Positions 1 through 64,000 are shown, counted from the first letter of the stretch. The stretch is DNA of 64,000 bases from Phycisphaeraceae bacterium (GCA_019636845.1 JAHBWV010000001.1:2914001-2978000), one strand, 5' to 3'. Notes: a model not told the origin generated them from the sequence alone. A program made the numbers and translations.

Positions 1-1
1 C

Positions 2-586
2 GCCACCCTCAGGCCCTTCTTCGCGATCGCCGGGTGGCTCCTCCTCCCCGTCGTGCCGGCCATCTCGATGCGCCTCTTCAGCGACGAGATCCGAACCGGA
101 ACCATCGAGCCCCTCCTCACCTCCCCGATCCGTGACGGCTCGCTCGTCCTCGGAAAGTTCCTCGGCGCAACCCTCTTCCTCCTCGCGATGTTCCTCCCCA
201 CACTCGCCTACCCGATCACGCTCTGGTCACTCTCAGACCCCGCCCCCGACCTCGGACCGATCCTCGCCGGCTACTTCTCACTCGCCCTCCTCGGCATGCT
301 CAACCTCGCGATCGGCACGCTCGCTTCCGCGTGTACCTCCAGCCAGACCCTCTCATTCCTCGTCGCACTCTTCGTGATGCTCGGCATGCTCCTCATCCCC
401 TCCTTCCCCGCCCACTCACTCCCGATCCCCGCGCAGCGCGCCCTCGAGTTCGTCTCCCTCACCCCACGCATGAGCGACTTCGCCAGAGGGGTCATCGATA
501 CGCGCCACATCGCCTGGTTCGTCGCCCTCACGGGCTGGCTGCTCGTGCTCTCCACACTCGCCCTCCAATCAAGGAGATGGCGATGA
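2..586 (+). CDS. ABC-2 type transporter permease, GldF-like (5' end outside window)
   Basis: This is the C-terminal part of an integral membrane permease; the reading frame is open to the left edge, so the true start lies outside. The visible part has several hydrophobic helices and, near the start, the segment SDEIRTGTIEPLLTSPI. That is the typical cytoplasmic motif of ABC-2/GldF permeases (E-x-x-x-G-T-x-E-x-L-L-T-x-P). Its stop codon overlaps the start of the following GldG-like gene in an ATGA arrangement, so the two are translated together. Together with an ATPase expected just upstream they would form a GldAFG-type exporter, whose substrate is generally unknown outside gliding Bacteroidota. 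Confidence 0.85.
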   Translation, partial: ATLRPFFAIAGWLLLPVVPAISMRLFSDEIRTGTIEPLLTSPIRDGSLVLGKFLGATLFLLAMFLPTLAYPITLWSLSDPAPDLGPILAGYFSLALLGMLNLAIGTLASACTSSQTLSFLVALFVMLGMLLIPSFPAHSLPIPAQRALEFVSLTPRMSDFARGVIDTRHIAWFVALTGWLLVLSTLALQSRRWR

Positions 587-2778
587 CCGAAGAGACACCA
601 AGCCGCGCCAAACGCTCCGCCGCACATCCAGCCCGGTCGCGCCGCGCCAGATTCGCCGCACTCGCCGCCGCGATCCTCCTCTCCGCCACCGTCTGCTCCC
701 TCTCGCTCGTCCGCATCGGGAACTCAACCGCCATCCGCTTCGACGCCACCGCAACCGGCGAGCATCGCCTCTCACCCCGAACGCTCCAGATCGCCGAAGC
801 GCTCCCCGCCGGCGCACGCATCATCCTCGCCCTCGACAAACGCACCATCGAGCCCGGCGCACGCCAGACCCTCGAAGATGCGATCTCAACCTTCAACCGA
901 TCCGGCACACGCATCCAGGCCGATTGGATCGACACCTCAGGCCAGGCCGGTCGCCTCACCTTCGCACGAACACTGAGCACGCTCACCACCGAGCAGAAGG
1001 ACTCCATCGACACCTACGCAAACGTCGTCCGCCGGGCCGTCGAATCCCTCCAGACCGCGGCACAATCGATCGATCCCGCACTCGTCTCCCAACTCGAAAC
1101 CATCCGCGACGCCCTCGGGCCTGACGATCCCGGCCGTCGCGCCTTCGACGAGCGGGCAGCCCTCTTCCGCGTCCTCTCCAGAGACGCCGTCGCCATCGCA
1201 AGCGCCGCCCTCGCCCCGATCCACGAGTGGGATTCACGCAGCCAGGAGCCCGACGACACGCCCGGACCTCCCCTTCTCGACGAGTCGTGGCAGCGCATCC
1301 GCTCCCCCGGCGAGAACCTCGATGCCCAGCTCGACGCGCTCGCCCGCGAACTCGGCGACTACGCCCGTTCCGCCCTCGGAACGCCCGAGGCCCGCGACCT
1401 GGCGCGTGGCCTCGCCGGCAGAGTCGCAAACCTCAGAGCCCCGCTCGCCCGTGCCATCGACGCAGGCCGCGCCGCAAAGGCCCCGGCGGTCATCCGCGTC
1501 GCGCGCCTGATCGAGGCCGATCGCGCCGCCATCGTGGTCGGAGACGCTGGGCCCGGCATCGTCGCCATCGACCCCGACGCGCTCATCGAAGCGGCCGCAT
1601 CCTCAACCGCCGAGGCCAGAGCACGCGTCGAATCGCTCTTCGCCACCGCGCTCGGCACCCTGCTCGCCTCCAGACCCCCGATCGTCGTCCTGCTCCACGC
1701 CGAGAATCCGCTTGTCCTCGCACGCGCGAACCTCTATCAGAAACTCATCGAACGCCTCTCCTCACGAGGCATCGACACCGTCCTCTGGTCACTCCTCTCA
1801 AACGCCGAGCCACCCTCGCTGCGCGAACTCAACCCCGATGGCCTCCGTCGCGTCGTCTACATCGCCCTCTCAACCGACTCCAGCAGCCGCAGCCCCGGAC
1901 CCGGCCAGCCCGCCGGCATCGAAAGAGCCCAGCGACTCGGGGCCGCACTCCGCGACCTCCACCAACGAGGCGAGCCCCTCCTGATCTCCCTCAGCCCATC
2001 CATATTCCCCGCAACCGGATCGCCCGATCCGACCTCCGACTTCCTGCTCGAACTCGGCCTCAACGCCCAGACCGCGCGCCCACTCGTCCGCGAACGCACA
2101 ACACCCACCGCCCGCATCGTCACCACACCCCTCACCGGCGCGGACCGCATCGCCGCCGCCGGCGACCATCCCATCGCCGGCGCGATCAGCGGCCTCCCGC
2201 TCTTCATGGCCTGGCCGATCCACATCGCTCGATCCGACGATCCCATACCCGGCGTCCGCGCAGAACCGCTCCTCACACTCCGCAGCGACGCCACCTGGGG
2301 CGAGTCCCAGTGGATCACCCTCTGGCAGATCGGGCTCGAATCGCAATCAACTCTCCCCGCTCCCCCCACGCGCGATGCACGCGATCTCCCCCCACCCGCC
2401 AACAACGAGTTCACACTCGCATGGGCGGTCGAGCGACGCCCGCCGGACAACCCGATGTCCGTGCAGCGCCTGGTCATCGTCGGCACACACAGCTACGGCC
2501 AATTCGGCTGGTTCGCCGATGGCATCACCCACGAGCAGACCTCAATCGACGGACGTGCCGTCAGAACCCACCCGGGCAACACCGAACTCCTCGACGCGTC
2601 CATCGCCTACCTCGCCGAACTCGACGAGCTCATCGCCCGAAGCCCCGAGGCCGGCTCCACCCCCGTGATCCGCCCCATCGATCCCGATCGCCTCCGCATC
2701 ATCCGCCTCGCCCTCGCGCTCGGCATGCCGGGCGCGATCCTGCTCATCGGCGCCGCCGCGTGGATCATCCGCAGATAA
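583..2778 (+). CDS. GldG-like ABC transporter auxiliary protein
   Basis: A 731-residue protein with one N-terminal membrane anchor (about residues 24-45), a long extracytoplasmic region and a C-terminal membrane helix followed by RR. The region after the first helix (FDATATGEHRLSPRTLQI) matches the GldG/DUF-type auxiliary subunit pattern 'F-D-x-T-x-x-x-x-x-S-L-S'. The ATG at 583 was chosen because AAGGAG lies at 571-576 with ideal spacing and the codon overlaps the permease stop; an ATG at 577 abuts that ribosome site. It is coupled to the GldF-like permease. The substrate is not evident from the sequence. Confidence 0.8.
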   Translation: MTEETPSRAKRSAAHPARSRRARFAALAAAILLSATVCSLSLVRIGNSTAIRFDATATGEHRLSPRTLQIAEALPAGARIILALDKRTIEPGARQTLEDAISTFNRSGTRIQADWIDTSGQAGRLTFARTLSTLTTEQKDSIDTYANVVRRAVESLQTAAQSIDPALVSQLETIRDALGPDDPGRRAFDERAALFRVLSRDAVAIASAALAPIHEWDSRSQEPDDTPGPPLLDESWQRIRSPGENLDAQLDALARELGDYARSALGTPEARDLARGLAGRVANLRAPLARAIDAGRAAKAPAVIRVARLIEADRAAIVVGDAGPGIVAIDPDALIEAAASSTAEARARVESLFATALGTLLASRPPIVVLLHAENPLVLARANLYQKLIERLSSRGIDTVLWSLLSNAEPPSLRELNPDGLRRVVYIALSTDSSSRSPGPGQPAGIERAQRLGAALRDLHQRGEPLLISLSPSIFPATGSPDPTSDFLLELGLNAQTARPLVRERTTPTARIVTTPLTGADRIAAAGDHPIAGAISGLPLFMAWPIHIARSDDPIPGVRAEPLLTLRSDATWGESQWITLWQIGLESQSTLPAPPTRDARDLPPPANNEFTLAWAVERRPPDNPMSVQRLVIVGTHSYGQFGWFADGITHEQTSIDGRAVRTHPGNTELLDASIAYLAELDELIARSPEAGSTPVIRPIDPDRLRIIRLALALGMPGAILLIGAAAWIIRR

Positions 2779-3150
2779 ACGCCCCGCCCGTGCCCCGTCC
2801 TCCCGGGCAGGTATCGCCGTCCCGCACTCAGGACAGATCGTCGCACGAATCGCGCGAAGGTCGTACTCGCACGCATAGCACCGTGGCCCATGCTCAACAC
2901 GCCGCGGCAGACACGCGATGTACACCCCCATCCCCGTCACCACCAGCCCATATCCATACAGAATCGGCTGCAAGACCTCCATGTAGATCCGACCCTGCGT
3001 CACCAATCCAAGCGTGTAGTGCCCCAGAATCACCATCGCCATGAACGCCGCGCCGAGACCCACCCACACAAACCCGAGCAGCGTCCGCCGGTGCCTCCCG
3101 GCAAGCCACCACACGATCACCGCATAACCCGTAAAGAACGGAATCAACAC
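2542..3150 (-). CDS. membrane protein with C-terminal zinc ribbon
   Basis: A short multi-spanning membrane protein (three hydrophobic helices in the first 85 residues) followed by a four-cysteine zinc ribbon of the form CYxCxYDLR...CPECG. This is a very common tail or head in Planctomycetota membrane proteins of unknown function. The GTG at 3150 has GAGG five bases upstream and starts directly at the first helix. A TTG at 3264, overlapping the stop of the upstream DUF444 gene, is the alternative and would add 38 Arg/Gly-rich residues. The last about 79 codons run antisense into the 3' end of the GldG-like gene, an unusually long convergent overlap; this tail is acidic and low in complexity. 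Confidence 0.6.
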   Translation of the reverse strand: MLIPFFTGYAVIVWWLAGRHRRTLLGFVWVGLGAAFMAMVILGHYTLGLVTQGRIYMEVLQPILYGYGLVVTGMGVYIACLPRRVEHGPRCYACEYDLRAIRATICPECGTAIPAREDGARAGRLSADDPRGGADEQDRARHAEREGEADDAEAIGIDGADHGGGAGLGASGDELVEFGEVGDGRVEEFGVARVGSDGTSVD

Positions 3151-3260
3151 TCGGCCCTCTGCGACACGATTCGCCGTGCCCGCCCCCACAGTTTCGCAGG
3201 TCCGCCCCCGCCAGTCGAGCCCTCCCGCACATTCCCGCCCGAAACGGCCCCGGCGATCGT

Positions 3261-4373
3261 TCAACGCCCCTGCTTGAAAAACGTCCGCAGAGACTCGTAG
3301 ATGTCGTCCTTCCCGTTCACCCGGCTCGTCACCAGCCGAGGACCATCACCGATGTCCGCCCCGTTCGGAAACGCCTCGTGCAGCACGTTGATGAACGATC
3401 CTGAACCATACGAAGACGCGACCTGGCAGTAGCCGAACATGTTCGACACCGGCAACAGGTGCTGATCAAGGATCTTCACACACTCGCGATTGTCCGAGTC
3501 GCTCGAGTTGTCACCATCCGAAAAATGGAACAGATAGATGTTCCAGTCCGACGGGTCGTAATGACCTTCAAGGATCGATCTCGCGCACTGCAACGCACTC
3601 GATATCTTCGTCCCGCCGTCCTCACGCACCGAGAAGAACGTCTTCTTATCAACCTCCGACGCCCGCACATCATGAACGATGTAGCGGCTCTCAATCCCCT
3701 CGTAATTCCGCCTCAGCCACGTGTCGATCCAGAACGCCTCCAACCTCACCAGCTCCTTCTGCTCATCACCCATCGAGCCCGACACGTCCATCATGTACAC
3801 GATCACCGCGTTCGACTGCGGCTTCTTCACCTCGTTCCACGATCGGAACCGCTGGTCACGCTTGATCGGAATAATCACCGGGTTGTCAGGGTCATACGTC
3901 CCCAGAGAAACCTGACGCTTCAACGCCTCGCGATACGTCCGCTTGAAGTGCCGCAGACTCGCAGGCCCGATCGGCCGGATCCCCGTGAACTTGTCGCGAA
4001 CCGTCGTGATCCGATGCTCCCCCCGCGGCTTGATCCGTGGAAGTTTCAACTCCTCCGCCAGAATGTCCGCCAATTCCTCCATGCTCACATCCACCTCAAG
4101 GATGTGCTTCCCCTCCTGCTCGCCCCCCTGCCCCGGCTTGCCGCCCTGCCCGACCGAATCACCCTCATCACCCTCCCCCATACCAACACCCGACGAGTTG
4201 TCGCCGTAGCGAAACGTCGGAATGTCGATGTCATGCACGGGTATCGAGACAAACCGCTTCCCCTCGCGCCCGATCAACTCGCCGCGCGAAAGAAACTTCT
4301 TCAGATCACGCCGGATCCGACCACGCACGATCTGCCTGAAACGCTGATGGTCTTGTTCAATCTTGCTGAGCAT
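3261..4373 (-). CDS. DUF444 / YeaH-YhbH family protein with VWA domain
   Basis: A 370-residue member of the UPF0229/DUF444 family, which in enterobacteria (YeaH) and Bacillus (YhbH) travels with SpoVR and the PrkA kinase in stress and sporulation responses. An N-terminal basic helical region and a Gly-rich linker lead into a von Willebrand A-type domain carrying the metal site DVSGS (D196, S198, S200). The ATG at 4373 ([12 protein letters not shown]) is the family's usual N-terminus; 11 codons of open frame upstream are not conserved-looking. No spoVR or prkA homologue is present in this window, so the usual partners must lie elsewhere. Confidence 0.85.
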
Positions 4374-4501
4374 CGTGCTCACCCACCCCTCCCCAACACT
4401 CCACACACCCCGGCGGTCCGCAACCGTGCGCCGCCTCCCTCATCAACCGATACGAGACACTTCATCGGCAGGATCGAACCCTCGAACAAATCCCACTCCA
4501 T

Positions 4502-5464
4502 TCACTTCGACCCCGCACCCTCAGAAGCACGAACACGTACCGATCGACCCCGCACCAGCCGAGCGATCCCGACGATCCCAAGCACCCCGAGCGGGATCGC
4601 CACCATCACCTCCGCCGCGCGATTCACAAGATCCGCAGTCAACCCGATCCCCGCCCCGGAATCCTCCCCCATCGCGTACCACCCGGGCAACGCCGCCGCC
4701 AACAGCCCCACCGCCCACTCACGCAGACCAAGCCCATTCCCCGCCAGCGGAATCAGCAATGCAACCTGGCTCACAACCGCCACCGCCACCGCCTCACGCG
4801 CCCCGATCTCTCGACCGATCAGCGCGAACACCGCCCAGTAACGAAACGCCCACAACGCCACATCCGCATACTTCATCGCCATCGCGCCGGCATACGCGCG
4901 CACCGTCCGATCAGACGATCCGCGCCACACCGCGATCCCCCCAACCAACGGAGCCGACGCAACCGCCCACCACACCGGGCCACCCTCCACTCCGATCCAG
5001 TCCAACCCCAGCACGATCGAGGCCAGCATCGCCATCGCGATCCCCGCCATCGCCACAGTCTCCGCGAGCACCCGCGCCGACGCCTTGATCCCGATCCCGT
5101 TGTACTTCTTGTGGTACGCGATCCGACCGAACATCCCAGGCCTCAGCGGCAGATAGTTCAGCAGCCACGCGCTCGCGATCAGCCCCGCCATCTCATCCAG
5201 CCGCACACTCCCGTGCCGGTTGTTCAGCAGCCAGAACGCCACGCTCACGACAAACAGATTCGCGATCGGCAGCACAATCGCCATCGCGACCAGCCACCAC
5301 TCAGCCGACCGCATCGCACGCAACCCGTCCGCCAGCGAGCCACCCTGCAACGAAGCCGTCCACACCGCAGCGACCAGCAACGCGCCCCCCACGATCGAGC
5401 CGACAATCGCCCGCGTCGCGCGCCCGCCGCGAGGCGTTCCTCCATAAACGTTCGTCGGCTCCAT
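4502..5464 (-). CDS. flippase-like integral membrane protein (LPG synthase TM / UPF0104 family)
   Basis: A 320-residue polytopic protein with about eight hydrophobic helices. The motif NYLPLRPGMFGR followed by YHKKY, the GLREW segment and the late ADLVNRA helix are the characteristic blocks of the YbhN/UPF0104 family (the membrane domain of lysylphosphatidylglycerol synthase). That family is thought to move lipids or lipid-linked compounds across the inner membrane. The start was placed at ATG 5464, which has GAGGG at good spacing and begins 10 bases after the stop of the upstream exported repeat protein, so the two form an operon. The substrate cannot be told. Confidence 0.75.
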   Translation of the reverse strand: MEPTNVYGGTPRGGRATRAIVGSIVGGALLVAAVWTASLQGGSLADGLRAMRSAEWWLVAMAIVLPIANLFVVSVAFWLLNNRHGSVRLDEMAGLIASAWLLNYLPLRPGMFGRIAYHKKYNGIGIKASARVLAETVAMAGIAMAMLASIVLGLDWIGVEGGPVWWAVASAPLVGGIAVWRGSSDRTVRAYAGAMAMKYADVALWAFRYWAVFALIGREIGAREAVAVAVVSQVALLIPLAGNGLGLREWAVGLLAAALPGWYAMGEDSGAGIGLTADLVNRAAEVMVAIPLGVLGIVGIARLVRGRSVRVRASEGAGSK

Positions 5465-5474
5465 GCTGCCCTCG

Positions 5475-8018
5475 CTATCGCGACTGGGAACCAGGGGCCA
5501 CGCCCCGTCCCGCGACAAGCCCGGGGCCGGCGAGCGCTCGAATCCCCGGACCGACCGAGCCGAACGTCACGTCACCATCATCAAACCGCTCCCCAAGCAG
5601 CGTCGCGATCCGCACAAGATCGGCCACGCCCGACTCACGCGCCGTCGCCAGCAGCGGCGACGAAGAATCCCTCGCCCGCGCCAGCATCGCCATCCCCAGC
5701 ACCTCGGCATCACGCTCACGCTCGATCGCTCGGTCCAACGGCTCCATCGCAGCATGCTGCATCGAGTGCGGTGCGCCCGCGATCAGCACAATCCGAGACT
5801 CCGCAGAAAGCGACGCATACCGCGACCCTAAGGCCTCGGCATACGCACGCAACTCGCTCTCAGACGAGCCGCCCTCGCTCTCAGACATGAACACCGCGCC
5901 GCGAAGACGCATCGTCGCACGATGCACATCGCTCACATCACGCCCGTCCTGCCCGCCAACAGAACCGAACCACCCAACCAACGCCTCGTGCGCCGCATCC
6001 GACATCACCGGACCGCGCACCACCTGCTCCGACTGCGTCATCAGGCACAGCGGCCCCGGCACATACGTCTGATTTACACCAGACTGGAAGCCCTGGATCA
6101 CGCCCCACCGCACACGCACCGTTCGCAACGACTGCGTCTCGATCAACCAGCCCGCATACCCGAGGTCCGGCCAGATCTCGATCTCCACCGCCTCGCCCTG
6201 CAGCAGACGGATCCGACGCTCCGCCAGCACAACCTCAGGCAACGCATCAAGACTCGTCTTCTGAATCCCCACATCAACCTTCGGAGAGATCAGCAGGCGG
6301 CTGTTGATCGGACGCTCAGGGCCGACCGCCAGAGGCAGCGGAGAGAGATTCCGGATCGTCACACGCAGCGTGTTCCTCCCCCCCGCCGATGATGCGTCCG
6401 CCGTGAGACTCATGTACGAACGCGGCTGCGTGATCATCTCATCAACCCACTTCGGCACGCTCGCCGCGATCTCGCGGCACTCAAACGCCTCATCCGTCCG
6501 CGCATCTCCCCACACCCCGTCCTTCCCCATCGCCTTGGCCCGCGCCCAGGCGCCGAGAACCGTCGAGCGAGAGACCGCCGCGATCTCCTCCAGAAGACGC
6601 CTCGCCTCGGCGTGATTGCCCAGCTCCTCCTCGCACATGGCAACACCCATCCGCATCGTCGGATTCTCCGCGCCCAGCGCGAGGAACTTGTCCCGCGCTG
6701 TCGAAGCACTCCCCGATCGCAGCTCAACCCACGGCGTCAACTGCTCGCGATACTCGATGTCAACATCCTCGCGAGAGAGAAACGCCCTCATCGCCGTCCG
6801 AATCTGCTCGCTCTGCTCGTTCGAGATCGCCGTCACAACCAGGTACTCGGAGATCGCAGTGGCCGCCGCCTCCATCGCATAGTCAACACCGATCAGCCCG
6901 GCCGACCCCTGCGCCGAGACCGTCGCAACCAGCTTGTCGACGCTCGCGCTCAGATCAATCGCCGAAGCCGCTCGCGTCTCAAGGTCCCCCGCCGCGTCCG
7001 CAGCCAACAGACGCACCTGCTCGAGCGCAATCGGAAGCCGCAACTCCGCCGGGGGCGTCACACCCGTCGATGGAATCCCCTGGCGATCCAGCTCCTGGAT
7101 CGTCCGCCTCGCCGTGTCCCGCTGAGAGAGAATCGCTGTGTTCAACTCCTTCACGACCGATGCGGGACCCTCCTCCTGCCACCTCAGCACCAACTGGTCA
7201 ACGCCCACCGATGTCTCCGGCGACATCCCGCTCGCGTACATGATCGCCACCGCGTTCACATAAAAACGCCGAGACTGCGAGTACGCACCCACGCGCCCCA
7301 GCAGCAACGCGATCGAACGATGCACCTCCACATCCAGCGGATCCGCATACAACAGATTGCACAGCATCTCCAGACGCCCGGGAGCATCCGACATCTTCGA
7401 CGCGTAGAACGCCTCCGCCAGAGCCGCCGCCTCCTTGTTCGTCGGGTCCAGGCCCGTCGCCATCGAGAGATGGTCGATGAAACCGTCCAGATCCCCACGC
7501 TCACGATGCAGCAGCGCCGCGTCCAGCGCAAGCCGGCTCCGCACCGAGGGATCGAGCCCCGCGCCCCCAGGCCCCAGGAAACGCGCATAGATCGCCAGTC
7601 GCTCACCCACCGTCTGCTGACGCGAGATCTGCGACGTGATCAGACGCAACTGCGCCACCGTGTCGCTCGGGTCATGCACGAGGATCTGGCGGCACGCATC
7701 GATCACACGATCCAACTCACCCGCCTGAAACCACGCCTCCACACGCTCACGCGCCAACTCCGTGTCAGACGGCGCGTAGCCCTGCGCCCGGTCGAGCAGC
7801 AAACCCACAAGCCGGTAATCACGGTCTAGCGGCTCGTGCCGAAGGCGCAGATCCAGCACCGACGCCCGCCAGATCGCGTCCGCAACAAGTCTCCGGCCGA
7901 CCTCCCGCTCCCCCTGCGCCATCGCCGCCGATGGCACCAGAACGCACGCCGCGAGCACAACCGCACAGAACGCACGCGCGAGAGTCGAACGCACCATCGC
8001 CCAACGCAGGTGAGACAT
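5475..8018 (-). CDS. exported TPR-like repeat protein of unknown function
   Basis: An 847-residue protein. It starts with a signal peptide (residues about 8-35, ending in an AMA-type cleavage site), so it is exported. The first 300 residues are helical repeats resembling tetratricopeptides (for example ELDRVIDACRQILVHDPSD). The C-terminal part is mixed alpha/beta with no family I recognise. The ATG at 8018 overlaps the stop of the upstream small membrane protein (TGATG), so it is translationally coupled to it and followed closely by the flippase-like gene. Its role is unknown; the repeats suggest a periplasmic scaffold. Confidence 0.75.
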   Translation of the reverse strand: MSHLRWAMVRSTLARAFCAVVLAACVLVPSAAMAQGEREVGRRLVADAIWRASVLDLRLRHEPLDRDYRLVGLLLDRAQGYAPSDTELARERVEAWFQAGELDRVIDACRQILVHDPSDTVAQLRLITSQISRQQTVGERLAIYARFLGPGGAGLDPSVRSRLALDAALLHRERGDLDGFIDHLSMATGLDPTNKEAAALAEAFYASKMSDAPGRLEMLCNLLYADPLDVEVHRSIALLLGRVGAYSQSRRFYVNAVAIMYASGMSPETSVGVDQLVLRWQEEGPASVVKELNTAILSQRDTARRTIQELDRQGIPSTGVTPPAELRLPIALEQVRLLAADAAGDLETRAASAIDLSASVDKLVATVSAQGSAGLIGVDYAMEAAATAISEYLVVTAISNEQSEQIRTAMRAFLSREDVDIEYREQLTPWVELRSGSASTARDKFLALGAENPTMRMGVAMCEEELGNHAEARRLLEEIAAVSRSTVLGAWARAKAMGKDGVWGDARTDEAFECREIAASVPKWVDEMITQPRSYMSLTADASSAGGRNTLRVTIRNLSPLPLAVGPERPINSRLLISPKVDVGIQKTSLDALPEVVLAERRIRLLQGEAVEIEIWPDLGYAGWLIETQSLRTVRVRWGVIQGFQSGVNQTYVPGPLCLMTQSEQVVRGPVMSDAAHEALVGWFGSVGGQDGRDVSDVHRATMRLRGAVFMSESEGGSSESELRAYAEALGSRYASLSAESRIVLIAGAPHSMQHAAMEPLDRAIERERDAEVLGMAMLARARDSSSPLLATARESGVADLVRIATLLGERFDDGDVTFGSVGPGIRALAGPGLVAGRGVAPGSQSR

Positions 8019-8344
8019 CAAGTCGCAACTCCCATCATCGCCATCAGAATCCGCCCCGACAGCACCGCCGTTGCTCCGAGCATCACGACGCACGTCAGGA
8101 TCTCGATCCAGCCGACCAGACGCCGATTCGCACCCGGAAACCACTTATCGGCCACAAGACAGCAAAAAACCAGTTGTCCCGCCGCGATCGACGCGATACC
8201 CCCGGCGCGGCACGCATCGCGAACCCCCACCCACGCCTCAGAACCGATCAGCAACAGCCACAAACCGCCCACGCAGAGCAGCAACCCCCACGGCGTCGCA
8301 GACGCCGCCAAGAGAACAAGGGTGTACCTGCGAGCCAGTCTCAC
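8018..8344 (-). CDS. small hypothetical membrane protein
   Basis: A 108-residue protein with three clear hydrophobic segments (about residues 9-30, 48-67 and 80-103) and no recognised family. It starts with GTG; no in-frame ATG is available nearby. Its stop codon overlaps the ATG of the exported repeat protein downstream, which argues that it is a real, co-translated gene of the same operon. It begins about 100 bases after the end of rho. Confidence 0.6.
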   Translation of the reverse strand: MRLARRYTLVLLAASATPWGLLLCVGGLWLLLIGSEAWVGVRDACRAGGIASIAAGQLVFCCLVADKWFPGANRRLVGWIEILTCVVMLGATAVLSGRILMAMMGVAT

Positions 8345-8441
8345 GCCGGGGCATTCCTGGAGGGCCGCGACCCAACGGCCGACCCCCCACAGGGTACCTC
8401 AACTCAGGACACGATGTTCGCGCCCGCGGATGAATCCACGA

Positions 8442-10436
8442 TCACCCCATCGCCATCGTCATCAGGAACTCGGCGTTGGTCTTCACCTTCTTCAGACGGG
8501 TCTTGATCAACTCCATCCCCTCGACAACGTTCATGTCGCTCAGCACCTTCCGCAGACGGTGCACCAGCTCCAGCTCCTTCCGGTCCAGCAGCAACTCCTC
8601 GCGCCGCGTGCCCGAGGCCGGGATGTCGATGCACGGATAGATACGCTTGTCCATCAGCTTCCGGTCAAGGTGCAACTCGGCGTTGCCGGTCCCCTTGAAC
8701 TCCTCGAAGATCACCTCGTCCATCTTCGAGCCCGTGTCCACCAGCGCGGTCCCGATGATCGTCAGCGAGCCGCCCCGCTCGATCGCCCGGGCCGCACCGA
8801 AGAACTTCTTCGGACGCTGCAACGCGTTCGAGTCCAGGCCGCCCGACATGATCTTGCCCGAGTGCGGCTGCTCCGAGTTGTACGCACGCGCCAGACGCGT
8901 GATCGAGTCGAGCAGGATCACAACGTCATCCCCGAACTCGACCATCCGCTTCGCCTTCTCGATCACAACCTCCGCCACCGCCACGTGACGCGAAGACTGC
9001 TCGTCGAACGTGCTCGCCACAACCTCAACGTTCTGCGCGACGTGCCGGCGGAAGTCCGTCACCTCCTCGGGACGCTCATCCACAAGCAGCACGATGATCT
9101 TCACGTCCGGATTGTTCGTGCTGATCGCCTTCGTGATCTTCTGCAACAGCACCGTCTTGCCCGTGCGCGGCGGCGCAACGATCAGCATCCGCTGACCGAA
9201 GCCGATCGGCGTCACAAGGTCCACGATGCGACACTCAATCTCGTCGGGCGAAGTCTCAAGAATGAAACGACGCTCAGGATGCAGCGGCGTCAGATCCTCG
9301 AAGTTCACCAGCGAGTGAATCTTCGACGGCTCACGCCCGTTCACCTTGTCCACACGCAGCAACGCGAAGTAACGCTCGCTCTCCTTCGGCGGACGGATCG
9401 CCCCCCGCACCACCATCCCGCGACGCAGCCCGAACCGACGGATCTGCGACGGGCTCACATAAATGTCATCCGGCCCCGGCAGGTAACTCTGCTCCGCTGC
9501 GCGAAGGAATCCGAACCCGTCGGACATCACCTCGAGCGTCCCCTCGCCGAACATCAGACCCTGCTTCGCCGCACGCGCCTTCAGAATCTTGAAAACCAGA
9601 TCCTGCTTCGGCGTCGACTGGAAATCCGTCAGCCCCTCCTTTGTGGCGACCTTGAACAGCTCGTCAAGCTCCATCCGCTGGAGCTGGCCGATCGAGATCG
9701 CGTCCTTCAGGTCCTCCGGCTTCGCGTTCGCGAGCGTCCGCTCGAGTTCCGCAAGTTCGCGCTCAAGCTCCTCGTCGCTCGGAAGCGAGTGATCGAAGTG
9801 GTGCCCACCGTGCATCCCACCACCGCCACCGCCACCGCCGCCCCCACTCCCACCACCGCCGGGACCGTACATCCCGCCGCCCTTGCGCTTCTTCCGCTTC
9901 CGACGGTTACGACCGCCGTCGAATCCGTACCCGTACTGCTGCCCGGATCCGTACGACTGCTGGCCGCCTCCCCCACCACCTCCCCCGCCACCACCGCCAC
10001 CACCCTGTTGCCCACCCTGATGCCCACCCTGCGACCCTTGACGCTGGTCGCGCTGTCCATCCTGCCTCTGCTCCCCACGCTGCTGGTCATGCCCGCGCTG
10101 CTGATGCTGCTGATGCTCCGGACGTGTCTGCTCCGGACGCCCCTGCTCAGGACGTGCCTGCCCGCTCGGGCGGCTCTCCCCGCTCGGGCGGCTCTCTCCG
10201 CTCGGGCGATCACCTCCGCGCTCCTGCCCGCGCCCCTCCGCACGAGACTCCGCCTCTGGCTTCGGCTCTGGCTTCGGCGTCGGCCGAACGTCCGAACGGG
10301 CCTCCACCGCCTTCGAGGGCTTCGACTCCTCCCGGACCGCAGAACCCTCAGAAGACTTCGCTCCCTTTCGCTTCGACGCCTTCGCCGCGCCGGTCTCGGA
10401 AGCATCCGTATCGATCACGTTCGTCGATTTGGCCAT
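8442..10436 (-). CDS. rho: transcription termination factor Rho with long glycine/arginine-rich N-terminus
   Basis: A hexameric RNA-dependent ATPase that ends transcription at C-rich sites. At 664 residues it is much longer than E. coli Rho (419). Residues 1-245 are low-complexity: repeats of R-P-S-G-E-S, Gln-rich stretches, two polyglycine runs and the basic block [13 protein letters not shown]. The conserved part then follows: helical Rho-N domain (about 245-292), cold-shock-like RNA-binding fold (about 297-375) and RecA-like motor with Walker A APPRTGKT (421-428) and Walker [11 protein letters not shown]. All core motifs look intact. A leader of nearly 300 bases separates it from coaE and may hold its promoter and autoregulatory sites. 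Confidence 0.97.
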
Positions 10437-10729
10437 GGCCGTCCTGTCCTATGCACGAACACCCGCCGCAGACACGCGGCAAGATGCAAGCTACTCAATG
10501 TGACTGCTGAGATGTGGTCCAGAGCGACGCCCCCGAGGGGCGAATCCTCGAACCGCTGTTTGATGATCCCTAGAGAACGCCCGATCCCGACGAGTGACCG
10601 AGGCCACATGCCAGTCTGATCAGCGAGTCAGAAACGGGTCGAACGGCCCGAGGCCGGTCAAGAGACGAAGACTGCTCATCCCTACACGCAAGTATAGGAA
10701 CCTACGGACGCCGAGGCCACAGGGTTGCC
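10437..10729. other. non-coding leader upstream of rho
   Basis: This 293-base gap between coaE and rho has no convincing gene. On the minus strand it contains TATACT (about 10690-10695), a possible -10 box, which would give rho an untranslated leader of about 250 bases. I see no clear -35 partner. rho genes are often autoregulated through such leaders, but that is family knowledge, not visible here. Confidence 0.3.
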
Positions 10730-11929
10730 TCACCCCCCAACCCCGCCGCCCGAACCCCCAGAAGCACCCCCGAACCCCGAAAGCGCCCGCGAAAGCACGG
10801 ACTCAACGGCCGACCGAAGGTCCCCGTCCGAATCGTTCAGAATCTCGTATCGGCACTTCGCGCGCTTGCGCTCAATCGGCCATTGCGCTTTCTCTCGTCT
10901 CTCCAGCTCATGCTCCGACCAACCCCGGTTCTTCGCCACGCGCGCCAGCCGCGTCGCTCGCGACGCCTCAACCCAGATCACCGCATCACACTCCGAATCG
11001 ACCCCCGCCTCAAACAGCAGCGGCGCATCCAGCACGACCGCGCGCCGCCCCGCCTCTCTCGCACGCCCGATCAGATCCGCCCGCCTCGAACGCACAAGCG
11101 GATGCACAAGCCCCTCAAGCCGCGCCCGCTCCCCCTCATCCTTGAACACAATCTCCGCGATCCGCTTCCGATCGATCCGACCATCACCCCCGATCACTCC
11201 CTCCCCCCACCACCCAACCAGCGTCCGACGCACCTCCGGGCTCTCCATCGCCGCTCGCGCCTCGACATCCGAATCCACCACAAGGCACCCCATCTCGCCA
11301 AGCAGACGCGCAACCTCCGACTTCCCCGCGCCAATCCCGCCCGCAAGCCCGAGCACGACCACACCCCGCCCCGTGCCCCTATCCGCGCCGACCGCGCCTC
11401 CAACCCCCTCGCCGCTCATCCGCACCCCTCGGATCAACTCCACAATCTCGCTCGCGCCACGCACCATCAGCATCCTGATCGCAGGACCATTCGAACCCGC
11501 CGTCGCGATCCCCACCGTCCCGAGCCCCAACACCCGCTCAACCAGCGACCTCGTCACCGTCACATGCTGCACGCGATCCAGCCCCAGATCCGCGGCCGCC
11601 TGGCTCAGTGGGCCCGCCACAATCACCACCCTCCGCCCCGTGATCACATACAACCGAGACCACCACCGAAGTGCCCCCGCCGCCAGATACACCCCAACAC
11701 CAACCACGCCCACCCTCGCAAGCACAACCCCGATCCCGCGCTCCCCCGGCCCCATCTCCGACCACATCACCCCCAGCCCGATCAGCACAACACACAACCC
11801 AAGCACACCCGCCGCGTGCAACACGACAAACCACACGCTCGGACGCAGCGCACGCACAACCCGCTCATCACGCGGCACAAACCTCGCCGCGCCCCACAAC
11901 ACCGCCCCACGAGGCAGCCCCCCGCTCAC
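10730..11929 (-). CDS. coaE: fusion of a membrane PH-like domain and dephospho-CoA kinase
   Basis: A 399-residue protein. Residues 1-170 hold two hydrophobic helices (about 33-54 and 68-88) followed by a bacterial PH-like (bPH2/DUF304) domain with the typical LYVITGRRVVI strand pair. After a short Gly-rich linker, residues 189-385 are a complete dephospho-CoA kinase: P-loop GGIGAGKS (197-204), DSDVEAR, and APLLFEAG. It catalyses the last step of coenzyme A synthesis. No stop separates the two halves; an internal ATG at residue 171 could also produce a free kinase. It starts with GTG overlapping the hpt stop (GTGA), so it is coupled to hpt. Confidence 0.88.
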   Translation of the reverse strand: MSGGLPRGAVLWGAARFVPRDERVVRALRPSVWFVVLHAAGVLGLCVVLIGLGVMWSEMGPGERGIGVVLARVGVVGVGVYLAAGALRWWSRLYVITGRRVVIVAGPLSQAAADLGLDRVQHVTVTRSLVERVLGLGTVGIATAGSNGPAIRMLMVRGASEIVELIRGVRMSGEGVGGAVGADRGTGRGVVVLGLAGGIGAGKSEVARLLGEMGCLVVDSDVEARAAMESPEVRRTLVGWWGEGVIGGDGRIDRKRIAEIVFKDEGERARLEGLVHPLVRSRRADLIGRAREAGRRAVVLDAPLLFEAGVDSECDAVIWVEASRATRLARVAKNRGWSEHELERREKAQWPIERKRAKCRYEILNDSDGDLRSAVESVLSRALSGFGGASGGSGGGVGG

Positions 11930-12513
11930 GCCCCCGCTCCCGAACCGCCCCCGGGCGCACGCAGCACCGCGATCTCCGGGTGATTCCGATAGTGCCCGTC
12001 ATAGTCCAGCCCATACCCCACCACGAACTCGTTCGGAATGTCAAACCCGATGTAATCCGCCTCAACCTCGACAACCCGCTCCACAAGTTTCCGCAGCAAC
12101 ACACAGATCCGCACGCTCGCAGGCCCCTGCTCCTCCACCAGACGCTTCACAAGATCCAACGTCTGCCCCGAATCAAGAATGTCATCCACGATCAGCACGT
12201 GCTTCCCCAAGAGGTCCCTCGGAAGCACGCTCCGCATCGCCGCCCCCTTGCTCATCGTCGACGCGCCCGGATAACTCGACACCGTCACCAGCTCAAGACT
12301 CAGCTTCATCGGCATCTCGCGCACCAGATCCGCCGTAAAAATCAACGCGCCCGTCATCACCGCGATGATCGCAACCCGCCCGCTCTCGTCCGCGCACGAT
12401 CCCTCCGCCGAAAGATCACGCTCAAGGTCCGACGCGATCCGACGCCCGAGCTCGCGCACACGCGCCGCTATCGCGTCCCGTCCGATCAGCGTGCGTTCGA
12501 TGTCGAGCATCAT
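11926..12513 (-). CDS. hpt: hypoxanthine phosphoribosyltransferase
   Basis: A purine salvage enzyme that makes IMP (and GMP) from hypoxanthine (guanine) and PRPP. The PRPP-binding signature HVLIVDDILDSGQT is intact, as are the flexible-loop SYPGAS segment and the C-terminal IPNEFVVGYGLDY block that contacts the base. At 195 residues it is the normal family size. The ATG at 12513 was chosen because GGAGG lies upstream at good spacing; a second ATG follows directly at 12510. It overlaps the PH/CoaE fusion downstream and lies 34 bases after ppa, giving a ppa-hpt-coaE nucleotide/cofactor operon. Confidence 0.93.
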   Translation of the reverse strand: MMLDIERTLIGRDAIAARVRELGRRIASDLERDLSAEGSCADESGRVAIIAVMTGALIFTADLVREMPMKLSLELVTVSSYPGASTMSKGAAMRSVLPRDLLGKHVLIVDDILDSGQTLDLVKRLVEEQGPASVRICVLLRKLVERVVEVEADYIGFDIPNEFVVGYGLDYDGHYRNHPEIAVLRAPGGGSGAGA

Positions 12514-12547
12514 CCCGGTCCTCCGCCGCCGCAAGCCGCGGCTCCCC

Positions 12548-13114
12548 TCACCCTCTCAATCCCCTCATCGCGCCCTCAGCGCACGCACGCCCGTACCGCG
12601 CCAGCGAATCCTCGACGATCGCCTGCGCCGCCTCCGCGGGCAGGATGTCGTCAACCTCCACTTCCTTGTTCTCCAGCAGCTTGTAATCCGTAAAGAACCG
12701 CATCAGCATCTTGAAGATGTGCTTCGGAAAGTCGCTCGCCTTCTCGAACTCCGAGTAGATCGGGTCACTCGTCAGCACCGAGATGATCTTGTGGTCCGGC
12801 TGCCCGTTGTCGATCATCGTCATCATCCCGACCGCCCGCGCATCGCACAGGCACATCGGCGGAATCTCCTCCGTCGAATACACCAGCACATCCAGCGGGT
12901 CATCATCCTCCGCGAGCGTCTTCGGGATGAACCCGTAGTTCGCCGGGTAATACACCGCGCTCGAAAGCACGCGGTCGATCTTCAAAAGACCCGTCTGCTT
13001 GTCCAGCTCGTACTTGTTGCTCGACCCCTTCGGGATCTCGATCACCGCGCGGAAATGCGACGGTAGCTCCCCCTGCTCCGCAACCGGCGCCACATCATGC
13101 CATGGATGAACCAT
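12548..13114 (-). CDS. ppa: inorganic pyrophosphatase (family I)
   Basis: A soluble enzyme that hydrolyses pyrophosphate to two phosphates and so pulls biosynthetic reactions forward. It has the metal-binding signature EDDDPLDVLV, the VYYPANYGFIPKT block and the ANYGF/KRFF-type lysine-tyrosine segment TDYKLLENK near the C-terminus. The length of 188 residues fits family I enzymes. The ATG at 13114 (MVHPWHDV) has GAGG upstream; seven extra codons are possible. It leads the ppa-hpt-coaE cluster, where it can remove the PPi made by hpt. Confidence 0.94.
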   Translation of the reverse strand: MVHPWHDVAPVAEQGELPSHFRAVIEIPKGSSNKYELDKQTGLLKIDRVLSSAVYYPANYGFIPKTLAEDDDPLDVLVYSTEEIPPMCLCDARAVGMMTMIDNGQPDHKIISVLTSDPIYSEFEKASDFPKHIFKMLMRFFTDYKLLENKEVEVDDILPAEAAQAIVEDSLARYGRACAEGAMRGLRG

Positions 13115-13150
13115 CGATCCAGACCTCGCTCTCACGCATAACCCCCACGC

Positions 13151-13543
13151 TCACGCCCCCGACCCGCCGGCACGCCCGACAAACATCGTCCCCCGATCCA
13201 CAAAGCACAGACGGTTCCCCCACGGGTCCGCCGCATACACCGTCCGCTCACCCCACGGCTGATCCTCGATCGCGCTCACCCCACGCGCCCCAAGCTCCAC
13301 GCACAGCCGACGCCACACACCCGAAAGATCATCCGTCGCCAGATACACATGCCCCCGGTTCGGCCCCACCGGCTCCCCATCCCCATCCCTCATCGCGTCG
13401 TAGCACGCCAGAATCGTCCCCTCACAGTCAAAGTAGTGCCGCCCCCGCGAAACCCGCTCCCCACCCCTCCCCAGCACCCGACCATAGAACGACGTCGCCG
13501 CCTCGATGTCTCCCACAGGCACAATCACGCGGAACAGGCGCAT
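13151..13543 (-). CDS. glyoxalase/bleomycin-resistance (VOC) family protein
   Basis: A 130-residue single-domain vicinal-oxygen-chelate protein, with the typical start MRLFRVIVPVGDIEAATSFY and the C-terminal block TVYAADPWGNRLCFVD. Members are dioxygenases, glyoxalases, epimerases or antibiotic-binding proteins, and the substrate cannot be read from the sequence. The ATG at 13543 was preferred; a much longer open frame upstream reads antisense into pgi and is not plausible. It is divergent from pgi with about 70 bases between the starts. Confidence 0.8.
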   Translation of the reverse strand: MRLFRVIVPVGDIEAATSFYGRVLGRGGERVSRGRHYFDCEGTILACYDAMRDGDGEPVGPNRGHVYLATDDLSGVWRRLCVELGARGVSAIEDQPWGERTVYAADPWGNRLCFVDRGTMFVGRAGGSGA

Positions 13544-13612
13544 CTGGATCCTATCGACGGACTTCTTCCGGCCCGCTTCGCCCTCGCGACGCGTCGACGC
13601 TATCTTACGCCC

Positions 13613-15058
13613 ATGCTCCGCATCGACTTTGCAAACTGTCTCTCCTCCCGCGTCGGCGACCACGGCCTCGAGCCGGACCTCCTCGTCCCCGGCTCCGAAC
13701 TCCACGCCGCAGCCGCCGCGCTCACACGCAAACTCGCAGCCACAAAGGGCACCGGCTGGGAACGCTGGCGACTCCTCCACGAAAACCCCACCCGCGCCGC
13801 GCACACAGACGCCGTCGAAAGCGTCGCCTCACGCTGCCGGGGCGAGTTCGACAACCTCGTCGTCCTCGGCATCGGCGGCTCCGCACTCGGAAACATCGCC
13901 CTCCAGGCCGCCCTCAACCCCCCGACCTACAACCTCCTCCCCCGAGGCCTCCGCCCGGGGCCGCGAATGTTCGTCGTCGACAATGTCGATCCCTCATGCT
14001 TCGGGGCCGTCCTCCGCTACTGCGAGTCCTCCGAAGGCGGACTCAAGCGAACACTCTTCAACGTCATCTCAAAGTCCGGCGAAACCGCCGAAACCGCCTC
14101 GCAGTTCATGGTCATCCGAGACATCCTCAAAAAATCCCTCGGAAACAACTACAAGACCAACATCGTCGCCATCACCGATCCCGCAAAGGGAACCATGCGC
14201 CAGATCTGCGACGCTGAGGGCTTCACAACCCTCCCGGTCCCCGACGGCGTCGGAGGAAGATTCTCAGTCCTCTCGCCCGTCGGTCTCTTCTCCGCCTCCA
14301 TGTGCGGCATCGACATCGACGAACTCCTCAGCGGAGCCGCCGACATGGACACCCTCTGCTCAAGGCCCGAACTCCACCAGAATCCCGCCTCCCTCATCGC
14401 CACACTGCTCGTCACGCTCGGCACACGCAAGGGCAAGACCAACCACGTCATGATGCCCTACGCAAACGCCCTCTACCTCCTCGCCGACTGGTACCGCCAA
14501 CTCTGGGCCGAATCCCTCGGAAAGAAACTCGACACCTCAGGCAACACCGTCTACGCCGGCTTCACCCCCATCAAAGCCCTCGGCACCACCGACCAGCACT
14601 CCCAGGTCCAGCTCTACAGAGAAGGACCCAACGACAAGGCCTTCGCCCTCATCGAGGTCGAGTCCTTCGACTCATCGAACCCCGCCGTACCCGGCGATCT
14701 CACGATCCCCAGCGGCCTCGGCGTCGACGCGATCTCGTACCTCGAAGGCAAGTCCATGACCGCCCTCCTCAACGCCGAGAAACGCGCCACCGAGTACGCG
14801 CTCGTCGAATCCCAGCGACCGAACCTCACCATCACCTTCCCGAAGATCGACGCACGCCACGTCGGACAGTTCATCTACCTCTGGGAGATGGTCACGGCCT
14901 ACGCGGGACTCATGCTCGGCATCGACGCCTACGACCAGCCCGCCGTCGAGACCGGCAAGATCGCGACCTTCGGCCTCATGGGCCGCGCCGGCTACCAGAA
15001 GCACAAAGACGCCGTCGAACGCGCCCTCACACCGACACCGCACGTCTGGAACGGCTGA
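13613..15058 (+). CDS. pgi: glucose-6-phosphate isomerase
   Basis: Interconverts glucose 6-phosphate and fructose 6-phosphate in glycolysis and gluconeogenesis. Recognisable blocks are the sugar-phosphate site GIGGSALG, the phosphate-binding SKSGETAET, the segment LWAESLGKKLD and the catalytic-histidine block GTTDQHSQVQLY. At 481 residues it matches the shorter bacterial/archaeal PGI type rather than the 550-residue E. coli form. The start ATG 13613 gives MLRIDFAN. It is one of few plus-strand genes in this part of the window, and its stop lies 9 bases from the stop of the convergent kinase gene. Confidence 0.95.
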   Translation: MLRIDFANCLSSRVGDHGLEPDLLVPGSELHAAAAALTRKLAATKGTGWERWRLLHENPTRAAHTDAVESVASRCRGEFDNLVVLGIGGSALGNIALQAALNPPTYNLLPRGLRPGPRMFVVDNVDPSCFGAVLRYCESSEGGLKRTLFNVISKSGETAETASQFMVIRDILKKSLGNNYKTNIVAITDPAKGTMRQICDAEGFTTLPVPDGVGGRFSVLSPVGLFSASMCGIDIDELLSGAADMDTLCSRPELHQNPASLIATLLVTLGTRKGKTNHVMMPYANALYLLADWYRQLWAESLGKKLDTSGNTVYAGFTPIKALGTTDQHSQVQLYREGPNDKAFALIEVESFDSSNPAVPGDLTIPSGLGVDAISYLEGKSMTALLNAEKRATEYALVESQRPNLTITFPKIDARHVGQFIYLWEMVTAYAGLMLGIDAYDQPAVETGKIATFGLMGRAGYQKHKDAVERALTPTPHVWNG

Positions 15059-15067
15059 ATCTCGCGC

Positions 15068-18000
15068 TCAGTGCCGCGACGCGCTCAGCACCGGGGCAAC
15101 CCCGTCCGGCGTCGCTCTCACCACGCCCGTCGCCAGCAGCACGCCGATCAGAGCCGACACCACCACGAACGAGTGCGCGAAGATCGTCGCATCGAAGTAC
15201 CACATCGAAGGATCGATCGTCAGCGGAAACGCCACGAGAAGGTGATACACCATCGCCGCGATCGCCGCCGAAAGCAGCCCGTAACGCACCACCACAAACG
15301 CCAACGCCCCCGCAACCACGCCGAGAACAGGCCACGTCAACATCGTTCCCGATCCCGACATCAGACCCCAGAACAACGCCGTCAGAATCGCGAACACACC
15401 CGCCGCCATCCACGTCCGCTTCACCATGAACCGCACGATCACAAGCACCAGCACCAGCGCCATACCCTCGCGCACCGACGCCACCGACATGTGCAGCACC
15501 GCGCCCAGGCCCGATCGCGCGCTCATCATCGCGTCCATCCCGTAGCGGCCGTCCATGAACGGCGCCGGGGGCGGCATCCCCACCATCGACGGAATCAGCA
15601 ACGTCGCGTAGAACGCCGTCGCGGACCCAACCCCGAGAAGCACACCCACCAACGCATGCTTCCCCACCAACGCATCACGCACCCGCCCCGAAAGCAATCG
15701 CTCCCATGAGATCAGCATCTGAGGCCACTGCCGACGCACATACGGCTCCATCGCCATGTAGAACACAACCAGCGCAGCGCCCACCAGCAGCGACTGACCC
15801 GCCGCACGCCCGAGCAGGTCCATCTCCCCCTGCAGCGTCCACACATGGCTCGCCCGCAGCCACCACCCGATGCACCAAAGCCCCGTGCCCCCGATACCCA
15901 CCTTGAACGCGCCCATGTAATCCACACGCCGTCCGAACACATTCCCCGGCACCAGCACCAGCGACGCGATCACAAGCAGACCCGTCATCCCGGTCGTCGC
16001 CCACAACCCAGGGCCACGCCGAAACAACTCCTCCGGCACACCCACCTGGCTCGCCTTCGGCCAACGCTTCTCGATCAATCGAAACGCCACCGCCTGACCG
16101 CGATACGTCGCCGCCTCCACCCGAACCTCAATCTCAGGGCTCTCCGGATACACACCCTCCCACGCCGCACGCGTGTCCGCAAACACCGGAGGCACACGCA
16201 TCGGCTCGACCGAAACAAACTCGTCGAAAGGCAGGTCCGCCAACTCGAACAACAAACGCCACGTTCGCTCCAGGTCCGAAGGAACCGAGGGCGGACGCCA
16301 CCCATCCGGCGTCGTCATGTCGTCCGCGTCCCGATACCGCACGAACAACTCACGCAACTGCCCCGCCGGAGAGAGACGCAGCGAAATCATCCCCGGCTCC
16401 GTCGGAGCAGGATCGGTCATCGTCACCTTCCCCAGCGAGTTCTGAGGACGCAGCGGCATCGGGCTCGCCCGATACCAGAAATCAATCGCCGCCGGACGCG
16501 GCCTCCCCAGCCGGTCCCATCGATCAAGCCCCTTGTCGTTCCGCTCGATCTCGCTCACCAACTCCTCGTAATAATCGAGCGCGGACGCCGTGTGCTGATC
16601 CTGCAACGAATACCCAAGACGCGCAAAGCAGTTCTCCGCGATGCTCGCCAGCACCGCAGGACCCTTGTTCAAGTACGCCTTGTCCTGCATCGCCACACGC
16701 GGCGCGAGCCACGCAACCACCGCAAGCAGCCCCACGACCGAAGCCATCAACCCGATCCCATACGCAGGACGCAACACCCCACGCCCCCCCGCCTGCGCCA
16801 CCACCTGAGGCGATGGTGTCTCGCCCGCAGCCAGAGCCGCGGCCAGCGGGTCACCCCCCGGCAGCATCGCCGCAACCGCCATCGCCGACTTCGGACGCTC
16901 CTCAGGATCACGCGCAAGACACGCCATGATCGTCCGCGCGATCCGCTCATCCAGCCCAGGAACCAACTCCCGCGGATCCGGAGGCAACTGCTTCCGATGC
17001 ATGTGCATCAACTCGGGAATGCTCGACGCCTCCCACGCCTTCTTCCCGGTGAACAACTCATACAACAACAAACCCAACCCGTACACGTCGCTCCGAACCG
17101 TCACCGCGTCGCCACGCAACTGCTCCGGAGCCATGTACGTCGGCGTACCCGCCTTCACCTCGATCCCGCTGATCCCCGCAGCCATCCCCGCAAGACCAAA
17201 GTCCAGAATCTTCGCGTTCCCGTCATCGTCCACCATCACGTTCGCCGGCTTCAGATCACGGTGCAGCACACCCTTCTCGTGCGCCGCATGCAGCCCGCGG
17301 CACATCTGCTGCGCCAACCCGATCGCCCGCTCAACGTGCGGACGACCCACACGCTTCAACAGCGAACCAAGATCCTCTCCCCCCACATACTCCATCGACA
17401 GGAACTGCCTGCCGTCAACCTCGACGATGTCATGCACGCGGCACACATTCGGATGCGTGATCTGCAGCGAAACCCGCGCCTCGTTCAGAAACCGCGCCTT
17501 CCGCGACGGATGCTCCGCGAACGCCTCCGGAAGAAACTTCAACGCAACCGGCTGGTTCAGCGTCAGATCATCCGCTCGATACACAACCCCCATCCCCCCC
17601 CGACCGATCCGCTCCACGATCCTGTAACGCCCCTGGATCAGATGCCCCGGCGGAAACGGCCCGTGATCAATCGTCGCCGGAACCGCCCCGTACTTCGCCT
17701 CCGTCACGGGCATCGCGCCGACGCCCGCGCCGCCACCCTCATCCGCGGGCGACCGGCTCGGCATCGGCAACTTCGACGGCTCCTTCATGCCCGATGATGA
17801 AGACCCTCGCCCCGTAACCCCAGATCCGCCCACCACCTCCCCACCCGCCTCACCACCGGCCCCACCTCGGTCCCCACCACGGGCCCCACCACGGGCCGGT
17901 GCAGCAGAGCCGCTGCCGCCTCCCTCCCCACCACTCGCATCATCTCGAAGTCCCAACTCCGCCGCTGCCGCGAGCGCGCCACCCTCCTTCAAACGCACAT

Positions 18001-18154
18001 CCAACTTACCCGTCGGCGCGGGCTCCTCAGGGTGATACCGCAGCAGATCAAGCACCTCCTTCAGAAGCGCCTTGTCCGAACCGCACACACGCTCGAGAAA
18101 CGCCTGACGCTGCGCGCGCGGCAACGCCGCCGCTCGCAGAAACAGGTCTCTCAC
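15068..18154 (-). CDS. membrane-bound serine/threonine protein kinase
   Basis: A 1028-residue Hanks-type kinase. Residues 1-60 resemble the small helical domain common in Planctomycetota kinases paired with ECF sigma factors. A Gly/Ser-rich linker follows (about 70-150), then the kinase domain (about 176-430): glycine loop GRGGMGVVY, lysine in VALKFLP, catalytic HRDLKPANV, DFG, and APEQLR. One membrane helix follows at about 470-490, then an extracytoplasmic region, then a C-terminal block of about seven membrane helices. The start is GTG 18154. It lies 20 bases after the ECF sigma gene, and the kinase probably signals to or with that factor. Confidence 0.9.
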   Translation of the reverse strand: MRDLFLRAAALPRAQRQAFLERVCGSDKALLKEVLDLLRYHPEEPAPTGKLDVRLKEGGALAAAAELGLRDDASGGEGGGSGSAAPARGGARGGDRGGAGGEAGGEVVGGSGVTGRGSSSSGMKEPSKLPMPSRSPADEGGGAGVGAMPVTEAKYGAVPATIDHGPFPPGHLIQGRYRIVERIGRGGMGVVYRADDLTLNQPVALKFLPEAFAEHPSRKARFLNEARVSLQITHPNVCRVHDIVEVDGRQFLSMEYVGGEDLGSLLKRVGRPHVERAIGLAQQMCRGLHAAHEKGVLHRDLKPANVMVDDDGNAKILDFGLAGMAAGISGIEVKAGTPTYMAPEQLRGDAVTVRSDVYGLGLLLYELFTGKKAWEASSIPELMHMHRKQLPPDPRELVPGLDERIARTIMACLARDPEERPKSAMAVAAMLPGGDPLAAALAAGETPSPQVVAQAGGRGVLRPAYGIGLMASVVGLLAVVAWLAPRVAMQDKAYLNKGPAVLASIAENCFARLGYSLQDQHTASALDYYEELVSEIERNDKGLDRWDRLGRPRPAAIDFWYRASPMPLRPQNSLGKVTMTDPAPTEPGMISLRLSPAGQLRELFVRYRDADDMTTPDGWRPPSVPSDLERTWRLLFELADLPFDEFVSVEPMRVPPVFADTRAAWEGVYPESPEIEVRVEAATYRGQAVAFRLIEKRWPKASQVGVPEELFRRGPGLWATTGMTGLLVIASLVLVPGNVFGRRVDYMGAFKVGIGGTGLWCIGWWLRASHVWTLQGEMDLLGRAAGQSLLVGAALVVFYMAMEPYVRRQWPQMLISWERLLSGRVRDALVGKHALVGVLLGVGSATAFYATLLIPSMVGMPPPAPFMDGRYGMDAMMSARSGLGAVLHMSVASVREGMALVLVLVIVRFMVKRTWMAAGVFAILTALFWGLMSGSGTMLTWPVLGVVAGALAFVVVRYGLLSAAIAAMVYHLLVAFPLTIDPSMWYFDATIFAHSFVVVSALIGVLLATGVVRATPDGVAPVLSASRH

Positions 18155-18174
18155 CGTGTCGCGCCGCTCACCGG

Positions 18175-18810
18175 CTATGGCTCGGCTCCTTCAGCAAGTT
18201 CCCGGCGAAGCCACGCTCTGGCAATCGTCCAGTCCCCCTCAACCGTTCGCTTGGAGACGCCCAGCGCCTCCGCCACCTCGTCGACATTCAACCCGCCGAA
18301 GAACCGTAGCTCAACCACCCGCGCCTGACGCTCGTCGATCTGGGCCAGCTTCTCCATCGCATCGTCCAACGCCAGCAGGTCAACCTCGGAAGGACCCGTC
18401 GCCGCGATCCCCGACGAAAGATCCACACGCTGCCGCGCACCCCCGCGCTTCAGACGCTTCCGAGCCCGCGCATGATCCACAAGAATCCGACGCATCGCCT
18501 GCGCCGCAACAGCCATGAAGTGGCTCTTCCCACGCCAATCCACCCGTGAGTGATCCACCAGACGCATAAACGTCTCATGGGCCAGCGCCGTCGGCTCCAG
18601 GGAGATCATCCCCGGCTCCCGGTTCATCTTCGCCTGTGCCAGCCGACGCAGATCGTCATACACCAACGGAAGCAACTGACTTGCCAAATCCTTCGCAGAG
18701 GTATCCGAAGCATCCGCCATGTCCTGCAGCAGCCGAGTCACCTCATGACGCAGCCCGGCGGGGAGGTCTCCCGCACTCTCTTCACGCTCTCGTGAGTTCG
18801 GCTCACCCAT
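18175..18810 (-). CDS. ECF-type RNA polymerase sigma factor (Planctomycete kinase-linked group)
   Basis: A 211-residue sigma-70 family factor with region 2 (LVYDDLRRLAQ ... ALAHETFMRLV, and HFMAVAAQAMRRILVDHAR) and region 4 (ARVVELRFFGGLNVDEVAEALGVSKRTVEGDW). The pattern is that of the SigECF/TIGR02999-type group, which in Planctomycetota and Acidobacteriota normally sits next to a Ser/Thr kinase, exactly as here. The ATG at 18810 has GGGGA six bases upstream. There is no anti-sigma gene next to it, consistent with control through the neighbouring kinase. Confidence 0.92.
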   Translation of the reverse strand: MGEPNSREREESAGDLPAGLRHEVTRLLQDMADASDTSAKDLASQLLPLVYDDLRRLAQAKMNREPGMISLEPTALAHETFMRLVDHSRVDWRGKSHFMAVAAQAMRRILVDHARARKRLKRGGARQRVDLSSGIAATGPSEVDLLALDDAMEKLAQIDERQARVVELRFFGGLNVDEVAEALGVSKRTVEGDWTIARAWLRRELAEGAEP

Positions 18811-18990
18811 GAAATCCCCGATTCAAGGTAATTGGCTTGCGTAAGTGTACCATAGAAGCCACATCTCCGCCCATCGTACCACCCAAACCCACACACGAAG
18901 CCATCGCAACATACAAAATCCCCCTGTTCAGGTATTCTTCACGCGACCCCCGCGCTTCACTTCCCGTTCTACCCGGCCGACAATTTCTCC

Positions 18991-19212
18991 ATGCCCCTCT
19001 ACGAATACGTCAGCCAGTCCGACGGCACCGTCATCGAACTCCTCCGCCCTATCTCTCAGGCCGACGAGCCCGTCAAAGACCCCGAAGGCAAGGGCAGGAC
19101 CTTCGTCCGGCGTCACTCAACCTTCGCCACCGGAGCCGCCGGCACACAGGCAAGCACCGCCCCCTGCTGCCCGTGTGGCAAGAACCGCGGCTCGTGCGGC
19201 TCAGGCAACTGA
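18991..19212 (+). CDS. small FmdB-like protein with altered cysteines
   Basis: A 73-residue protein whose start (MPLYEYVSQSDGTVIELLRP) closely follows the FmdB/zinc-ribbon family start 'MPxYEYxCxxCG'. The two N-terminal cysteines of the usual ribbon are replaced by Ser/Gln/Asp positions here. The only cysteines are in the C-terminal CCPCGKNRGSC stretch. Its role is unknown; some relatives are linked to formamidase/amidase regulation. It stands alone between the sigma factor (divergent) and the flagellar operon. Confidence 0.7.
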   Translation: MPLYEYVSQSDGTVIELLRPISQADEPVKDPEGKGRTFVRRHSTFATGAAGTQASTAPCCPCGKNRGSCGSGN

Positions 19213-19373
19213 TCACACGCCGCAGCCCACGCCCTCACCCGCGCACACTCCGCGCCACACATGCACACCTTGCGCCGAGCTCCCCGCGATCCCTCCCGCC
19301 ACGACGCTCACACCCACTCTGAATCGCACAACCCGCGACCAGACCACGCACCCTCCGCGCCACACCCACTGAC

Positions 19374-19389
19374 TGGCACGCCCTTTGTG
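19374..19389 (+). promoter_or_regulatory. sigma-54-like promoter of the flagellar rod operon
   Basis: TGGCACG at 19374-19380, four bases, then TTGTG at 19385-19389. The -24 half is perfect against the sigma-54 consensus TGGCACG-N4-TTGCW. The -12 half keeps TTG but has T instead of C. The element ends about 38 bases before the flgF start, a suitable distance. Flagellar rod genes under sigma-54 are common in other phyla. Confidence 0.5.
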
Positions 19390-19427
19390 GTACGCCGAAC
19401 GGCGCACCGCGCCCAGGGACACTGCGC

Positions 19428-20204
19428 ATGAACTACGGAACCCAACTCTCACTCAGCGGCGTCCTCACCTCGCTCCACAAGCAGGACGTCGCCACAAACA
19501 ACCTCGCAAACCTCAATACCACGGGCTTCAAAACAGAGATCGCGATGACCCGCCAGCGCGCCTCAGTCCGGATCGAAGACGGACTCGGCTCCATGCCCTC
19601 CGACTCCCTCATCGAGCGTCTCGGCGCGGGCGTCATGCTCGCCCCCACCATGACCAGCCACAAACAGGGCTCGGTCATGCCCACCGGCAACGACCTCGAC
19701 ATCGCCATCGAGGGCGACGGCTTCCTCGTCGTCCGCGACGCCTCCGACGCGTCCTCCGATCGTGTCCGCCTCACCCGTGACGGCCGACTCGCACGCGGCG
19801 CATCCGGCCTCCTCGTCCAGGTCGCCACAGGCCTGCCCGTCCTCGACACCACCAACCGCACCATCTCCCTCGGCGACGGGCCCGTCCAGATCGACGATCA
19901 GGGACTCGTCACCCAGAACGGCGAAGAACGCGGACGCATCGCCCTCGTCGATGTCCCCGATCGAAGAGCCCTCCACAAGTCCGGAGACGGCCTCTATGTC
20001 CCCGATGCCGCGTCCATCGCCGGACGAACCTCCGCAGCCGGACGCATCCGCCAGCGCGCACTCGAAGCGTCAACCGTCGACGAGATCGACGCCCTCACCA
20101 AGGTCACGTCCGCAGCCAGAGAAGTCTCCGCAAACCTCGGCATGATCCAGTACCAGGATCGATTCATGGATCGAGCGATCAACGTCCTCGGACGCGTCTC
20201 CTGA
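19428..20204 (+). CDS. flgF: flagellar basal-body rod protein FlgF
   Basis: A 258-residue rod protein of the FlgF/FlgG family. It has the N-terminal rod helix with the family signature NNLANLNTTGFK, a central beta-rich region (IEGDGFLVVRD) and a C-terminal helix that packs in the rod. The assignment as FlgF rather than FlgG rests on its position before a clear FlgG and its shorter hook-type region. It is the first gene of the flgF-flgG-flgA-flgH operon, behind a sigma-54-like promoter. Confidence 0.88.
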   Translation: MNYGTQLSLSGVLTSLHKQDVATNNLANLNTTGFKTEIAMTRQRASVRIEDGLGSMPSDSLIERLGAGVMLAPTMTSHKQGSVMPTGNDLDIAIEGDGFLVVRDASDASSDRVRLTRDGRLARGASGLLVQVATGLPVLDTTNRTISLGDGPVQIDDQGLVTQNGEERGRIALVDVPDRRALHKSGDGLYVPDAASIAGRTSAAGRIRQRALEASTVDEIDALTKVTSAAREVSANLGMIQYQDRFMDRAINVLGRVS

Positions 20205-20253
20205 CACGCCGTCCCCGCAAACTCGTCCCCACGCTCTCGACTTGGAGTGATAC

Positions 20254-21060
20254 ATGGCCATCCTCGCCCTTCAGTCCGCATCCTCCGGCCTCTCCGCGCT
20301 CAACACCCAGCTCGACGTGATCGCGAACAACCTCGCCAACGTCAACACCGTCGGATTCAAGTCCAGCCGCGCAAACTTCCAGGACCTCATCTACGTCGAA
20401 CGCATGGCCCCCGGCGTCGAGAACGCCCTCGGCGACCAGCGGCCCACAGGCCTCTACGTCGGCCTCGGCGTCCGTGTCAGCGGCACCCAACTCAACTTCG
20501 AGCAAGGCGCGCCGCTCACCACCAACGAGAAGAAGGACCTCATGATCGAGGGCATCGGCTTCTTCCAGGTCACCGTCGAAGACGCCCTCGGAGGCATCGG
20601 CTACACACGCGCAGGCAACTTCGCCATCAACTCCGACGGCGAACTCGTCCTCGCCAACGACGTCGGCCGACGTCTCGAACCCAGCATCACCATCCCCGAA
20701 GACGCCACCGACATCCAGGTCACCAACGACGGCAGAGTCCTCGTCCTCCAGCCCGGCGAGGTCGAGCCCACAGAGGTCGGACAGATCCAGATCGCCGCCT
20801 TCGTCAACCCGCAGGGACTCAAGCAGATCGGCGAGAACCTCTACGTCCAGACCGAGGCCTCCGGAGACCCCATCGTCGGCAACCCAGGCGATGACAACCT
20901 CGGCTCCATCCGCCAGGGACTCCTCGAATCCTCAAACGTCGACCCCACACGCGAACTCGTCGAACTCATCCGCACCCAGCGTGCCTTCGAGATGAACAGC
21001 CAGTCCATCAGAGCCGCAGACGACGTCCTCCAGCAGGTCGCACAGCTCCGCCGCGGCTGA
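20254..21060 (+). CDS. flgG: flagellar distal rod protein FlgG
   Basis: A 268-residue distal rod protein. The N-terminus carries the hallmark VIANNLANVNTVGFKSSRANFQ pattern (shown in part), and the C-terminus has the conserved block LVELIRTQRAFEMNSQSI found in all FlgG/FlgE-type axial proteins. The length fits E. coli FlgG (260). It lies 49 bases after flgF and 14 before flgA. Confidence 0.95.
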   Translation: MAILALQSASSGLSALNTQLDVIANNLANVNTVGFKSSRANFQDLIYVERMAPGVENALGDQRPTGLYVGLGVRVSGTQLNFEQGAPLTTNEKKDLMIEGIGFFQVTVEDALGGIGYTRAGNFAINSDGELVLANDVGRRLEPSITIPEDATDIQVTNDGRVLVLQPGEVEPTEVGQIQIAAFVNPQGLKQIGENLYVQTEASGDPIVGNPGDDNLGSIRQGLLESSNVDPTRELVELIRTQRAFEMNSQSIRAADDVLQQVAQLRRG

Positions 21061-21074
21061 TCCCCACCCCCGCC

Positions 21075-22154
21075 ATGATCCCGCGCCCGCCCATCCCGAG
21101 ACAACGACGCGCACGCCGGCACGCGCGCCGGGCCGCCTCGCTCGCGCTCGCCGCCGCGATCAGCACGTCCAGCCTCGCCGACGGAACCATCACGCTCCGC
21201 CCCGTCGCTCGCCTGCACGCCGACGCCCTGGTCCGCATCACCGACATCGCCGACCTCCGGGGCTCCCTCCCCGACACACTCGCGCACGTCGTCCTTCAAC
21301 CATCCTCCCTCCGCGACGGACGCGTCTCGGTCCACGAGGTCCGCGACGCCATCGACGCCGCGGGCACCGTCAACTGGGGACGCATCTCCCTCTCAGGCGC
21401 AGACTGCCGCATCGTGCGCCTCGACACGCCGCCCGGCCCAGCCCACGACCGTCCACCAGAGCCCGACCCCTCGCCTCGCCCCGATCACACCAGCGAGCCC
21501 ATCGTCCGCGACCTCATCGCGCCCCGCGTCGCGCAGTCACTCGGCATCGACCAGGGCAACCTGCGTCTCACGTTCGACCAGAGCGATGCCGCCGACGCGA
21601 TCCTCACCATGCCGACGCGCGGCCGCACCGTCGAGATCCGACCCATCGGACGCTCCGACACCGCGCCCATCGCCATCACGCTCTACGAGCGCGGCACCAT
21701 CGTTGCGCGCGCAAGCGTGCGAGCCCGCGTCGAGGTCCTCCGCGAGGTCGCGGTCTCTCGCGTCGAGATCGACCGCGGCGCGCCCATCGACCAGACCCTC
21801 GTCGAGCGCCGCCACGAGTGGCTCCCCCTCAGCGAACGCCACGCCGACCCCGACGCTCTGGCAGACGCCGTCGCACGCTCCAGGATCCCGCCCGGCAGGA
21901 TCCTCACCGAGCAGAGCGTGCAGGGCGCGATCGCCGTGAAGCGAGGCGACCCCGTCGTCATCCACTGCATCAGCGGCGACTTCGTCATGAAACTCCGCGC
22001 CCGCGCCACCACCGATGCCCGCATCGGCCAGACGATCCCCTTCGCCCCGCTCGACGGACGCAAGGGACGCACCATCCTCGCCCGCGTCGAACGGCCCGGC
22101 ATCGCGATCGCCGCCGACGACCACTCCCAGACAGACCAGGAGCCGACGCCATGA
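21075..22154 (+). CDS. flgA: flagellar P-ring assembly chaperone FlgA (SAF domain)
   Basis: A 359-residue periplasmic chaperone expected to assist P-ring assembly. It has an N-terminal signal peptide (about residues 20-36, ending SSLADG). The first region is divergent, and the C-terminal SAF-type domain is recognisable from VSRVEIDRGAPIDQTLVE and the closing VKRGDPVVIHCISGDFVMKLRARA block. A Pro/Asp-rich insert lies at about 117-140. The stop overlaps the flgH start (ATGA). It is longer than E. coli FlgA (219), as often in Planctomycetota. Confidence 0.85.
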   Translation: MIPRPPIPRQRRARRHARRAASLALAAAISTSSLADGTITLRPVARLHADALVRITDIADLRGSLPDTLAHVVLQPSSLRDGRVSVHEVRDAIDAAGTVNWGRISLSGADCRIVRLDTPPGPAHDRPPEPDPSPRPDHTSEPIVRDLIAPRVAQSLGIDQGNLRLTFDQSDAADAILTMPTRGRTVEIRPIGRSDTAPIAITLYERGTIVARASVRARVEVLREVAVSRVEIDRGAPIDQTLVERRHEWLPLSERHADPDALADAVARSRIPPGRILTEQSVQGAIAVKRGDPVVIHCISGDFVMKLRARATTDARIGQTIPFAPLDGRKGRTILARVERPGIAIAADDHSQTDQEPTP

Positions 22155-22852
22155 GCGACCGATCCACGCACGCCGTGCGCCACGCCGCGGCGATCTTCCT
22201 CGCGGGCACGCTCGCTTCGCCCGCTCTGGCCCAATCTCTCTTCGTGACGCAGGTGAACGTGCCGGTCGACGCCAAGGGCGAGCCCGACCCCGGCGCGCAC
22301 CTCCGCGGCGCGAGTCTCATGTTCATCGAGCCGCCCAAGCCCCGCGAGTTCGCGATCCACGACCTCGTCACCATCATCGTCGAAGAGACGACCAAGTCCG
22401 AGGCGTCCCAGACACTCGAGACCGAGAAGAAGTACGACATGAACGGCGCGCTGACGCAGTTCCCCTCTCTCCGACACCTCCTCGAGCTCCAGGTCCAGAA
22501 CGACAAGCAGGACCCCGCCGAGCTCGGGCTCAACTTCAAGAACAAGTACAAGGGCGATGGAGACTACGAGCGCACCGACCGCTTCGTCGCCCGGATCACC
22601 GCCACCGTCATCGACGTCAAACCCAACGGCACCGTCGTCCTCGAAGCACGCAAGCGCATCGACAAGGACGGCGAGGTCCAGACCATCATCCTCAGCGGCA
22701 CGTGCCGGCGCGACGACGTCACCAACCAGAACACCGTTCTCTCCTCGCAACTCGCCGGCCTGACCGTCACGATGTCCACCGAGGGACAAGTCACCAAGGC
22801 CGGCAAGAAGGGACTCATCCCCCGCGCACTCGAAGGTCTCTTCAACTTCTGA
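22151..22852 (+). CDS. flgH: flagellar L-ring protein FlgH without a lipobox
   Basis: A 233-residue outer-membrane ring subunit. The conserved segments are VTIIVEETTKSEASQT, ITATVIDVKPNGTVVLEARK and the C-terminal AGLTVTMSTEGQVTKAGKKG. The ATG at 22151 overlaps the flgA stop. The N-terminal signal ends in SPALAQ with no cysteine, so the usual lipoprotein anchor of FlgH is missing. The P-ring gene flgI, normally the neighbour, does not follow; rdgB comes next. Confidence 0.9.
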   Translation: MSDRSTHAVRHAAAIFLAGTLASPALAQSLFVTQVNVPVDAKGEPDPGAHLRGASLMFIEPPKPREFAIHDLVTIIVEETTKSEASQTLETEKKYDMNGALTQFPSLRHLLELQVQNDKQDPAELGLNFKNKYKGDGDYERTDRFVARITATVIDVKPNGTVVLEARKRIDKDGEVQTIILSGTCRRDDVTNQNTVLSSQLAGLTVTMSTEGQVTKAGKKGLIPRALEGLFNF

Positions 22853-23029
22853 CTTGTTCACGCTTCGCTCTCTTCCGCGTCCTTCTAAGCGCTCATCAAC
22901 GCTGTCTTGCCACTTCGGCTTCCTTCACTTCCCTTCACGCTTTCCGCCTTCTTCTCTGTGGTCTCTGTGCCTCTGTGGTGAGTCCCTGTTCTCTGCTCTC
23001 CTCCGCGTTGAATCCGCTATCCTGCCGCC
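22853..23029. repeat. T/C-rich short repeats between flgH and rdgB
   Basis: This gap holds no gene. It contains short repeated phrases (CTCTGTGGTCTCTGTGCCTCTGTGGTG at about 22960-22980, in part, and CTCCGCGT) of the kind scattered through many Planctomycetota genomes. Related CCTCCGCGT copies occur at about 24800-24835. Nothing looks like a promoter for rdgB. Confidence 0.5.
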
Positions 23030-23761
23030 ATGCGCATCGTGATCGCCACCGGCAACCCGCACAAAGTCGAAGAGATGGCCCGCATCTTCGCCGACCCCGC
23101 CCTCGGCCTCGCCCCGCTCGCGCTCGAGTTCGTCGGGCTCACCGACCTTCCCGGCTCGCCCTTCCCCGAACCCAACGAGACCGGCGCAACCTTCGAACAG
23201 AACGCCACCATCAAGGCCCTCGCCTACGCCCAGGCCACCGAATCGCTCTGCCTCGCCGATGATTCCGGCCTTGAGATCGACGCCCTCGACGGACGCCCCG
23301 GCGTGATCAGCAGCCACTACTGCACCAATGGCGAAGAACGCGGCATGGCCCGCCCCGAACGCGACCAGCGCAACATCGAACGCGTCCTCGCAGAGATGAC
23401 GGGCATCCCCGCGCACGCGCGAGCCGCGAGGTTCGTCTGCGTCATGGCCCTCGCCTCACCCGGCGAGACCCTCATCCGCGTCCGCGGCACATTCGAAGGC
23501 CGTATCGGATTCCCGGCGGACACCGGTCCTCATGTCGATCGCCGAGACCCGAACAACGCCGATGTCACCGGCGCGTTCGGAGCCCCCGTCCCCCGTGGCT
23601 CAAACGGCTTCGGCTACGACCCCATCTTCCTCCTCCCCGCACCCGACACACGCACCAGCGCGGAACTCTCACCCGCCGACAAGGACGCGCGCAGTCATCG
23701 TGGAGCCGCGGCGAAACTCATGGCCGCACGGATGAAGCAGCTGCTCGAACGCAGGGAATGA
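23030..23761 (+). CDS. rdgB: XTP/dITP diphosphatase (RdgB/HAM1 family)
   Basis: A house-cleaning enzyme that hydrolyses non-canonical purine nucleotides (XTP, dITP, ITP) to monophosphates, keeping them out of DNA and RNA. It has the N-terminal substrate loop ATGNPHKVEEM, the metal-binding ADDSGLEIDAL, the block GFGYDPIFLLP and the C-terminal SHRGAA. At 243 residues it is longer than E. coli RdgB (197), with extra residues around 100-125 and 175-195. It is the last gene with C-rich + strand composition before the skew switch. Confidence 0.93.
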   Translation: MRIVIATGNPHKVEEMARIFADPALGLAPLALEFVGLTDLPGSPFPEPNETGATFEQNATIKALAYAQATESLCLADDSGLEIDALDGRPGVISSHYCTNGEERGMARPERDQRNIERVLAEMTGIPAHARAARFVCVMALASPGETLIRVRGTFEGRIGFPADTGPHVDRRDPNNADVTGAFGAPVPRGSNGFGYDPIFLLPAPDTRTSAELSPADKDARSHRGAAAKLMAARMKQLLERRE

Positions 23762-23776
23762 ATGGCAAGAACGTGG

Positions 23777-24991
23777 TCACGCCTCGTGGGGTGGTCGTGG
23801 GACGTGTGCGGGTGTGTCGGAGACGCGGGGGTCGTTTTCTTCGTCGATCAACCTCATCGTCCGCCCCGGGGGCGGGGGAGAAGAAGAGGAAGAGGTGTTG
23901 GGGTGGCCGCTTTCCACGGGTTGAAACCCGTGGCAACGAACCGTGCGCCGAAGCGGCGAAGAGTTCGCATCGTCGTTGAGGGACGATGCGAGGGGGAGGT
24001 CGGCAAGAGCATCGAAGTCCGAAGCGGACTTCGATGGCACGGGGGAGTTCGCGTCCGGCTTGAGGCCAGCCGCGAGGGGTAGATCACGGAGAGCGCCCGC
24101 CCCCCCACTCGCGTGAAGCGTCGGGCTTGAGAGTGAAGAGTCGGAAGAAGACATCCGCTCACTCACTTTCGCGGTTCGATTGGAGAGCGTGGCGTTGCTG
24201 TCGTTCGCACTGGCTGATAAACAGCCAGTGGCATGGAGAGCCGATCTACCCAGGACGGCGAGGATGGAGTCGTCGACGGGGACGATGCGGGAGAGGCGGT
24301 AGAGGTGGTGGCAGGCGCGGCGTGCGCCCTCGGCTCTGCGGAGTTCGATGCGCTGGGCTTGCAGCGATGTGCCCGCCAGGATCGCTTCGCCGGGCAAGAA
24401 CGCGCGGTCGGCGCTCTGGTTCAGGTGTGAGGGTGGGAGCGGGTCGTGGCGTGACGCGGCGGAGGCCAGGTGTTCGTGCTGGGCTCGGAGTTGACGCGCG
24501 TGGGCGCGGGCTTCGGTGTAATCGTCGATGATGGTCTGCAGGACGCCGACGGTGGAGGCGAGCGTGACGGAGGCGGCCATGCGGGTGTGGGCGCAGCCGC
24601 CTTTCTCGATGACGAGCATCTTCTCGCGCGTATCTGGCTCGGTGAGCCACATGGCGAGGATGTCGACGGCGATGCGGAAGTCGCGCGCGACCGAGCAGAG
24701 CGATGAGCCGGGGTGGCAGAGCGCGGAGAGGATGGGGCTGTGGAGGTGGGCGGGGATGAGGGAGGAGTCGGAAGAGGAGGGCGAATCGGAAGATGAGTTG
24801 AACGCGGAGGACGCGGAGGAACGCGGAGGAGGCGAAGAAGGGACAAGAGGTAAAGGCGGGGAAGCAGGATCAGGCGTGCGGACCCGAGGCGTGTCCGTGG
24901 CACTCGGAGCGATGCTCTGAGCACTGGCTGACCCCCCCACGGCGCATCCAGTGGCACGGGAGGGGGAGGTTGTCGCGGAGTGAGCGACCAT
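23777..24991 (-). CDS. hypothetical protein with repeat-laden termini
   Basis: A 404-residue open frame. The middle (about residues 85-260) looks like a real helical protein (for example VARDFRIAVDILAMWLTEPD and TLASTVGVLQTIIDDYTEAR). The N-terminal 80 residues are Ser/Pro-rich, and the C-terminal 150 are Ser-rich and coincide with palindromic repeats in the DNA, including one encoding a fragment like CHGFQPVESGH. I do not recognise the family. The gene may have been extended or partly disrupted by repeats, and the true limits are uncertain. Confidence 0.45.
   Translation of the reverse strand: MVAHSATTSPSRATGCAVGGSASAQSIAPSATDTPRVRTPDPASPPLPLVPSSPPPRSSASSAFNSSSDSPSSSDSSLIPAHLHSPILSALCHPGSSLCSVARDFRIAVDILAMWLTEPDTREKMLVIEKGGCAHTRMAASVTLASTVGVLQTIIDDYTEARAHARQLRAQHEHLASAASRHDPLPPSHLNQSADRAFLPGEAILAGTSLQAQRIELRRAEGARRACHHLYRLSRIVPVDDSILAVLGRSALHATGCLSASANDSNATLSNRTAKVSERMSSSDSSLSSPTLHASGGAGALRDLPLAAGLKPDANSPVPSKSASDFDALADLPLASSLNDDANSSPLRRTVRCHGFQPVESGHPNTSSSSSPPPPGRTMRLIDEENDPRVSDTPAHVPRPPHEA
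23914..23933. repeat. 20-base palindrome CCACGGGTT-GA-AACCCGTGG
   Basis: A perfect 9-base inverted repeat with a 2-base centre. It lies inside the C-terminal part of the hypothetical gene at 23777-24991. Such CCACGGGTT palindromes look like dispersed repeats rather than coding constraint. Confidence 0.8.
24208..24230. repeat. palindrome CACTGGCTG-ATAAA-CAGCCAGTG
   Basis: A perfect 9-base stem with a 5-base loop, followed by GCATGG. A related copy begins at 24922 (CACTGGCTG ... CCAGTGGCACGG), with a different C-rich centre. The shared ends and different centres mark them as members of one dispersed family. Confidence 0.75.
24922..24953. repeat. degenerate second copy of the CACTGGCTG repeat
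   Basis: CACTGG at 24922-24927 and CCAGTG at 24948-24953 enclose ACCCCCCCACGGCGCAT. The outer ends match the repeat at 24208-24230. It lies at the 5' end of the hypothetical gene. Confidence 0.65.
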
Positions 24992-25094
24992 GCGACGACG
25001 ATACAGCGCGGCGGGCGCGATGCAAGCGGTATGGAGTGGGAATGTGAGGAGTGTGGGTGTTTGGGCGCGCAGATGGCATGAGTGCGCGCGGTGT

Positions 25095-25116
25095 CACTGA
25101 CAGACGTTTGTCAGTG
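25095..25116. repeat. hairpin CACTGACA-GACGTT-TGTCAGTG downstream of mqnE
   Basis: A perfect 8-base stem with a 6-base loop, followed at 25123-25140 by a second small hairpin (CCGAGC-TTGC-GCTCGG). It lies just past the mqnE stop on the minus strand and could end that transcript, but there is no T-run. It may equally be another dispersed palindrome. Confidence 0.6.
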
Positions 25117-25143
25117 AGAGCATGCCGAGCTTGCGCTCGGGGG

Positions 25144-26583
25144 TCACTGTGATGCGATTGTCCACTTCTTCCCATCGCGCACGACGGGCCGATACAGCGA
25201 GTCGCGTTCGACGGGCCTGAACCCGGCCTCGCGGCAGGCCTTCTGCAATGTTCCGACGTTCACTTCCTGGTGGGTGCTGCTGCCGCCGACGTGCGTGATG
25301 TCGTACCAGACGACCGTGCCGTCGATGTCGTCCGCGCCGTTCTGGAGCATGAGCTGGGCCATGGGAAGGGTCTGCATGATCCAGAACGCTTTGACGTGCG
25401 GGAAGTTGTCGAGCATGAGGCGGGCGATGGCGAGCGTGCGCAGGTTCTCGAGCCCGGTCGGGCCGGGCAAGTGTTCGAGCTCGCAGCCATCGGGGAAGAA
25501 GGGGAGCGGGATGATGGTCTGGTAGTAGCCAGAGGAAAGTGACGGAGTGACGGAGTGACGGAGTGACGGAGTCGCACCAAAGGCAAGATGCTCAGGAAGC
25601 GGCGTGCCGGGCTTGGTCAGCGTCACGACGGGGGCATCGCTCTCCGATGCGCTCTGGTAGCCGAGGTGGCCACTGTCGGCCTCTTCGTGCCTTTGTGCCT
25701 TTGTGCCTTCGTGCCTTTGTGCCTTCGCACCCTCGTATCCCATCCTCGCCAGCGCCTCGTCCTGGGCGCGGCGGAGCATGTCGATGTGCACGAGTCGTTC
25801 GCGGCGCTGTTCGATGTGGCCGTAGAGGAGCGTCGCATTCGTGTTCAGGCCGATCTCGTGGGCAACGCGATGGACATCGAGCCAGACATCGGAGCGGATC
25901 TTGCCCTTGTACGCCTCATCGTGGACGCGATCGTCGAAGACCTCCGCGCCGCCGCCGGGGAGAGAGCCCAGCCCCGCGTTCTTGAGTTCGGTGAGGACCC
26001 AGCGAATGCCCTCGCGCCGCGCGGCGCGGCCCTCTTCGCCGGGCGCGCTCGCGCCCTTGTACATCTTCGCGATGCGGGCCAGGTGCACGACCTCAACGGC
26101 GGTGAAGGCCTTGACGTGCAGGTCGGAGCCCTGCTTCTTCGCCTCGTCGCGGATGGTGGAGACGAGATCGGTGTAGTAGGTGAAAGGGAGCTGCGGGTGC
26201 AGGCCACCGACGGAGTGCATCTCGGTTGCGCCGGAGTCCACGGCCTTCCGCACTTCCTCGCGGACATAGTCCATGTCGCGGGTGTAGGCCTTGGCATCGT
26301 TCGCCTTGGCGTAGAACTCGCAGAACTTGCAGGAGAGGGCGCAAACATTGGAGTAGTTCAGATGGCGGTTGATGTTGTAGAAGGCGACATCGCCGTGCAG
26401 GCGGCGGCGGACGAGGTCGGCCAGCTCGCAGACGGACCAGATGTCGCGTGTGGTGAAGAGCAGGTCGCCATCGTCGAGCGTGAGGCGCTCGCCGCGCTCG
26501 ATCTTGGCGCGGATCGCGTCCAGGCGCGGGTCGCGCCGAGTGGAGCGTGTGGGGCCGGGCATGCTCTCCAGCATGGTCGTCAT
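25144..26583 (-). CDS. mqnE: aminofutalosine synthase MqnE with repeat-encoded insertion
   Basis: A radical SAM enzyme of the futalosine menaquinone pathway (CofH/MqnC-like fold), expected to join 3-(1-carboxyvinyloxy)benzoate with SAM. The cluster motif is C81-x3-C85-x2-C88 in NVCALSCKFCEFY; GGLHPQLPF and the late block FFPDGCELEHLPGPTG also fit. At 479 residues it exceeds the usual about 370. Residues about 284-350, between YGHIEQR...ALARMGYE and SGYYQTIIPLPF, are an insertion largely written by two arrays of 8-base tandem repeats. It remains in frame, so the gene is probably functional. CofH is the closest alternative, but no F420 genes are near. Confidence 0.85.
   Translation of the reverse strand: MTTMLESMPGPTRSTRRDPRLDAIRAKIERGERLTLDDGDLLFTTRDIWSVCELADLVRRRLHGDVAFYNINRHLNYSNVCALSCKFCEFYAKANDAKAYTRDMDYVREEVRKAVDSGATEMHSVGGLHPQLPFTYYTDLVSTIRDEAKKQGSDLHVKAFTAVEVVHLARIAKMYKGASAPGEEGRAARREGIRWVLTELKNAGLGSLPGGGAEVFDDRVHDEAYKGKIRSDVWLDVHRVAHEIGLNTNATLLYGHIEQRRERLVHIDMLRRAQDEALARMGYEGAKAQRHEGTKAQRHEEADSGHLGYQSASESDAPVVTLTKPGTPLPEHLAFGATPSLRHSVTPSLSSGYYQTIIPLPFFPDGCELEHLPGPTGLENLRTLAIARLMLDNFPHVKAFWIMQTLPMAQLMLQNGADDIDGTVVWYDITHVGGSSTHQEVNVGTLQKACREAGFRPVERDSLYRPVVRDGKKWTIASQ
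25538..25569. repeat. tandem 8-base repeat AGTGACGG x4 inside mqnE
   Basis: Four perfect units of AGTGACGG, plus a partial fifth. On the coding (minus) strand they are read as the Thr-Pro-Ser-Leu-Arg-His-Ser-Val repeat at about residues 338-349 of MqnE. The 8-base unit shifts frame every copy, and three units restore it. Confidence 0.9.
25687..25726. repeat. tandem 8-base repeat GTGCCTTY x5 inside mqnE
   Basis: Five units of GTGCCTT(T/C) in tandem. On the coding strand they are read as alternating Lys-Ala-Gln-Arg-His-Glu-Gly-Thr-type peptides at about residues 286-300. The array lies about 120 bases from the AGTGACGG array, within the same protein insertion. Confidence 0.9.
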
Positions 26584-26613
26584 GCGGGATGCTACGAGGG
26601 CCGGGGTGAACTT

Positions 26614-27432
26614 TCAATATTTCTTGAAACCTGCTCGTCGCACGACCCAGATGGCGGGGCGGAGTTCGCGCCCGAGGAGTCGGTTGGCGTGGCGTTGGTT
26701 CTCGAGGAACGTTGAGAGTGCGGGGCGGAGCGAGGGTCGCTCGCGGGCGATGGCGGAGGCGTTGGCGGCGAGTCGGCGGTAGAGGGCCGCGTTGAGAGCG
26801 CGGATGCGCGAGGGTGTGGGGATATCGACTTCGATGACACGGTCGCCATCGCGTTCGAGCAGGGCGAGGGATTCGGCACGGGTGGGGATCTGGTGGAACT
26901 CCGGCGCGCGGCGGGTCAGGCGTTCATCGCGGAAGGCATCGTCGATGATGTAGTGACCACCGGGCTTGACGAGGGGGCGGAGTGCGCGGCGGGCTTCGAT
27001 GATGCCCCAGAGTCCGAGCATGAGCGCGGCGTCGTAGGGGCGGCGGTTTGGGTCGGCGCGGCTGGCGAATGCGCGGGCATCGTCGTGGATGAACGCGGCG
27101 CGTTTGGCGAGGTTCGCGCGGGTGGCGGAAGCGACGGCCTCGTGGATGAATGCCTCGCAGGCATCGACCGCGACGACGGAGCAGCGGAGGCGACGGGCGG
27201 CGGAGATGGCGATGGCGCCCTTGCCGCACGCGAGGTCGAGGATGCTGGAGCGGGGCCCGATGCCGGCACGCTGGAGCATGTTGACGACGATGCGGGGGCT
27301 GCTGCCGAGACTGGGCATGTCTTTGAAAAGGAGATTGAAGACGGGAAGGAGGGAGGCGGGGGCATCGACGGAGCGTGCGACCTCGCGGCGGAGTGAGGCG
27401 GCGCGCTGGGGCGATGGAGGTGTGCGGTTCAT
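26614..27432 (-). CDS. class I SAM-dependent methyltransferase
   Basis: A 272-residue Rossmann-fold methyltransferase. The SAM-binding motif I is ILDLACGKGAIAI, followed by the acidic residue in VVAVDACEAF and motif-IV-like YDAALMLGLWG. The first 45 residues form a helical cap. The C-terminal 60 residues are basic. It lies 31 bases before mqnE on the same strand, so the two are probably co-transcribed. A role in quinone methylation is possible but not shown, since the sequence is not typical UbiE/MenG. Confidence 0.75.
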   Translation of the reverse strand: MNRTPPSPQRAASLRREVARSVDAPASLLPVFNLLFKDMPSLGSSPRIVVNMLQRAGIGPRSSILDLACGKGAIAISAARRLRCSVVAVDACEAFIHEAVASATRANLAKRAAFIHDDARAFASRADPNRRPYDAALMLGLWGIIEARRALRPLVKPGGHYIIDDAFRDERLTRRAPEFHQIPTRAESLALLERDGDRVIEVDIPTPSRIRALNAALYRRLAANASAIARERPSLRPALSTFLENQRHANRLLGRELRPAIWVVRRAGFKKY

Positions 27433-27625
27433 CCGGATTCCGTGGAGGTGTGCGCGGCACGGGGGAGCGAGCTGCGGAGATGCACGCGGGTTGTTCGGGC
27501 GCGTACCCTAGTCACTTCGAGTCTGGACCGGAGTACTTGGCCTTTGACATCCACCACCACCGCCCATTCCACGACGCCAACGGCGTCTTCGTCGGCATCT
27601 GCTTCGGCACGGGGCGGGGTCTCGG

Positions 27626-27658
27626 GTGGGGGTGGGGGTGGGGGTGGGGGTGGGGGTG
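27626..27658 (+). repeat. G-rich (GGGGGT)n tract upstream of a sulfotransferase
   Basis: Five GGG or longer G-runs separated by single T bases on the + strand, beginning about 100 bases before the sulfotransferase start at 27727. Runs like this can fold into a G-quadruplex. They also explain the long spurious open frame upstream of the gene. Confidence 0.7.
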
Positions 27659-27726
27659 ATGGGGAGGTTGGCGGGGGGAAGGGTGGTACGGGGTCGGGTG
27701 CTGCACGCGGGTCGCTGTTTCGGAAG

Positions 27727-29286
27727 ATGATTCCGGTGCCTCACTACATGGCGCTGGCATCGCTGGACGTGTGGGTGCGTTTGCTGGTTTCGAGGCGACC
27801 GGGGGTGCAGCCGGCGTATCTGCCGCGGCTTGCGCTGAATCTTGCGACGGCGTATTTCGGGACTGTTGCGGCGTTGCCTGAGCGTCTGTTGTTGTGGCCG
27901 GTGTTGTTTTTCAAGTTTCGATCGAAGACGCCGCGGGTGGAGCATGGTCCTGGGACGGTTGTGGTGCTGGGGTATTTCCGATCCGGGACGACGCATCTTC
28001 AGTATCTGTTGTCGTGCGATCGGCGGTTCAAGACGCCGGCGTGGGCGCAGTCGATTTTGCCACATGGGTGGGGGTTGTCGTGGCTGGTGGCGAGGTTCGT
28101 GCTGACGCCGTTCATTACGAACAGCCGCCCGCAGGATGATGTGGCGTTGGGGCCTGCGTGGCCTGCGGAGGATGACTTTGGCGTGTCGAACATGTCGTTG
28201 TGTTCGGCGATGCCGGGTCGATTCATGCTTCCGAAGCAGCACGGGCATTACTCAAGGTTCCATGCGTTGGAGGGGTTGACGGAGCGTGAGCTGGTTCGTT
28301 GGAGGCGTGCGCAGGCGTCGCTGCTCTGGAAGATCACGCGGCTTGCGCCGGGGCGGGTGCTTCTGCTCAAGAGCCCGAGCCACACGGCGCGGGTGTCGGA
28401 GCTTCGGCGCATGCTGGGGGAGAACGTGAGGTTCATCCACATCACGCGGGAGCCGGCGGACGTGGTGCGGTCGAACGTGTCGATGTACGAGCGGCTGTCG
28501 ATCTATCACCTGCAGGATGGGCCGCCGATGGAGGAGTCTCGCGAGGCGATCGTGCGGGAGTATCTGCGGACGGAGGAGAAGTTTCTGGAGGAGTCGGCGG
28601 ATTTGGCGGCCGATCGGTTGTGCCGCATCCGGTACCAGGATCTGATCGCGGACCCTGAGGGGACGGTGCGGAAGATCTACGAACAGTTCGGTATGACGCT
28701 GGACGAGGGTGCGTTGGAGTCGATGCGTTCGTACTTGTACCGTGTGCGGGCGTATCGGACGGCGTCGCAGAAGGCGACGAAGGGGGAGGTGCGTGAGGAG
28801 CCGGACCCGCGGCTGGATGCGCTGGCGGAGCGGTTCGGACACCGGGCGCCGACGGTGGCGCGGGTGTTGCCACAGGACCCGAAGGACCTGGGCACATCGG
28901 ACCGTCGGAGGCGGCTGGCGTGGTATGTCGCGCCGATCACGACGGCGACGATCGCGGGGTTGTGGATGCTCTCGGCGTGGCTGGTGGGGAAGAAGTTTGA
29001 CAACGCGATCTGGCCCGTCGGCGCGGTGATCGGGTGGGTGACGATCAAGACGGCGGGGATCGGTTCGCGTGGGCTCGGGATCCTGTGCGCGGTGCTGACG
29101 CTGTTGATCATGTTCGGGGTGGCTGGCCCGAACGCGATTCTGGCGTTTGGGTGGCGGGGACGGGATTTCTGGCGGAACGTGGCGCAGTCATTCGATGACC
29201 CGACGACCTGGATCTACATGACGTTGGGGATGCTGACGGCGTATCGGTTTGCTTCGCGGGTGCAGGTGCGGCCGCCGGGGCTGTGA
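27727..29286 (+). CDS. sulfotransferase family protein with C-terminal membrane helices
   Basis: A 519-residue protein. Its PAPS 5'-phosphosulfate loop is LGYFRSGTTHLQ (R85-S86-G87-T88-T89), and the 3'-phosphate block is FIHITREPADVVRSNVSMYE. It therefore resembles eukaryote-type sulfotransferases that move sulfate from PAPS to sugars, lipids or peptides. A hydrophobic N-terminus (about residues 40-64) and two or three C-terminal helices (about 410-515) place it at the membrane. ATG 27727 was chosen; the open frame continues upstream through the G-rich tract but without a plausible coding pattern. A second, smaller sulfotransferase lies at 40936. Confidence 0.8.
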   Translation: MIPVPHYMALASLDVWVRLLVSRRPGVQPAYLPRLALNLATAYFGTVAALPERLLLWPVLFFKFRSKTPRVEHGPGTVVVLGYFRSGTTHLQYLLSCDRRFKTPAWAQSILPHGWGLSWLVARFVLTPFITNSRPQDDVALGPAWPAEDDFGVSNMSLCSAMPGRFMLPKQHGHYSRFHALEGLTERELVRWRRAQASLLWKITRLAPGRVLLLKSPSHTARVSELRRMLGENVRFIHITREPADVVRSNVSMYERLSIYHLQDGPPMEESREAIVREYLRTEEKFLEESADLAADRLCRIRYQDLIADPEGTVRKIYEQFGMTLDEGALESMRSYLYRVRAYRTASQKATKGEVREEPDPRLDALAERFGHRAPTVARVLPQDPKDLGTSDRRRRLAWYVAPITTATIAGLWMLSAWLVGKKFDNAIWPVGAVIGWVTIKTAGIGSRGLGILCAVLTLLIMFGVAGPNAILAFGWRGRDFWRNVAQSFDDPTTWIYMTLGMLTAYRFASRVQVRPPGL

Positions 29287-29291
29287 TGCGT

Positions 29292-29308
29292 GCTGCCACT
29301 TTGGCAGC
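29292..29308 (+). terminator. hairpin after the sulfotransferase gene
   Basis: GCTGCCA-CTT-TGGCAGC, a perfect 7-base stem with a 3-base loop, beginning 6 bases after the stop codon. There is no clear T-run, so it may be a processing or Rho-assisted end. Confidence 0.45.
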
Positions 29309-29388
29309 CCAGAGCGTTCGTGGGGCGTGGTGTGCGCCCTTGGGGGGTGTCGGGAGGGCTTCGGGGGTGTCGGCGAGCGATCGTTGAC

Positions 29389-29404
29389 TGGCACAGCGGT
29401 TGCA
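29389..29404 (+). promoter_or_regulatory. sigma-54-type promoter of dnaK
   Basis: TGGCACAGCGGTTGCA matches the sigma-54 consensus TGGCAC-N5-TTGCA exactly. It ends 83 bases before the dnaK start at 29487. The same 16 bases, and two more A residues after them, occur upstream of hsp20 at 46106-46121. No CIRCE inverted repeat and no sigma-32-like box were seen here. Confidence 0.75.
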
Positions 29405-29459
29405 AATGGTGTGGCGTAGGGAAGTGGGTTTCCAAACGAACGCAGAACGTCAGGGCTGA

Positions 29460-31379
<1,920 letters not shown>

Positions 31380-31431
31380 GTCGGACGCGAGAAGCACCGG
31401 CGGACAAAGGCACAATCTGTGATACGACCCC

Positions 31432-31466
31432 CACGCCCTCGGCAGTTTGCCGGGGGCGTGTTTGCT
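31432..31466 (+). terminator. intrinsic terminator of dnaK
   Basis: A 12-base stem (CACGCCCTCGGC with GCCGGGGGCGTG, one wobble pair) around the loop AGTTT, followed by TTTGCTATT. It lies about 50 bases after the dnaK stop and also faces the convergent gene ending at 31486. Confidence 0.8.
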
Positions 31467-31485
31467 ATTGGGTCAGAGGAGCGTT

Positions 31486-32577
31486 CTAGTGCTTGTCGCG
31501 CGCGTGGGAGAGCCAACCCTTCATCTCGGCTGAAACGACTGTGTTGCCGTTGCGCTCGTCGAAGCGTTGGGACAGATCGAGCGCCGATTCGGTGTATCGC
31601 TGCGCGAGAGCGAGGGGATTGTCCACACTCAGTCCGAGGCGTGAGGAGGTGCTCGGAGCGGCGACGTGGTCGACACCCGTGAAAGCGAGGCGAGTCAAGA
31701 GAACCGCCGATGCCGCGTGAAACTCCATGCGTGCGAAGTCCGTCGCGTGCGTCTCTGCGTCCTGCTTCCATCGTTTCCACCAGCGGGTTGCACGATCGAT
31801 GTCGCCCGTGATGGCCGCGTGGATCATGTATCTGGACAGGGATGACAACTGGCCGACCTCGTCTCGGAGCTTCGAATGTCCCTCTCGGTACAGGCGGACG
31901 GCGAGATCGATCTCCCCGCGCGAACGGAGATGGATGAGAAGTGCGGCAAACGTGGAGGCGGGGACGCCCATGCAACTGAGACGCCCGGCGATGATCGCTC
32001 TGGCTTCGAAGAGGGCGCGCTCGACTTCACCGAGGCGCAGCAGTGCCTCGACCTTGCGATCTTGCTCGCAGGCGCGGCAGTCATCGCCCATGCCGCGTGT
32101 CTGACGCTGGAGTTCCTCGAGCCCGGAGCGGATACGGTCGAGGCGACCCATCGTCGTGTCCACGCCGAGGCGCTGCTGGACGAATCCGCGCCGGCTCATA
32201 CCGGTGCGGAGGAACCTGGACTCAAGGTCGCTGAGCAACCCGTCGATCGCGGCCGTCGGCAGAGATGCGAAGAGGGGCGCGGAGCTGACGATCCACTTCA
32301 TGTACCAGAGGATTGAGAATGCCGGGAACCTCTGCGGCTCACGGTCGTGCATGGCAAGGCACCAAGCCAGAGCGGGGAAGAGACGCGGGACCGGCGTGGC
32401 ATACTCGCTCGTAGAGAACAGCGAGAGCCGTGCCTGCCATCCCGAGTCAGGGTCACCAACTGAATCGGCGACGTCCGCTGCTTGCTCGAGCAGCGCAACG
32501 CGCTCGCGTCCGGCGGGCGCTCGCTGGGCTGCCTTCAAAAGTGAGTCCAATCGCGGATCTATGGGTCGCTGCCTCAT
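31486..32577 (-). CDS. helical-repeat partner protein of the Hsp90-like ATPase
   Basis: A 363-residue, almost entirely helical protein with no recognised catalytic motif. Segments such as RKVEALLRLGEVERALFEARAI and GEIDLAVRLYREGHSKLRDE resemble degenerate TPR units, which in eukaryotes and some bacteria dock to Hsp90. Its ATG overlaps the stop of the upstream Hsp90-like gene (ATGA), so the pair is translated together. The DNA here shows much less G-over-C bias than neighbouring genes, which suggests later acquisition. The function is unknown; a client adaptor is an inference. Confidence 0.7.
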   Translation of the reverse strand: MRQRPIDPRLDSLLKAAQRAPAGRERVALLEQAADVADSVGDPDSGWQARLSLFSTSEYATPVPRLFPALAWCLAMHDREPQRFPAFSILWYMKWIVSSAPLFASLPTAAIDGLLSDLESRFLRTGMSRRGFVQQRLGVDTTMGRLDRIRSGLEELQRQTRGMGDDCRACEQDRKVEALLRLGEVERALFEARAIIAGRLSCMGVPASTFAALLIHLRSRGEIDLAVRLYREGHSKLRDEVGQLSSLSRYMIHAAITGDIDRATRWWKRWKQDAETHATDFARMEFHAASAVLLTRLAFTGVDHVAAPSTSSRLGLSVDNPLALAQRYTESALDLSQRFDERNGNTVVSAEMKGWLSHARDKH

Positions 32578-34382
32578 GCGGGCTCCGCACCGGCGATCGC
32601 TCGCCCGATCAGTGAGAGCAGCCCGTCGGCAAGCGCGCTCGACTCGACCGTGGAGAGAGGGTGTGAGCCGCTGATCAGCGACTGCACGTAGAGAAGACGC
32701 ACGACTTCACGCACGATCTCTTCGTGAGATGTGGCAACCAGACGACGGACGACCGGGTGCCGGGCGTTCAAGCAGAGCACCGGGCGTGTGTCGGGGACAG
32801 TCTGGCCCACCGCATCAAGCGCCTGAACCCAGAACGGCGACGACAGGTTCTTCGCACGCTCAATGGATCGCTTGAAGGCCTCATCGCTCGCGAGCCCGTA
32901 GAGGGCGGGGATCTCTGGAGGAGCAAACTCACGCACGATGGCGTCGCAGCCGAACTCCGCGATTGCACGCGTCGCCCGCTCGGTCAACGCCTGGTACGAA
33001 TACGCTTCTTTAGGATCGGCCAGAGAGCCGATGAGATCTATCGAGTCGAATGTCTGCAACGCGAGTTGGCCGAAGGTCGAGGCGGCCTTCTTGAGCAGTT
33101 CTTCGTGGTGGGTGTAGCCGCCGTTGAACACGCACAACCCCTCACCCGCTGCAACATCACGGATTCGTTGGAACTGATCAGTGGTCGGCGAGACCCTGAC
33201 GACTTCGTTCTCCCGCCGGAACTGTCCGAGCCGGATCGTGCCGAACGTGGTTTCGAAAGAGAGGAAGTCGGCGATGAGCCCGAAGAACTCATCGTCCTCA
33301 CGCGCGAGCGCGCGGAGCGCTGTGTCGTGCACGGCGAGCACGGCCTCGAGTTGGTCGGGATTCTCCCGAACCATGCGGACCAGCGCGGCTCGGAGTTGTG
33401 CCCCGACTTCCTCGGACGCTTGCGCGAGAGCCTCGTCGTGGTACAGCGACTCGCGCGACGCGGTTGGACTGAGTGAGTCTGCGTTCACGACACACTTGAC
33501 GAAGAATGCCCATCGAGGCACGAGTCCGTGCGCCTCTTCCGAGAGGAACATCCTGCGGAGATAGATCCGATGGCCGCTTGCATCGCTCGGGTGCCCGCTC
33601 TCGGGCTTTATGAAGGCGTGTCCGGAAACGCCGCCGGACTGTGTGTGAATAGGGATGATGCCCAGAGGTCGAAATCCGAGCACGTCCTGGCAGAGGGCGG
33701 CGGCGTGATCCTCCTGGGTAGAGTGGGTGTCGGCGGACGCGTTCCAGGGTGTCCACTCTCGATTGACGATGCGTTGCTCCCCTCCAAGAACGACTTGGAC
33801 CGTTACGGGCAGCATCTCGCAGTAACGCTTGGCCAGTTCGTCGATTCGCTCGTTGTCGAAGTAATACCCCCCCTGGTCGTTGGCCTTGACGTAGATCCGC
33901 GTTCCAGCAGCGATGCGGCTCGCATCAAGCTCCCTCACCTCATAGCGACCATCCGCGTGGCCACGCCATTCAACGGCGGGGCTGCCGGGTCGGACGGATC
34001 GTGAGATCGCGACAATCTCATCGCTCACCATGAAGCACGACAACAGGCCGATTCCAAACCGCCCGATGAAGTCGCCGCGCCCGACCTCTTCCAGCTGATC
34101 TCGCTTCGTGGACGCGCCGATCGTTGACATGAACGCGTGCATCTCATCCGGCGTGAGGCCGATGCCGTCATCCTCAATGATGAGCGTCGCTGGACCGTCT
34201 TCTGGACGGTGGAGTTCCATTCGGACACATCCGACGTGATTCGGCTCGATCGCGCGTCGGGCGGTGATGGCGTCAACACCGTTCTGCACGAGCTCGCGTA
34301 TGAACACCTCTGGAGACTCGTAGAGGTGATGCGCGAGGAGATCGATAATGCCGCGGAGATCAACCTGAAAGCGCTGGGACAT
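32574..34382 (-). CDS. Hsp90-family (HtpG-like) ATPase
   Basis: A 602-residue GHKL-ATPase chaperone related to HtpG but divergent. The N-terminal ATP site has E30 and N34 in VFIRELVQNGVDAIT, then IEDDGIGLTPDE, STIGASTKRD and GRFGIGLLSCF. The middle domain keeps the arginine-bearing IYLRRMFLS and ASRESLYHD blocks. It matches the group annotated simply as 'HSP90 family protein' in other bacteria, which often has a repeat-protein neighbour. The ATG at 34382 has GGAGG at spacing 9. It is coupled to the helical partner downstream. Confidence 0.88.
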   Translation of the reverse strand: MSQRFQVDLRGIIDLLAHHLYESPEVFIRELVQNGVDAITARRAIEPNHVGCVRMELHRPEDGPATLIIEDDGIGLTPDEMHAFMSTIGASTKRDQLEEVGRGDFIGRFGIGLLSCFMVSDEIVAISRSVRPGSPAVEWRGHADGRYEVRELDASRIAAGTRIYVKANDQGGYYFDNERIDELAKRYCEMLPVTVQVVLGGEQRIVNREWTPWNASADTHSTQEDHAAALCQDVLGFRPLGIIPIHTQSGGVSGHAFIKPESGHPSDASGHRIYLRRMFLSEEAHGLVPRWAFFVKCVVNADSLSPTASRESLYHDEALAQASEEVGAQLRAALVRMVRENPDQLEAVLAVHDTALRALAREDDEFFGLIADFLSFETTFGTIRLGQFRRENEVVRVSPTTDQFQRIRDVAAGEGLCVFNGGYTHHEELLKKAASTFGQLALQTFDSIDLIGSLADPKEAYSYQALTERATRAIAEFGCDAIVREFAPPEIPALYGLASDEAFKRSIERAKNLSSPFWVQALDAVGQTVPDTRPVLCLNARHPVVRRLVATSHEEIVREVVRLLYVQSLISGSHPLSTVESSALADGLLSLIGRAIAGAEPA

Positions 34383-34507
34383 CACAACAAACCTCCGCGT
34401 TCGCAACGGGCTCGCTGTGCATTATATTCGGGATCGCCGAGGCTGCTTGCCGCGCCTCTGCGATCGTGTCGCTTGATGTGATGACTGATTTCACGGGCGG
34501 GACGGGG

Positions 34508-35899
34508 CTACGTCCGCCGCAGCACGACGATGGTCATGTCGTCGCCCTGCGGCGAGCCGGTGCCGAAATGGGAGACCTCGGCGTCGATGGCGGCGATGAT
34601 CTCCTTCGCGCTGCGGCTGGCGCACGCCGCGACGGTTTCGGTCAGGCGTTTGAGGCCGAAGATCTTGCCGTCGGTGGATGCTCGTTCCATGAACCCATCG
34701 GTGAGCATGACGAGCACGTCGCCGCGCTCCATGCGGAGGTTCTCGGTGGGTGAGTAGCGTTCCTCGGCCATGACGCCGAGGGGGAGGCCGCTTCCGCCGA
34801 AACGTGTGACCTGGCCGGTGGCGTCCTTGTAGAGGAAGGTGGGGCCGTGGCCTGCGGAGAGCAGGTCGATGCTTCCATCGGGGCCGACGATGGCGACGGC
34901 CATGGTGATGAAGCGTCCGGTGTGGAGGTCTTGCGTGACGAGGTTGTTGATGCGTTCGAGGAACTGCTCTGCGGTGGCGACCATCGGCACGGTTGCTCTG
35001 GCGTAGGCGCGGCAGACAGCCATCACCATGGCGGGCCCCACTCCGTGTCCGGTGACATCGGCGACGGCGACGACGCAGCGTCCGTCGGAGAGCATCTGCC
35101 AGTCGTAGTAATCGCCGCCGGCGTGGGCGGCGGGGCGGGCCATGCCGGCGAACTCGAAGCCGGGGAGGGGCGGGGGCTCGACTGGGAGCAGACTCATCTG
35201 GATGTCGCGTGCGATGTTGAGCTCATGCTCGATCGATGCGAGCGAGCGTGTCGCCCGCTCGGCGATCTGCGCTTCGCGGATCGCCTCTTGGACGTAGCCG
35301 CGGACGAAGTGGGTGAGCACTCCTGCCGCGAGTCCGGTCATGACGAGGAGGATGCCGTAGCCGAAGTAGAGGGGGAGGAGTGACGCGGGCATTTCGCCCT
35401 GTGTGTAGGTGCGGATCACGAGGAACCAATGGGACGCGGCGGCGACCAGCCCGATCAGTGCAGGGAAGAGGACGCGGAGTCGGAGGACGCTGAGGAGGAT
35501 GATGACGGGGAAGACGAAGAGGATGGGTCCGGCCAGCGCGGCCATCTCGCCTCGGGGGGATCTGAGGTGGGCGATGAGCAGCAGTCCGAATGGCACCGCG
35601 ACGTCCATCACGCTGCCGGCGAGGGTTCGCCATTCGGGGAGATGGAGGCCCTTGCGGATGCGTGAGCGGACCTCGGCGAGGACGACGATCAGGGACAGAA
35701 TGGCGAGCCCGAGGAGCCACACGGTGGGATAGAAGATGCCATCGTTGGATGCGACGACCTCGCCCATTGCTCGGCGGACGATCCAGGTGGTCAGAACGAT
35801 GACGAGGCAGAGCGCGATCATGGTGATCCGCCACGCCTCGGCGCGGACGAGCGTTGACTGGAATGATGCGGCGGACGTGATCGAACCGGATGGGCTCAT
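34508..35899 (-). CDS. membrane-anchored SpoIIE/RsbU-type protein phosphatase
   Basis: A 463-residue PP2C-like serine phosphatase. About six membrane helices (residues 24-205) are followed by a short coiled-coil linker (about 207-235) and the phosphatase domain with metal-binding AGGDYYDW, VADVTGHGVGPA, LSAGHGPTFLY and the final GDDMTIVVL. Such enzymes dephosphorylate anti-sigma-factor antagonists in partner-switching stress pathways. No antagonist or anti-sigma kinase gene is adjacent, so the target lies elsewhere. Confidence 0.9.
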   Translation of the reverse strand: MSPSGSITSAASFQSTLVRAEAWRITMIALCLVIVLTTWIVRRAMGEVVASNDGIFYPTVWLLGLAILSLIVVLAEVRSRIRKGLHLPEWRTLAGSVMDVAVPFGLLLIAHLRSPRGEMAALAGPILFVFPVIILLSVLRLRVLFPALIGLVAAASHWFLVIRTYTQGEMPASLLPLYFGYGILLVMTGLAAGVLTHFVRGYVQEAIREAQIAERATRSLASIEHELNIARDIQMSLLPVEPPPLPGFEFAGMARPAAHAGGDYYDWQMLSDGRCVVAVADVTGHGVGPAMVMAVCRAYARATVPMVATAEQFLERINNLVTQDLHTGRFITMAVAIVGPDGSIDLLSAGHGPTFLYKDATGQVTRFGGSGLPLGVMAEERYSPTENLRMERGDVLVMLTDGFMERASTDGKIFGLKRLTETVAACASRSAKEIIAAIDAEVSHFGTGSPQGDDMTIVVLRRT

Positions 35900-36025
35900 T
35901 GCCGCTCCCTTTCACGTGCTGTGCTCGGCACGCCATTTCGGAGAAGAGGGTACCACGTCGCGTGGGGGCGGTAGTTGTGTTGACCCGGGCGGGCTTGCAC
36001 GGGTGTGTCGCGCAGCGGGCGTGTG

Positions 36026-37117
36026 TCAGCGGTGGGAGACTTCCGGAGCGGGCGGCTCATTGGCCTGGGCCACCATCGCCACAGTCGGATCGACGGGGAG
36101 ATCGTCGAACTCGTCGATGGGATCGACGGGCACATGGACGAGGGTGCCGGTTGCAAGAGAGGCGCGCGAGGCACGGGACATCATGCGGTGCTGTGTGTAG
36201 AGCATGATGCCTGCGCCGGTGATGGCGACGATGCCGGAGGCCCATTGGATGGGCGTGAGTTTCTCACCGAAGACGAAGAGGGAGGCGATGGAGACGGTGA
36301 TGGGCTGGAGCTGGACGACGCCGGTCGAGACGGCAAGGCCGAGGCGACCGATCGAGTAGAAGTAGAGCGTGTGGCCGAGCCCGATGCCGATGAGCGAGGA
36401 GAGGGCGAGGAGGGTGATGGACTTGGTGTCAAGGTCGAGGACGACGCCGCCGGATCGTGCGCCGAAGGGGATCATGAGTGCGACCATGCCGACGGCGGTG
36501 TAGATGGAGATGGCGGCGAAGGCGGTGATTGGGTTGACGCCGTGGAGGCACTTTCGGACGGAGAGGGCGTATGCGCCGTAGAGGAGTCCCGCGCCGATGG
36601 CGAGGGCGACGCCGGTTGCGGTGCCACCACCGAGGCCGTTTGGATTGGCGATGAGGGTGATGCAGGTTCCGACGACGACGAGTCCGATGCCGGTGAGGTA
36701 GCCGCGGGACTTGATGACTCTGCGCTCGGCGGGGAACATGAGGAGCGCGCCGATGGTGACGAAGACGATCTGGAGTCGGAGGGAGAAGGTCATGAGCCCG
36801 GGGTCGATGTAGTAGGGTGCGAGGCCGAAGCAGACCTGTGCGGCGGTGTTGAAGGCGGCGGGGACGAGGGCCATTTTCCAGATGCCGCGTGGGAGGCGTT
36901 TGCGTGCAAGCCCGAAGAGGATTGCGGGGAGCCAGATGAGTGCTGAGAAGCCGTAGCGCCATCCGTTGGCGGTCCAGCCGTCGATGAGGGGGCTGCCGCC
37001 GTCGGAGGTGGCGAAGTGGCGGAGCATGAGGGGCACGGCGGTCCAGGATGCCAGTGTGAGGACGATGGTGGCCAGACCGTCGGCTTTCATTCCCGTCGCG
37101 CCCGAACCTGACGACAT
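36026..37117 (-). CDS. EamA/DMT-superfamily transporter
   Basis: A 363-residue inner-membrane protein with ten hydrophobic helices in two EamA repeats. The second repeat ends in the typical LTPIQWASGIVAITGAGIML segment. Family members export amino acids, nucleosides or other small metabolites, and the substrate cannot be read here. The start is uncertain: ATG 37117 was taken, ATG 37090 (MKADG) sits directly before the first helix, and a TTG at 37219 is also open. Confidence 0.8.
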   Translation of the reverse strand: MSSGSGATGMKADGLATIVLTLASWTAVPLMLRHFATSDGGSPLIDGWTANGWRYGFSALIWLPAILFGLARKRLPRGIWKMALVPAAFNTAAQVCFGLAPYYIDPGLMTFSLRLQIVFVTIGALLMFPAERRVIKSRGYLTGIGLVVVGTCITLIANPNGLGGGTATGVALAIGAGLLYGAYALSVRKCLHGVNPITAFAAISIYTAVGMVALMIPFGARSGGVVLDLDTKSITLLALSSLIGIGLGHTLYFYSIGRLGLAVSTGVVQLQPITVSIASLFVFGEKLTPIQWASGIVAITGAGIMLYTQHRMMSRASRASLATGTLVHVPVDPIDEFDDLPVDPTVAMVAQANEPPAPEVSHR

Positions 37118-37331
37118 CGCTCCTGCTCGCTCTCTCGCTTTGACTGCGGTGGTTTTCTGCTTGTCACGCGCCGGAGCGTCTGCGACTGCGGTTGCTCGGG
37201 GGGTGCGTTGAAGCGGCAACTGTAGTTCGACGCCGGGGGCGAGCGTGGGGTCACTCGAATCGGATCATGTGCGGCGGAATTGTGGGTGATTGCCTCCCAA
37301 GAACTGGCCTCTCGCGTCTGCTGCGGCTCTG

Positions 37332-37389
37332 GAGAGCCGTGCCACCAAACGTGGCGACCACCCGGGGGTGAACGCCCGGTGCTCTGGTG
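37332..37389. repeat. palindrome-rich REP-like element
   Basis: The stretch GAGAGCCGTGCCACCA ... TGCTCTGGTGG contains nested inverted repeats: GCCAC-CAAAC-GTGGC, CACCC-GGGGGTG, and outer AGAGC/GCTCT ends. It lies between divergently oriented genes and is not coding. It looks like a dispersed structured repeat rather than an operator. Confidence 0.5.
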
Positions 37390-37415
37390 GGTCGGTTCCG
37401 GTTAGACTGGTCACT

Positions 37416-38174
37416 ATGCCCGTTGCACATGCTTGCATCTCTTGCGGGGCTTCGTTGAGCAGGACGCGTGCGCTTCGGGATCCCCACTATGGGCTTCCGC
37501 TTGTGGTGTGTCCGGGGTGTGGGACGGCGTGCGTGCGTCGGCGCCACCCTTTGCAGGCGGGGTGGCGGCGGTGGCGGGGTGTGCAGAGGGCGATCCGGCA
37601 GGTGGTGTTTCTGACGATCGGGACGGCGGCGATGCTTGCCGGGTCGATCGGCGGGGCGGCGCTGACGCTGGATTACTTTCGTGCGATCGGAACGAGTTGG
37701 ACGCGTCTTCACCGCGATGTGTTGACGGGTCGGGTGTCGCAGTGGCGCGCGCCTGAATGGATGCAGGGGTCGGGGGAGCCGTTCAGCCCGATCATGCTGG
37801 TGATGTTCTCGGTGCTGGGCGGGGTGGTGCTGTCGGCCGGGCTGACGCATTGGAAGAGGTGGATGCTGATTCCGGCGTGGCTGGGGTTGTGGAATGTGGT
37901 CGTGTTCTTGCCGCTGATGACGCACAAGGCCGTTGTGCTGTTCGAGCGTGTGTGTGCGTGGGTGTTGAGCGCGGGCCCGGTGTATGTGCCGCGGGGGAGC
38001 GGGGGGGACTTCACGGGGACGTATGACCTTGCGGCGGCGTCGATGTACTCGATCGCGCCGTTCGCGTTCGGGATGCTCGGTGGGTCGCTGGCGAGGCGGC
38101 TCTCGGCGATGAACGCGCGGCGGAGATGGATCAAGCGGAGGCGCTGGCTGAGGCGCAGACGGGAGTCCAGATGA
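37416..38174 (+). CDS. zinc-ribbon membrane protein (first of two paralogues)
   Basis: A 252-residue protein. An N-terminal zinc ribbon (CISCGASLSRTRALRDPHY ... VVCPGCGTA) is followed by about four membrane helices and a very basic Arg-rich C-terminus. The layout is typical of Planctomycetota membrane proteins of unknown role. The ATG at 37416 (MPVAHAC) starts just before the ribbon. Its stop overlaps the start of the next gene, which has the same architecture, so the two arose by duplication and are co-translated. Confidence 0.75.
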   Translation: MPVAHACISCGASLSRTRALRDPHYGLPLVVCPGCGTACVRRRHPLQAGWRRWRGVQRAIRQVVFLTIGTAAMLAGSIGGAALTLDYFRAIGTSWTRLHRDVLTGRVSQWRAPEWMQGSGEPFSPIMLVMFSVLGGVVLSAGLTHWKRWMLIPAWLGLWNVVVFLPLMTHKAVVLFERVCAWVLSAGPVYVPRGSGGDFTGTYDLAAASMYSIAPFAFGMLGGSLARRLSAMNARRRWIKRRRWLRRRRESR

Positions 38175-39295
38175 GCGATATGGCGAACGAGAGGGATGCG
38201 CGTGCCGGGGTGACGGGAGGCGGGGCGGGTGTTGACGAGCGGGTGTCGGTGCTTGTGGGGGATCGGCTGTGTGTGTCTTGCGGGTTCAACCTTGCGGGGC
38301 AGTCGGTGGTGCGCGAGCCGCATTACAGGATGTTGATCGTGCGTTGCCCGGAGTGCGCGACGGCTGCGTCGCTGCAGGAGTATCCGGTGCTTGGGAAGTG
38401 GGCGAATCGGTGGGGTGGCGTGCTGGCGGCGGGGATGATCCTGTTGACGCTGTTGCTGGCACTTGGGACCGCGGGAACGATCTTCGGGATGTCGTACGCG
38501 GTGTCGCGGGTTGCGTCGAAGCCGCTGACGGATCTGATCGCGAAGGAGCACAGCGCGTGGGCGAAGGCGTCGCGTGAGACGCAGAATAGTTCGCAGATGG
38601 AGAGAGCTACGGCGGCACTGGCTGTTGCGAGGGCCGAGGCGGAAGCAGCGACGGCAGCGGCGGCGGCCGAGCCGGGTTCGGCTGAATTGAAGGCGAGAGC
38701 GGATGCGGCTGCTCTGTCCCTGAGCCAGGCGGAGCAGCGGATCACGACTCTTCAGGTCACGATCGACCAGCAGGTGCAGTGGCAGACGTATTACGACACG
38801 AGCTGGGTGTCTATTGACTGGCTGGCGCAGCAGGACACGGGCGATCTGATCGGGAGGGCGCGTGCCGAGGGATCGAAGCACCTCTCGGCGGCGTTCTCTT
38901 TGTGGTTGCTGCTCGCGTGTATTGTGTTCGCGCTGGGCGTCTTGTGGGGGGTTGTGATGTTGCACGCGCGAGCGAGGCGGATGGCGTTGGTGTGCGTGGT
39001 GATTCTGGCGATTGCGGCGGTGTTCGCGGCGATCCAGCGTGCCGGGGGCGGGGTGGGCACGACGATCATGGGGACGACGCAGATGGAGCTGACGTCTGAT
39101 GTTGCGACGCGGATGCTGGGCGTGCTGCCTCTGGCGTTGTCGGCGGGATTGGCGGCTCTTCCGCTGTTTCTCGGGATGATCTCGGGGCGACCGCTTGCAC
39201 GGTTGTATGTGCGGCTTGTGCTGCCGCCTCGGCTGCGGGGTCCGCTGGCGACGTTGTGGATTGCGGATGGGCTTTTGCCGCCGTCAGCGCGATGA
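38171..39295 (+). CDS. zinc-ribbon membrane protein (second paralogue, with coiled coil)
   Basis: A 374-residue protein. The zinc ribbon (CVSCGFNLAGQSVVREPHY ... VRCPECATA) matches the preceding gene closely. It is followed by a membrane helix (about residues 85-110), an Ala/Glu-rich coiled coil (about 125-200) on the other side of the membrane, and four more helices. The ATG at 38171 overlaps the stop of the first paralogue. The coiled coil is the main difference between the two. The function is unknown. Confidence 0.75.
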   Translation: MSDMANERDARAGVTGGGAGVDERVSVLVGDRLCVSCGFNLAGQSVVREPHYRMLIVRCPECATAASLQEYPVLGKWANRWGGVLAAGMILLTLLLALGTAGTIFGMSYAVSRVASKPLTDLIAKEHSAWAKASRETQNSSQMERATAALAVARAEAEAATAAAAAEPGSAELKARADAAALSLSQAEQRITTLQVTIDQQVQWQTYYDTSWVSIDWLAQQDTGDLIGRARAEGSKHLSAAFSLWLLLACIVFALGVLWGVVMLHARARRMALVCVVILAIAAVFAAIQRAGGGVGTTIMGTTQMELTSDVATRMLGVLPLALSAGLAALPLFLGMISGRPLARLYVRLVLPPRLRGPLATLWIADGLLPPSAR

Positions 39296-39756
39296 GCGTG
39301 AGGTGGGGGTAGCGATGGCGCGGGTGCACGCGCGATCCGTCGGCCCGCCACTCAGAGGGCCGATACGGATCGTTGCCGCGTGATGCGGCGTTCGCGATGC
39401 ACTGGGGGACAGGACCCCTCCGGCTCCTGTCCCCCGCTGGGACATCCACACCCGCAGGTGTGGACGGCGGTGCCAACCCTCAAACGAGACCTTCCACGAG
39501 AACGACGCGGTATCGCTGGGCGATGCACACGGCGACAATCCCGGTTCACTTAAGAAAGATGTCGGGTCGAGCAGCGAGCGCGCGAGGATGGGAAAAGTTT
39601 CGAGATCATCCAGATCGCCCCTCCAGCCCGCCTTCTCAGGGGAACGGGCGTCGTCCATGGGGTCGTGTGGGAGGGGTATGTGAGGGGGCCGGGCAGGTGT
39701 GTGGGCGGTGTGGGGGTCGAGGTGACAACTCAGCTCGGATGTGCGAGACTGGGGGC
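39296..39756. other. 461-base intergenic region with two strong hairpins
   Basis: No convincing gene. GGGGGACAGGA (39404-39414) pairs perfectly with TCCTGTCCCCC (39425-39435), and TCCACACC (39445-39452) with GGTGTGGA (39457-39464). The rest is unremarkable. The paired hairpins look like a dispersed structured element, not a terminator, since they are far from the upstream stop and lack a T-run. Confidence 0.6.
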
Positions 39757-40926
39757 ATGGGAACACACAGAAACGGGATTGGTCGGCGGCGCTTTCTTGC
39801 AGGGTCGGGGCTTGCGGCGGCGGGGCTGTTGTCGATGCGCGGGCAGGCACGGGCGGGTGCGCAGCCGCCCGTGGCACCGGGTGAGCCGGCGGCGAGGCGT
39901 GCGGCATCGGTGGGCGATTCGCACCGTGGGCCGTGCGTGATCGCGAGCGGAAACGGCCCGAACGCGACGGAGCGTGCGTTCAAGGTGATGTCGGCGGGTG
40001 TTGATCCGGCCGAGGCGGTGGTGGCGGGCGTGAAGCTGGTGGAGGATGATCCCAAGGACAACTCGGTCGGGTACGGGGGATTACCCAATGAGGAGGGTGT
40101 GGTGGAACTGGATGCGTCGGTGATGCATGGTCCGACGCACAAGGCGGGGGCGGTGGCGGGGCTGCGGAACATCAAAAACCCGGCGGCGGTCGCGCTGAAG
40201 GTATTGCAGCGAACGGACCATGTGTTGCTTGTGGGCGAGGGCGCGTTGCGGTTTGCGCGGGCGCACGGCTTCAAGGAGGAGAATCTGCTGACGCCGGAGT
40301 CGCACGCGGCGTGGCTTCGGTGGCGGGAGGCGATGGGCGCGGACGACTGGTTGAATCCGGAGGAGCGGGATTGGCCGCGGCCGGGGAAGAAGACGCTGGA
40401 GGAGTTTCTTGCGGAGGAGGCGAAGCAGTCGCGGGGTCGTGACGCTGGGCCGATCCCGTTCACGTGGGGGACGATCCACTGTTCGGCGGTGAACAGGGAT
40501 GGGGATGTTGGGTCGTGCACGACGACGAGCGGATTGTCGTGGAAGATCCCTGGGCGTGTGGGTGATTCGCCGATCGTGGGCGCGGGGATGTATTGTGAGA
40601 ACGAGGTTGGAGCCGCGGGATCGACGGGGCGGGGCGAGTCGCTGATCGTGAACTGCGGCTCGTTCGCGATCGTGCAGTACATGGCATCGGGGTTGACGCC
40701 GACGGAGGCGTGCCTGGCGACGCTGAAGCGGATCGTGGATCGCACGCGCGAGAAGCGGCTGCTCAACTCGAAGGGTCGTCCGAACTTCAACGCTTCGGTG
40801 TATGCGCTGCGGAAGGACGGGGCGTACGGCGGGGCGTGCATCTATCCCGGGGGATCGTTCGCGGTGACGACCAGCGACGGGGAGACAAGGGTGCATCCGT
40901 GCGCGCCGCTGTTTGAGGCGGAGTGA
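39757..40926 (+). CDS. N4-(beta-N-acetylglucosaminyl)-L-asparaginase family Ntn-hydrolase, Tat-exported
   Basis: A 389-residue protein of the asparaginase-2/aspartylglucosaminidase family. The N-terminus MGTHRNGIGRRRFLAGSGL is a twin-arginine signal. Within the mature part, the autocleavage/nucleophile region reads VGSCTTTSG, followed by the conserved WKIPGRVGDSPIVGAG. Enzymes of this type self-process into two chains and cleave the GlcNAc-Asn bond of glycopeptides, or L-asparagine. Export fits glycopeptide scavenging. Which Thr is the nucleophile is inferred by alignment from memory. Confidence 0.85.
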   Translation: MGTHRNGIGRRRFLAGSGLAAAGLLSMRGQARAGAQPPVAPGEPAARRAASVGDSHRGPCVIASGNGPNATERAFKVMSAGVDPAEAVVAGVKLVEDDPKDNSVGYGGLPNEEGVVELDASVMHGPTHKAGAVAGLRNIKNPAAVALKVLQRTDHVLLVGEGALRFARAHGFKEENLLTPESHAAWLRWREAMGADDWLNPEERDWPRPGKKTLEEFLAEEAKQSRGRDAGPIPFTWGTIHCSAVNRDGDVGSCTTTSGLSWKIPGRVGDSPIVGAGMYCENEVGAAGSTGRGESLIVNCGSFAIVQYMASGLTPTEACLATLKRIVDRTREKRLLNSKGRPNFNASVYALRKDGAYGGACIYPGGSFAVTTSDGETRVHPCAPLFEAE

Positions 40927-40935
40927 GCGGGGCGA

Positions 40936-41682
40936 TCAGATGCGGATCCGGTGCGCGGCGAGCGTGTCGTAGAGCGTGCGGCAGTGGGCGTGGACGCCGG
41001 CGAGGTGGTCGGGGACGGGTTCGTTCTTTGGCTTGTAGGGCTCGAAGCCGGTGGATTTCTCTACGCTTGCGTACCAGTGCCTGGCCCAGATGCCGTCGCT
41101 GGCGCGGGGGCCCGCGGGCCAGGTAAGCATGCGATCGGTGAAGGGGATGGAGAGGGCCTCGCAGAGCGCGGCGAGCGCGGCGCGGGGGTTGCGGAGGATA
41201 TCCGCGCCGTCGATGACTGGTGGTGTGCGGCCGATTCGTCTGCGTTCGGACTCGAAGAGTTCGACTTGCTGCGGGAGACCGAGGTCGGGGGCGGTGGGGT
41301 TGGGCACGATCTTGATGAAACTGGTGATGACCTCGGCAGGATCGCGGATGAGGAAGCAGTTTGTGAGCCCCGCGACCCAGTCGCGCCCCATCGAGGGGAG
41401 CAGGTGGTGGGCCATGTGCTTCTGGTACCAGATGGGCTTGCCGCCGGGAATGGGACCGAGGAGCGAGGAGACGACCCTTGTCCAGTCGGGCTCGTGGGTG
41501 GCGATGATCTCGTCGCGGCCGGGGTGGTCGGTGCCGGTGGCGCGGAGGTAGTGGGCGTAGAGGGGTTCGTCGATGACGGCGCAGTCGGGACGGTTCTCGA
41601 AGGAGCGCATCATGGCGGTCGAGATGTTGCGCGGGCCGGACCACATGGCGATGCGGACGGGCGGGCGTGGGTCGTGCGGCAT
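40936..41682 (-). CDS. sulfotransferase-like protein
   Basis: A 248-residue P-loop protein. The 5'-phosphosulfate loop is IAMWSGPRNISTAMMRSF, and the later FLIRDPAEVITSF corresponds to the 3'-phosphate-binding block. Relatives are often annotated as sulfotransferase or, misleadingly, as branched-chain aminotransferase-like. The start ATG 41682 (MPHD) was chosen; five more codons are open. It is divergent from the HAD gene and convergent with the asparaginase-family gene (9 bases between the stops). Confidence 0.8.
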   Translation of the reverse strand: MPHDPRPPVRIAMWSGPRNISTAMMRSFENRPDCAVIDEPLYAHYLRATGTDHPGRDEIIATHEPDWTRVVSSLLGPIPGGKPIWYQKHMAHHLLPSMGRDWVAGLTNCFLIRDPAEVITSFIKIVPNPTAPDLGLPQQVELFESERRRIGRTPPVIDGADILRNPRAALAALCEALSIPFTDRMLTWPAGPRASDGIWARHWYASVEKSTGFEPYKPKNEPVPDHLAGVHAHCRTLYDTLAAHRIRI

Positions 41683-41714
41683 GCCGGGAGTGTACATGCG
41701 TATGTTTGCTGCGC

Positions 41715-42374
41715 ATGGAACGAATTGCGGCGATCATCTTTGACTTTGACGGCGTGCTGGTGGATTCAGAGCCGCTGCACGAATGGGCGATCCGGGAGGC
41801 GGTGGCGCCGCTGGGGTGGGTGTTCTCGCACGATCAGTTTGTTGAGGGGATCGTGGGGCGTGGGGATGAGCGGGCGTTCGTAACGATCGCGGGGTGGAAC
41901 GGGGGTGAGCTTTCGGGAGAGCGGGCGGGGGCGTTGCTGGCTCGGAAGCGTGCGCTGATGGCGGAGGGGATCGCGGCGGGGCGTTACGAGGTACAGGAGG
42001 GCGCGGCGGAGATGGTCGCGTTCGCGGGGGAGAGGTTCCCTCTTGCGGTCTGTTCGGGGTCGCGGGCGTCGGTGGTGTGCGGGATGCTGGAGGCGACGGG
42101 GCTGGCCCCCCACTTCCGACATGTTGTGACGGCGGATGATGTGGCACGCGCGAAGCCCGCGCCGGATGGGTACCTGCTGGCGGCGGAGCGGCTTGGTGTT
42201 GAGGCGGCTCGATGTCTGGCGATCGAGGACACGCCGACGGGGATCGAAGCGGCGAAGGGGGCGGGGATGCGGGTGATCGGTGTGTGCCACACATGTGCGG
42301 CGGCTTCGCTCGGCGCTGCTGACTGGGTGATGAGAGACATCGTCGAAGTTCGCGATCTTCTCATGCGTGCATGA
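41715..42374 (+). CDS. HAD-superfamily phosphatase/phosphoglucomutase (subfamily IA)
   Basis: A 219-residue hydrolase. Motif I is FDFDGVLVDSEPLHEW with the aspartate nucleophile, motif II is VCSGSRAS, motif III lies in AKPAPDGYL and motif IV in CLAIEDTPTGIEAAK. The E-P-L-H after motif I is typical of beta-phosphoglucomutase and phosphatases of similar cap type. The substrate cannot be assigned. The stop codon lies within a 16-base perfect inverted repeat. Confidence 0.88.
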   Translation: MERIAAIIFDFDGVLVDSEPLHEWAIREAVAPLGWVFSHDQFVEGIVGRGDERAFVTIAGWNGGELSGERAGALLARKRALMAEGIAAGRYEVQEGAAEMVAFAGERFPLAVCSGSRASVVCGMLEATGLAPHFRHVVTADDVARAKPAPDGYLLAAERLGVEAARCLAIEDTPTGIEAAKGAGMRVIGVCHTCAAASLGAADWVMRDIVEVRDLLMRA

Positions 42375-42384
42375 GAAGATCGCG
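42351..42384. repeat. 34-base near-perfect palindrome over the HAD stop codon
   Basis: CGCGATCTTCTCATGC (42351-42366) and its exact complement GCATGAGAAGATCGCG (42369-42384) are separated by GT. The arm includes the last codons and the stop of the HAD gene. It may protect the transcript end or stop read-through. Confidence 0.85.
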
Positions 42385-42394
42385 CGACGAGAAA

Positions 42395-42420
42395 CGGGCT
42401 CCGGAACGCTCCGGAGCCCG
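42395..42420. terminator. bidirectional terminator hairpin
   Basis: CGGGCTCCGGA (42395-42405), loop ACGC, TCCGGAGCCCG (42410-42420): a perfect 11-base stem between the convergent HAD and PEP-CTERM genes. T-runs are weak on both sides. Confidence 0.65.
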
Positions 42421-42452
42421 CTCGCACAGAAGGAGGTCATGTTTGGTGCGGT

Positions 42453-43127
42453 TTAGCGGCGACGGCGTCCGGCGATGACACCTGCGAGGCCGAGGGCGGC
42501 GAGGGCGCCGGGCGTGGGGACCATGCCGGTCATGGCGACGACGCCGAAGTCGTTGTAGTCCTTGTCGCCGAGGTTCCAGAGGTCTTCCCATGAGAGGATT
42601 CGGCCGCAGGAACGGAGGTAGCCCTCGGCATCTCGGATCATGAGCGAGACCATGTGGTCCTTGCCGTCGGGGTTCATGCTGGTGACGCTGCGGTAGATGG
42701 TGCTGTTCACCCCGCCGTTGTCGCCGGAGTAGAAGGCGAGCCCGAAGAGGCCGCTGATGGAGAGGTCGGCGACGCTGGGAAGGCCTGAGCTGGAGCCGCC
42801 GATGACCCAGGTGATGTCGGCGGGGTTGTCGGGCATGAAGTAGCCGAGTTTGTGGTGGGGAGCGTGTCCGGCGCGCTGCCAGGAGACTTCCCAGCGCATG
42901 GATTCTGCGCCGCGGCACATCTTGAACCATTCGTCGGAGGTCTGGTCGCCGGCGGATTCGAGGAAGCCGACGCTGCTGGTGTAGCCGGCGTCATAGATGA
43001 GTTGCTGGAGGTTGGCATTGGGGCCGTCGGGGCTTGTGACGAGCTGGGCGGGGTTGATGATGTCGGCTGAGGCAGAGACGGAGGCCAGGGCGATGATGAG
43101 GCAGGTGGGCGTGAGGTTGGTGCGCAT
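42453..43127 (-). CDS. PEP-CTERM-type surface protein, DUF4114-like
   Basis: A 224-residue exported protein. A signal peptide (residues about 4-21, ending SASA) is followed by a beta-rich body with the DUF4114-like phrase SWEDLWNLGDKDYNDFGVV. The C-terminus VPTPGALAALGLAGVIAGRRRR is (with small split) a PEP-CTERM sorting signal: Pro motif, hydrophobic helix, Arg cluster. It is therefore a likely substrate of the exosortase at 54656. The ATG at 43127 has AAGGAG eight bases upstream. A much longer open frame continuing upstream is antisense to the oxidase gene and was ignored. Confidence 0.85.
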   Translation of the reverse strand: MRTNLTPTCLIIALASVSASADIINPAQLVTSPDGPNANLQQLIYDAGYTSSVGFLESAGDQTSDEWFKMCRGAESMRWEVSWQRAGHAPHHKLGYFMPDNPADITWVIGGSSSGLPSVADLSISGLFGLAFYSGDNGGVNSTIYRSVTSMNPDGKDHMVSLMIRDAEGYLRSCGRILSWEDLWNLGDKDYNDFGVVAMTGMVPTPGALAALGLAGVIAGRRRR

Positions 43128-43304
43128 CTTTGATTCTCCTTCGTGCGGGTTTGCGTGGTGCCTTGTGTGCTGGAGAAGACTGCCACACGGCGGGGTGTTT
43201 GCCAGCCGGAGGAAGGGGAGGAGGGGCTGAGAGGCGTGATCGGACCGGCGCGGGTGCTGCTGGCGGCACACACGGACCGTGCGGGTGTGGTTATGCTGAC
43301 GTGC

Positions 43305-44765
43305 ATGGCTACATCGCTGCTTGCACGTCTTGCGTTGCGTTTCGACCGCGATCGGGTGATGAGTCGGCGCGAGTTGCTGCGCGACTCGGTCGCGGCGGCA
43401 TCGGCGGTGTTGCTGGGTGCGGGTGTGGCGCGCGGGTCGATCGGCGGGCGATCGGCGGGTCGGCGCGTAGTCGTGATCGGGGCGGGATTCGCGGGGCTTG
43501 CGTCGGCGTACGAGTTGTTGAGCGCGGGACACGAGGTGATGGTTCTGGAGGCGCGTGCGCGTGTGGGCGGTCGTGTGCTGACGTTCCGCGACATGGTGCC
43601 TGGCAAGATCGTTGAGGGTGGTGGGGAGCTGATTGGTGCGAACCACCCTGCGTGGCTGGGGTACGCGAAGAGGTTCGGGCTGACGATGCGGGATGTCACT
43701 GAGGAGGATGGAGAGTTCCCGATTGTGCTGGGTGGGAGGATGCTCGACACCCGTGAAGCGGAGGCATTGTGGGAGGAGATGGAGGGCGTGCTCTCGGCTC
43801 TGAATGACGCGGCGCGAGCGGTTGATCCGGTGCGTCCGTGGGAGAGCCCGGATGCCGCGGGCTTGGATGGGCGTTCGATCGGCGAGTGGATCGACGGGCG
43901 TGGGTGCGGTGATGAGTGCAGGCGTGCTCTGCACGCGCTGATCACGGCGGATAACGGCGTTGATTCGCAGGAGCAGAGCATGCTGGCGAATCTGGCGATG
44001 ATCGCGGCGGGCGGGTTCGAGAGTTTCTGGACGGACTCGGAGGTGTATCGGTGTGCGGAGGGGAACCAGGCGCTGGCGCAGCGACTTGCGGGAGCGGTCG
44101 GTGCGGAGCGGATCCGGCTGAAGGCGGCGGTTGCGCGCGTGGAGCGGGGAGAGACGGGCGTGCGCGTGCTGGTTGGTGAAGAGGTGATCGAGGCGGATGA
44201 GGTGGTGCTTGCGACAACGCCGAGCGTGTGGGGCGGGATCGCGTTTGATCCCCCACTGCCGGACGCGCTTCGTGTGCAGATGGGGAGGAACACGAAGCAC
44301 CTGACCGTGTTGTCGGGACCGGTGTGGCGTGAGAGGGGACGCGGGCCGGACTCATTGGCCGACGGGCCGGTGCAGTTGACGTGGCATGAGACGGACAACC
44401 AGGAGTCGGATGAGGAGCGGCGCGTGGTGATGACGTCGTTCGCGGGAGGGTCGGCGACGGATGCGCTGCGGGGGATGGAGCGATCGGCGCGGGAGCGTGC
44501 GATTCTCGATCACATGGAAAGGTTGTATCCGGGTGCGGGACGCGCGGCGTTGCTCTCTCGGGATATGGACTGGGTGGGTGATCGTCTCACGGGCGGGAGT
44601 TACTCGTTCCCGGGGCTCGGGCAGTTGACGAGTTCGGGGCGAACGCTGGCGACCGGGATCGAGCGGCTGCAGTTTGCAGGTGAGCATTGCTGCCCGGGCT
44701 TCGTGGGGTATATGGAGGGCGCGCTGGAGAGCGGGATCTCTGTGGCGCGAAGGATCGGGATGTAG
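43305..44765 (+). CDS. flavin-containing amine oxidase
   Basis: A 486-residue FAD enzyme. The N-terminus carries MSRRELLRDSVAAASAVLLG, a likely Tat-type signal, then the dinucleotide-binding RVVVIGAGFAGLASAYEL and the family's LEARARVGGRV. The C-terminal block LQFAGEHCCPGFVGYMEGALESG matches monoamine-oxidase-like proteins that cradle the flavin. The substrate is unknown. The start is uncertain among ATG 43293, 43305 and 43356; none has a strong ribosome site. Confidence 0.85.
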   Translation: MATSLLARLALRFDRDRVMSRRELLRDSVAAASAVLLGAGVARGSIGGRSAGRRVVVIGAGFAGLASAYELLSAGHEVMVLEARARVGGRVLTFRDMVPGKIVEGGGELIGANHPAWLGYAKRFGLTMRDVTEEDGEFPIVLGGRMLDTREAEALWEEMEGVLSALNDAARAVDPVRPWESPDAAGLDGRSIGEWIDGRGCGDECRRALHALITADNGVDSQEQSMLANLAMIAAGGFESFWTDSEVYRCAEGNQALAQRLAGAVGAERIRLKAAVARVERGETGVRVLVGEEVIEADEVVLATTPSVWGGIAFDPPLPDALRVQMGRNTKHLTVLSGPVWRERGRGPDSLADGPVQLTWHETDNQESDEERRVVMTSFAGGSATDALRGMERSARERAILDHMERLYPGAGRAALLSRDMDWVGDRLTGGSYSFPGLGQLTSSGRTLATGIERLQFAGEHCCPGFVGYMEGALESGISVARRIGM

Positions 44766-44821
44766 GCATTCGGCATTCGGCATTCGGCATTCGGCATTCG
44801 GCATTCGGCATTCGGCATTCG
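44766..44821. repeat. tandem 7-base repeat GCATTCG x8
   Basis: Eight perfect copies of GCATTCG fill the gap between the convergent amine oxidase (stop at 44765) and threonine aldolase (stop at 44848). There are no unique spacers, so it is not CRISPR. Perfect identity suggests recent slippage and likely variability in copy number. Confidence 0.97.
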
Positions 44822-44847
44822 GTAATGGGCGGGGATGATGGTGCGCC

Positions 44848-45912
44848 TCAGGCGGCGGCGGATGCGGTTTTCGCGCACGAAGCGATGATGGAGATGGCGC
44901 GATCGACGTCTGTCTTGGCGACGTCGAGGTGGAGCACGGCGCGGATGCGTTGTGGCCCGCTGGCAAGGACCCAGAGCCCTGCGGCCTTCAGCCGGTCGCA
45001 GAACTGAGCAGCCGTGCCAAGCGCTGGATCAACGTCAAAGAAGACCATATTGGTCTGCACGGCCTCCATGTCCACGGCAAGCCCGCGGATAGTGGAGATT
45101 GCATCGGCGAGCTTTTTCGCGGCTGCGTGGTCGTCGGCGAGGCGATCGACGTGATGATCGAGTGCGTGGAGCGCGGCGGCGGCGAGGATGCCGGACTGGC
45201 GCATGGTGCCGCCGAACATTTTGCGGAAGCGGTGGACGCGCGTGATGAGTTCTTTGCTTCCGGCGACGGCGGAGCCGACGGGCGCGCCGAGTCCCTTGCT
45301 GAAGCAGCATGAGATGGTGTCGAAGGAGCGTGCCCAGGTTGCGACGGGGATGCCGGTGGCGACGGAGGCGTTCCAGATGCGTGCGCCGTCGAGGTGGGCG
45401 CGGAGGCCGAGTTCGTGTGCTTTGTTGGCGACGGCTTCTGCCTGTGCGAGTGGCCAGATGGTGCCGCCGCCGCGGTTGTTGGTGTTCTCAACGATGACGA
45501 GTTTGGACCATGAGAAGTGGTGGCTGCGGGGGCGGAATGCGGCCTCGACGTCGTGTGCTGTGAAGAGGCCGTGGCGGCCGCTGAGGCCCTTGACCATGAC
45601 GCCGGAGAGGGCGGCGGGTGAACCGGTTTCGTAGTGGATGATGTGTCCGTTCTCGTGGCAGATGACCTCGTCGCCGGATTCGCAGTGGGCGCGGATGGCG
45701 GTCTGGTTTGCCATGGTGCCGCTGGGAACGAAGACGGCGGCTTCCTTGCCCATCATGGCGGCGATGCGTTCCTGGAGCTTGATGATGGTGGGGTCGTCGC
45801 CGAGCACGTCGTCGCCGACCTCGGCATCTGCCATGGCCTGACGCATCGCCCGGGTGGGGCGGGTGACGGTGTCGGAGCGCATGTCGATGGGGCGGTTCGA
45901 GAGTGTGCTCAT
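44848..45912 (-). CDS. ltaE: low-specificity L-threonine aldolase
   Basis: A 354-residue PLP enzyme (fold type I) that splits threonine/allo-threonine into glycine and acetaldehyde. It shows the N-terminal DMRSDTVTRPT, the substrate block VFVPSGTMANQ, LDGARIWNAS and the PLP lysine in CFSKGLGAPVGS. The length fits the family. The start ATG 45912 was chosen; open frame continues far upstream into the hsp20 promoter region and is not plausible. The gene is convergent with the amine oxidase. Confidence 0.92.
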   Translation of the reverse strand: MSTLSNRPIDMRSDTVTRPTRAMRQAMADAEVGDDVLGDDPTIIKLQERIAAMMGKEAAVFVPSGTMANQTAIRAHCESGDEVICHENGHIIHYETGSPAALSGVMVKGLSGRHGLFTAHDVEAAFRPRSHHFSWSKLVIVENTNNRGGGTIWPLAQAEAVANKAHELGLRAHLDGARIWNASVATGIPVATWARSFDTISCCFSKGLGAPVGSAVAGSKELITRVHRFRKMFGGTMRQSGILAAAALHALDHHVDRLADDHAAAKKLADAISTIRGLAVDMEAVQTNMVFFDVDPALGTAAQFCDRLKAAGLWVLASGPQRIRAVLHLDVAKTDVDRAISIIASCAKTASAAA

Positions 45913-46105
45913 GGATGGCTCGTGTGTGGGGAGATGGATGCGAATGGGCGTTCGGACGAACGGATGTTCGGCGGGTCCGGTGTTCGGACTGACGAGTTTA
46001 TGCGGTCTGCCAACGTGGCATCCCCGGGCGCTTGGCGTCGCAAGAGTTGCAGCGGATCGGCTGGAGTTTCGCCGCTCTGACCGAGTTTTTGGTGGCCTCG
46101 GGCTG

Positions 46106-46121
46106 TGGCACAGCGGTTGCA
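46106..46121 (+). promoter_or_regulatory. sigma-54-type promoter of hsp20
   Basis: TGGCACAGCGGTTGCA is a perfect match to the sigma-54 consensus and is identical to the element upstream of dnaK (29389-29404); both continue with AA. It ends 113 bases before the hsp20 start. The rest of the 322-base gap between ltaE and hsp20 holds no gene and no CIRCE or ROSE-like element that I can see. Confidence 0.75.
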
Positions 46122-46234
46122 AACGTGTGTGTTGAGGTGAGCCACCCGGTTCGGGCACGGGTCCGAGCGTGGAGATGAGGGTGGCAACCGATCAGTCAGA
46201 TCATCACCAGCGTATTCGATAAGGAGGCATGACC

Positions 46235-46669
46235 ATGCGAACCCTGATCCGACGCACCCCTGTTGAGGTTCCCCAGTTCTCTTCGCTGCTGAACCACGTG
46301 TTCAGCGATCCCTTCTTCGGCGGGGTGGCGACCATCACGGACGAGGAGGGGACACTGGCGATTGATGTCTCGGAGGACGATCAGCACGTGTTCGTGCGTG
46401 CGTCGCTGCCGGGCTTTGCGAAGGAGGACGTGAGCATCGAGGTGCATGACAGCGTTCTCTCGATCAAGGCGGAGCGGAGCGAGGAGAAGGAAGAGAAGAA
46501 CGAGAAGTTCTACCGGCGCGAGCGGCGGTTCGGATCGATGAGCCGCTCGGTCGCGCTGCCGAGTCCGGTGCGTGAGGGAGAGGCGACTGCGGAGTTGAAG
46601 GATGGCGTGCTGACGGTAAGGGTTCCGCGTGTGGCGGAGAAGACGCCGAAGCGGATCGCGATCAACTGA
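46235..46669 (+). CDS. small heat-shock protein Hsp20 (alpha-crystallin family)
   Basis: A 144-residue ATP-independent holdase that keeps denatured proteins soluble. The alpha-crystallin domain runs from about residue 40 to 130 (VFVRASLPGFAKEDVSIEVHD ..., then ELKDGVLTVRVPR) and ends with the oligomerisation motif KRIAI. The start was set at ATG 46235, because AAGGAGG at 46221-46227 is seven bases upstream; the ATG at 46229 is only one base from it. The gene stands alone behind its sigma-54-type promoter. Confidence 0.95.
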   Translation: MRTLIRRTPVEVPQFSSLLNHVFSDPFFGGVATITDEEGTLAIDVSEDDQHVFVRASLPGFAKEDVSIEVHDSVLSIKAERSEEKEEKNEKFYRRERRFGSMSRSVALPSPVREGEATAELKDGVLTVRVPRVAEKTPKRIAIN

Positions 46670-46704
46670 TCGTGAGCACCTTCTCGGGATTCTGATTGTG
46701 AGTG

Positions 46705-46732
46705 GCGGCCCGGTTCAGGTGAGCCGGGCCGC
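46705..46732. terminator. bidirectional terminator between hsp20 and the Bfd-like gene
   Basis: GCGGCCCGGTT (46705-46715), loop CAGGTG, AGCCGGGCCGC (46722-46732): an 11-base stem with one wobble pair. It overlaps the last codons of the convergent Bfd-like gene. Confidence 0.7.
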
Positions 46733-46969
46733 TTGTGCGCGCGGAGCGGGCTGGGCGTGAAGAAGCGAGGCGAATTGTGCTCCGGTGAGGACGGGGAACT
46801 CGGTGCGGCCGGTTTTGAGCATGAGTTGGATGTAGGGGACGCAGGTGCCGCAGCCCGTGCCGCAGCCGGTGCGCTTGGAGAGCGAGTCGAGGTCCGGCCC
46901 GAGCTGCTGGGCGAGGTCCTTGAGTTCGGCGAAGGTCACGTCGTGGCAGACGCAGCGTGTGACGGGCAT
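46715..46969 (-). CDS. Bfd-like [2Fe-2S] ferredoxin
   Basis: An 84-residue protein with the bacterioferritin-associated ferredoxin pattern: C6-x-C8 in RCVCHDVT, and C36-x3-C40-x2-C43 in GCGTGCGTCVPY. Bfd proteins hold a [2Fe-2S] cluster and release iron from bacterioferritin; similar domains also occur as electron carriers. There is one cysteine more than the usual four. It begins at ATG 46969, about 110 bases after the pseudopilin gene, so it may be the last gene of the riboswitch-led operon or have its own promoter. Confidence 0.85.
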   Translation of the reverse strand: MPVTRCVCHDVTFAELKDLAQQLGPDLDSLSKRTGCGTGCGTCVPYIQLMLKTGRTEFPVLTGAQFASLLHAQPAPRAQAARLT

Positions 46970-47078
46970 CGCGTGTTGCTCCTGTTCGTTCCTGACAGAG
47001 ACGCGAACGGGCCGGGTGGTGCTTGGTGGCGTGGCGAACTCTTTGGGCGGATTCGAGGCGAAGCGTTGATCGGACGCA

Positions 47079-47960
47079 TTATCGCCAGCGCTTCCAGTCC
47101 GGGATATAGGCGGGTTCGTTGGACGTACCGACCGAGCCGACGCGGTGCGAGGGTTGGAGGATCCAGTCGGGCTGGGCCGCGTGCGTTCGAGCAGAGCCGT
47201 CGGCCATGGCGGCGGCGGCGTTGCCTGTGTAGCCGGGTCGGGCTGCGGGGGTGACGCCGTGGCGGAAGGCCGTTGTCGGGTGTGGGTTCGGCTCCCACTG
47301 CCCGTAGCCCCTGTAGAGCATGGGCGGATCGAGGAGTGCGGTGCTTCGGCCGGGCCTTGCGGGGTTTGTGACGAGGAGTGTGTCGGCAAAGACGAGCAGG
47401 TCTGCGGGGCGCTCGATGTCGTGGATCCGCTTCCAGGGTTGGTGGCAGATCGTGGCGGACCAGCCGGGAGTCTTGTCGGGGGTGAGGTAGTAGCCGTTGT
47501 AGCCATACGTGCTGGTGATGCGTTCGGCTTCGGGGATGGATGGGCTTCCCTGGGGGATGTAGGTGCCGATCGGTTGGGAGGGGCACTCGAAGACGGAGCG
47601 TTCGCCGAGCCATCCGGCGAGGTAGGGGGAGATCAGTCCGGCGGCGTGGTCGATCGTGCCGGTTGCCGCGCCGTCGGTTCCCCACCAGAAGATGCCGTCG
47701 CCGCTGCCGACATCGCGTTCGTCGGTGTACGCGAGGGGCATCGCGTGCTCGCGATGGTCGTGCGCGTACATCATCCAGGCGTGGCCGAGTTGTCGCTGGT
47801 TGGAGAGGCAGACGACGGTTCGCGCGGCCTCTCTGGAGGATCCGAGGCCGGGGAGGAGGATGCCGAGGAGGAGCGCGATCACAGCGACGGAGACAAGTGC
47901 CTCGACGAGCGTGAAGGCGCGTGTGCGGATGGGGCGGGATGGTACGGGGCGTCGGTTCAT
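47079..47960 (-). CDS. type II secretion/type IV pilin-like pseudopilin protein
   Basis: A 293-residue protein with a prepilin leader and N-methylation site (RAFTLVEALVSVAVIALLLG), followed by a globular domain rich in aromatic residues and ending in a WKRW tail. It resembles the DUF1559-like pseudopilins that are abundant in Planctomycetota. The ATG overlaps the stop of the upstream beta-propeller gene. As part of the cobalamin-riboswitch operon it may help display or move the surface proteins, which is an inference. Confidence 0.85.
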   Translation of the reverse strand: MNRRPVPSRPIRTRAFTLVEALVSVAVIALLLGILLPGLGSSREAARTVVCLSNQRQLGHAWMMYAHDHREHAMPLAYTDERDVGSGDGIFWWGTDGAATGTIDHAAGLISPYLAGWLGERSVFECPSQPIGTYIPQGSPSIPEAERITSTYGYNGYYLTPDKTPGWSATICHQPWKRIHDIERPADLLVFADTLLVTNPARPGRSTALLDPPMLYRGYGQWEPNPHPTTAFRHGVTPAARPGYTGNAAAAMADGSARTHAAQPDWILQPSHRVGSVGTSNEPAYIPDWKRWR

Positions 47961-49564
47961 GGGCGTCCCCTGACGCCGAGCGGACCGGCCATATCGCGTT
48001 GCTCATCGCGTCGGATCTCTTCGATGAGCAGGCGTCGATCGGCATCGCTTGTGATGCCGTTGCGATCGACATCGCGCGTGCCGGGGACGGGGCCGGATGC
48101 CTCCCACGCGTGGAGGTCTTCGACGTCGATCCATCCGTCGCGGTTGACGTCGAGATCGGGACCGAAGGCGTGCAGACCCGCGGCACCGATGGTGTAGACG
48201 GATGCGCCGACGATGGCGGGGGTGCTGCCTGCGCCGAAGTAGGTTTGCACGATGAAGGAGGGGGAGTTGGGTGCGACAGAGAGATCGATGAGGCGGAGGT
48301 GGGTGCAGGGGGCGGCGGTGCTGGTTCCGGCGGGGAGTGTGCCGACGAGGAGGCGTGTAGAGGTCGGCGTGGTGAGGGCGACGGGCTGGTGGGTCCAGCC
48401 GCCGATCGAGAGGTATTCGCCGGGATCTCGGAGCCCGTTCGAGTTTGTGTCTGTCCAGGTGGCGATCGCGCTGTCCCAGAGTTGGGTCGCGCTGGGTCCG
48501 TGGTCTTGGAAGAGTTGGACGGAGGGTGAGGCACCGAAGCCGGCGATGCCGCCGGAGAGGATGATGCGTCCGTCGTCGAGGATGATGGGGATCGCGTCGG
48601 TGCGGTTGCATGGGACGCTCCAGAAGAGCGAACCGGAAACGGCGTCGAGTTTGACGAGGTTCGCGGCGTTCTGCCCGCCGCCGAAGGCGTATGAGGCGGC
48701 GTAGACGGCTTCGTGATGTGAAGTGACGCCCCCGAAGAAGCCGATGGGCTCGGTGTTGTCGTATGCCCACAGGGGCGCGTGGGGCGCGGTTGCGCGGGCG
48801 TCGAAGGCGAGGATGGAGCCGGCGGAGAATCCGAACTCTCCGACGGTGGCGACGACGATTCTGCCGCCCGCGTATGCGGGGGAGTTGCCGGATGTGCCGC
48901 CGATGATCGTTGACCAGAGGATCTGTCCGGGTGCGTGGGGATTTCGAGCGGGGTCGAAGGCGTCTGCGTTGATGCAGTAGAGTCGCCCGGACATGCCGAA
49001 GCCGTCGGCATCGGTGATGAAGATTCGGCGCGGGACGTCGGGCGTGACGAGCGGAGAGGCGTTGACGATGTTTCGGTTGAGTGTGGCGGACCAGTTCTGC
49101 GTGCCGGATTCGGCATCGAAGGAGAGGACACGATTTCCGGCGGCGACGATGACCGCGTTCGATCCCTCGTCGATCGCGGGCGAAGACCATGAGTCGGTCA
49201 CGGGATTGGGGACGGGTGAGCTCCAGAGGCATGCGCCGTCGGCGCGACGGAATGCGAAGATGCGGCTGATTCCTCCTGAGCGGCCGAGTGCGTAGAGACG
49301 CTGGCGATCGACGACTGGGCCGGACTGGCCGTTGAAAGTGATGGGGCGCGCGGACTCATCGAGGGAAGCGGTCCAAAGGGGCGCGGCAACATCGACTGCT
49401 GCCACGCCCCACTCTCCAACGAGGCCCGGGCGGGCCTCGCTCCTCGCGTAATGGGTCCAGAACGTCTGCGCTGACGCGACGGGCGCGGGGAGCGCGAGCG
49501 AGAGGGCCAGCGCGGTTGCGGCGCGCCGGCGTGTGTCCAAGACGATTCCGGACGAGGGGTTCAC
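47957..49564 (-). CDS. PQQ-like beta-propeller protein with C-terminal dockerin
   Basis: A 535-residue exported protein. A signal peptide (about residues 12-33, ending ASAQ) is followed by repeated blades of the PQQ/BamB type (for example RVLSFDAESGTQNWSATL and LVKLDAVSGSLFW). The C-terminus (about 475-520) is a dockerin-like pair of calcium loops: DLDVNRDGWIDVED and DVDRNGITSDAD. It starts with GTG overlapping the stop of the PEP-CTERM gene upstream and is coupled to the pseudopilin downstream. The propeller in a B12-controlled operon recalls Bacteroides BtuG, a propeller that captures B12. Confidence 0.87.
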   Translation of the reverse strand: MNPSSGIVLDTRRRAATALALSLALPAPVASAQTFWTHYARSEARPGLVGEWGVAAVDVAAPLWTASLDESARPITFNGQSGPVVDRQRLYALGRSGGISRIFAFRRADGACLWSSPVPNPVTDSWSSPAIDEGSNAVIVAAGNRVLSFDAESGTQNWSATLNRNIVNASPLVTPDVPRRIFITDADGFGMSGRLYCINADAFDPARNPHAPGQILWSTIIGGTSGNSPAYAGGRIVVATVGEFGFSAGSILAFDARATAPHAPLWAYDNTEPIGFFGGVTSHHEAVYAASYAFGGGQNAANLVKLDAVSGSLFWSVPCNRTDAIPIILDDGRIILSGGIAGFGASPSVQLFQDHGPSATQLWDSAIATWTDTNSNGLRDPGEYLSIGGWTHQPVALTTPTSTRLLVGTLPAGTSTAAPCTHLRLIDLSVAPNSPSFIVQTYFGAGSTPAIVGASVYTIGAAGLHAFGPDLDVNRDGWIDVEDLHAWEASGPVPGTRDVDRNGITSDADRRLLIEEIRRDEQRDMAGPLGVRGRP

Positions 49565-50376
49565 GAGCGGCGTCTCCGCGGCGCGACGAACGATGCGGCG
49601 AGGACGAGTGTGAGCGAGCCGGGCGCGGGTATCGCGGCGACGCGTGAGAGGGCGTCGATCTCGATGGCGGAGTTGCCGAAGGGGTTGCTGATGCGGACGT
49701 AGTTGACGACCGAGAGCCCGTACGCGCCGATGTCGATGCCGGTGCCACCTCCGGAGCCGTTGTACGCGTCGAGGACCTGCGTGTAGTTCATTCCGGAGAA
49801 GTCGATGGTTGGGTCGACGGGGAGGCGGAAGTTGGTGGGGACGGAGCCGCGTGTGAGGGCGAAGGGATCGGTGAGGTCGCTGTATCCGATGGTTGGGATC
49901 GAACCATCTGGGACGACGCCGGTGGCGGTGACCCAGTGGACGCCGTCGGCACTGAGTTCGACGACGCCGCCCTCGGAGAAGATTCCGCCGACGATGCCGC
50001 TTGGATAGTCGGCGTCGATGAAGGATGTGTTGCCGAAGATGAGGATATCGATACCGAAGGGGTTGTTCGGATTGTTGCGGACGGGCGTGTCGAAGCCGAG
50101 GACGATGTGGCCGCCCGTGCCGATGGAGAGGACCTGGTCGTAGTTGAACGCGCCGTTGAAGGCGGTGACGGCGGATGGATAGAGGAACTCGGCGTTATCT
50201 CCGGTGAAGCGAGATGGGCGTCCGAGAGCGGAGGCGGGGTCTGTGTAGTTCAGCGCGGGATTCGATCCGGCGTTGTAGGTGAGCCACTTTGTGGCGTATG
50301 GAGAGGAGGGGTGTGCCGAACATGCGAGTGAGGAGATCGCGACGACAGTTGAGACGATGTTCAGACGAAGGGGCAT
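49561..50376 (-). CDS. PEP-CTERM surface protein of the cobalamin-controlled operon
   Basis: A 271-residue exported protein, first gene after the cobalamin riboswitch. The signal peptide covers residues about 3-21. The body contains ASALGRPSRF, then VLSIGTGGHIVLGFDTPV and FGIDILIFGN. That layout is typical of cell-surface proteins found in cobalamin-regulated operons of other phyla (family knowledge from memory). The C-terminus IPAPGSLTLVLAASFVAPRRRR, in effect, is a PEP-CTERM signal for exosortase anchoring. The ATG at 50376 was chosen; 56 upstream codons lie in the riboswitch leader. Confidence 0.87.
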   Translation of the reverse strand: MPLRLNIVSTVVAISSLACSAHPSSPYATKWLTYNAGSNPALNYTDPASALGRPSRFTGDNAEFLYPSAVTAFNGAFNYDQVLSIGTGGHIVLGFDTPVRNNPNNPFGIDILIFGNTSFIDADYPSGIVGGIFSEGGVVELSADGVHWVTATGVVPDGSIPTIGYSDLTDPFALTRGSVPTNFRLPVDPTIDFSGMNYTQVLDAYNGSGGGTGIDIGAYGLSVVNYVRISNPFGNSAIEIDALSRVAAIPAPGSLTLVLAASFVAPRRRRS

Positions 50377-50410
50377 GAGTGAACCAATCCTGCGCCCGAG
50401 AGCGCGCACG

Positions 50411-50431
50411 CACGGTGGATCGCGCACCGTG
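50411..50431 (-). promoter_or_regulatory. leader hairpin before the PEP-CTERM gene, possible expression platform
   Basis: CACGGTG (50411-50417) and CACCGTG (50425-50431) form a 7-base stem about 35 bases upstream of the start codon at 50376. It lies between the riboswitch and the ribosome site and could relay the B12 signal. Confidence 0.4.
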
Positions 50432-50544
50432 ACTCCCGACGGGGGAAGACCCGTGGCTTCTCGCGGGGGACCGGTTCTCAACGGGAATATCGGCGCGGGA
50501 GCGAACGCCGATGACCGCCGAGGCCCCAGTCGCGAGGGCCACAC

Positions 50545-50725
50545 GACAAATCGTCGTCGGCAGGTCTTCCGGCTCGGGGCTTGCTCTGGTCCTGCCTTCC
50601 CGGCGTTCCCGCCAGTGGCTGCTCCGGATTGCTGTCCGGAGCGGTGGACCCGAGGATCATGCCCATTACGGCGGCGCGTCCGCGGTGGAATCTCACCACA
50701 CTTCCCATTTTCACCCGTGCGGCAC
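50545..50725 (-). ncRNA. cobalamin (B12) riboswitch
   Basis: Read on the minus strand, the conserved blocks appear in order: GGGAA (50706-50702), GGTGAGATTCC (50697-50687), AGCCACTGG (50620-50612), GGGAAGGC (50601-50594) and GCCGGAAGACCTGCC (50573-50559). These are the hallmark segments of the cobalamin riboswitch core, including the B12-box at the 3' end. It sits in the 406-base gap between hicB and the PEP-CTERM gene and faces the latter. In this family, B12 binding normally switches expression off. Confidence 0.88.
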
Positions 50726-50782
50726 GTGTGTGACGCGCGGGCACCGACAACGAGGGCAGCGTAGCGGAATCAGAGCGGTCGG

Positions 50783-51175
50783 TCAATCGGAATGTTTTGA
50801 TGCGTCCCGCAGAGCGGCAGCGCGTACGAAATCGGAGAGATTGCGGAACCCGGCCTGGCGGGCACCTTCGTCCAATCGTGATTTTTCATCGGAGGTGAGA
50901 CGGATATTGAGTTGGAGTTCGCGCTTTCCCTCAGAGGCGGGTTCCGGGGGGTGGTCTCCGGCTTCGAGCGCGGTCGCGATCGCGAGGGCGGTCGCTTCAA
51001 GCGTTGCCTCGGCGCAGGCGTTGATGGTGGGACCATCGGCCATGACGTAGGGAAGCTCGATGGTGCGACCGAGGTAGCCGACCCCTTGCTCGGGAGCGAT
51101 CACCAGGCGATAACGGGCGGCGAGGCGCTGGGCGGTGAGCCAGGTGGCACGATCGAAGGGGCGGTCAGCCGCCAC
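50783..51175 (-). CDS. hicB: HicB-family antitoxin
   Basis: A 130-residue antitoxin. The N-terminal half is the partly degraded RNase-H-like HicB fold (YRLVIAPEQGVGYLGRTIELP, in part). The C-terminal half is a ribbon-helix-helix DNA-binding region (LQLNIRLTSDEKSRLDEGAR, then SDFVRAAAL) that should repress its own promoter. It starts with GTG 51175, overlapping the hicA end by 11 bases; no ATG is available. It lies directly upstream of the riboswitch leader but belongs to the hicA transcript. Confidence 0.85.
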   Translation of the reverse strand: MAADRPFDRATWLTAQRLAARYRLVIAPEQGVGYLGRTIELPYVMADGPTINACAEATLEATALAIATALEAGDHPPEPASEGKRELQLNIRLTSDEKSRLDEGARQAGFRNLSDFVRAAALRDASKHSD

Positions 51176-51374
51176 TTTGGCGTTGGAGTTCTTCGATCGC
51201 TTGATCGACCTGGCGCGCGTAGATCGCTTTGACCCTGCCTTTGTGGACCGGGATCGAGATCGGTTGCCTGCCTTTGCCTCGGAAGTGGTGGTGCGAACCC
51301 TTGACACGTGTCAGTTCCCATCCATGGTGTTCGAGCAGCCGTCGCAAGTCTCTGAACTGGACCTCGGAAGGCAT
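51165..51374 (-). CDS. hicA: HicA-family mRNA interferase toxin
   Basis: A 69-residue toxin with a double-stranded-RNA-binding-like fold that cleaves mRNA when freed from HicB. The conserved pattern is RDLRRLLEHHGWELTRVKGSHHHF, here split: the helix, then the GSHHHF motif with the catalytic histidine, followed by ISIPVHKGRVKAI. The size is normal for the family. It overlaps hicB by 11 bases in the standard toxin-first order. Confidence 0.9.
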   Translation of the reverse strand: MPSEVQFRDLRRLLEHHGWELTRVKGSHHHFRGKGRQPISIPVHKGRVKAIYARQVDQAIEELQRQSGG

Positions 51375-51521
51375 GGCAGTGGCTCCGCCTCAGTTTCGCG
51401 CTAGTGCAGCACGACACGAGAAAGCCCGACTCGGCGTCCATGCCTTTGGGCGTCAAGGCCCATCCGTCGGTCGCTTCACCTATCGGTAAGTATAGCGTGT
51501 GATATACAGAGTTCGACCGCC

Positions 51522-52466
51522 CTACCCGCGCATCGACTGGATGTCGCTCAGGACGTCGGCCTGATGGTCGGCGTGGTAACTGGAGCGGACGAGCGGGCCT
51601 GACTCGACGACTTTGAGTCCCCGGCGGAGCCCCTCGGCCTTGAACATGGCGAACTGGTCGGGGGTGACCCAGCGATCGATCGGGAGGTGGTTGCGTGTGG
51701 GCTGGAGATACTGCCCGATGGTGAGGATGTCGCAGGCGTCGCTTGAGCCGTCGGCGCGGGTGACTCGGGTCTTGGCGAGCACGTCGTCGATGAGCGCGAG
51801 GACTTCATCGTCGCGTTCGCCGATGCCGACCATGATCCCTGTCTTGGCGACTGCTCCCTGCTCCTTCACGCGCCGGAGGAGCTCGAGCGAACGGTCGAAC
51901 TTCGCGCTGGGGCGGACGGCGGGGTACATGCGGCGGATCGTTTCGAGGTTGTGGTTGATGATGTGTGGCTTGGCATCGATGACCATCTGGAGCGCGGGCC
52001 AGTTGCCCTCAAAGTCGGGAATGAGGACTTCGATGGACATCTCAGGACAGGACTCGCGGGTGCGGATGATCGTCTCGGCCCAGATCCCCGCGCCGCCGTC
52101 GGCCAGTTCGTCGCGATTGACGCTGGTGATGACGACGTGCTTGAGCCCCATGAGTGCGAGGGAGTCGGCGACGCGGCGGGGCTCGTCTTTATCGAGGGTG
52201 TTGGGGCGGCCGGTTTTGACGTTGCAGAAGCCGCACGCGCGGGTGCAGGTATCGCCGAGGATCATGATGGTGGCGACGCCGCGGCTCCAGCACTCGCCCA
52301 TGTTTGGGCATCCTGCCTCTTCGCAGACGGTGTGGAGCCGATTCTCATCCATGATCTGGCGCAGGCGCTGGTAGCCGGGACCTCCGGGAACTTTGGCCTT
52401 GAGCCAGGAGGGCTTCTTTTTGATGGCAAGCTGTTCCGGGGTGCCCGCTTTGTTGTTGAGCACCAT
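51522..52466 (-). CDS. lipA: lipoyl synthase
   Basis: A radical SAM enzyme that inserts two sulfurs into octanoylated lipoyl domains, completing lipoate for pyruvate and 2-oxoglutarate dehydrogenases. The auxiliary cluster motif is [13 protein letters not shown] (C-x4-C-x5-C), the radical SAM motif is [10 protein letters not shown], and the C-terminal RSSYHA serine motif is present. At 314 residues it has normal length. The ATG at 52466 (MVLNNKAG) was chosen over an open frame of 40 more codons. lipB is not nearby. Confidence 0.96.
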
Positions 52467-52996
52467 ACCTGTCAGACTTAGAACGGGAGGGTCAACAGTG
52501 CGGAGCGGGTCGCCGCCGAGGGGCCTTGTGTGGCGTGCGGCGTGAGGGGTGGCTGTGTGCGAGGGTGGTGTGGGGATGTGGTCCACGGTGTGATGCTAGG
52601 TCCAAAGTGGCGCGGGTCATCAACGCAGTTTTTGCGCTGGCCAGTGCGAGCCAGAGTGGGTGGTGTCGTTCTTTGCGCGATTCTGAGGTGTTGAAAGGTG
52701 CGGATTATGCCGTTGGGTTCAATCTGGGAAGTCCGGGTAAACAGGCAGGTCCGAGAGAGACGATCTCGATGGGCTCAGGATTGGGTGAGGATTGTGACTA
52801 TGTCCGAACAACACCCCGATTCCGGACGTTTGACACGTTGCAGGCGCCTGCTACGTTCATGGTCCTTCGCGCTTGCCCCATGGAGGGGTCTGCCGACCGC
52901 ATCGTGCTCCGTCGTGACCGCCCGGTCCGAGGGGATGGTGCGTCTCGGGGCGTGCAACACGGACAGGACCAGTACTTTCTTTGAAGGAGCCAGGGC
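52467..52996. other. 530-base intergenic region between lipA and the exopolysaccharide locus
   Basis: No convincing gene. It separates two divergent units and should hold both promoters. TTGAAA at about 52691 followed by GATTAT is the only faint promoter-like pair toward the exopolysaccharide locus. I see no sigma-54 box, no strong hairpin and no repeat. Confidence 0.4.
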
Positions 52997-54514
52997 GTGA
53001 GCCGACTCCGTGGACGCGAATCCGACAGTTCGAGAGCCCATTCCTATCTGTTGCGCTGCGTGATCGCGGCGGCTGGCGGAGTTGTGCTGCTCGGGGGCAT
53101 GTCCGGGTGCGAGACAGATTCATTCATTGATCCGAGCGTTGTGGGTCGGTGGGAGCACACGCCGACGACGGTGCCGATCCTTGAGCGGATTGCAGCGATC
53201 GAGGACCCGCGCACGGAGTTGGTCGAGTACACGGAGCCGACGGGCGACGACCTGCGTGTGGATGCTGATGACTACCGGATCGGGCCGGGTGATGCGCTGG
53301 ATCTTGTGATCTTTGACATGATCGTGCCTCGTCAGCCGGACGGGTATCAGCGGATCGTGGATTCGCGCGGGAACATTGATCTGCCGCAGCTGGGGTCGAT
53401 CAGCGTGAACGGGATGACCGCCGACGAGGTGGTGCGGGCGATCCAGGAGCGGATGCGTCCATTCGTTGGGAACCCTCTGGCAACGGTGAACGTCGCGAAT
53501 CCGCGGCAGATGACGTTCAATGTGATCGGCGCGGTTCGGAATCCGGCACCTTACTTCATGCCCTCGCGTGACTATCGGGTGCTGGAGGCATTGACGGCTG
53601 CGGGCGGCTTCCCCGAGACAACTCCGTATGTGTATGTGATCCGGCAGGTTCCGCTGTCGGCATCGGCGAGCGCGGGTGCGCGGGCAGGTTCTTCGAACGC
53701 GCCTGAGCGGACGAGCGTGCCGACGTTCCAGTCGGGCGAGGATCTGCTGCGTGTGATTGATGATCTTGCAGGAGGTGCCGATTCTCCTTCTGTGGGTGCG
53801 TCTGCGCCGGCGCGTGTCCCTTCGGGCGGACTGGACGAGCCACCGATCGATCTTGTGGACCAGCGGTCGACGCCTTCGGGTGCGGGTGCGCCCACGGCGA
53901 CACCTGTGACGACGGGGACGGGCGGCAACTGGGTGTACCTGAACGATCGTTGGGTGCAGGTCCAGGCGTTGCAGCCGGAGGGCGGGCTTCAGGGCGAGAG
54001 CGGGCCTCGGCTTGTGACGCAGCGTGTGATTCGCGTGCCTGTGAAGCCGCTGCTTGCGGGTGATGCGCGGTACAACATCGTGATCCGTCCGGGCGACATC
54101 CTGCGCGTGCCTTCTCCCGACACCGGGATTGTGTATGCCGCGGGGCAGGTGGCGCGTCCGGGTGTGTACCAGCTTCCTGACGCCGGCCGTTTGACGCTGA
54201 CGCGTCTGATCGATGCGGCGGGCGGTCTTGGAGCGTTGGCGATTCCGGACCGTGTGGATCTGACGCGTATGGTGGGCCAGGACCGTCAGGCGACGATCCG
54301 ACTGAATCTTCGGGCGATCGCCGAGGGGACGCAACCAGACGTGTTCCTGCGTGCGGACGACCGTGTGAATGTTGGAACGAACTTCTGGGCGTTTCCGCTG
54401 GCTGTTGCTCGTGGCGGTTTCCGAGTGACGTACGGGTTTGGTTTCCTGCTTGATCGCAACTTCGGCAACGACGTTTTCGGCCCGCCCCCGACGAGTGGGA
54501 ATCGTGGGTTCTGA
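52997..54514 (+). CDS. polysaccharide export lipoprotein (Wza-like, SLBB domains)
   Basis: A 505-residue outer-membrane exopolysaccharide export protein. It has a lipoprotein signal with lipobox GGMSGC (C38), then the polysaccharide export domain (YRIGPGDALDLVIFD ... GNIDLPQLGSISVNGMTADEV), a long Ser/Pro-rich insert (about 225-320) and a second SLBB-like region (VYAAGQVARPGVYQLPDAGRL, in part). The GTG start at 52997 has AAGGAG at spacing 8. It is the first gene of the exosortase/EPS locus running to the window end. Confidence 0.9.
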   Translation: MSRLRGRESDSSRAHSYLLRCVIAAAGGVVLLGGMSGCETDSFIDPSVVGRWEHTPTTVPILERIAAIEDPRTELVEYTEPTGDDLRVDADDYRIGPGDALDLVIFDMIVPRQPDGYQRIVDSRGNIDLPQLGSISVNGMTADEVVRAIQERMRPFVGNPLATVNVANPRQMTFNVIGAVRNPAPYFMPSRDYRVLEALTAAGGFPETTPYVYVIRQVPLSASASAGARAGSSNAPERTSVPTFQSGEDLLRVIDDLAGGADSPSVGASAPARVPSGGLDEPPIDLVDQRSTPSGAGAPTATPVTTGTGGNWVYLNDRWVQVQALQPEGGLQGESGPRLVTQRVIRVPVKPLLAGDARYNIVIRPGDILRVPSPDTGIVYAAGQVARPGVYQLPDAGRLTLTRLIDAAGGLGALAIPDRVDLTRMVGQDRQATIRLNLRAIAEGTQPDVFLRADDRVNVGTNFWAFPLAVARGGFRVTYGFGFLLDRNFGNDVFGPPPTSGNRGF

Positions 54515-54655
54515 TCGCCTGACAAGGGTCTTCCTCTGAGAGTCGGGAGAGGTCCGGTGGTTGATACAGAAGCTTGCGCGTGGGTCCGGTCGAACCCGGC
54601 GGGCGTGCGAGCGTAGGAGATCGGTGCCGGATCTGTTCGGCAGCATGAGCGCGGT

Positions 54656-55591
54656 ATGTCAACACTCCAGGCCAAAGTCGCGCCGGCCCTGAACTCGGAT
54701 CGTCGGATCCTGGGGATCCTTACGCCCACGGGTGCGGCGATGCTTCTGGTGGTTGCGGCGGCGTTCGTTGCGTTGTTTTTCCGCTGGTTCCTTGTGCAGA
54801 ATCGGCACAGCTCGAAGTCGCTCGAGGACTGGGGGCACGCGTACATCATCCCGCTGATCTGCCTGTATCTGATCCGGATGCGTGAGAAGGATCTTGCGGT
54901 TCTGAAGCCCGCGCCGTTCTGGCCGGGCTTGGTGCCGATGCTGCTTGGGATCATGTCGTACTTCTACTGCATGGTGGCGGTGAAGAACCACATGCTGCAG
55001 GGGTTCTCTCTGGTGCTGACGGTGTACGGCGCGGCGTTGCTGCTGCTGGGTCCTGCGATCGCTCGGCTGTTGTTCGTGCCCATCGGGTATCTCGCTTTCG
55101 GGATCACGATCTCCGAGGCGATCATGAACAACATCACGTTCCGTCTGCAGCTTGTGGCGTCGCAGATGTCCGAGGTGACGCTCGGCATGCTCGCGCCGCT
55201 GTTCGGTTTCTCCGTGCAGGCCGAGGGGAACTCGATCGAGTTGATCACTGCGAGCGGAAAGTCGCACCCGTTGACGATTGCCGAGGCGTGCGCGGGCCTG
55301 CGGATGCTGATCGCGTTTCTCGCGCTGGGCGTGGCGGTCGCGCTGGTGGCGTGCCGCGAGTGGTGGCAGCGGATCGCGTTGGTGCTGCTCGCTGTGCCTG
55401 TGGCGTTGCTGATGAACGCGGTGCGCGTGACGGTGCTCGGGCTTCTGACGCTTGTGAACCCGGATCTTGCGGCGGGTGAGGCGCACACGCTGATCGGGAC
55501 GTTGTTGCTGATTCCCGCGCTCGGCTTGTACATGGGCGTGGTGTGGATTCTCAACCGGATCGTGCGCAGCGGCGCGGGCGGGGGTGCGTGA
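54656..55591 (+). CDS. exosortase (PEP-CTERM protein sorting transpeptidase)
   Basis: A 311-residue integral membrane cysteine protease with about eight helices, which cleaves PEP-CTERM signals and transfers proteins to a surface anchor. The catalytic trio is present: C212 in AEACAGLRML, R257 in NAVRVTVLG and H277 in GEAHTLIG. The early WGHAYIIPL segment is also typical. It overlaps the EpsI gene (TGATG). Likely substrates in this window are the PEP-CTERM proteins at 42453 and 49561. The exosortase subtype cannot be assigned with certainty. Confidence 0.93.
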   Translation: MSTLQAKVAPALNSDRRILGILTPTGAAMLLVVAAAFVALFFRWFLVQNRHSSKSLEDWGHAYIIPLICLYLIRMREKDLAVLKPAPFWPGLVPMLLGIMSYFYCMVAVKNHMLQGFSLVLTVYGAALLLLGPAIARLLFVPIGYLAFGITISEAIMNNITFRLQLVASQMSEVTLGMLAPLFGFSVQAEGNSIELITASGKSHPLTIAEACAGLRMLIAFLALGVAVALVACREWWQRIALVLLAVPVALLMNAVRVTVLGLLTLVNPDLAAGEAHTLIGTLLLIPALGLYMGVVWILNRIVRSGAGGGA

Positions 55592-56481
55592 TGGCCAGGA
55601 ACCCTTTCCTCATGCCCCAGTTCATCGCTGCGGTTGTGTTGCTGGGACTCTCGTCGATCGGGATCAGCGCGGGTATCCGCGCGTACGGGATCTACCTTTC
55701 GAAGCTGCCGATCGAGGCGCCGGACGGGCGGACGCTGAACAGTCTGCCGCCCGAGACTGCGAGTTGGGTCAAGCTCGGGAATGATCGGATCGAGTCGGCG
55801 GATATCGTGGCGACGCTGGGGACTGACAACTATCTGTCGCGCACGTATATCGAGAAGAATCCGGCGGATCCGACCCGTCCGCGTGTGGTTGAGCTGCATC
55901 TGGCGTACTACACGGGGATGATCGACACGGTGCCGCACGTGCCGGACCGCTGCTTTATCGGTGGCGGGATGACGCAGGGGACGAACGCACAGGTGCTGCC
56001 CCTGGCGTTGGATCGTTCGAGGTGGTTCCAGGATCCGGATGTTCCCGAGGAGATGCGTGGCACGATCTGGCGCGCGCGGCTCGCGGACGATTCGAGGTTC
56101 ACGTCTCGTCCCGGTCAGTCGGTGCGTTTGCCGCGTGAGCCCGACGCGATGCGGATGCGGACGATGGGTTTCGATATTCCGGGCGGGCCTCGCATCTACG
56201 CGGGGTACTTCTTCATCGCGAACGGCGGGCACGTGCCGACGGCGCAGGATGTCCGTCTGCTGGCGTTCAATCTGACAGATGATTATGCGTATTACATGAA
56301 GGTGCAGTGCACGAGTTCCACGGCTTCTTCGGCGGAAGATCTGGCGGCGATGTCGTCGGAGCTTCTTTCCGAGTTGATCGGGGAGATCATGCTCTGCGTG
56401 CCCGACTGGGTGGACGTGCAGACCGGGCGTTATCCGGCGGACAACCCCAAGAGGAACGGGGGGGGGAGCGGTCGTTCCTGA
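55591..56481 (+). CDS. EpsI family exosortase-associated protein
   Basis: A 296-residue protein with one N-terminal membrane helix (about residues 7-29) and an extracytoplasmic EpsI-type domain, recognisable by VELHLAYYTGMIDTVPHVPDRCFIGGG in outline (Tyr-Tyr, then H-x-P-D-x-C). In other bacteria EpsI is fused to or follows the exosortase and is needed for exopolysaccharide-linked sorting. Its ATG at 55591 overlaps the exosortase stop, giving strict co-translation. Confidence 0.9.
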   Translation: MARNPFLMPQFIAAVVLLGLSSIGISAGIRAYGIYLSKLPIEAPDGRTLNSLPPETASWVKLGNDRIESADIVATLGTDNYLSRTYIEKNPADPTRPRVVELHLAYYTGMIDTVPHVPDRCFIGGGMTQGTNAQVLPLALDRSRWFQDPDVPEEMRGTIWRARLADDSRFTSRPGQSVRLPREPDAMRMRTMGFDIPGGPRIYAGYFFIANGGHVPTAQDVRLLAFNLTDDYAYYMKVQCTSSTASSAEDLAAMSSELLSELIGEIMLCVPDWVDVQTGRYPADNPKRNGGGSGRS

Positions 56482-56511
56482 CGGCCCTCGCATTCCCTAG
56501 AGGATCGAAAC

Positions 56512-59500
56512 ATGGCTTCGCGCGTTAACGTCAAGTTCGTAGTCATTCTCTCTGCGGCGCTCACGCTTGTGTGCGGCGTGGTGGCGTATGTGGGCATCAC
56601 GGTCGTGCTCAAGTCCGGCGAGGACCTTGTGCGGATGGGTGACGCGAAGCTCAAGGAGGCGGAGAGCGCCGAGAGTGCGGGGAACAACGCGCTGGCTCAG
56701 GAGGCGTATGGCGCGTCCGCGTTCCTGTACTCGAAGGCCGTGGCGAAGGATCGCTCGAACGTTGAGTTCCTGGATCGCTGGGCGACGGCCCTCTCTCGCT
56801 GGACGCCGGACACGCAGACGGCGTACCGATCGGCGTTCGAGCGGACGATGGCGATCAAGCGTCAGAAGGCGATCCTGCTGCGAACGGATCTCGATGCGCA
56901 CCACGACTATCTGGGGACGCTCGAGCGTCAGATTCTGCTGGGAGATCTGTCGCGGCAGAGTCTTGACTATCTGATCTCGGAGGCGGGTGCCGCTCTGCAA
57001 TACTTTGAGAACGACGCGGGTGACTCGCTGCGTCGTTATCGCGGGCGTGCGCTGGTCGAGATCATGGACTCGAATCTCGAGTTGTCCGAGCAGCAGCGCG
57101 AGCAGGCGCGGGCGGATCTGCTGTCGGCTCTGAGGGTGGAGCCGACGAACGCGACGGCGGCGGTCGCTCTGGCACGTTGGGGGCGTTCTGAATCGAAACG
57201 AGTCGCGGGGCTGGGCGAGGCGCAGCGAGCGTCGGAGATCGAGCGTGAGGCCGTGGGTGCGCTGCGTGCCTTCGTGGAGCAGAACCCGACGAACACGACA
57301 GGTCTTCTGGGGCTTCTGACGATTGACACGGAGGCCTCGCTGGCGGGCGGAGGGGCTCAGGAGAGCGGGCGTCGGGCGTTGCTCTCATCGCTTCGGCCTC
57401 GTCTTGACGCTGTGCGTGAGGCGATGATGGCGGATGATCCGGCGAATCTGGACATTCTGACGATTGCCCGATATCGCCTGCTTGAGTCTCTGCTGGATCC
57501 GGAGTCGGGGAGCGAATCCACACGTGAGATACTTGCGCGGGCGATTGCGGCGAAGCCGACGGACCCTGATCTGCTTGCGATGAACGCGCGTCTGAGCTTT
57601 GATCTGAGGCAGTTCGCGCGGGCGATTGATGAGTACCAGGCGGTCGCGGATCTGAAGCCTCGTCCGGTGAGTCTTGAGGGGATGCGTCGGTACCTGAGGC
57701 GGGTGGAGGCGATCTCGCAGCAGGCCGAGTCGGTGCTCGGCATGTGGGAACAGACCACCGGCGCCGAGGAGCGGACCGCGCTCGTGGAGCGGGCGAGCAA
57801 GTACCGCCAGGCGCTGGCCGCGGAGTTGCCGACGGACGCCCCCGCGCTGCTGCTGCTCGATGCGAAGATCGCGATCGCATCCGGGCGCGACTCCGATGCA
57901 CAGCGCCTGTTGTTCACGTACAACGAGCGCACGCTGAGCAACGACGTGCAGGGCGTGTGGCTGCTCGGGCAGGTGACGATGCGGACGCAGCCGGGGATTG
58001 CGCGTCGGCAGTTCGAGCGGGTGCTCCAGATGCAGCCGGGCAACGCCGCGGCGATGATCGCGCTGGCGAGCATGGAGTCGCAGCTTCAGAATCACACGCG
58101 GGCGATCGAGTTGTACCGCCAGGCGCTGGCGATCAACCCCGGGAACGAGCAGGCGCAGCGCGGGCTTGACACGTCGCTGATCGCAACGAACCAGAAGTCT
58201 TCGGATGATCCTGTCATCCAGATCATCATCGACGCGCGGCGGACCGAGGCGGGGACGATGGAGAACCCGGGCGATGTGGCGGGCGCGGTCGCGATGCTCG
58301 AGCGCGGTGTGGTGGAGCACGATCTGGATCTGCGTCTGGTTTCGGAGCTCGTGCGTCTGTATCTGGACCGCGAAGAGGTTGCGAAAGCGCGGCAGCTGGT
58401 GTCCCAGGCGTCGGGACGCCACCCTCAGCATGACTCGTTGACGCGCCTTCAGAATGCTCTGGCCAAGGGCGATCCGGTCGAGGCGGCGATCGATCTGATC
58501 GATACGTCTGATCTGGCGCCGGCGACGAAGGAGTTGAACAAGTATCGGCTGTATCGCTCTCGCGGGCGGTCTGCGGAGGCCACCCGTGCGATCCTCGAAG
58601 CACAGCGACTTGCGCCGGATGATGCGGGCGTGATCGAGGTTGCGTTCAACGACGCGCTTGAGGCGCGTGACATCGAGCGTGCCAAGTCGATCGTCGAGCG
58701 AGCGACGCGTCTGGACACCGACCGTGTGGGTGGACTGACGTATCGGGCGCGTGTCGAGATGCTTGAGGGCAAGACCGCAGAGTCTGCGCGGACGCTGCAG
58801 CAGGCGATCAACGCGGGCGCCCCGTCGATCGGTGTCCACAGACTGCTGGGACGTCAGCTGGTGAACCTCGGACGCGAGCAGGAGGGCTTCGCTTCCTATC
58901 GGCGTGCGCTGGAGATGCGTCCGGACGACGTGCAGACGATCAACGAGTTGATTGCGGTGCTGGTTCGCTCGAATCGCCTGCAGGAGGCGTTGACGGTGGC
59001 GCGTGATTCTGAGAAGTACGCGCGGACGGACCGGACCTTCCAGAACCTCTGGATGGACCTTGAGGCGGCGGTTGGTGACAAGGCGCTGGCGCTGAGCCGC
59101 CGGATGCGGATGGTCGAGCTTGATCCTGAGAATCGCGAGAACCGGGTCGCGCTGGCGGCGATCCTGATCGAGACAGCGCGGTGGGCAGAGGCGCGGAAGG
59201 TGATCGATGATCTGCGTGCCTCGGGCGACTCGCTGCAGTTGGTGGAGCTGGACGCCAAGTGGCACGCCGATCAGAACGATGTTGACGGAGCTCGCGGCGT
59301 GTTCGTCGGTTACATCACCGAGCAGGACCCCGCGACGCTGACGTCGGAGCCGTACATCGTCTTCGGTCGGTTCATGCTGAACCGACGGCTGAACGAGGTG
59401 GGGATTGCGGCTCTGAATCAGGCGAGGACGCGTCAGAATCCGAAGGTGCTGGAGGCGGACAAGGAGCTTGCGGACTCTCTCTTCCGGCTGCAGCAGTTTG

Positions 59501-61074
59501 CCGATGCGTCGGCCCTCTACAAGGGTGTGCTGGATGCGAACGCGGACACGCCGGAGCAGTTGTACCGGCTGCGTTACATCGAGACGCTGCTTCGCCTGCA
59601 GCAGTGGGACAACGCGGACGCTCAGATCGCGGGATTCGGTGATCGCGTCGACAACGATCCGATTGTGCTGATGCTTCGCGCGGACATCGCGAAGGGTCGG
59701 GGCGATATGCGTCGCTGCCGCGAGATTCTCGACAGGGCTGTGGCCGTTGCGCCGGAGGATGCGCTGGTGTACGTTGAGCGTGCGCAGGCGCGTGCGCAGG
59801 ACCCGCTGCTTGTCGGGCAGGCGATGCAGGACCTTGACCGAGCGTTGCAGCTGCGTCCGTCGCTGTGGCAGGCGCTCCGGATTCGTGCCGCGATCCGCGC
59901 CCAGCAGGGTGACATCGAGGGCGCGCTGGCGGATCTGCGTTCGGCCGTGACCGCGAATCCGGCTCTGAATGAGCTTCGATACGGCCTGATGCTGGAGCTG
60001 CTGAATCGCGGGCGTTCGACGGACGCGGCGGAAGTGGCGGAGCAGGGCCTTTCTCAGCGGCCGGGCGATCTCATGCTGATGCTCGGCTCCGGGCAGATCT
60101 TTGCCGAACGCGGTCAATGGCCTCGGGCGGCGGTGTTCTACCGGCGTGCGTGGATGCAGGCGCAGGACGTGGCGACGGCGCAGTTGTATGTTGAGTCGCT
60201 GCTGAACATGACGCCCCCGGATCTGACCGAGGCGACGAACGTGCTCAACCGCATGGGCGAGCGTGTGACGAACGACCCATCGCTGATTCTGGCGCGAGCG
60301 GAGATCCTTGCGAAGCGGAACCGGCTGGACGATGCGCGTCGGGAGTTGACGGCGTCTTACACGAACGTGAGGAATGAGCCGCGCCAGATCATGGCGTGGT
60401 ACGCCGCGGCTCGACGGATTCTGACGCGTCCGGGCGAGCTTGCCTCGTACCTGGAGCTGCTTGAGCGTGAGATTCCGGATCCGTGGGTGACGTACCTGCG
60501 GGGTCGGACGTTGTCCGAGAGCAGCGCGACGCTCTCGCAGGGCGTTGAGCTGCTGCGTCGGGTGCAGGGTACCAACAACGTTGCGTTGGGTGTGAACGCG
60601 TTCCGCAGCGAGGGCGGCTCTTACTACGCTCTTGATCGGTACGAGGAAGCGGTGGAGGCGTGGAAGCGCGGGATCCAGAAGTACGCGGACGACTGGGAGA
60701 TGAACAACAACCTGGGCTTTGTGCTGGCCAAGAAGCTCGGGCGTGCATCCGAGGCGGTGCCCTTTGCCGAGCACGCGGCCCGTATGAACCCGAATGTCGC
60801 GGAGATCCAGGACACGCTGGGTGTCGCGTACACGATGACCAAGCAGTTCGACAAGGCCGATGCGGCCTTGCAGAAGGCGATGTCGCTCTCCCGCGCCGGG
60901 TCTGAGTCGCAGATCACGATCATGGTGCACCAGGGTGTTCTCGACCACGCGATGGGGAACATGGAGAGCGCCAGGACCCGTGCGAAATCGGCGGACGAGC
61001 TGCTTCGGGCGATGCCGACGGAGAACCCCTCGATCCGTGCGGAGGTTGATGCGTTGCTTCGGCTTGTCCAATAA
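56512..61074 (+). CDS. giant TPR-repeat protein of the exosortase/EPS locus
   Basis: A 1520-residue protein. A single N-terminal membrane helix (about residues 8-30) without a lipobox is followed by more than 30 helical hairpins with TPR character, for example ALAINPGNEQAQRGL and ALQKAMSLSRAGSES, so nearly the whole protein is a superhelical scaffold outside the membrane. Similar large TPR proteins (PrsT type) accompany exosortases and are thought to organise the export machinery. ATG 56512 has GAGGA upstream. It lies 30 bases after the EpsI gene. Confidence 0.88.
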   Translation: MASRVNVKFVVILSAALTLVCGVVAYVGITVVLKSGEDLVRMGDAKLKEAESAESAGNNALAQEAYGASAFLYSKAVAKDRSNVEFLDRWATALSRWTPDTQTAYRSAFERTMAIKRQKAILLRTDLDAHHDYLGTLERQILLGDLSRQSLDYLISEAGAALQYFENDAGDSLRRYRGRALVEIMDSNLELSEQQREQARADLLSALRVEPTNATAAVALARWGRSESKRVAGLGEAQRASEIEREAVGALRAFVEQNPTNTTGLLGLLTIDTEASLAGGGAQESGRRALLSSLRPRLDAVREAMMADDPANLDILTIARYRLLESLLDPESGSESTREILARAIAAKPTDPDLLAMNARLSFDLRQFARAIDEYQAVADLKPRPVSLEGMRRYLRRVEAISQQAESVLGMWEQTTGAEERTALVERASKYRQALAAELPTDAPALLLLDAKIAIASGRDSDAQRLLFTYNERTLSNDVQGVWLLGQVTMRTQPGIARRQFERVLQMQPGNAAAMIALASMESQLQNHTRAIELYRQALAINPGNEQAQRGLDTSLIATNQKSSDDPVIQIIIDARRTEAGTMENPGDVAGAVAMLERGVVEHDLDLRLVSELVRLYLDREEVAKARQLVSQASGRHPQHDSLTRLQNALAKGDPVEAAIDLIDTSDLAPATKELNKYRLYRSRGRSAEATRAILEAQRLAPDDAGVIEVAFNDALEARDIERAKSIVERATRLDTDRVGGLTYRARVEMLEGKTAESARTLQQAINAGAPSIGVHRLLGRQLVNLGREQEGFASYRRALEMRPDDVQTINELIAVLVRSNRLQEALTVARDSEKYARTDRTFQNLWMDLEAAVGDKALALSRRMRMVELDPENRENRVALAAILIETARWAEARKVIDDLRASGDSLQLVELDAKWHADQNDVDGARGVFVGYITEQDPATLTSEPYIVFGRFMLNRRLNEVGIAALNQARTRQNPKVLEADKELADSLFRLQQFADASALYKGVLDANADTPEQLYRLRYIETLLRLQQWDNADAQIAGFGDRVDNDPIVLMLRADIAKGRGDMRRCREILDRAVAVAPEDALVYVERAQARAQDPLLVGQAMQDLDRALQLRPSLWQALRIRAAIRAQQGDIEGALADLRSAVTANPALNELRYGLMLELLNRGRSTDAAEVAEQGLSQRPGDLMLMLGSGQIFAERGQWPRAAVFYRRAWMQAQDVATAQLYVESLLNMTPPDLTEATNVLNRMGERVTNDPSLILARAEILAKRNRLDDARRELTASYTNVRNEPRQIMAWYAAARRILTRPGELASYLELLEREIPDPWVTYLRGRTLSESSATLSQGVELLRRVQGTNNVALGVNAFRSEGGSYYALDRYEEAVEAWKRGIQKYADDWEMNNNLGFVLAKKLGRASEAVPFAEHAARMNPNVAEIQDTLGVAYTMTKQFDKADAALQKAMSLSRAGSESQITIMVHQGVLDHAMGNMESARTRAKSADELLRAMPTENPSIRAEVDALLRLVQ

Positions 61075-61180
61075 CTCGGGCTCACGCCGGGTCTCATCCC
61101 GGCCGATACAGACGACGAAACAGGATCAGATCGACCACGGGCCTTTCAATGGGCCGGCTCCTTCAGAAGAGATGTGAACC

Positions 61181-63394
61181 ATGAGCACCGCTCCCGCTCC
61201 TCGCCCGCCCGTTCCGGCGCCCTCGCGTCCCGCGCCAGCCCCGCAGCCGGGGATGGCCATTCCGACGCTGGATCCGATCAAGCTGTTCAGGAAGTACCAG
61301 TGGATCCTGCTGATCGCGAGCTTCGTCGGGATCGGCGTGGGCATCGCGTTGCACGTTGGGCTGCTGCGGTTCTATCCGACGTTCCGCGCGACGGCGATCT
61401 TCCAGTGCTATGCGCCCCAGGTGAGCGCGGGGTCTGTCGAGGGCGCGATCCGAGCCGATCGAGATGAGTTCGAGCGTTTCATGGCGACGCAGGCGCTCGT
61501 GATCAAGTCCGACGTGGTGCTGCAGCGGTTCGCCAACGACCCGCGGCTGGAGCGTGAGGCGCCGAACTGGACGCGGACGTTCTACGAGAATGGGCGTTAC
61601 AACCCCTCGCTGGCGATCGAGAGCATCAAGAAGACCCTGAAGGTTCGCGCGGTCTCCGGCTCGCAGTTCATCGAGATGTCGATGGGTTGGCGGAAGCGTG
61701 AGGACGTGGCGGCGGTCGTCGGCCTGATGCGTCAGTCGTATCTCGAGGTGCTGCGGACGCAGACCGGCTCGGAATCGACGAAGAAGAAGGACTCGCTGGT
61801 CCGCACGATCCAGGATCTGGACCGCGAGCTGACCCGACTCCAGGGCAGCAAGCGTCAGCTGATCGCGGACAGCCGGATCGATTCTCTCGACCAGCGGTTC
61901 AATGAGACGCAGAACGCGCTGCAGCAGTTGCAGACGAAGGTCGTGCAGGTCCGCCTGGACCTTGAGTCGATCCGAACGACGCTCGCAAACTACGAGCAGG
62001 AACTGAACTCCCCGGCGGGTCCGAACTACCCGGACGAGCTGCGTGCGCAGGTCGATATGGACCCGGTGATGAACAACGCGCGGTCCGTGCTGAACAACAT
62101 GGAGAGCCAGTTGAAGGCGCTCCAGCAGAACGGGTACGGCCCGATGCACCGCGAGGTGACGCTGCTCCGTGCCCAGATCGATGGGCAGAAGGCGCAGATC
62201 GAGCAGCTTCGTCAGTCGATCCTGGCGGACCGATTCGCGGCGATCATCGACGGCGCTCGGCGTGCGAAGGCGGGTCTTGAGGCGCAGCAGCTGGACTCGG
62301 ACACGCAGGTGCAGCAGTTCCAGGCGCGTCTGGTAGAGATCACGAACATCCAGGCACAGATCCGGGACCTTGATCAGCAGATCGAGCGCGTGATCACGTC
62401 CCGCTCGGCGCGTCAGGATGAGCTGAGCAACCTGCAGGCCGTTGACCGCCTCGAGACGAACACGCGCGTCGTGACCTATCAGACCGAGACGGTGCCGGAT
62501 CAGGTTGCGTTCCCTGTGATCTACATCACGGTTCCGCTCGGCTACATCGCGGTCGTGGGCATGGTCGGGCTCTGGATCCTTGTACGTGAGATTCTTGATC
62601 AGCGCATCAAGGGGCCGAGCGACATCGCCCTCATCCCTCGGGCGAAGCTGCTCGGCATGATCGCCGCCACGAGCGAGGATCCATCCGGGGTGAAGGCGGT
62701 CGAGACGGTCGTGAGAGATCAGCCGACCTCGGTGCTCACGGAGAACTTCCGACAGCTGCGTGCGCCGCTGACGAAGCGCCTGCAGGCATCGGGGCACAGG
62801 TCGCTGGTCGTGATCGGCGGGATGCCGGGATCGGGGGCGACCTCGGTCGTGACGAACCTGGCGTTCGCGTTCTCCGGCGCGGAGATCAGGGTGCTTGTCG
62901 TTGATGCCAACTTCAGGCGTCCGTCGCTCCACAAGATCCTCGGGAAGAACGAGGGGCCGGGGCTGGCGGATGTGCTGGCCAGATCGACGTCCTTTGAGTC
63001 GGCAGTGCAGCCGGCCTCCAAGCCGGGTGAACCGGACCTGCTCTCGGTGGGCACGGCGGCGAACCGGATATTCGAGCGTCTGGGCGCGAAGGCGATGTCG
63101 GAGGTTCTCGAGCAGGCATCGGCCGCGTATGACATGGTGATCATCGACACCGCGCCAGCGGTCGTTTCCGGCGACGGGCTCGCGATCGCCAACCGTGCGG
63201 ACGCGTCGATCCTTGTGGTCAAGGCGTTGTCTGAGAAGCGTGGCCTGGTGGCGCGGCTCCGGAACGAGCTGTCGGACACGCGGGCGGAGTTCCTCGGTGT
63301 GATCATCAACGGCGTTCGCTCGTCCGCGGGCGGGTATTTCCGACGCAACATCCGCGCCACGGCAGATTACCAGAGGCCTCAGACGAACGCCTGA
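61181..63394 (+). CDS. Wzc/GumC-like polysaccharide co-polymerase with altered P-loop
   Basis: A 737-residue protein that should set exopolysaccharide chain length. A Pro-rich cytosolic start is followed by a first membrane helix (about 38-60), a long periplasmic coiled coil (about 190-420), a second helix (about 440-468) and a C-terminal BY-kinase-like domain. There Walker A' (VLVVDANFRRPSLHKIL) and Walker B (MVIIDTAPAV) are normal, but the P-loop reads GMPGSGATS, with A553 where the lysine should be. The C-terminus has only two tyrosines in the last 25 residues, not a Tyr cluster. ATP use and autophosphorylation are thus doubtful. Confidence 0.9.
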   Translation: MSTAPAPRPPVPAPSRPAPAPQPGMAIPTLDPIKLFRKYQWILLIASFVGIGVGIALHVGLLRFYPTFRATAIFQCYAPQVSAGSVEGAIRADRDEFERFMATQALVIKSDVVLQRFANDPRLEREAPNWTRTFYENGRYNPSLAIESIKKTLKVRAVSGSQFIEMSMGWRKREDVAAVVGLMRQSYLEVLRTQTGSESTKKKDSLVRTIQDLDRELTRLQGSKRQLIADSRIDSLDQRFNETQNALQQLQTKVVQVRLDLESIRTTLANYEQELNSPAGPNYPDELRAQVDMDPVMNNARSVLNNMESQLKALQQNGYGPMHREVTLLRAQIDGQKAQIEQLRQSILADRFAAIIDGARRAKAGLEAQQLDSDTQVQQFQARLVEITNIQAQIRDLDQQIERVITSRSARQDELSNLQAVDRLETNTRVVTYQTETVPDQVAFPVIYITVPLGYIAVVGMVGLWILVREILDQRIKGPSDIALIPRAKLLGMIAATSEDPSGVKAVETVVRDQPTSVLTENFRQLRAPLTKRLQASGHRSLVVIGGMPGSGATSVVTNLAFAFSGAEIRVLVVDANFRRPSLHKILGKNEGPGLADVLARSTSFESAVQPASKPGEPDLLSVGTAANRIFERLGAKAMSEVLEQASAAYDMVIIDTAPAVVSGDGLAIANRADASILVVKALSEKRGLVARLRNELSDTRAEFLGVIINGVRSSAGGYFRRNIRATADYQRPQTNA

Positions 63395-63457
63395 GAGACG
63401 TAGAACCCGTTCGACCTCCGGTGAATCAACACGGCAGCAGATTCGACAAGGGCAGAC

Positions 63458-64000
63458 GTGGCGCAGACAGGAACCAAAGCCGAGATCACCGGCTCGCGCC
63501 GGCGGAGACGCACCCTCGTCAGCGGCGGCAGCGGGTTCATCGGTTCGCACCTTGTGCCCTTGCTGCTTGAGCGTGGCGACCACGTCACGGTGGTCGACAA
63601 TCTCTCGACCGGCAGGCGCGGGAATCTGCCCGACGAGCACCCGTCGATCCGGTTCATCGAGGCCGACCTTCGCGAGGCGTTGCGTGTGCTGGGCCCTGGC
63701 GAGACCTTCGACGAGATCTACCACCTCGCGGCGGCGGTCGGTGTGACACGGGTGCTTGAGGATCCGATCCTTGCGATCGAGACGAATGTCGAGCAGACGG
63801 CGGCGTTGCTGAGGTTCGCGGCGAACCGCGGGCCTGACGGGGGGCCGGTGCCGACGCTGGTGGCCTCGAGCTCCGAGGTGTATGGAAAGGCCGCGAAGTC
63901 GCCGTTCTCTGAGGAGGACGACGTTCTGTACGGTCCGACGACGGTTTCTCGGTGGTCGTACGCGTGCACGAAGGCGATCGATGAGTATCTGGCGATCGCG
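63458..64000 (+). CDS. NAD-dependent sugar-nucleotide epimerase/decarboxylase (3' end outside window)
   Basis: The first 181 codons of an extended short-chain dehydrogenase. The NAD-binding loop is LVSGGSGFIGSHL, the next acidic position is in VVDNLSTGRRGNL, and the active-site region contains ASSSEVYGKAAKSPF with the catalytic Y-x3-K later in SYACTKAID. Such proteins at EPS loci are UDP-glucuronate decarboxylases or UDP-glucose/GlcNAc 4-epimerases. The phrase AAVGVTRVLEDP slightly favours the decarboxylase group. It starts with GTG 63458 and runs off the window. Confidence 0.85.
   Translation, partial: MAQTGTKAEITGSRRRRRTLVSGGSGFIGSHLVPLLLERGDHVTVVDNLSTGRRGNLPDEHPSIRFIEADLREALRVLGPGETFDEIYHLAAAVGVTRVLEDPILAIETNVEQTAALLRFAANRGPDGGPVPTLVASSSEVYGKAAKSPFSEEDDVLYGPTTVSRWSYACTKAIDEYLAIA

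Follow-up and report, generated by a model that had tools for sequence, protein, structure and literature searches.

Vitamin B12 exceeds the size that ordinary porins let pass, and the textbook account of its uptake by Gram-negative bacteria involves the TonB-dependent receptor BtuB. Cobalamin riboswitches are established to repress an operon when cobamide is plentiful, and riboswitches of this class can also control B12-independent isozymes. Among the closest described systems, BtuG1 of Bacteroides thetaiotaomicron is a fusion of a propeller and a BtuH domain (PMC10404256), and in BtuH2 six side chains are reported to hydrogen-bond B12, of which Asn399 contacts its phosphate (PMC8941943). Eight distant DUF4465 proteins have been demonstrated to bind B12 (PMC13398666).

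The DNA analyzed here, referred to as the window, is a stretch of 64,000 nucleotides from a Phycisphaeraceae bacterium (GCA_019636845.1, JAHBWV010000001.1:2914001-2978000). It holds an operon behind a cobalamin riboswitch, with the following features:

50542-50763, minus strand: cobalamin riboswitch aptamer (RF00174, Rfam cmscan)
50377-50541, minus strand: leader between the aptamer and the P0001 start codon, candidate expression platform
49561-50376, minus strand: P0001, proposed to bind B12; exported, BtuH-like (profile and fold), ending in a PEP-CTERM-like tail
47957-49564, minus strand: P0002, exported beta-propeller of BamB/PQQ type (PF13360) ending in a dockerin-like tail with a calcium loop
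47079-47960, minus strand: P0003, pseudopilin with N-methylation motif and DUF1559 (PF07963 and PF07596)
46715-46969, minus strand: BFD-type [2Fe-2S] protein gene (PF04324, E 1.8e-8)
54656-55591, plus strand: exosortase of the EpsH family, on a separate transcript (PF09721, E 1.6e-43)

The riboswitch had been predicted at 50545-50725 on the minus strand, an interval that makes up most of the Rfam covariance match. This match spans the full length of the model (positions 1-189) and is significant, scoring 83.9 bits (E 3.3e-19) against a curated gathering score of 31.5 bits, and it is the single cobalamin riboswitch of the genome (3.67 Mb, 95% complete). Predicted folding of the segment 50370-50580 was more stable than that of 200 out of 200 shuffles (z -2.76). 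Just upstream of the riboswitch, the interval 50783-51374 (minus) carries a HicA-type toxin gene and, behind it, the gene of a HicB-like ribbon-helix-helix protein; together they are probably a toxin-antitoxin pair.

Downstream, P0001, P0002, and P0003 are three consecutive genes on the minus strand, and adjacent ones share 4 bases, confirming the overlapping arrangement of the original prediction, as was also the case for the reported lack of TonB receptor and importer genes near the operon. No gene of the operon in the window is an obvious transporter, DUF4465 was not found in it, and the three products all look exported or surface-located. The BFD-type gene is a probable fourth member, although its tie to B12 is uncertain; in 34 of 116 loci, not counting the window's own copy, such a gene comes after the pseudopilin and on its strand.

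P0001 comprises 271 amino acids, with a signal-peptide-like start and the ending 'PAPGS-hydrophobic-RRRR'. Its start codon is most plausibly the ATG at 50376, past the riboswitch, rather than the GTG at 50544 on the riboswitch edge. The protein had been described as a PEP-CTERM surface protein acting as an anchor. Its tail does fit a PEP-CTERM sorting signal by eye, and the genome encodes an exosortase (54656-55591) that could process such tails, but the Pfam PEP-CTERM model gave no match on P0001. Another PEP-CTERM-like exported protein in the window, at 42453-43445 (minus), has a DUF4114 domain.

Searched alone, the P0001 sequence returned no informative match from Pfam (E ≤ 1), NCBIfam, or PDB sequences, and the Pfam matches at E ≤ 1 did not include PF14717 (DUF4465/BtuJ). 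Antibody light-chain matches, at E 0.03 and above, were dismissed as chance. Given this lack of a useful match, family profiles were needed. P0001 relatives from operons with a second kind of propeller, termed type B, are longer, and a profile of 26 of them matched PDB sequences of the C-terminal H domain of BtuG1 (8BLW_B, E 4e-36) and of BtuH2 (7BIZ, E 6.6e-27). The P0001-type profile (23 proteins) in turn aligned with the type-B profile at 99.8% probability over 115 columns, whereas by itself the P0001-family profile reached an E-value of only 0.11 against 8BLW; homology of P0001 to BtuH is thus drawn from the type-B intermediate together with the fold. AlphaFold2 modeled P0001 with high confidence (mean pLDDT 91, pTM 0.83), and a Foldseek search against the PDB gave 8BLW_B as the only match at E ≤ 0.001. 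In the VIA-align ranking 8BLW_B came top with Z 13.1 over 150 residues (chain 388-660), ahead of 7BIZ_B with Z 12.9 over 142 residues, and the next best scored 10.0; carbohydrate-binding modules also resemble the model, at a Z of about 9. Judged by homology through the intermediate and by predicted fold, P0001 is a member of the BtuH-domain family, and the role of mere anchor is not borne out for a relative of this B12 binder.

The contact residues of BtuH2 were placed via the type-B/7BIZ profile alignment, with the chain offset by 100. Asn399 corresponds to the N of a 'D-x5-N' stretch, which in P0001 is N116; this residue is invariant in 61 sequences, and its counterpart is also present in 26 of 26 type-B proteins. 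Gln333 is retained by the type-B proteins alone, and nothing in the P0001 alignment clearly matches the ring-contacting residues His476, Tyr510, Trp511, and Trp577, leaving Asn399 as the only one of the six B12-bonding side chains with a clear equivalent. P0001 is essentially the domain only, with neither Ig-like or PKD domains nor a lipoprotein anchor. Locus L219 encodes a lipoprotein that combines PKD-like repeats with this domain. From the profiles and the modeled fold, we infer that P0001 binds B12.

P0002 was correctly recognized as an exported PQQ-like propeller (PF13360, E 8.4e-18), but its tail is dockerin-like at most: no Pfam dockerin domain matched at E ≤ 1, and there was one weak EF-hand match. 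The analogy with BtuG that had been drawn for it found no support. The BtuG-type propeller domain PF16819 is absent from the P0002 Pfam matches at E ≤ 1, and the P0002 model (pLDDT 81.5) has YxaL and BamB as its top-ranked folds, with BtuG not among the matches listed, which does not speak against a BtuG fold. Type-B propellers likewise showed no match to BtuG, either by sequence in the PDB or as PF16819. A single open frame at L210 321-2771 encodes a BtuH-like protein with a PEP-CTERM motif plus a PQQ propeller; it reflects either a fusion or a stop codon lost in assembly and, as the motif lies midway, was not used as a P0001-P0002 fusion.

Co-occurrence of riboswitch and operon was followed in both directions, using genomes that are mostly metagenome assemblies of 66 to 100% completeness, such that gene absence means absence from the assemblies; locus counts are raw and ignore relatedness. 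In the forward direction, 61 genomes of the same family were included, the window's own among them. A cobalamin riboswitch was found in 58 (57 above the curated cut-off), one copy each save for two genomes with two, giving 60 loci (59 further regions plus our own). A BtuH-like gene was called in 55 of these by iterated profile and a pseudopilin in 54, and the type-B propeller is the first gene in 30. The five loci with no BtuH-like call are as follows: in G003 a longer frame matches P0001 strongly, G058 reaches a contig end, the operon of G013 is divided between that genome's two riboswitches, a different exported protein leads in G055_L076, and in G026 an unrelated efflux gene follows the riboswitch. 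In L213, L214, L216, L217, and L076, the first gene after the riboswitch encodes a small exported protein with the motif 'WxGxGxxxAxxVxDF'; these proteins belong to no Pfam family, save for a PEP-CTERM tail in one, and are possibly another B12-related surface protein.

The reverse direction started from the P0001 protein alone, which yielded 273 relatives in GTDB genomes. From these, 80 loci were retained, and the names of almost all their records are Planctomycetota or Phycisphaerales. A riboswitch lies upstream in 76 of them. The exact B12-box motif pair was present within 700 bases upstream in 41 loci, out of 79 upstream regions scanned for it, compared with 3 matches in the other 1.45 Mb of these loci; Rfam, applied as well to three of the 41, confirmed each, while the remaining 38 rest on the motif. 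Among the 39 motif-less loci, an Rfam match was found upstream in 35, the exceptions being L136, L148, L206, and L210, the last of which has just 416 upstream bases. In 75 of 80 loci the BtuH-like gene or its propeller has a pseudopilin as its immediate downstream neighbor, and three of the other five (L164, L165, and L196) end at a contig edge. Across 835 kb, only 3 other pseudopilin matches occur. A PQQ propeller was detected in 19 of the 80 loci, and in many loci the BtuH-like gene and the pseudopilin are both present although neither kind of propeller could be detected, making the propeller the variable part and the other two the constant pair. The pseudopilin was correctly named as third gene by the original prediction (N_methyl PF07963 plus DUF1559 PF07596), which made little use of what turns out to be the constant partner. 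The proposed Planctomycete surface module for B12 scavenging thus gains from co-occurrence in both directions and largely loses the roles it assigned to the propeller and the PEP-CTERM protein. DUF1559 pseudopilins are very common in Planctomycetes, and we know of no function for them; P0003 would serve either display or active import through a secretin.

Some relatives combine these genes with known B12 components. In a genome of the same class (G116), a cobalamin riboswitch at L218 6566-6747 is followed by DUF4465 (PF14717, E 2.3e-56), BtuH-like, pseudopilin, BtuF-type, BtuD (ABC ATPase), and BtuC-type genes, covering L218 1603-6747 plus L254 12568-14397, with the BtuC-type permease read from L254 12568-13593. 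The pseudopilin gene here lies within an operon for B12 import from which BtuB is missing; TonB-plug genes occur elsewhere in this genome, so the module may exist there alongside other routes. The G226 operon runs riboswitch, pseudopilin, BtuH-like, DUF4465.

The family as a whole looks B12-requiring and B12-auxotrophic, given that the de novo cobalamin synthesis enzyme CbiC was found in 0 of 61 family genomes and B12-binding domains in 61 of 61; as this is read from one marker enzyme, it is indicative. A metagenome study likewise inferred that a Phycisphaera strain needs external B12, and for non-producing genomes as a group it reported B12 transport genes including outer-membrane receptors (PMC7029141). 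No TonB plug domain was found in 52 of the 61 family genomes, the window's own included, which argues for TonB-independent B12 uptake, and no TonB receptor barrel was found in the window's genome (95% complete). FecCD permeases scored above the cut-off in 55 of 61 genomes, and the window's genome has one strong example, BtuC/FhuB-like, outside the operon. By hand comparison of the two hit lists for 46 genomes, 13 have such a permease no more than 6 kb from a gene with a B12-binding domain, in most cases one as large as methionine synthase; this neighborhood links the putative permease to B12 and falls short of proof. The only PF01497 (periplasmic-binding-family) protein of the window's genome was a weak candidate for BtuF and was set aside: no signal peptide is apparent in most relatives, where its presence is doubtful because the conserved region begins near the likely start codon. 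Its gene is divergent beside a GspD-type secretin and a GspE-type ATPase (L231 4010-9329; C1, about 570009-575328), an arrangement found in 18 of 20 relatives (L235-L253; it is missing from L234, and L245 ends at a contig edge).

We propose, with a probability of roughly 70%, that the operon is an extracellular B12-capture apparatus with P0001 as binder, P0003 in display or docking, P0002 as accessory, and TonB-independent entry; B12 capture as such is well supported. The riboswitch most likely shuts the operon off when cobamide is plentiful and lets it be expressed when cobamide is scarce, in a bacterium that would need B12 and is apparently unable to make it. P0001 would be exported, probably kept on the cell surface through the exosortase pathway, and would catch B12 there. 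P0003, exported by pilus or type II machinery, may display or dock the binder on a pseudopilus-type structure, a role suggested by its near-invariant pairing with the BtuH-like gene. P0002, or the other propeller in relatives, may shield, dock, or add binding surface. Captured B12 would then cross the outer membrane independently of TonB, as suggested by the lack of a detected TonB receptor, and enter through the candidate BtuC-type permease. Telling against this proposal are the single clear equivalent, Asn399, among the six B12-bonding side chains, the missing Ig-like domains and lipoprotein anchor of P0001, the sheer commonness of DUF1559 pseudopilins in Planctomycetes, and an operon without an obvious transporter.

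How far the pseudopilin takes part is where the main competing readings differ. It is quite possible, though we lean against it, that the module does no more than capture B12, or store it, on the cell surface or on shed material, with entry via a porin or an unlinked route and the pseudopilin as a secretion or display helper that moves nothing. The exported or surface-located look of all three products and an operon devoid of an outer-membrane pore gene are consistent with this, as is the precedent of BtuJ, a surface scavenger that is vesicle-borne in Bacteroides (PMC12751083). Capture alone, however, gives no reason why a pseudopilin, rather than a generic secretion gene, should be the near-invariant partner, and it leaves the place of the pseudopilin inside a BtuFDC operon (L218/L254) unaccounted for. 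At the other extreme, the pseudopilin might carry or retract the BtuH-like binder through a secretin-type pore to a BtuF/BtuCD-type importer, giving TonB-free active B12 import. Planctomycetes reportedly bind dextran on pili-like fibers of crateriform structures, and macromolecules reportedly reach their periplasm by an uncharacterized route (PMC5394234), which makes a pilus-based B12 route thinkable; we nevertheless regard this stronger version as doubtful.

Two further readings concern the ligand and its binder, and both seem to us improbable. The operon could be a B12-repressed one for a B12-independent alternative, such as an isozyme or another nutrient, with P0001 binding, e.g., a carbohydrate; the riboswitch class can govern such isozymes, and the likeness of the P0001 fold to carbohydrate-binding modules (Z about 9) fits. 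Yet BtuH domains rank first by about 3 Z units over the rest, the sequence bridge leads to BtuH, and relatives' operons add DUF4465 and BtuFDC. The remaining reading, that of the original prediction, has the propeller as a BtuG-like B12 binder and the PEP-CTERM protein only as its anchor. The joining of propeller and BtuH domain in BtuG1 (PMC10404256) and the different propeller beside the BtuH-like gene in type-B operons speak in its favor, but P0002 is a propeller of the PQQ/BamB type in which Pfam finds no BtuG-type domain, and the BtuH-like gene and pseudopilin persist in many loci that have neither propeller.

On the preferred reading, that of an extracellular capture apparatus with P0001 as binder, the operon points to an unrecognized way of B12 capture, and no description of such a system turned up among the titles and abstracts listed in searches of open-access literature. 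An apparently B12-auxotrophic family, mostly devoid of the TonB plug, keeps one B12-sensing operon. It would extend BtuH-type B12 binders outside the Bacteroidota, give one of the numerous DUF1559 pseudopilins a testable role, and allow the passage of large nutrients across the Planctomycete outer membrane to be tested directly, using two or three genes and a ligand that is small and defined. If TonB-free active import were true, B12 would be brought in much as competence pili import DNA.

Compared with known systems, P0001 shares with BtuH of B. thetaiotaomicron (BtuH2, 7BIZ; BtuG1 H domain, 8BLW) a homologous domain, riboswitch control, and export, and with BtuH2 the asparagine that contacts the B12 phosphate. 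It differs in having a PEP-CTERM-like tail in place of the Ig-like domains and lipoprotein anchor of BtuH2, in being paired with a pseudopilin rather than BtuB, and in that most ring-contacting residues are not conserved. As with BtuG, a seven-bladed surface propeller that forms the lid of BtuB, a propeller in the window shares a B12-riboswitch operon with a BtuH-like protein, but P0002 is of PQQ/BamB type with no BtuG-type domain and no BtuB partner in the genome. DUF4465/BtuJ shares riboswitch operons with the BtuH-like gene and pseudopilin in L218 and L222 and was not found in the window operon. Unlike the BtuB-BtuFCD system, the window's genome shows neither TonB plug nor receptor barrel. 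The new part would be BtuH-type capture with a new partner, the pseudopilin, and, in most family genomes, no TonB receptor. Retraction and passage of the ligand through a secretin would be conjecture for the system in the window; with DNA uptake in competence, by type IV pilus or pseudopilus, it shares a dedicated pilin-like protein beside a putative ligand-binding surface protein, and secretins are encoded in the window's genome.
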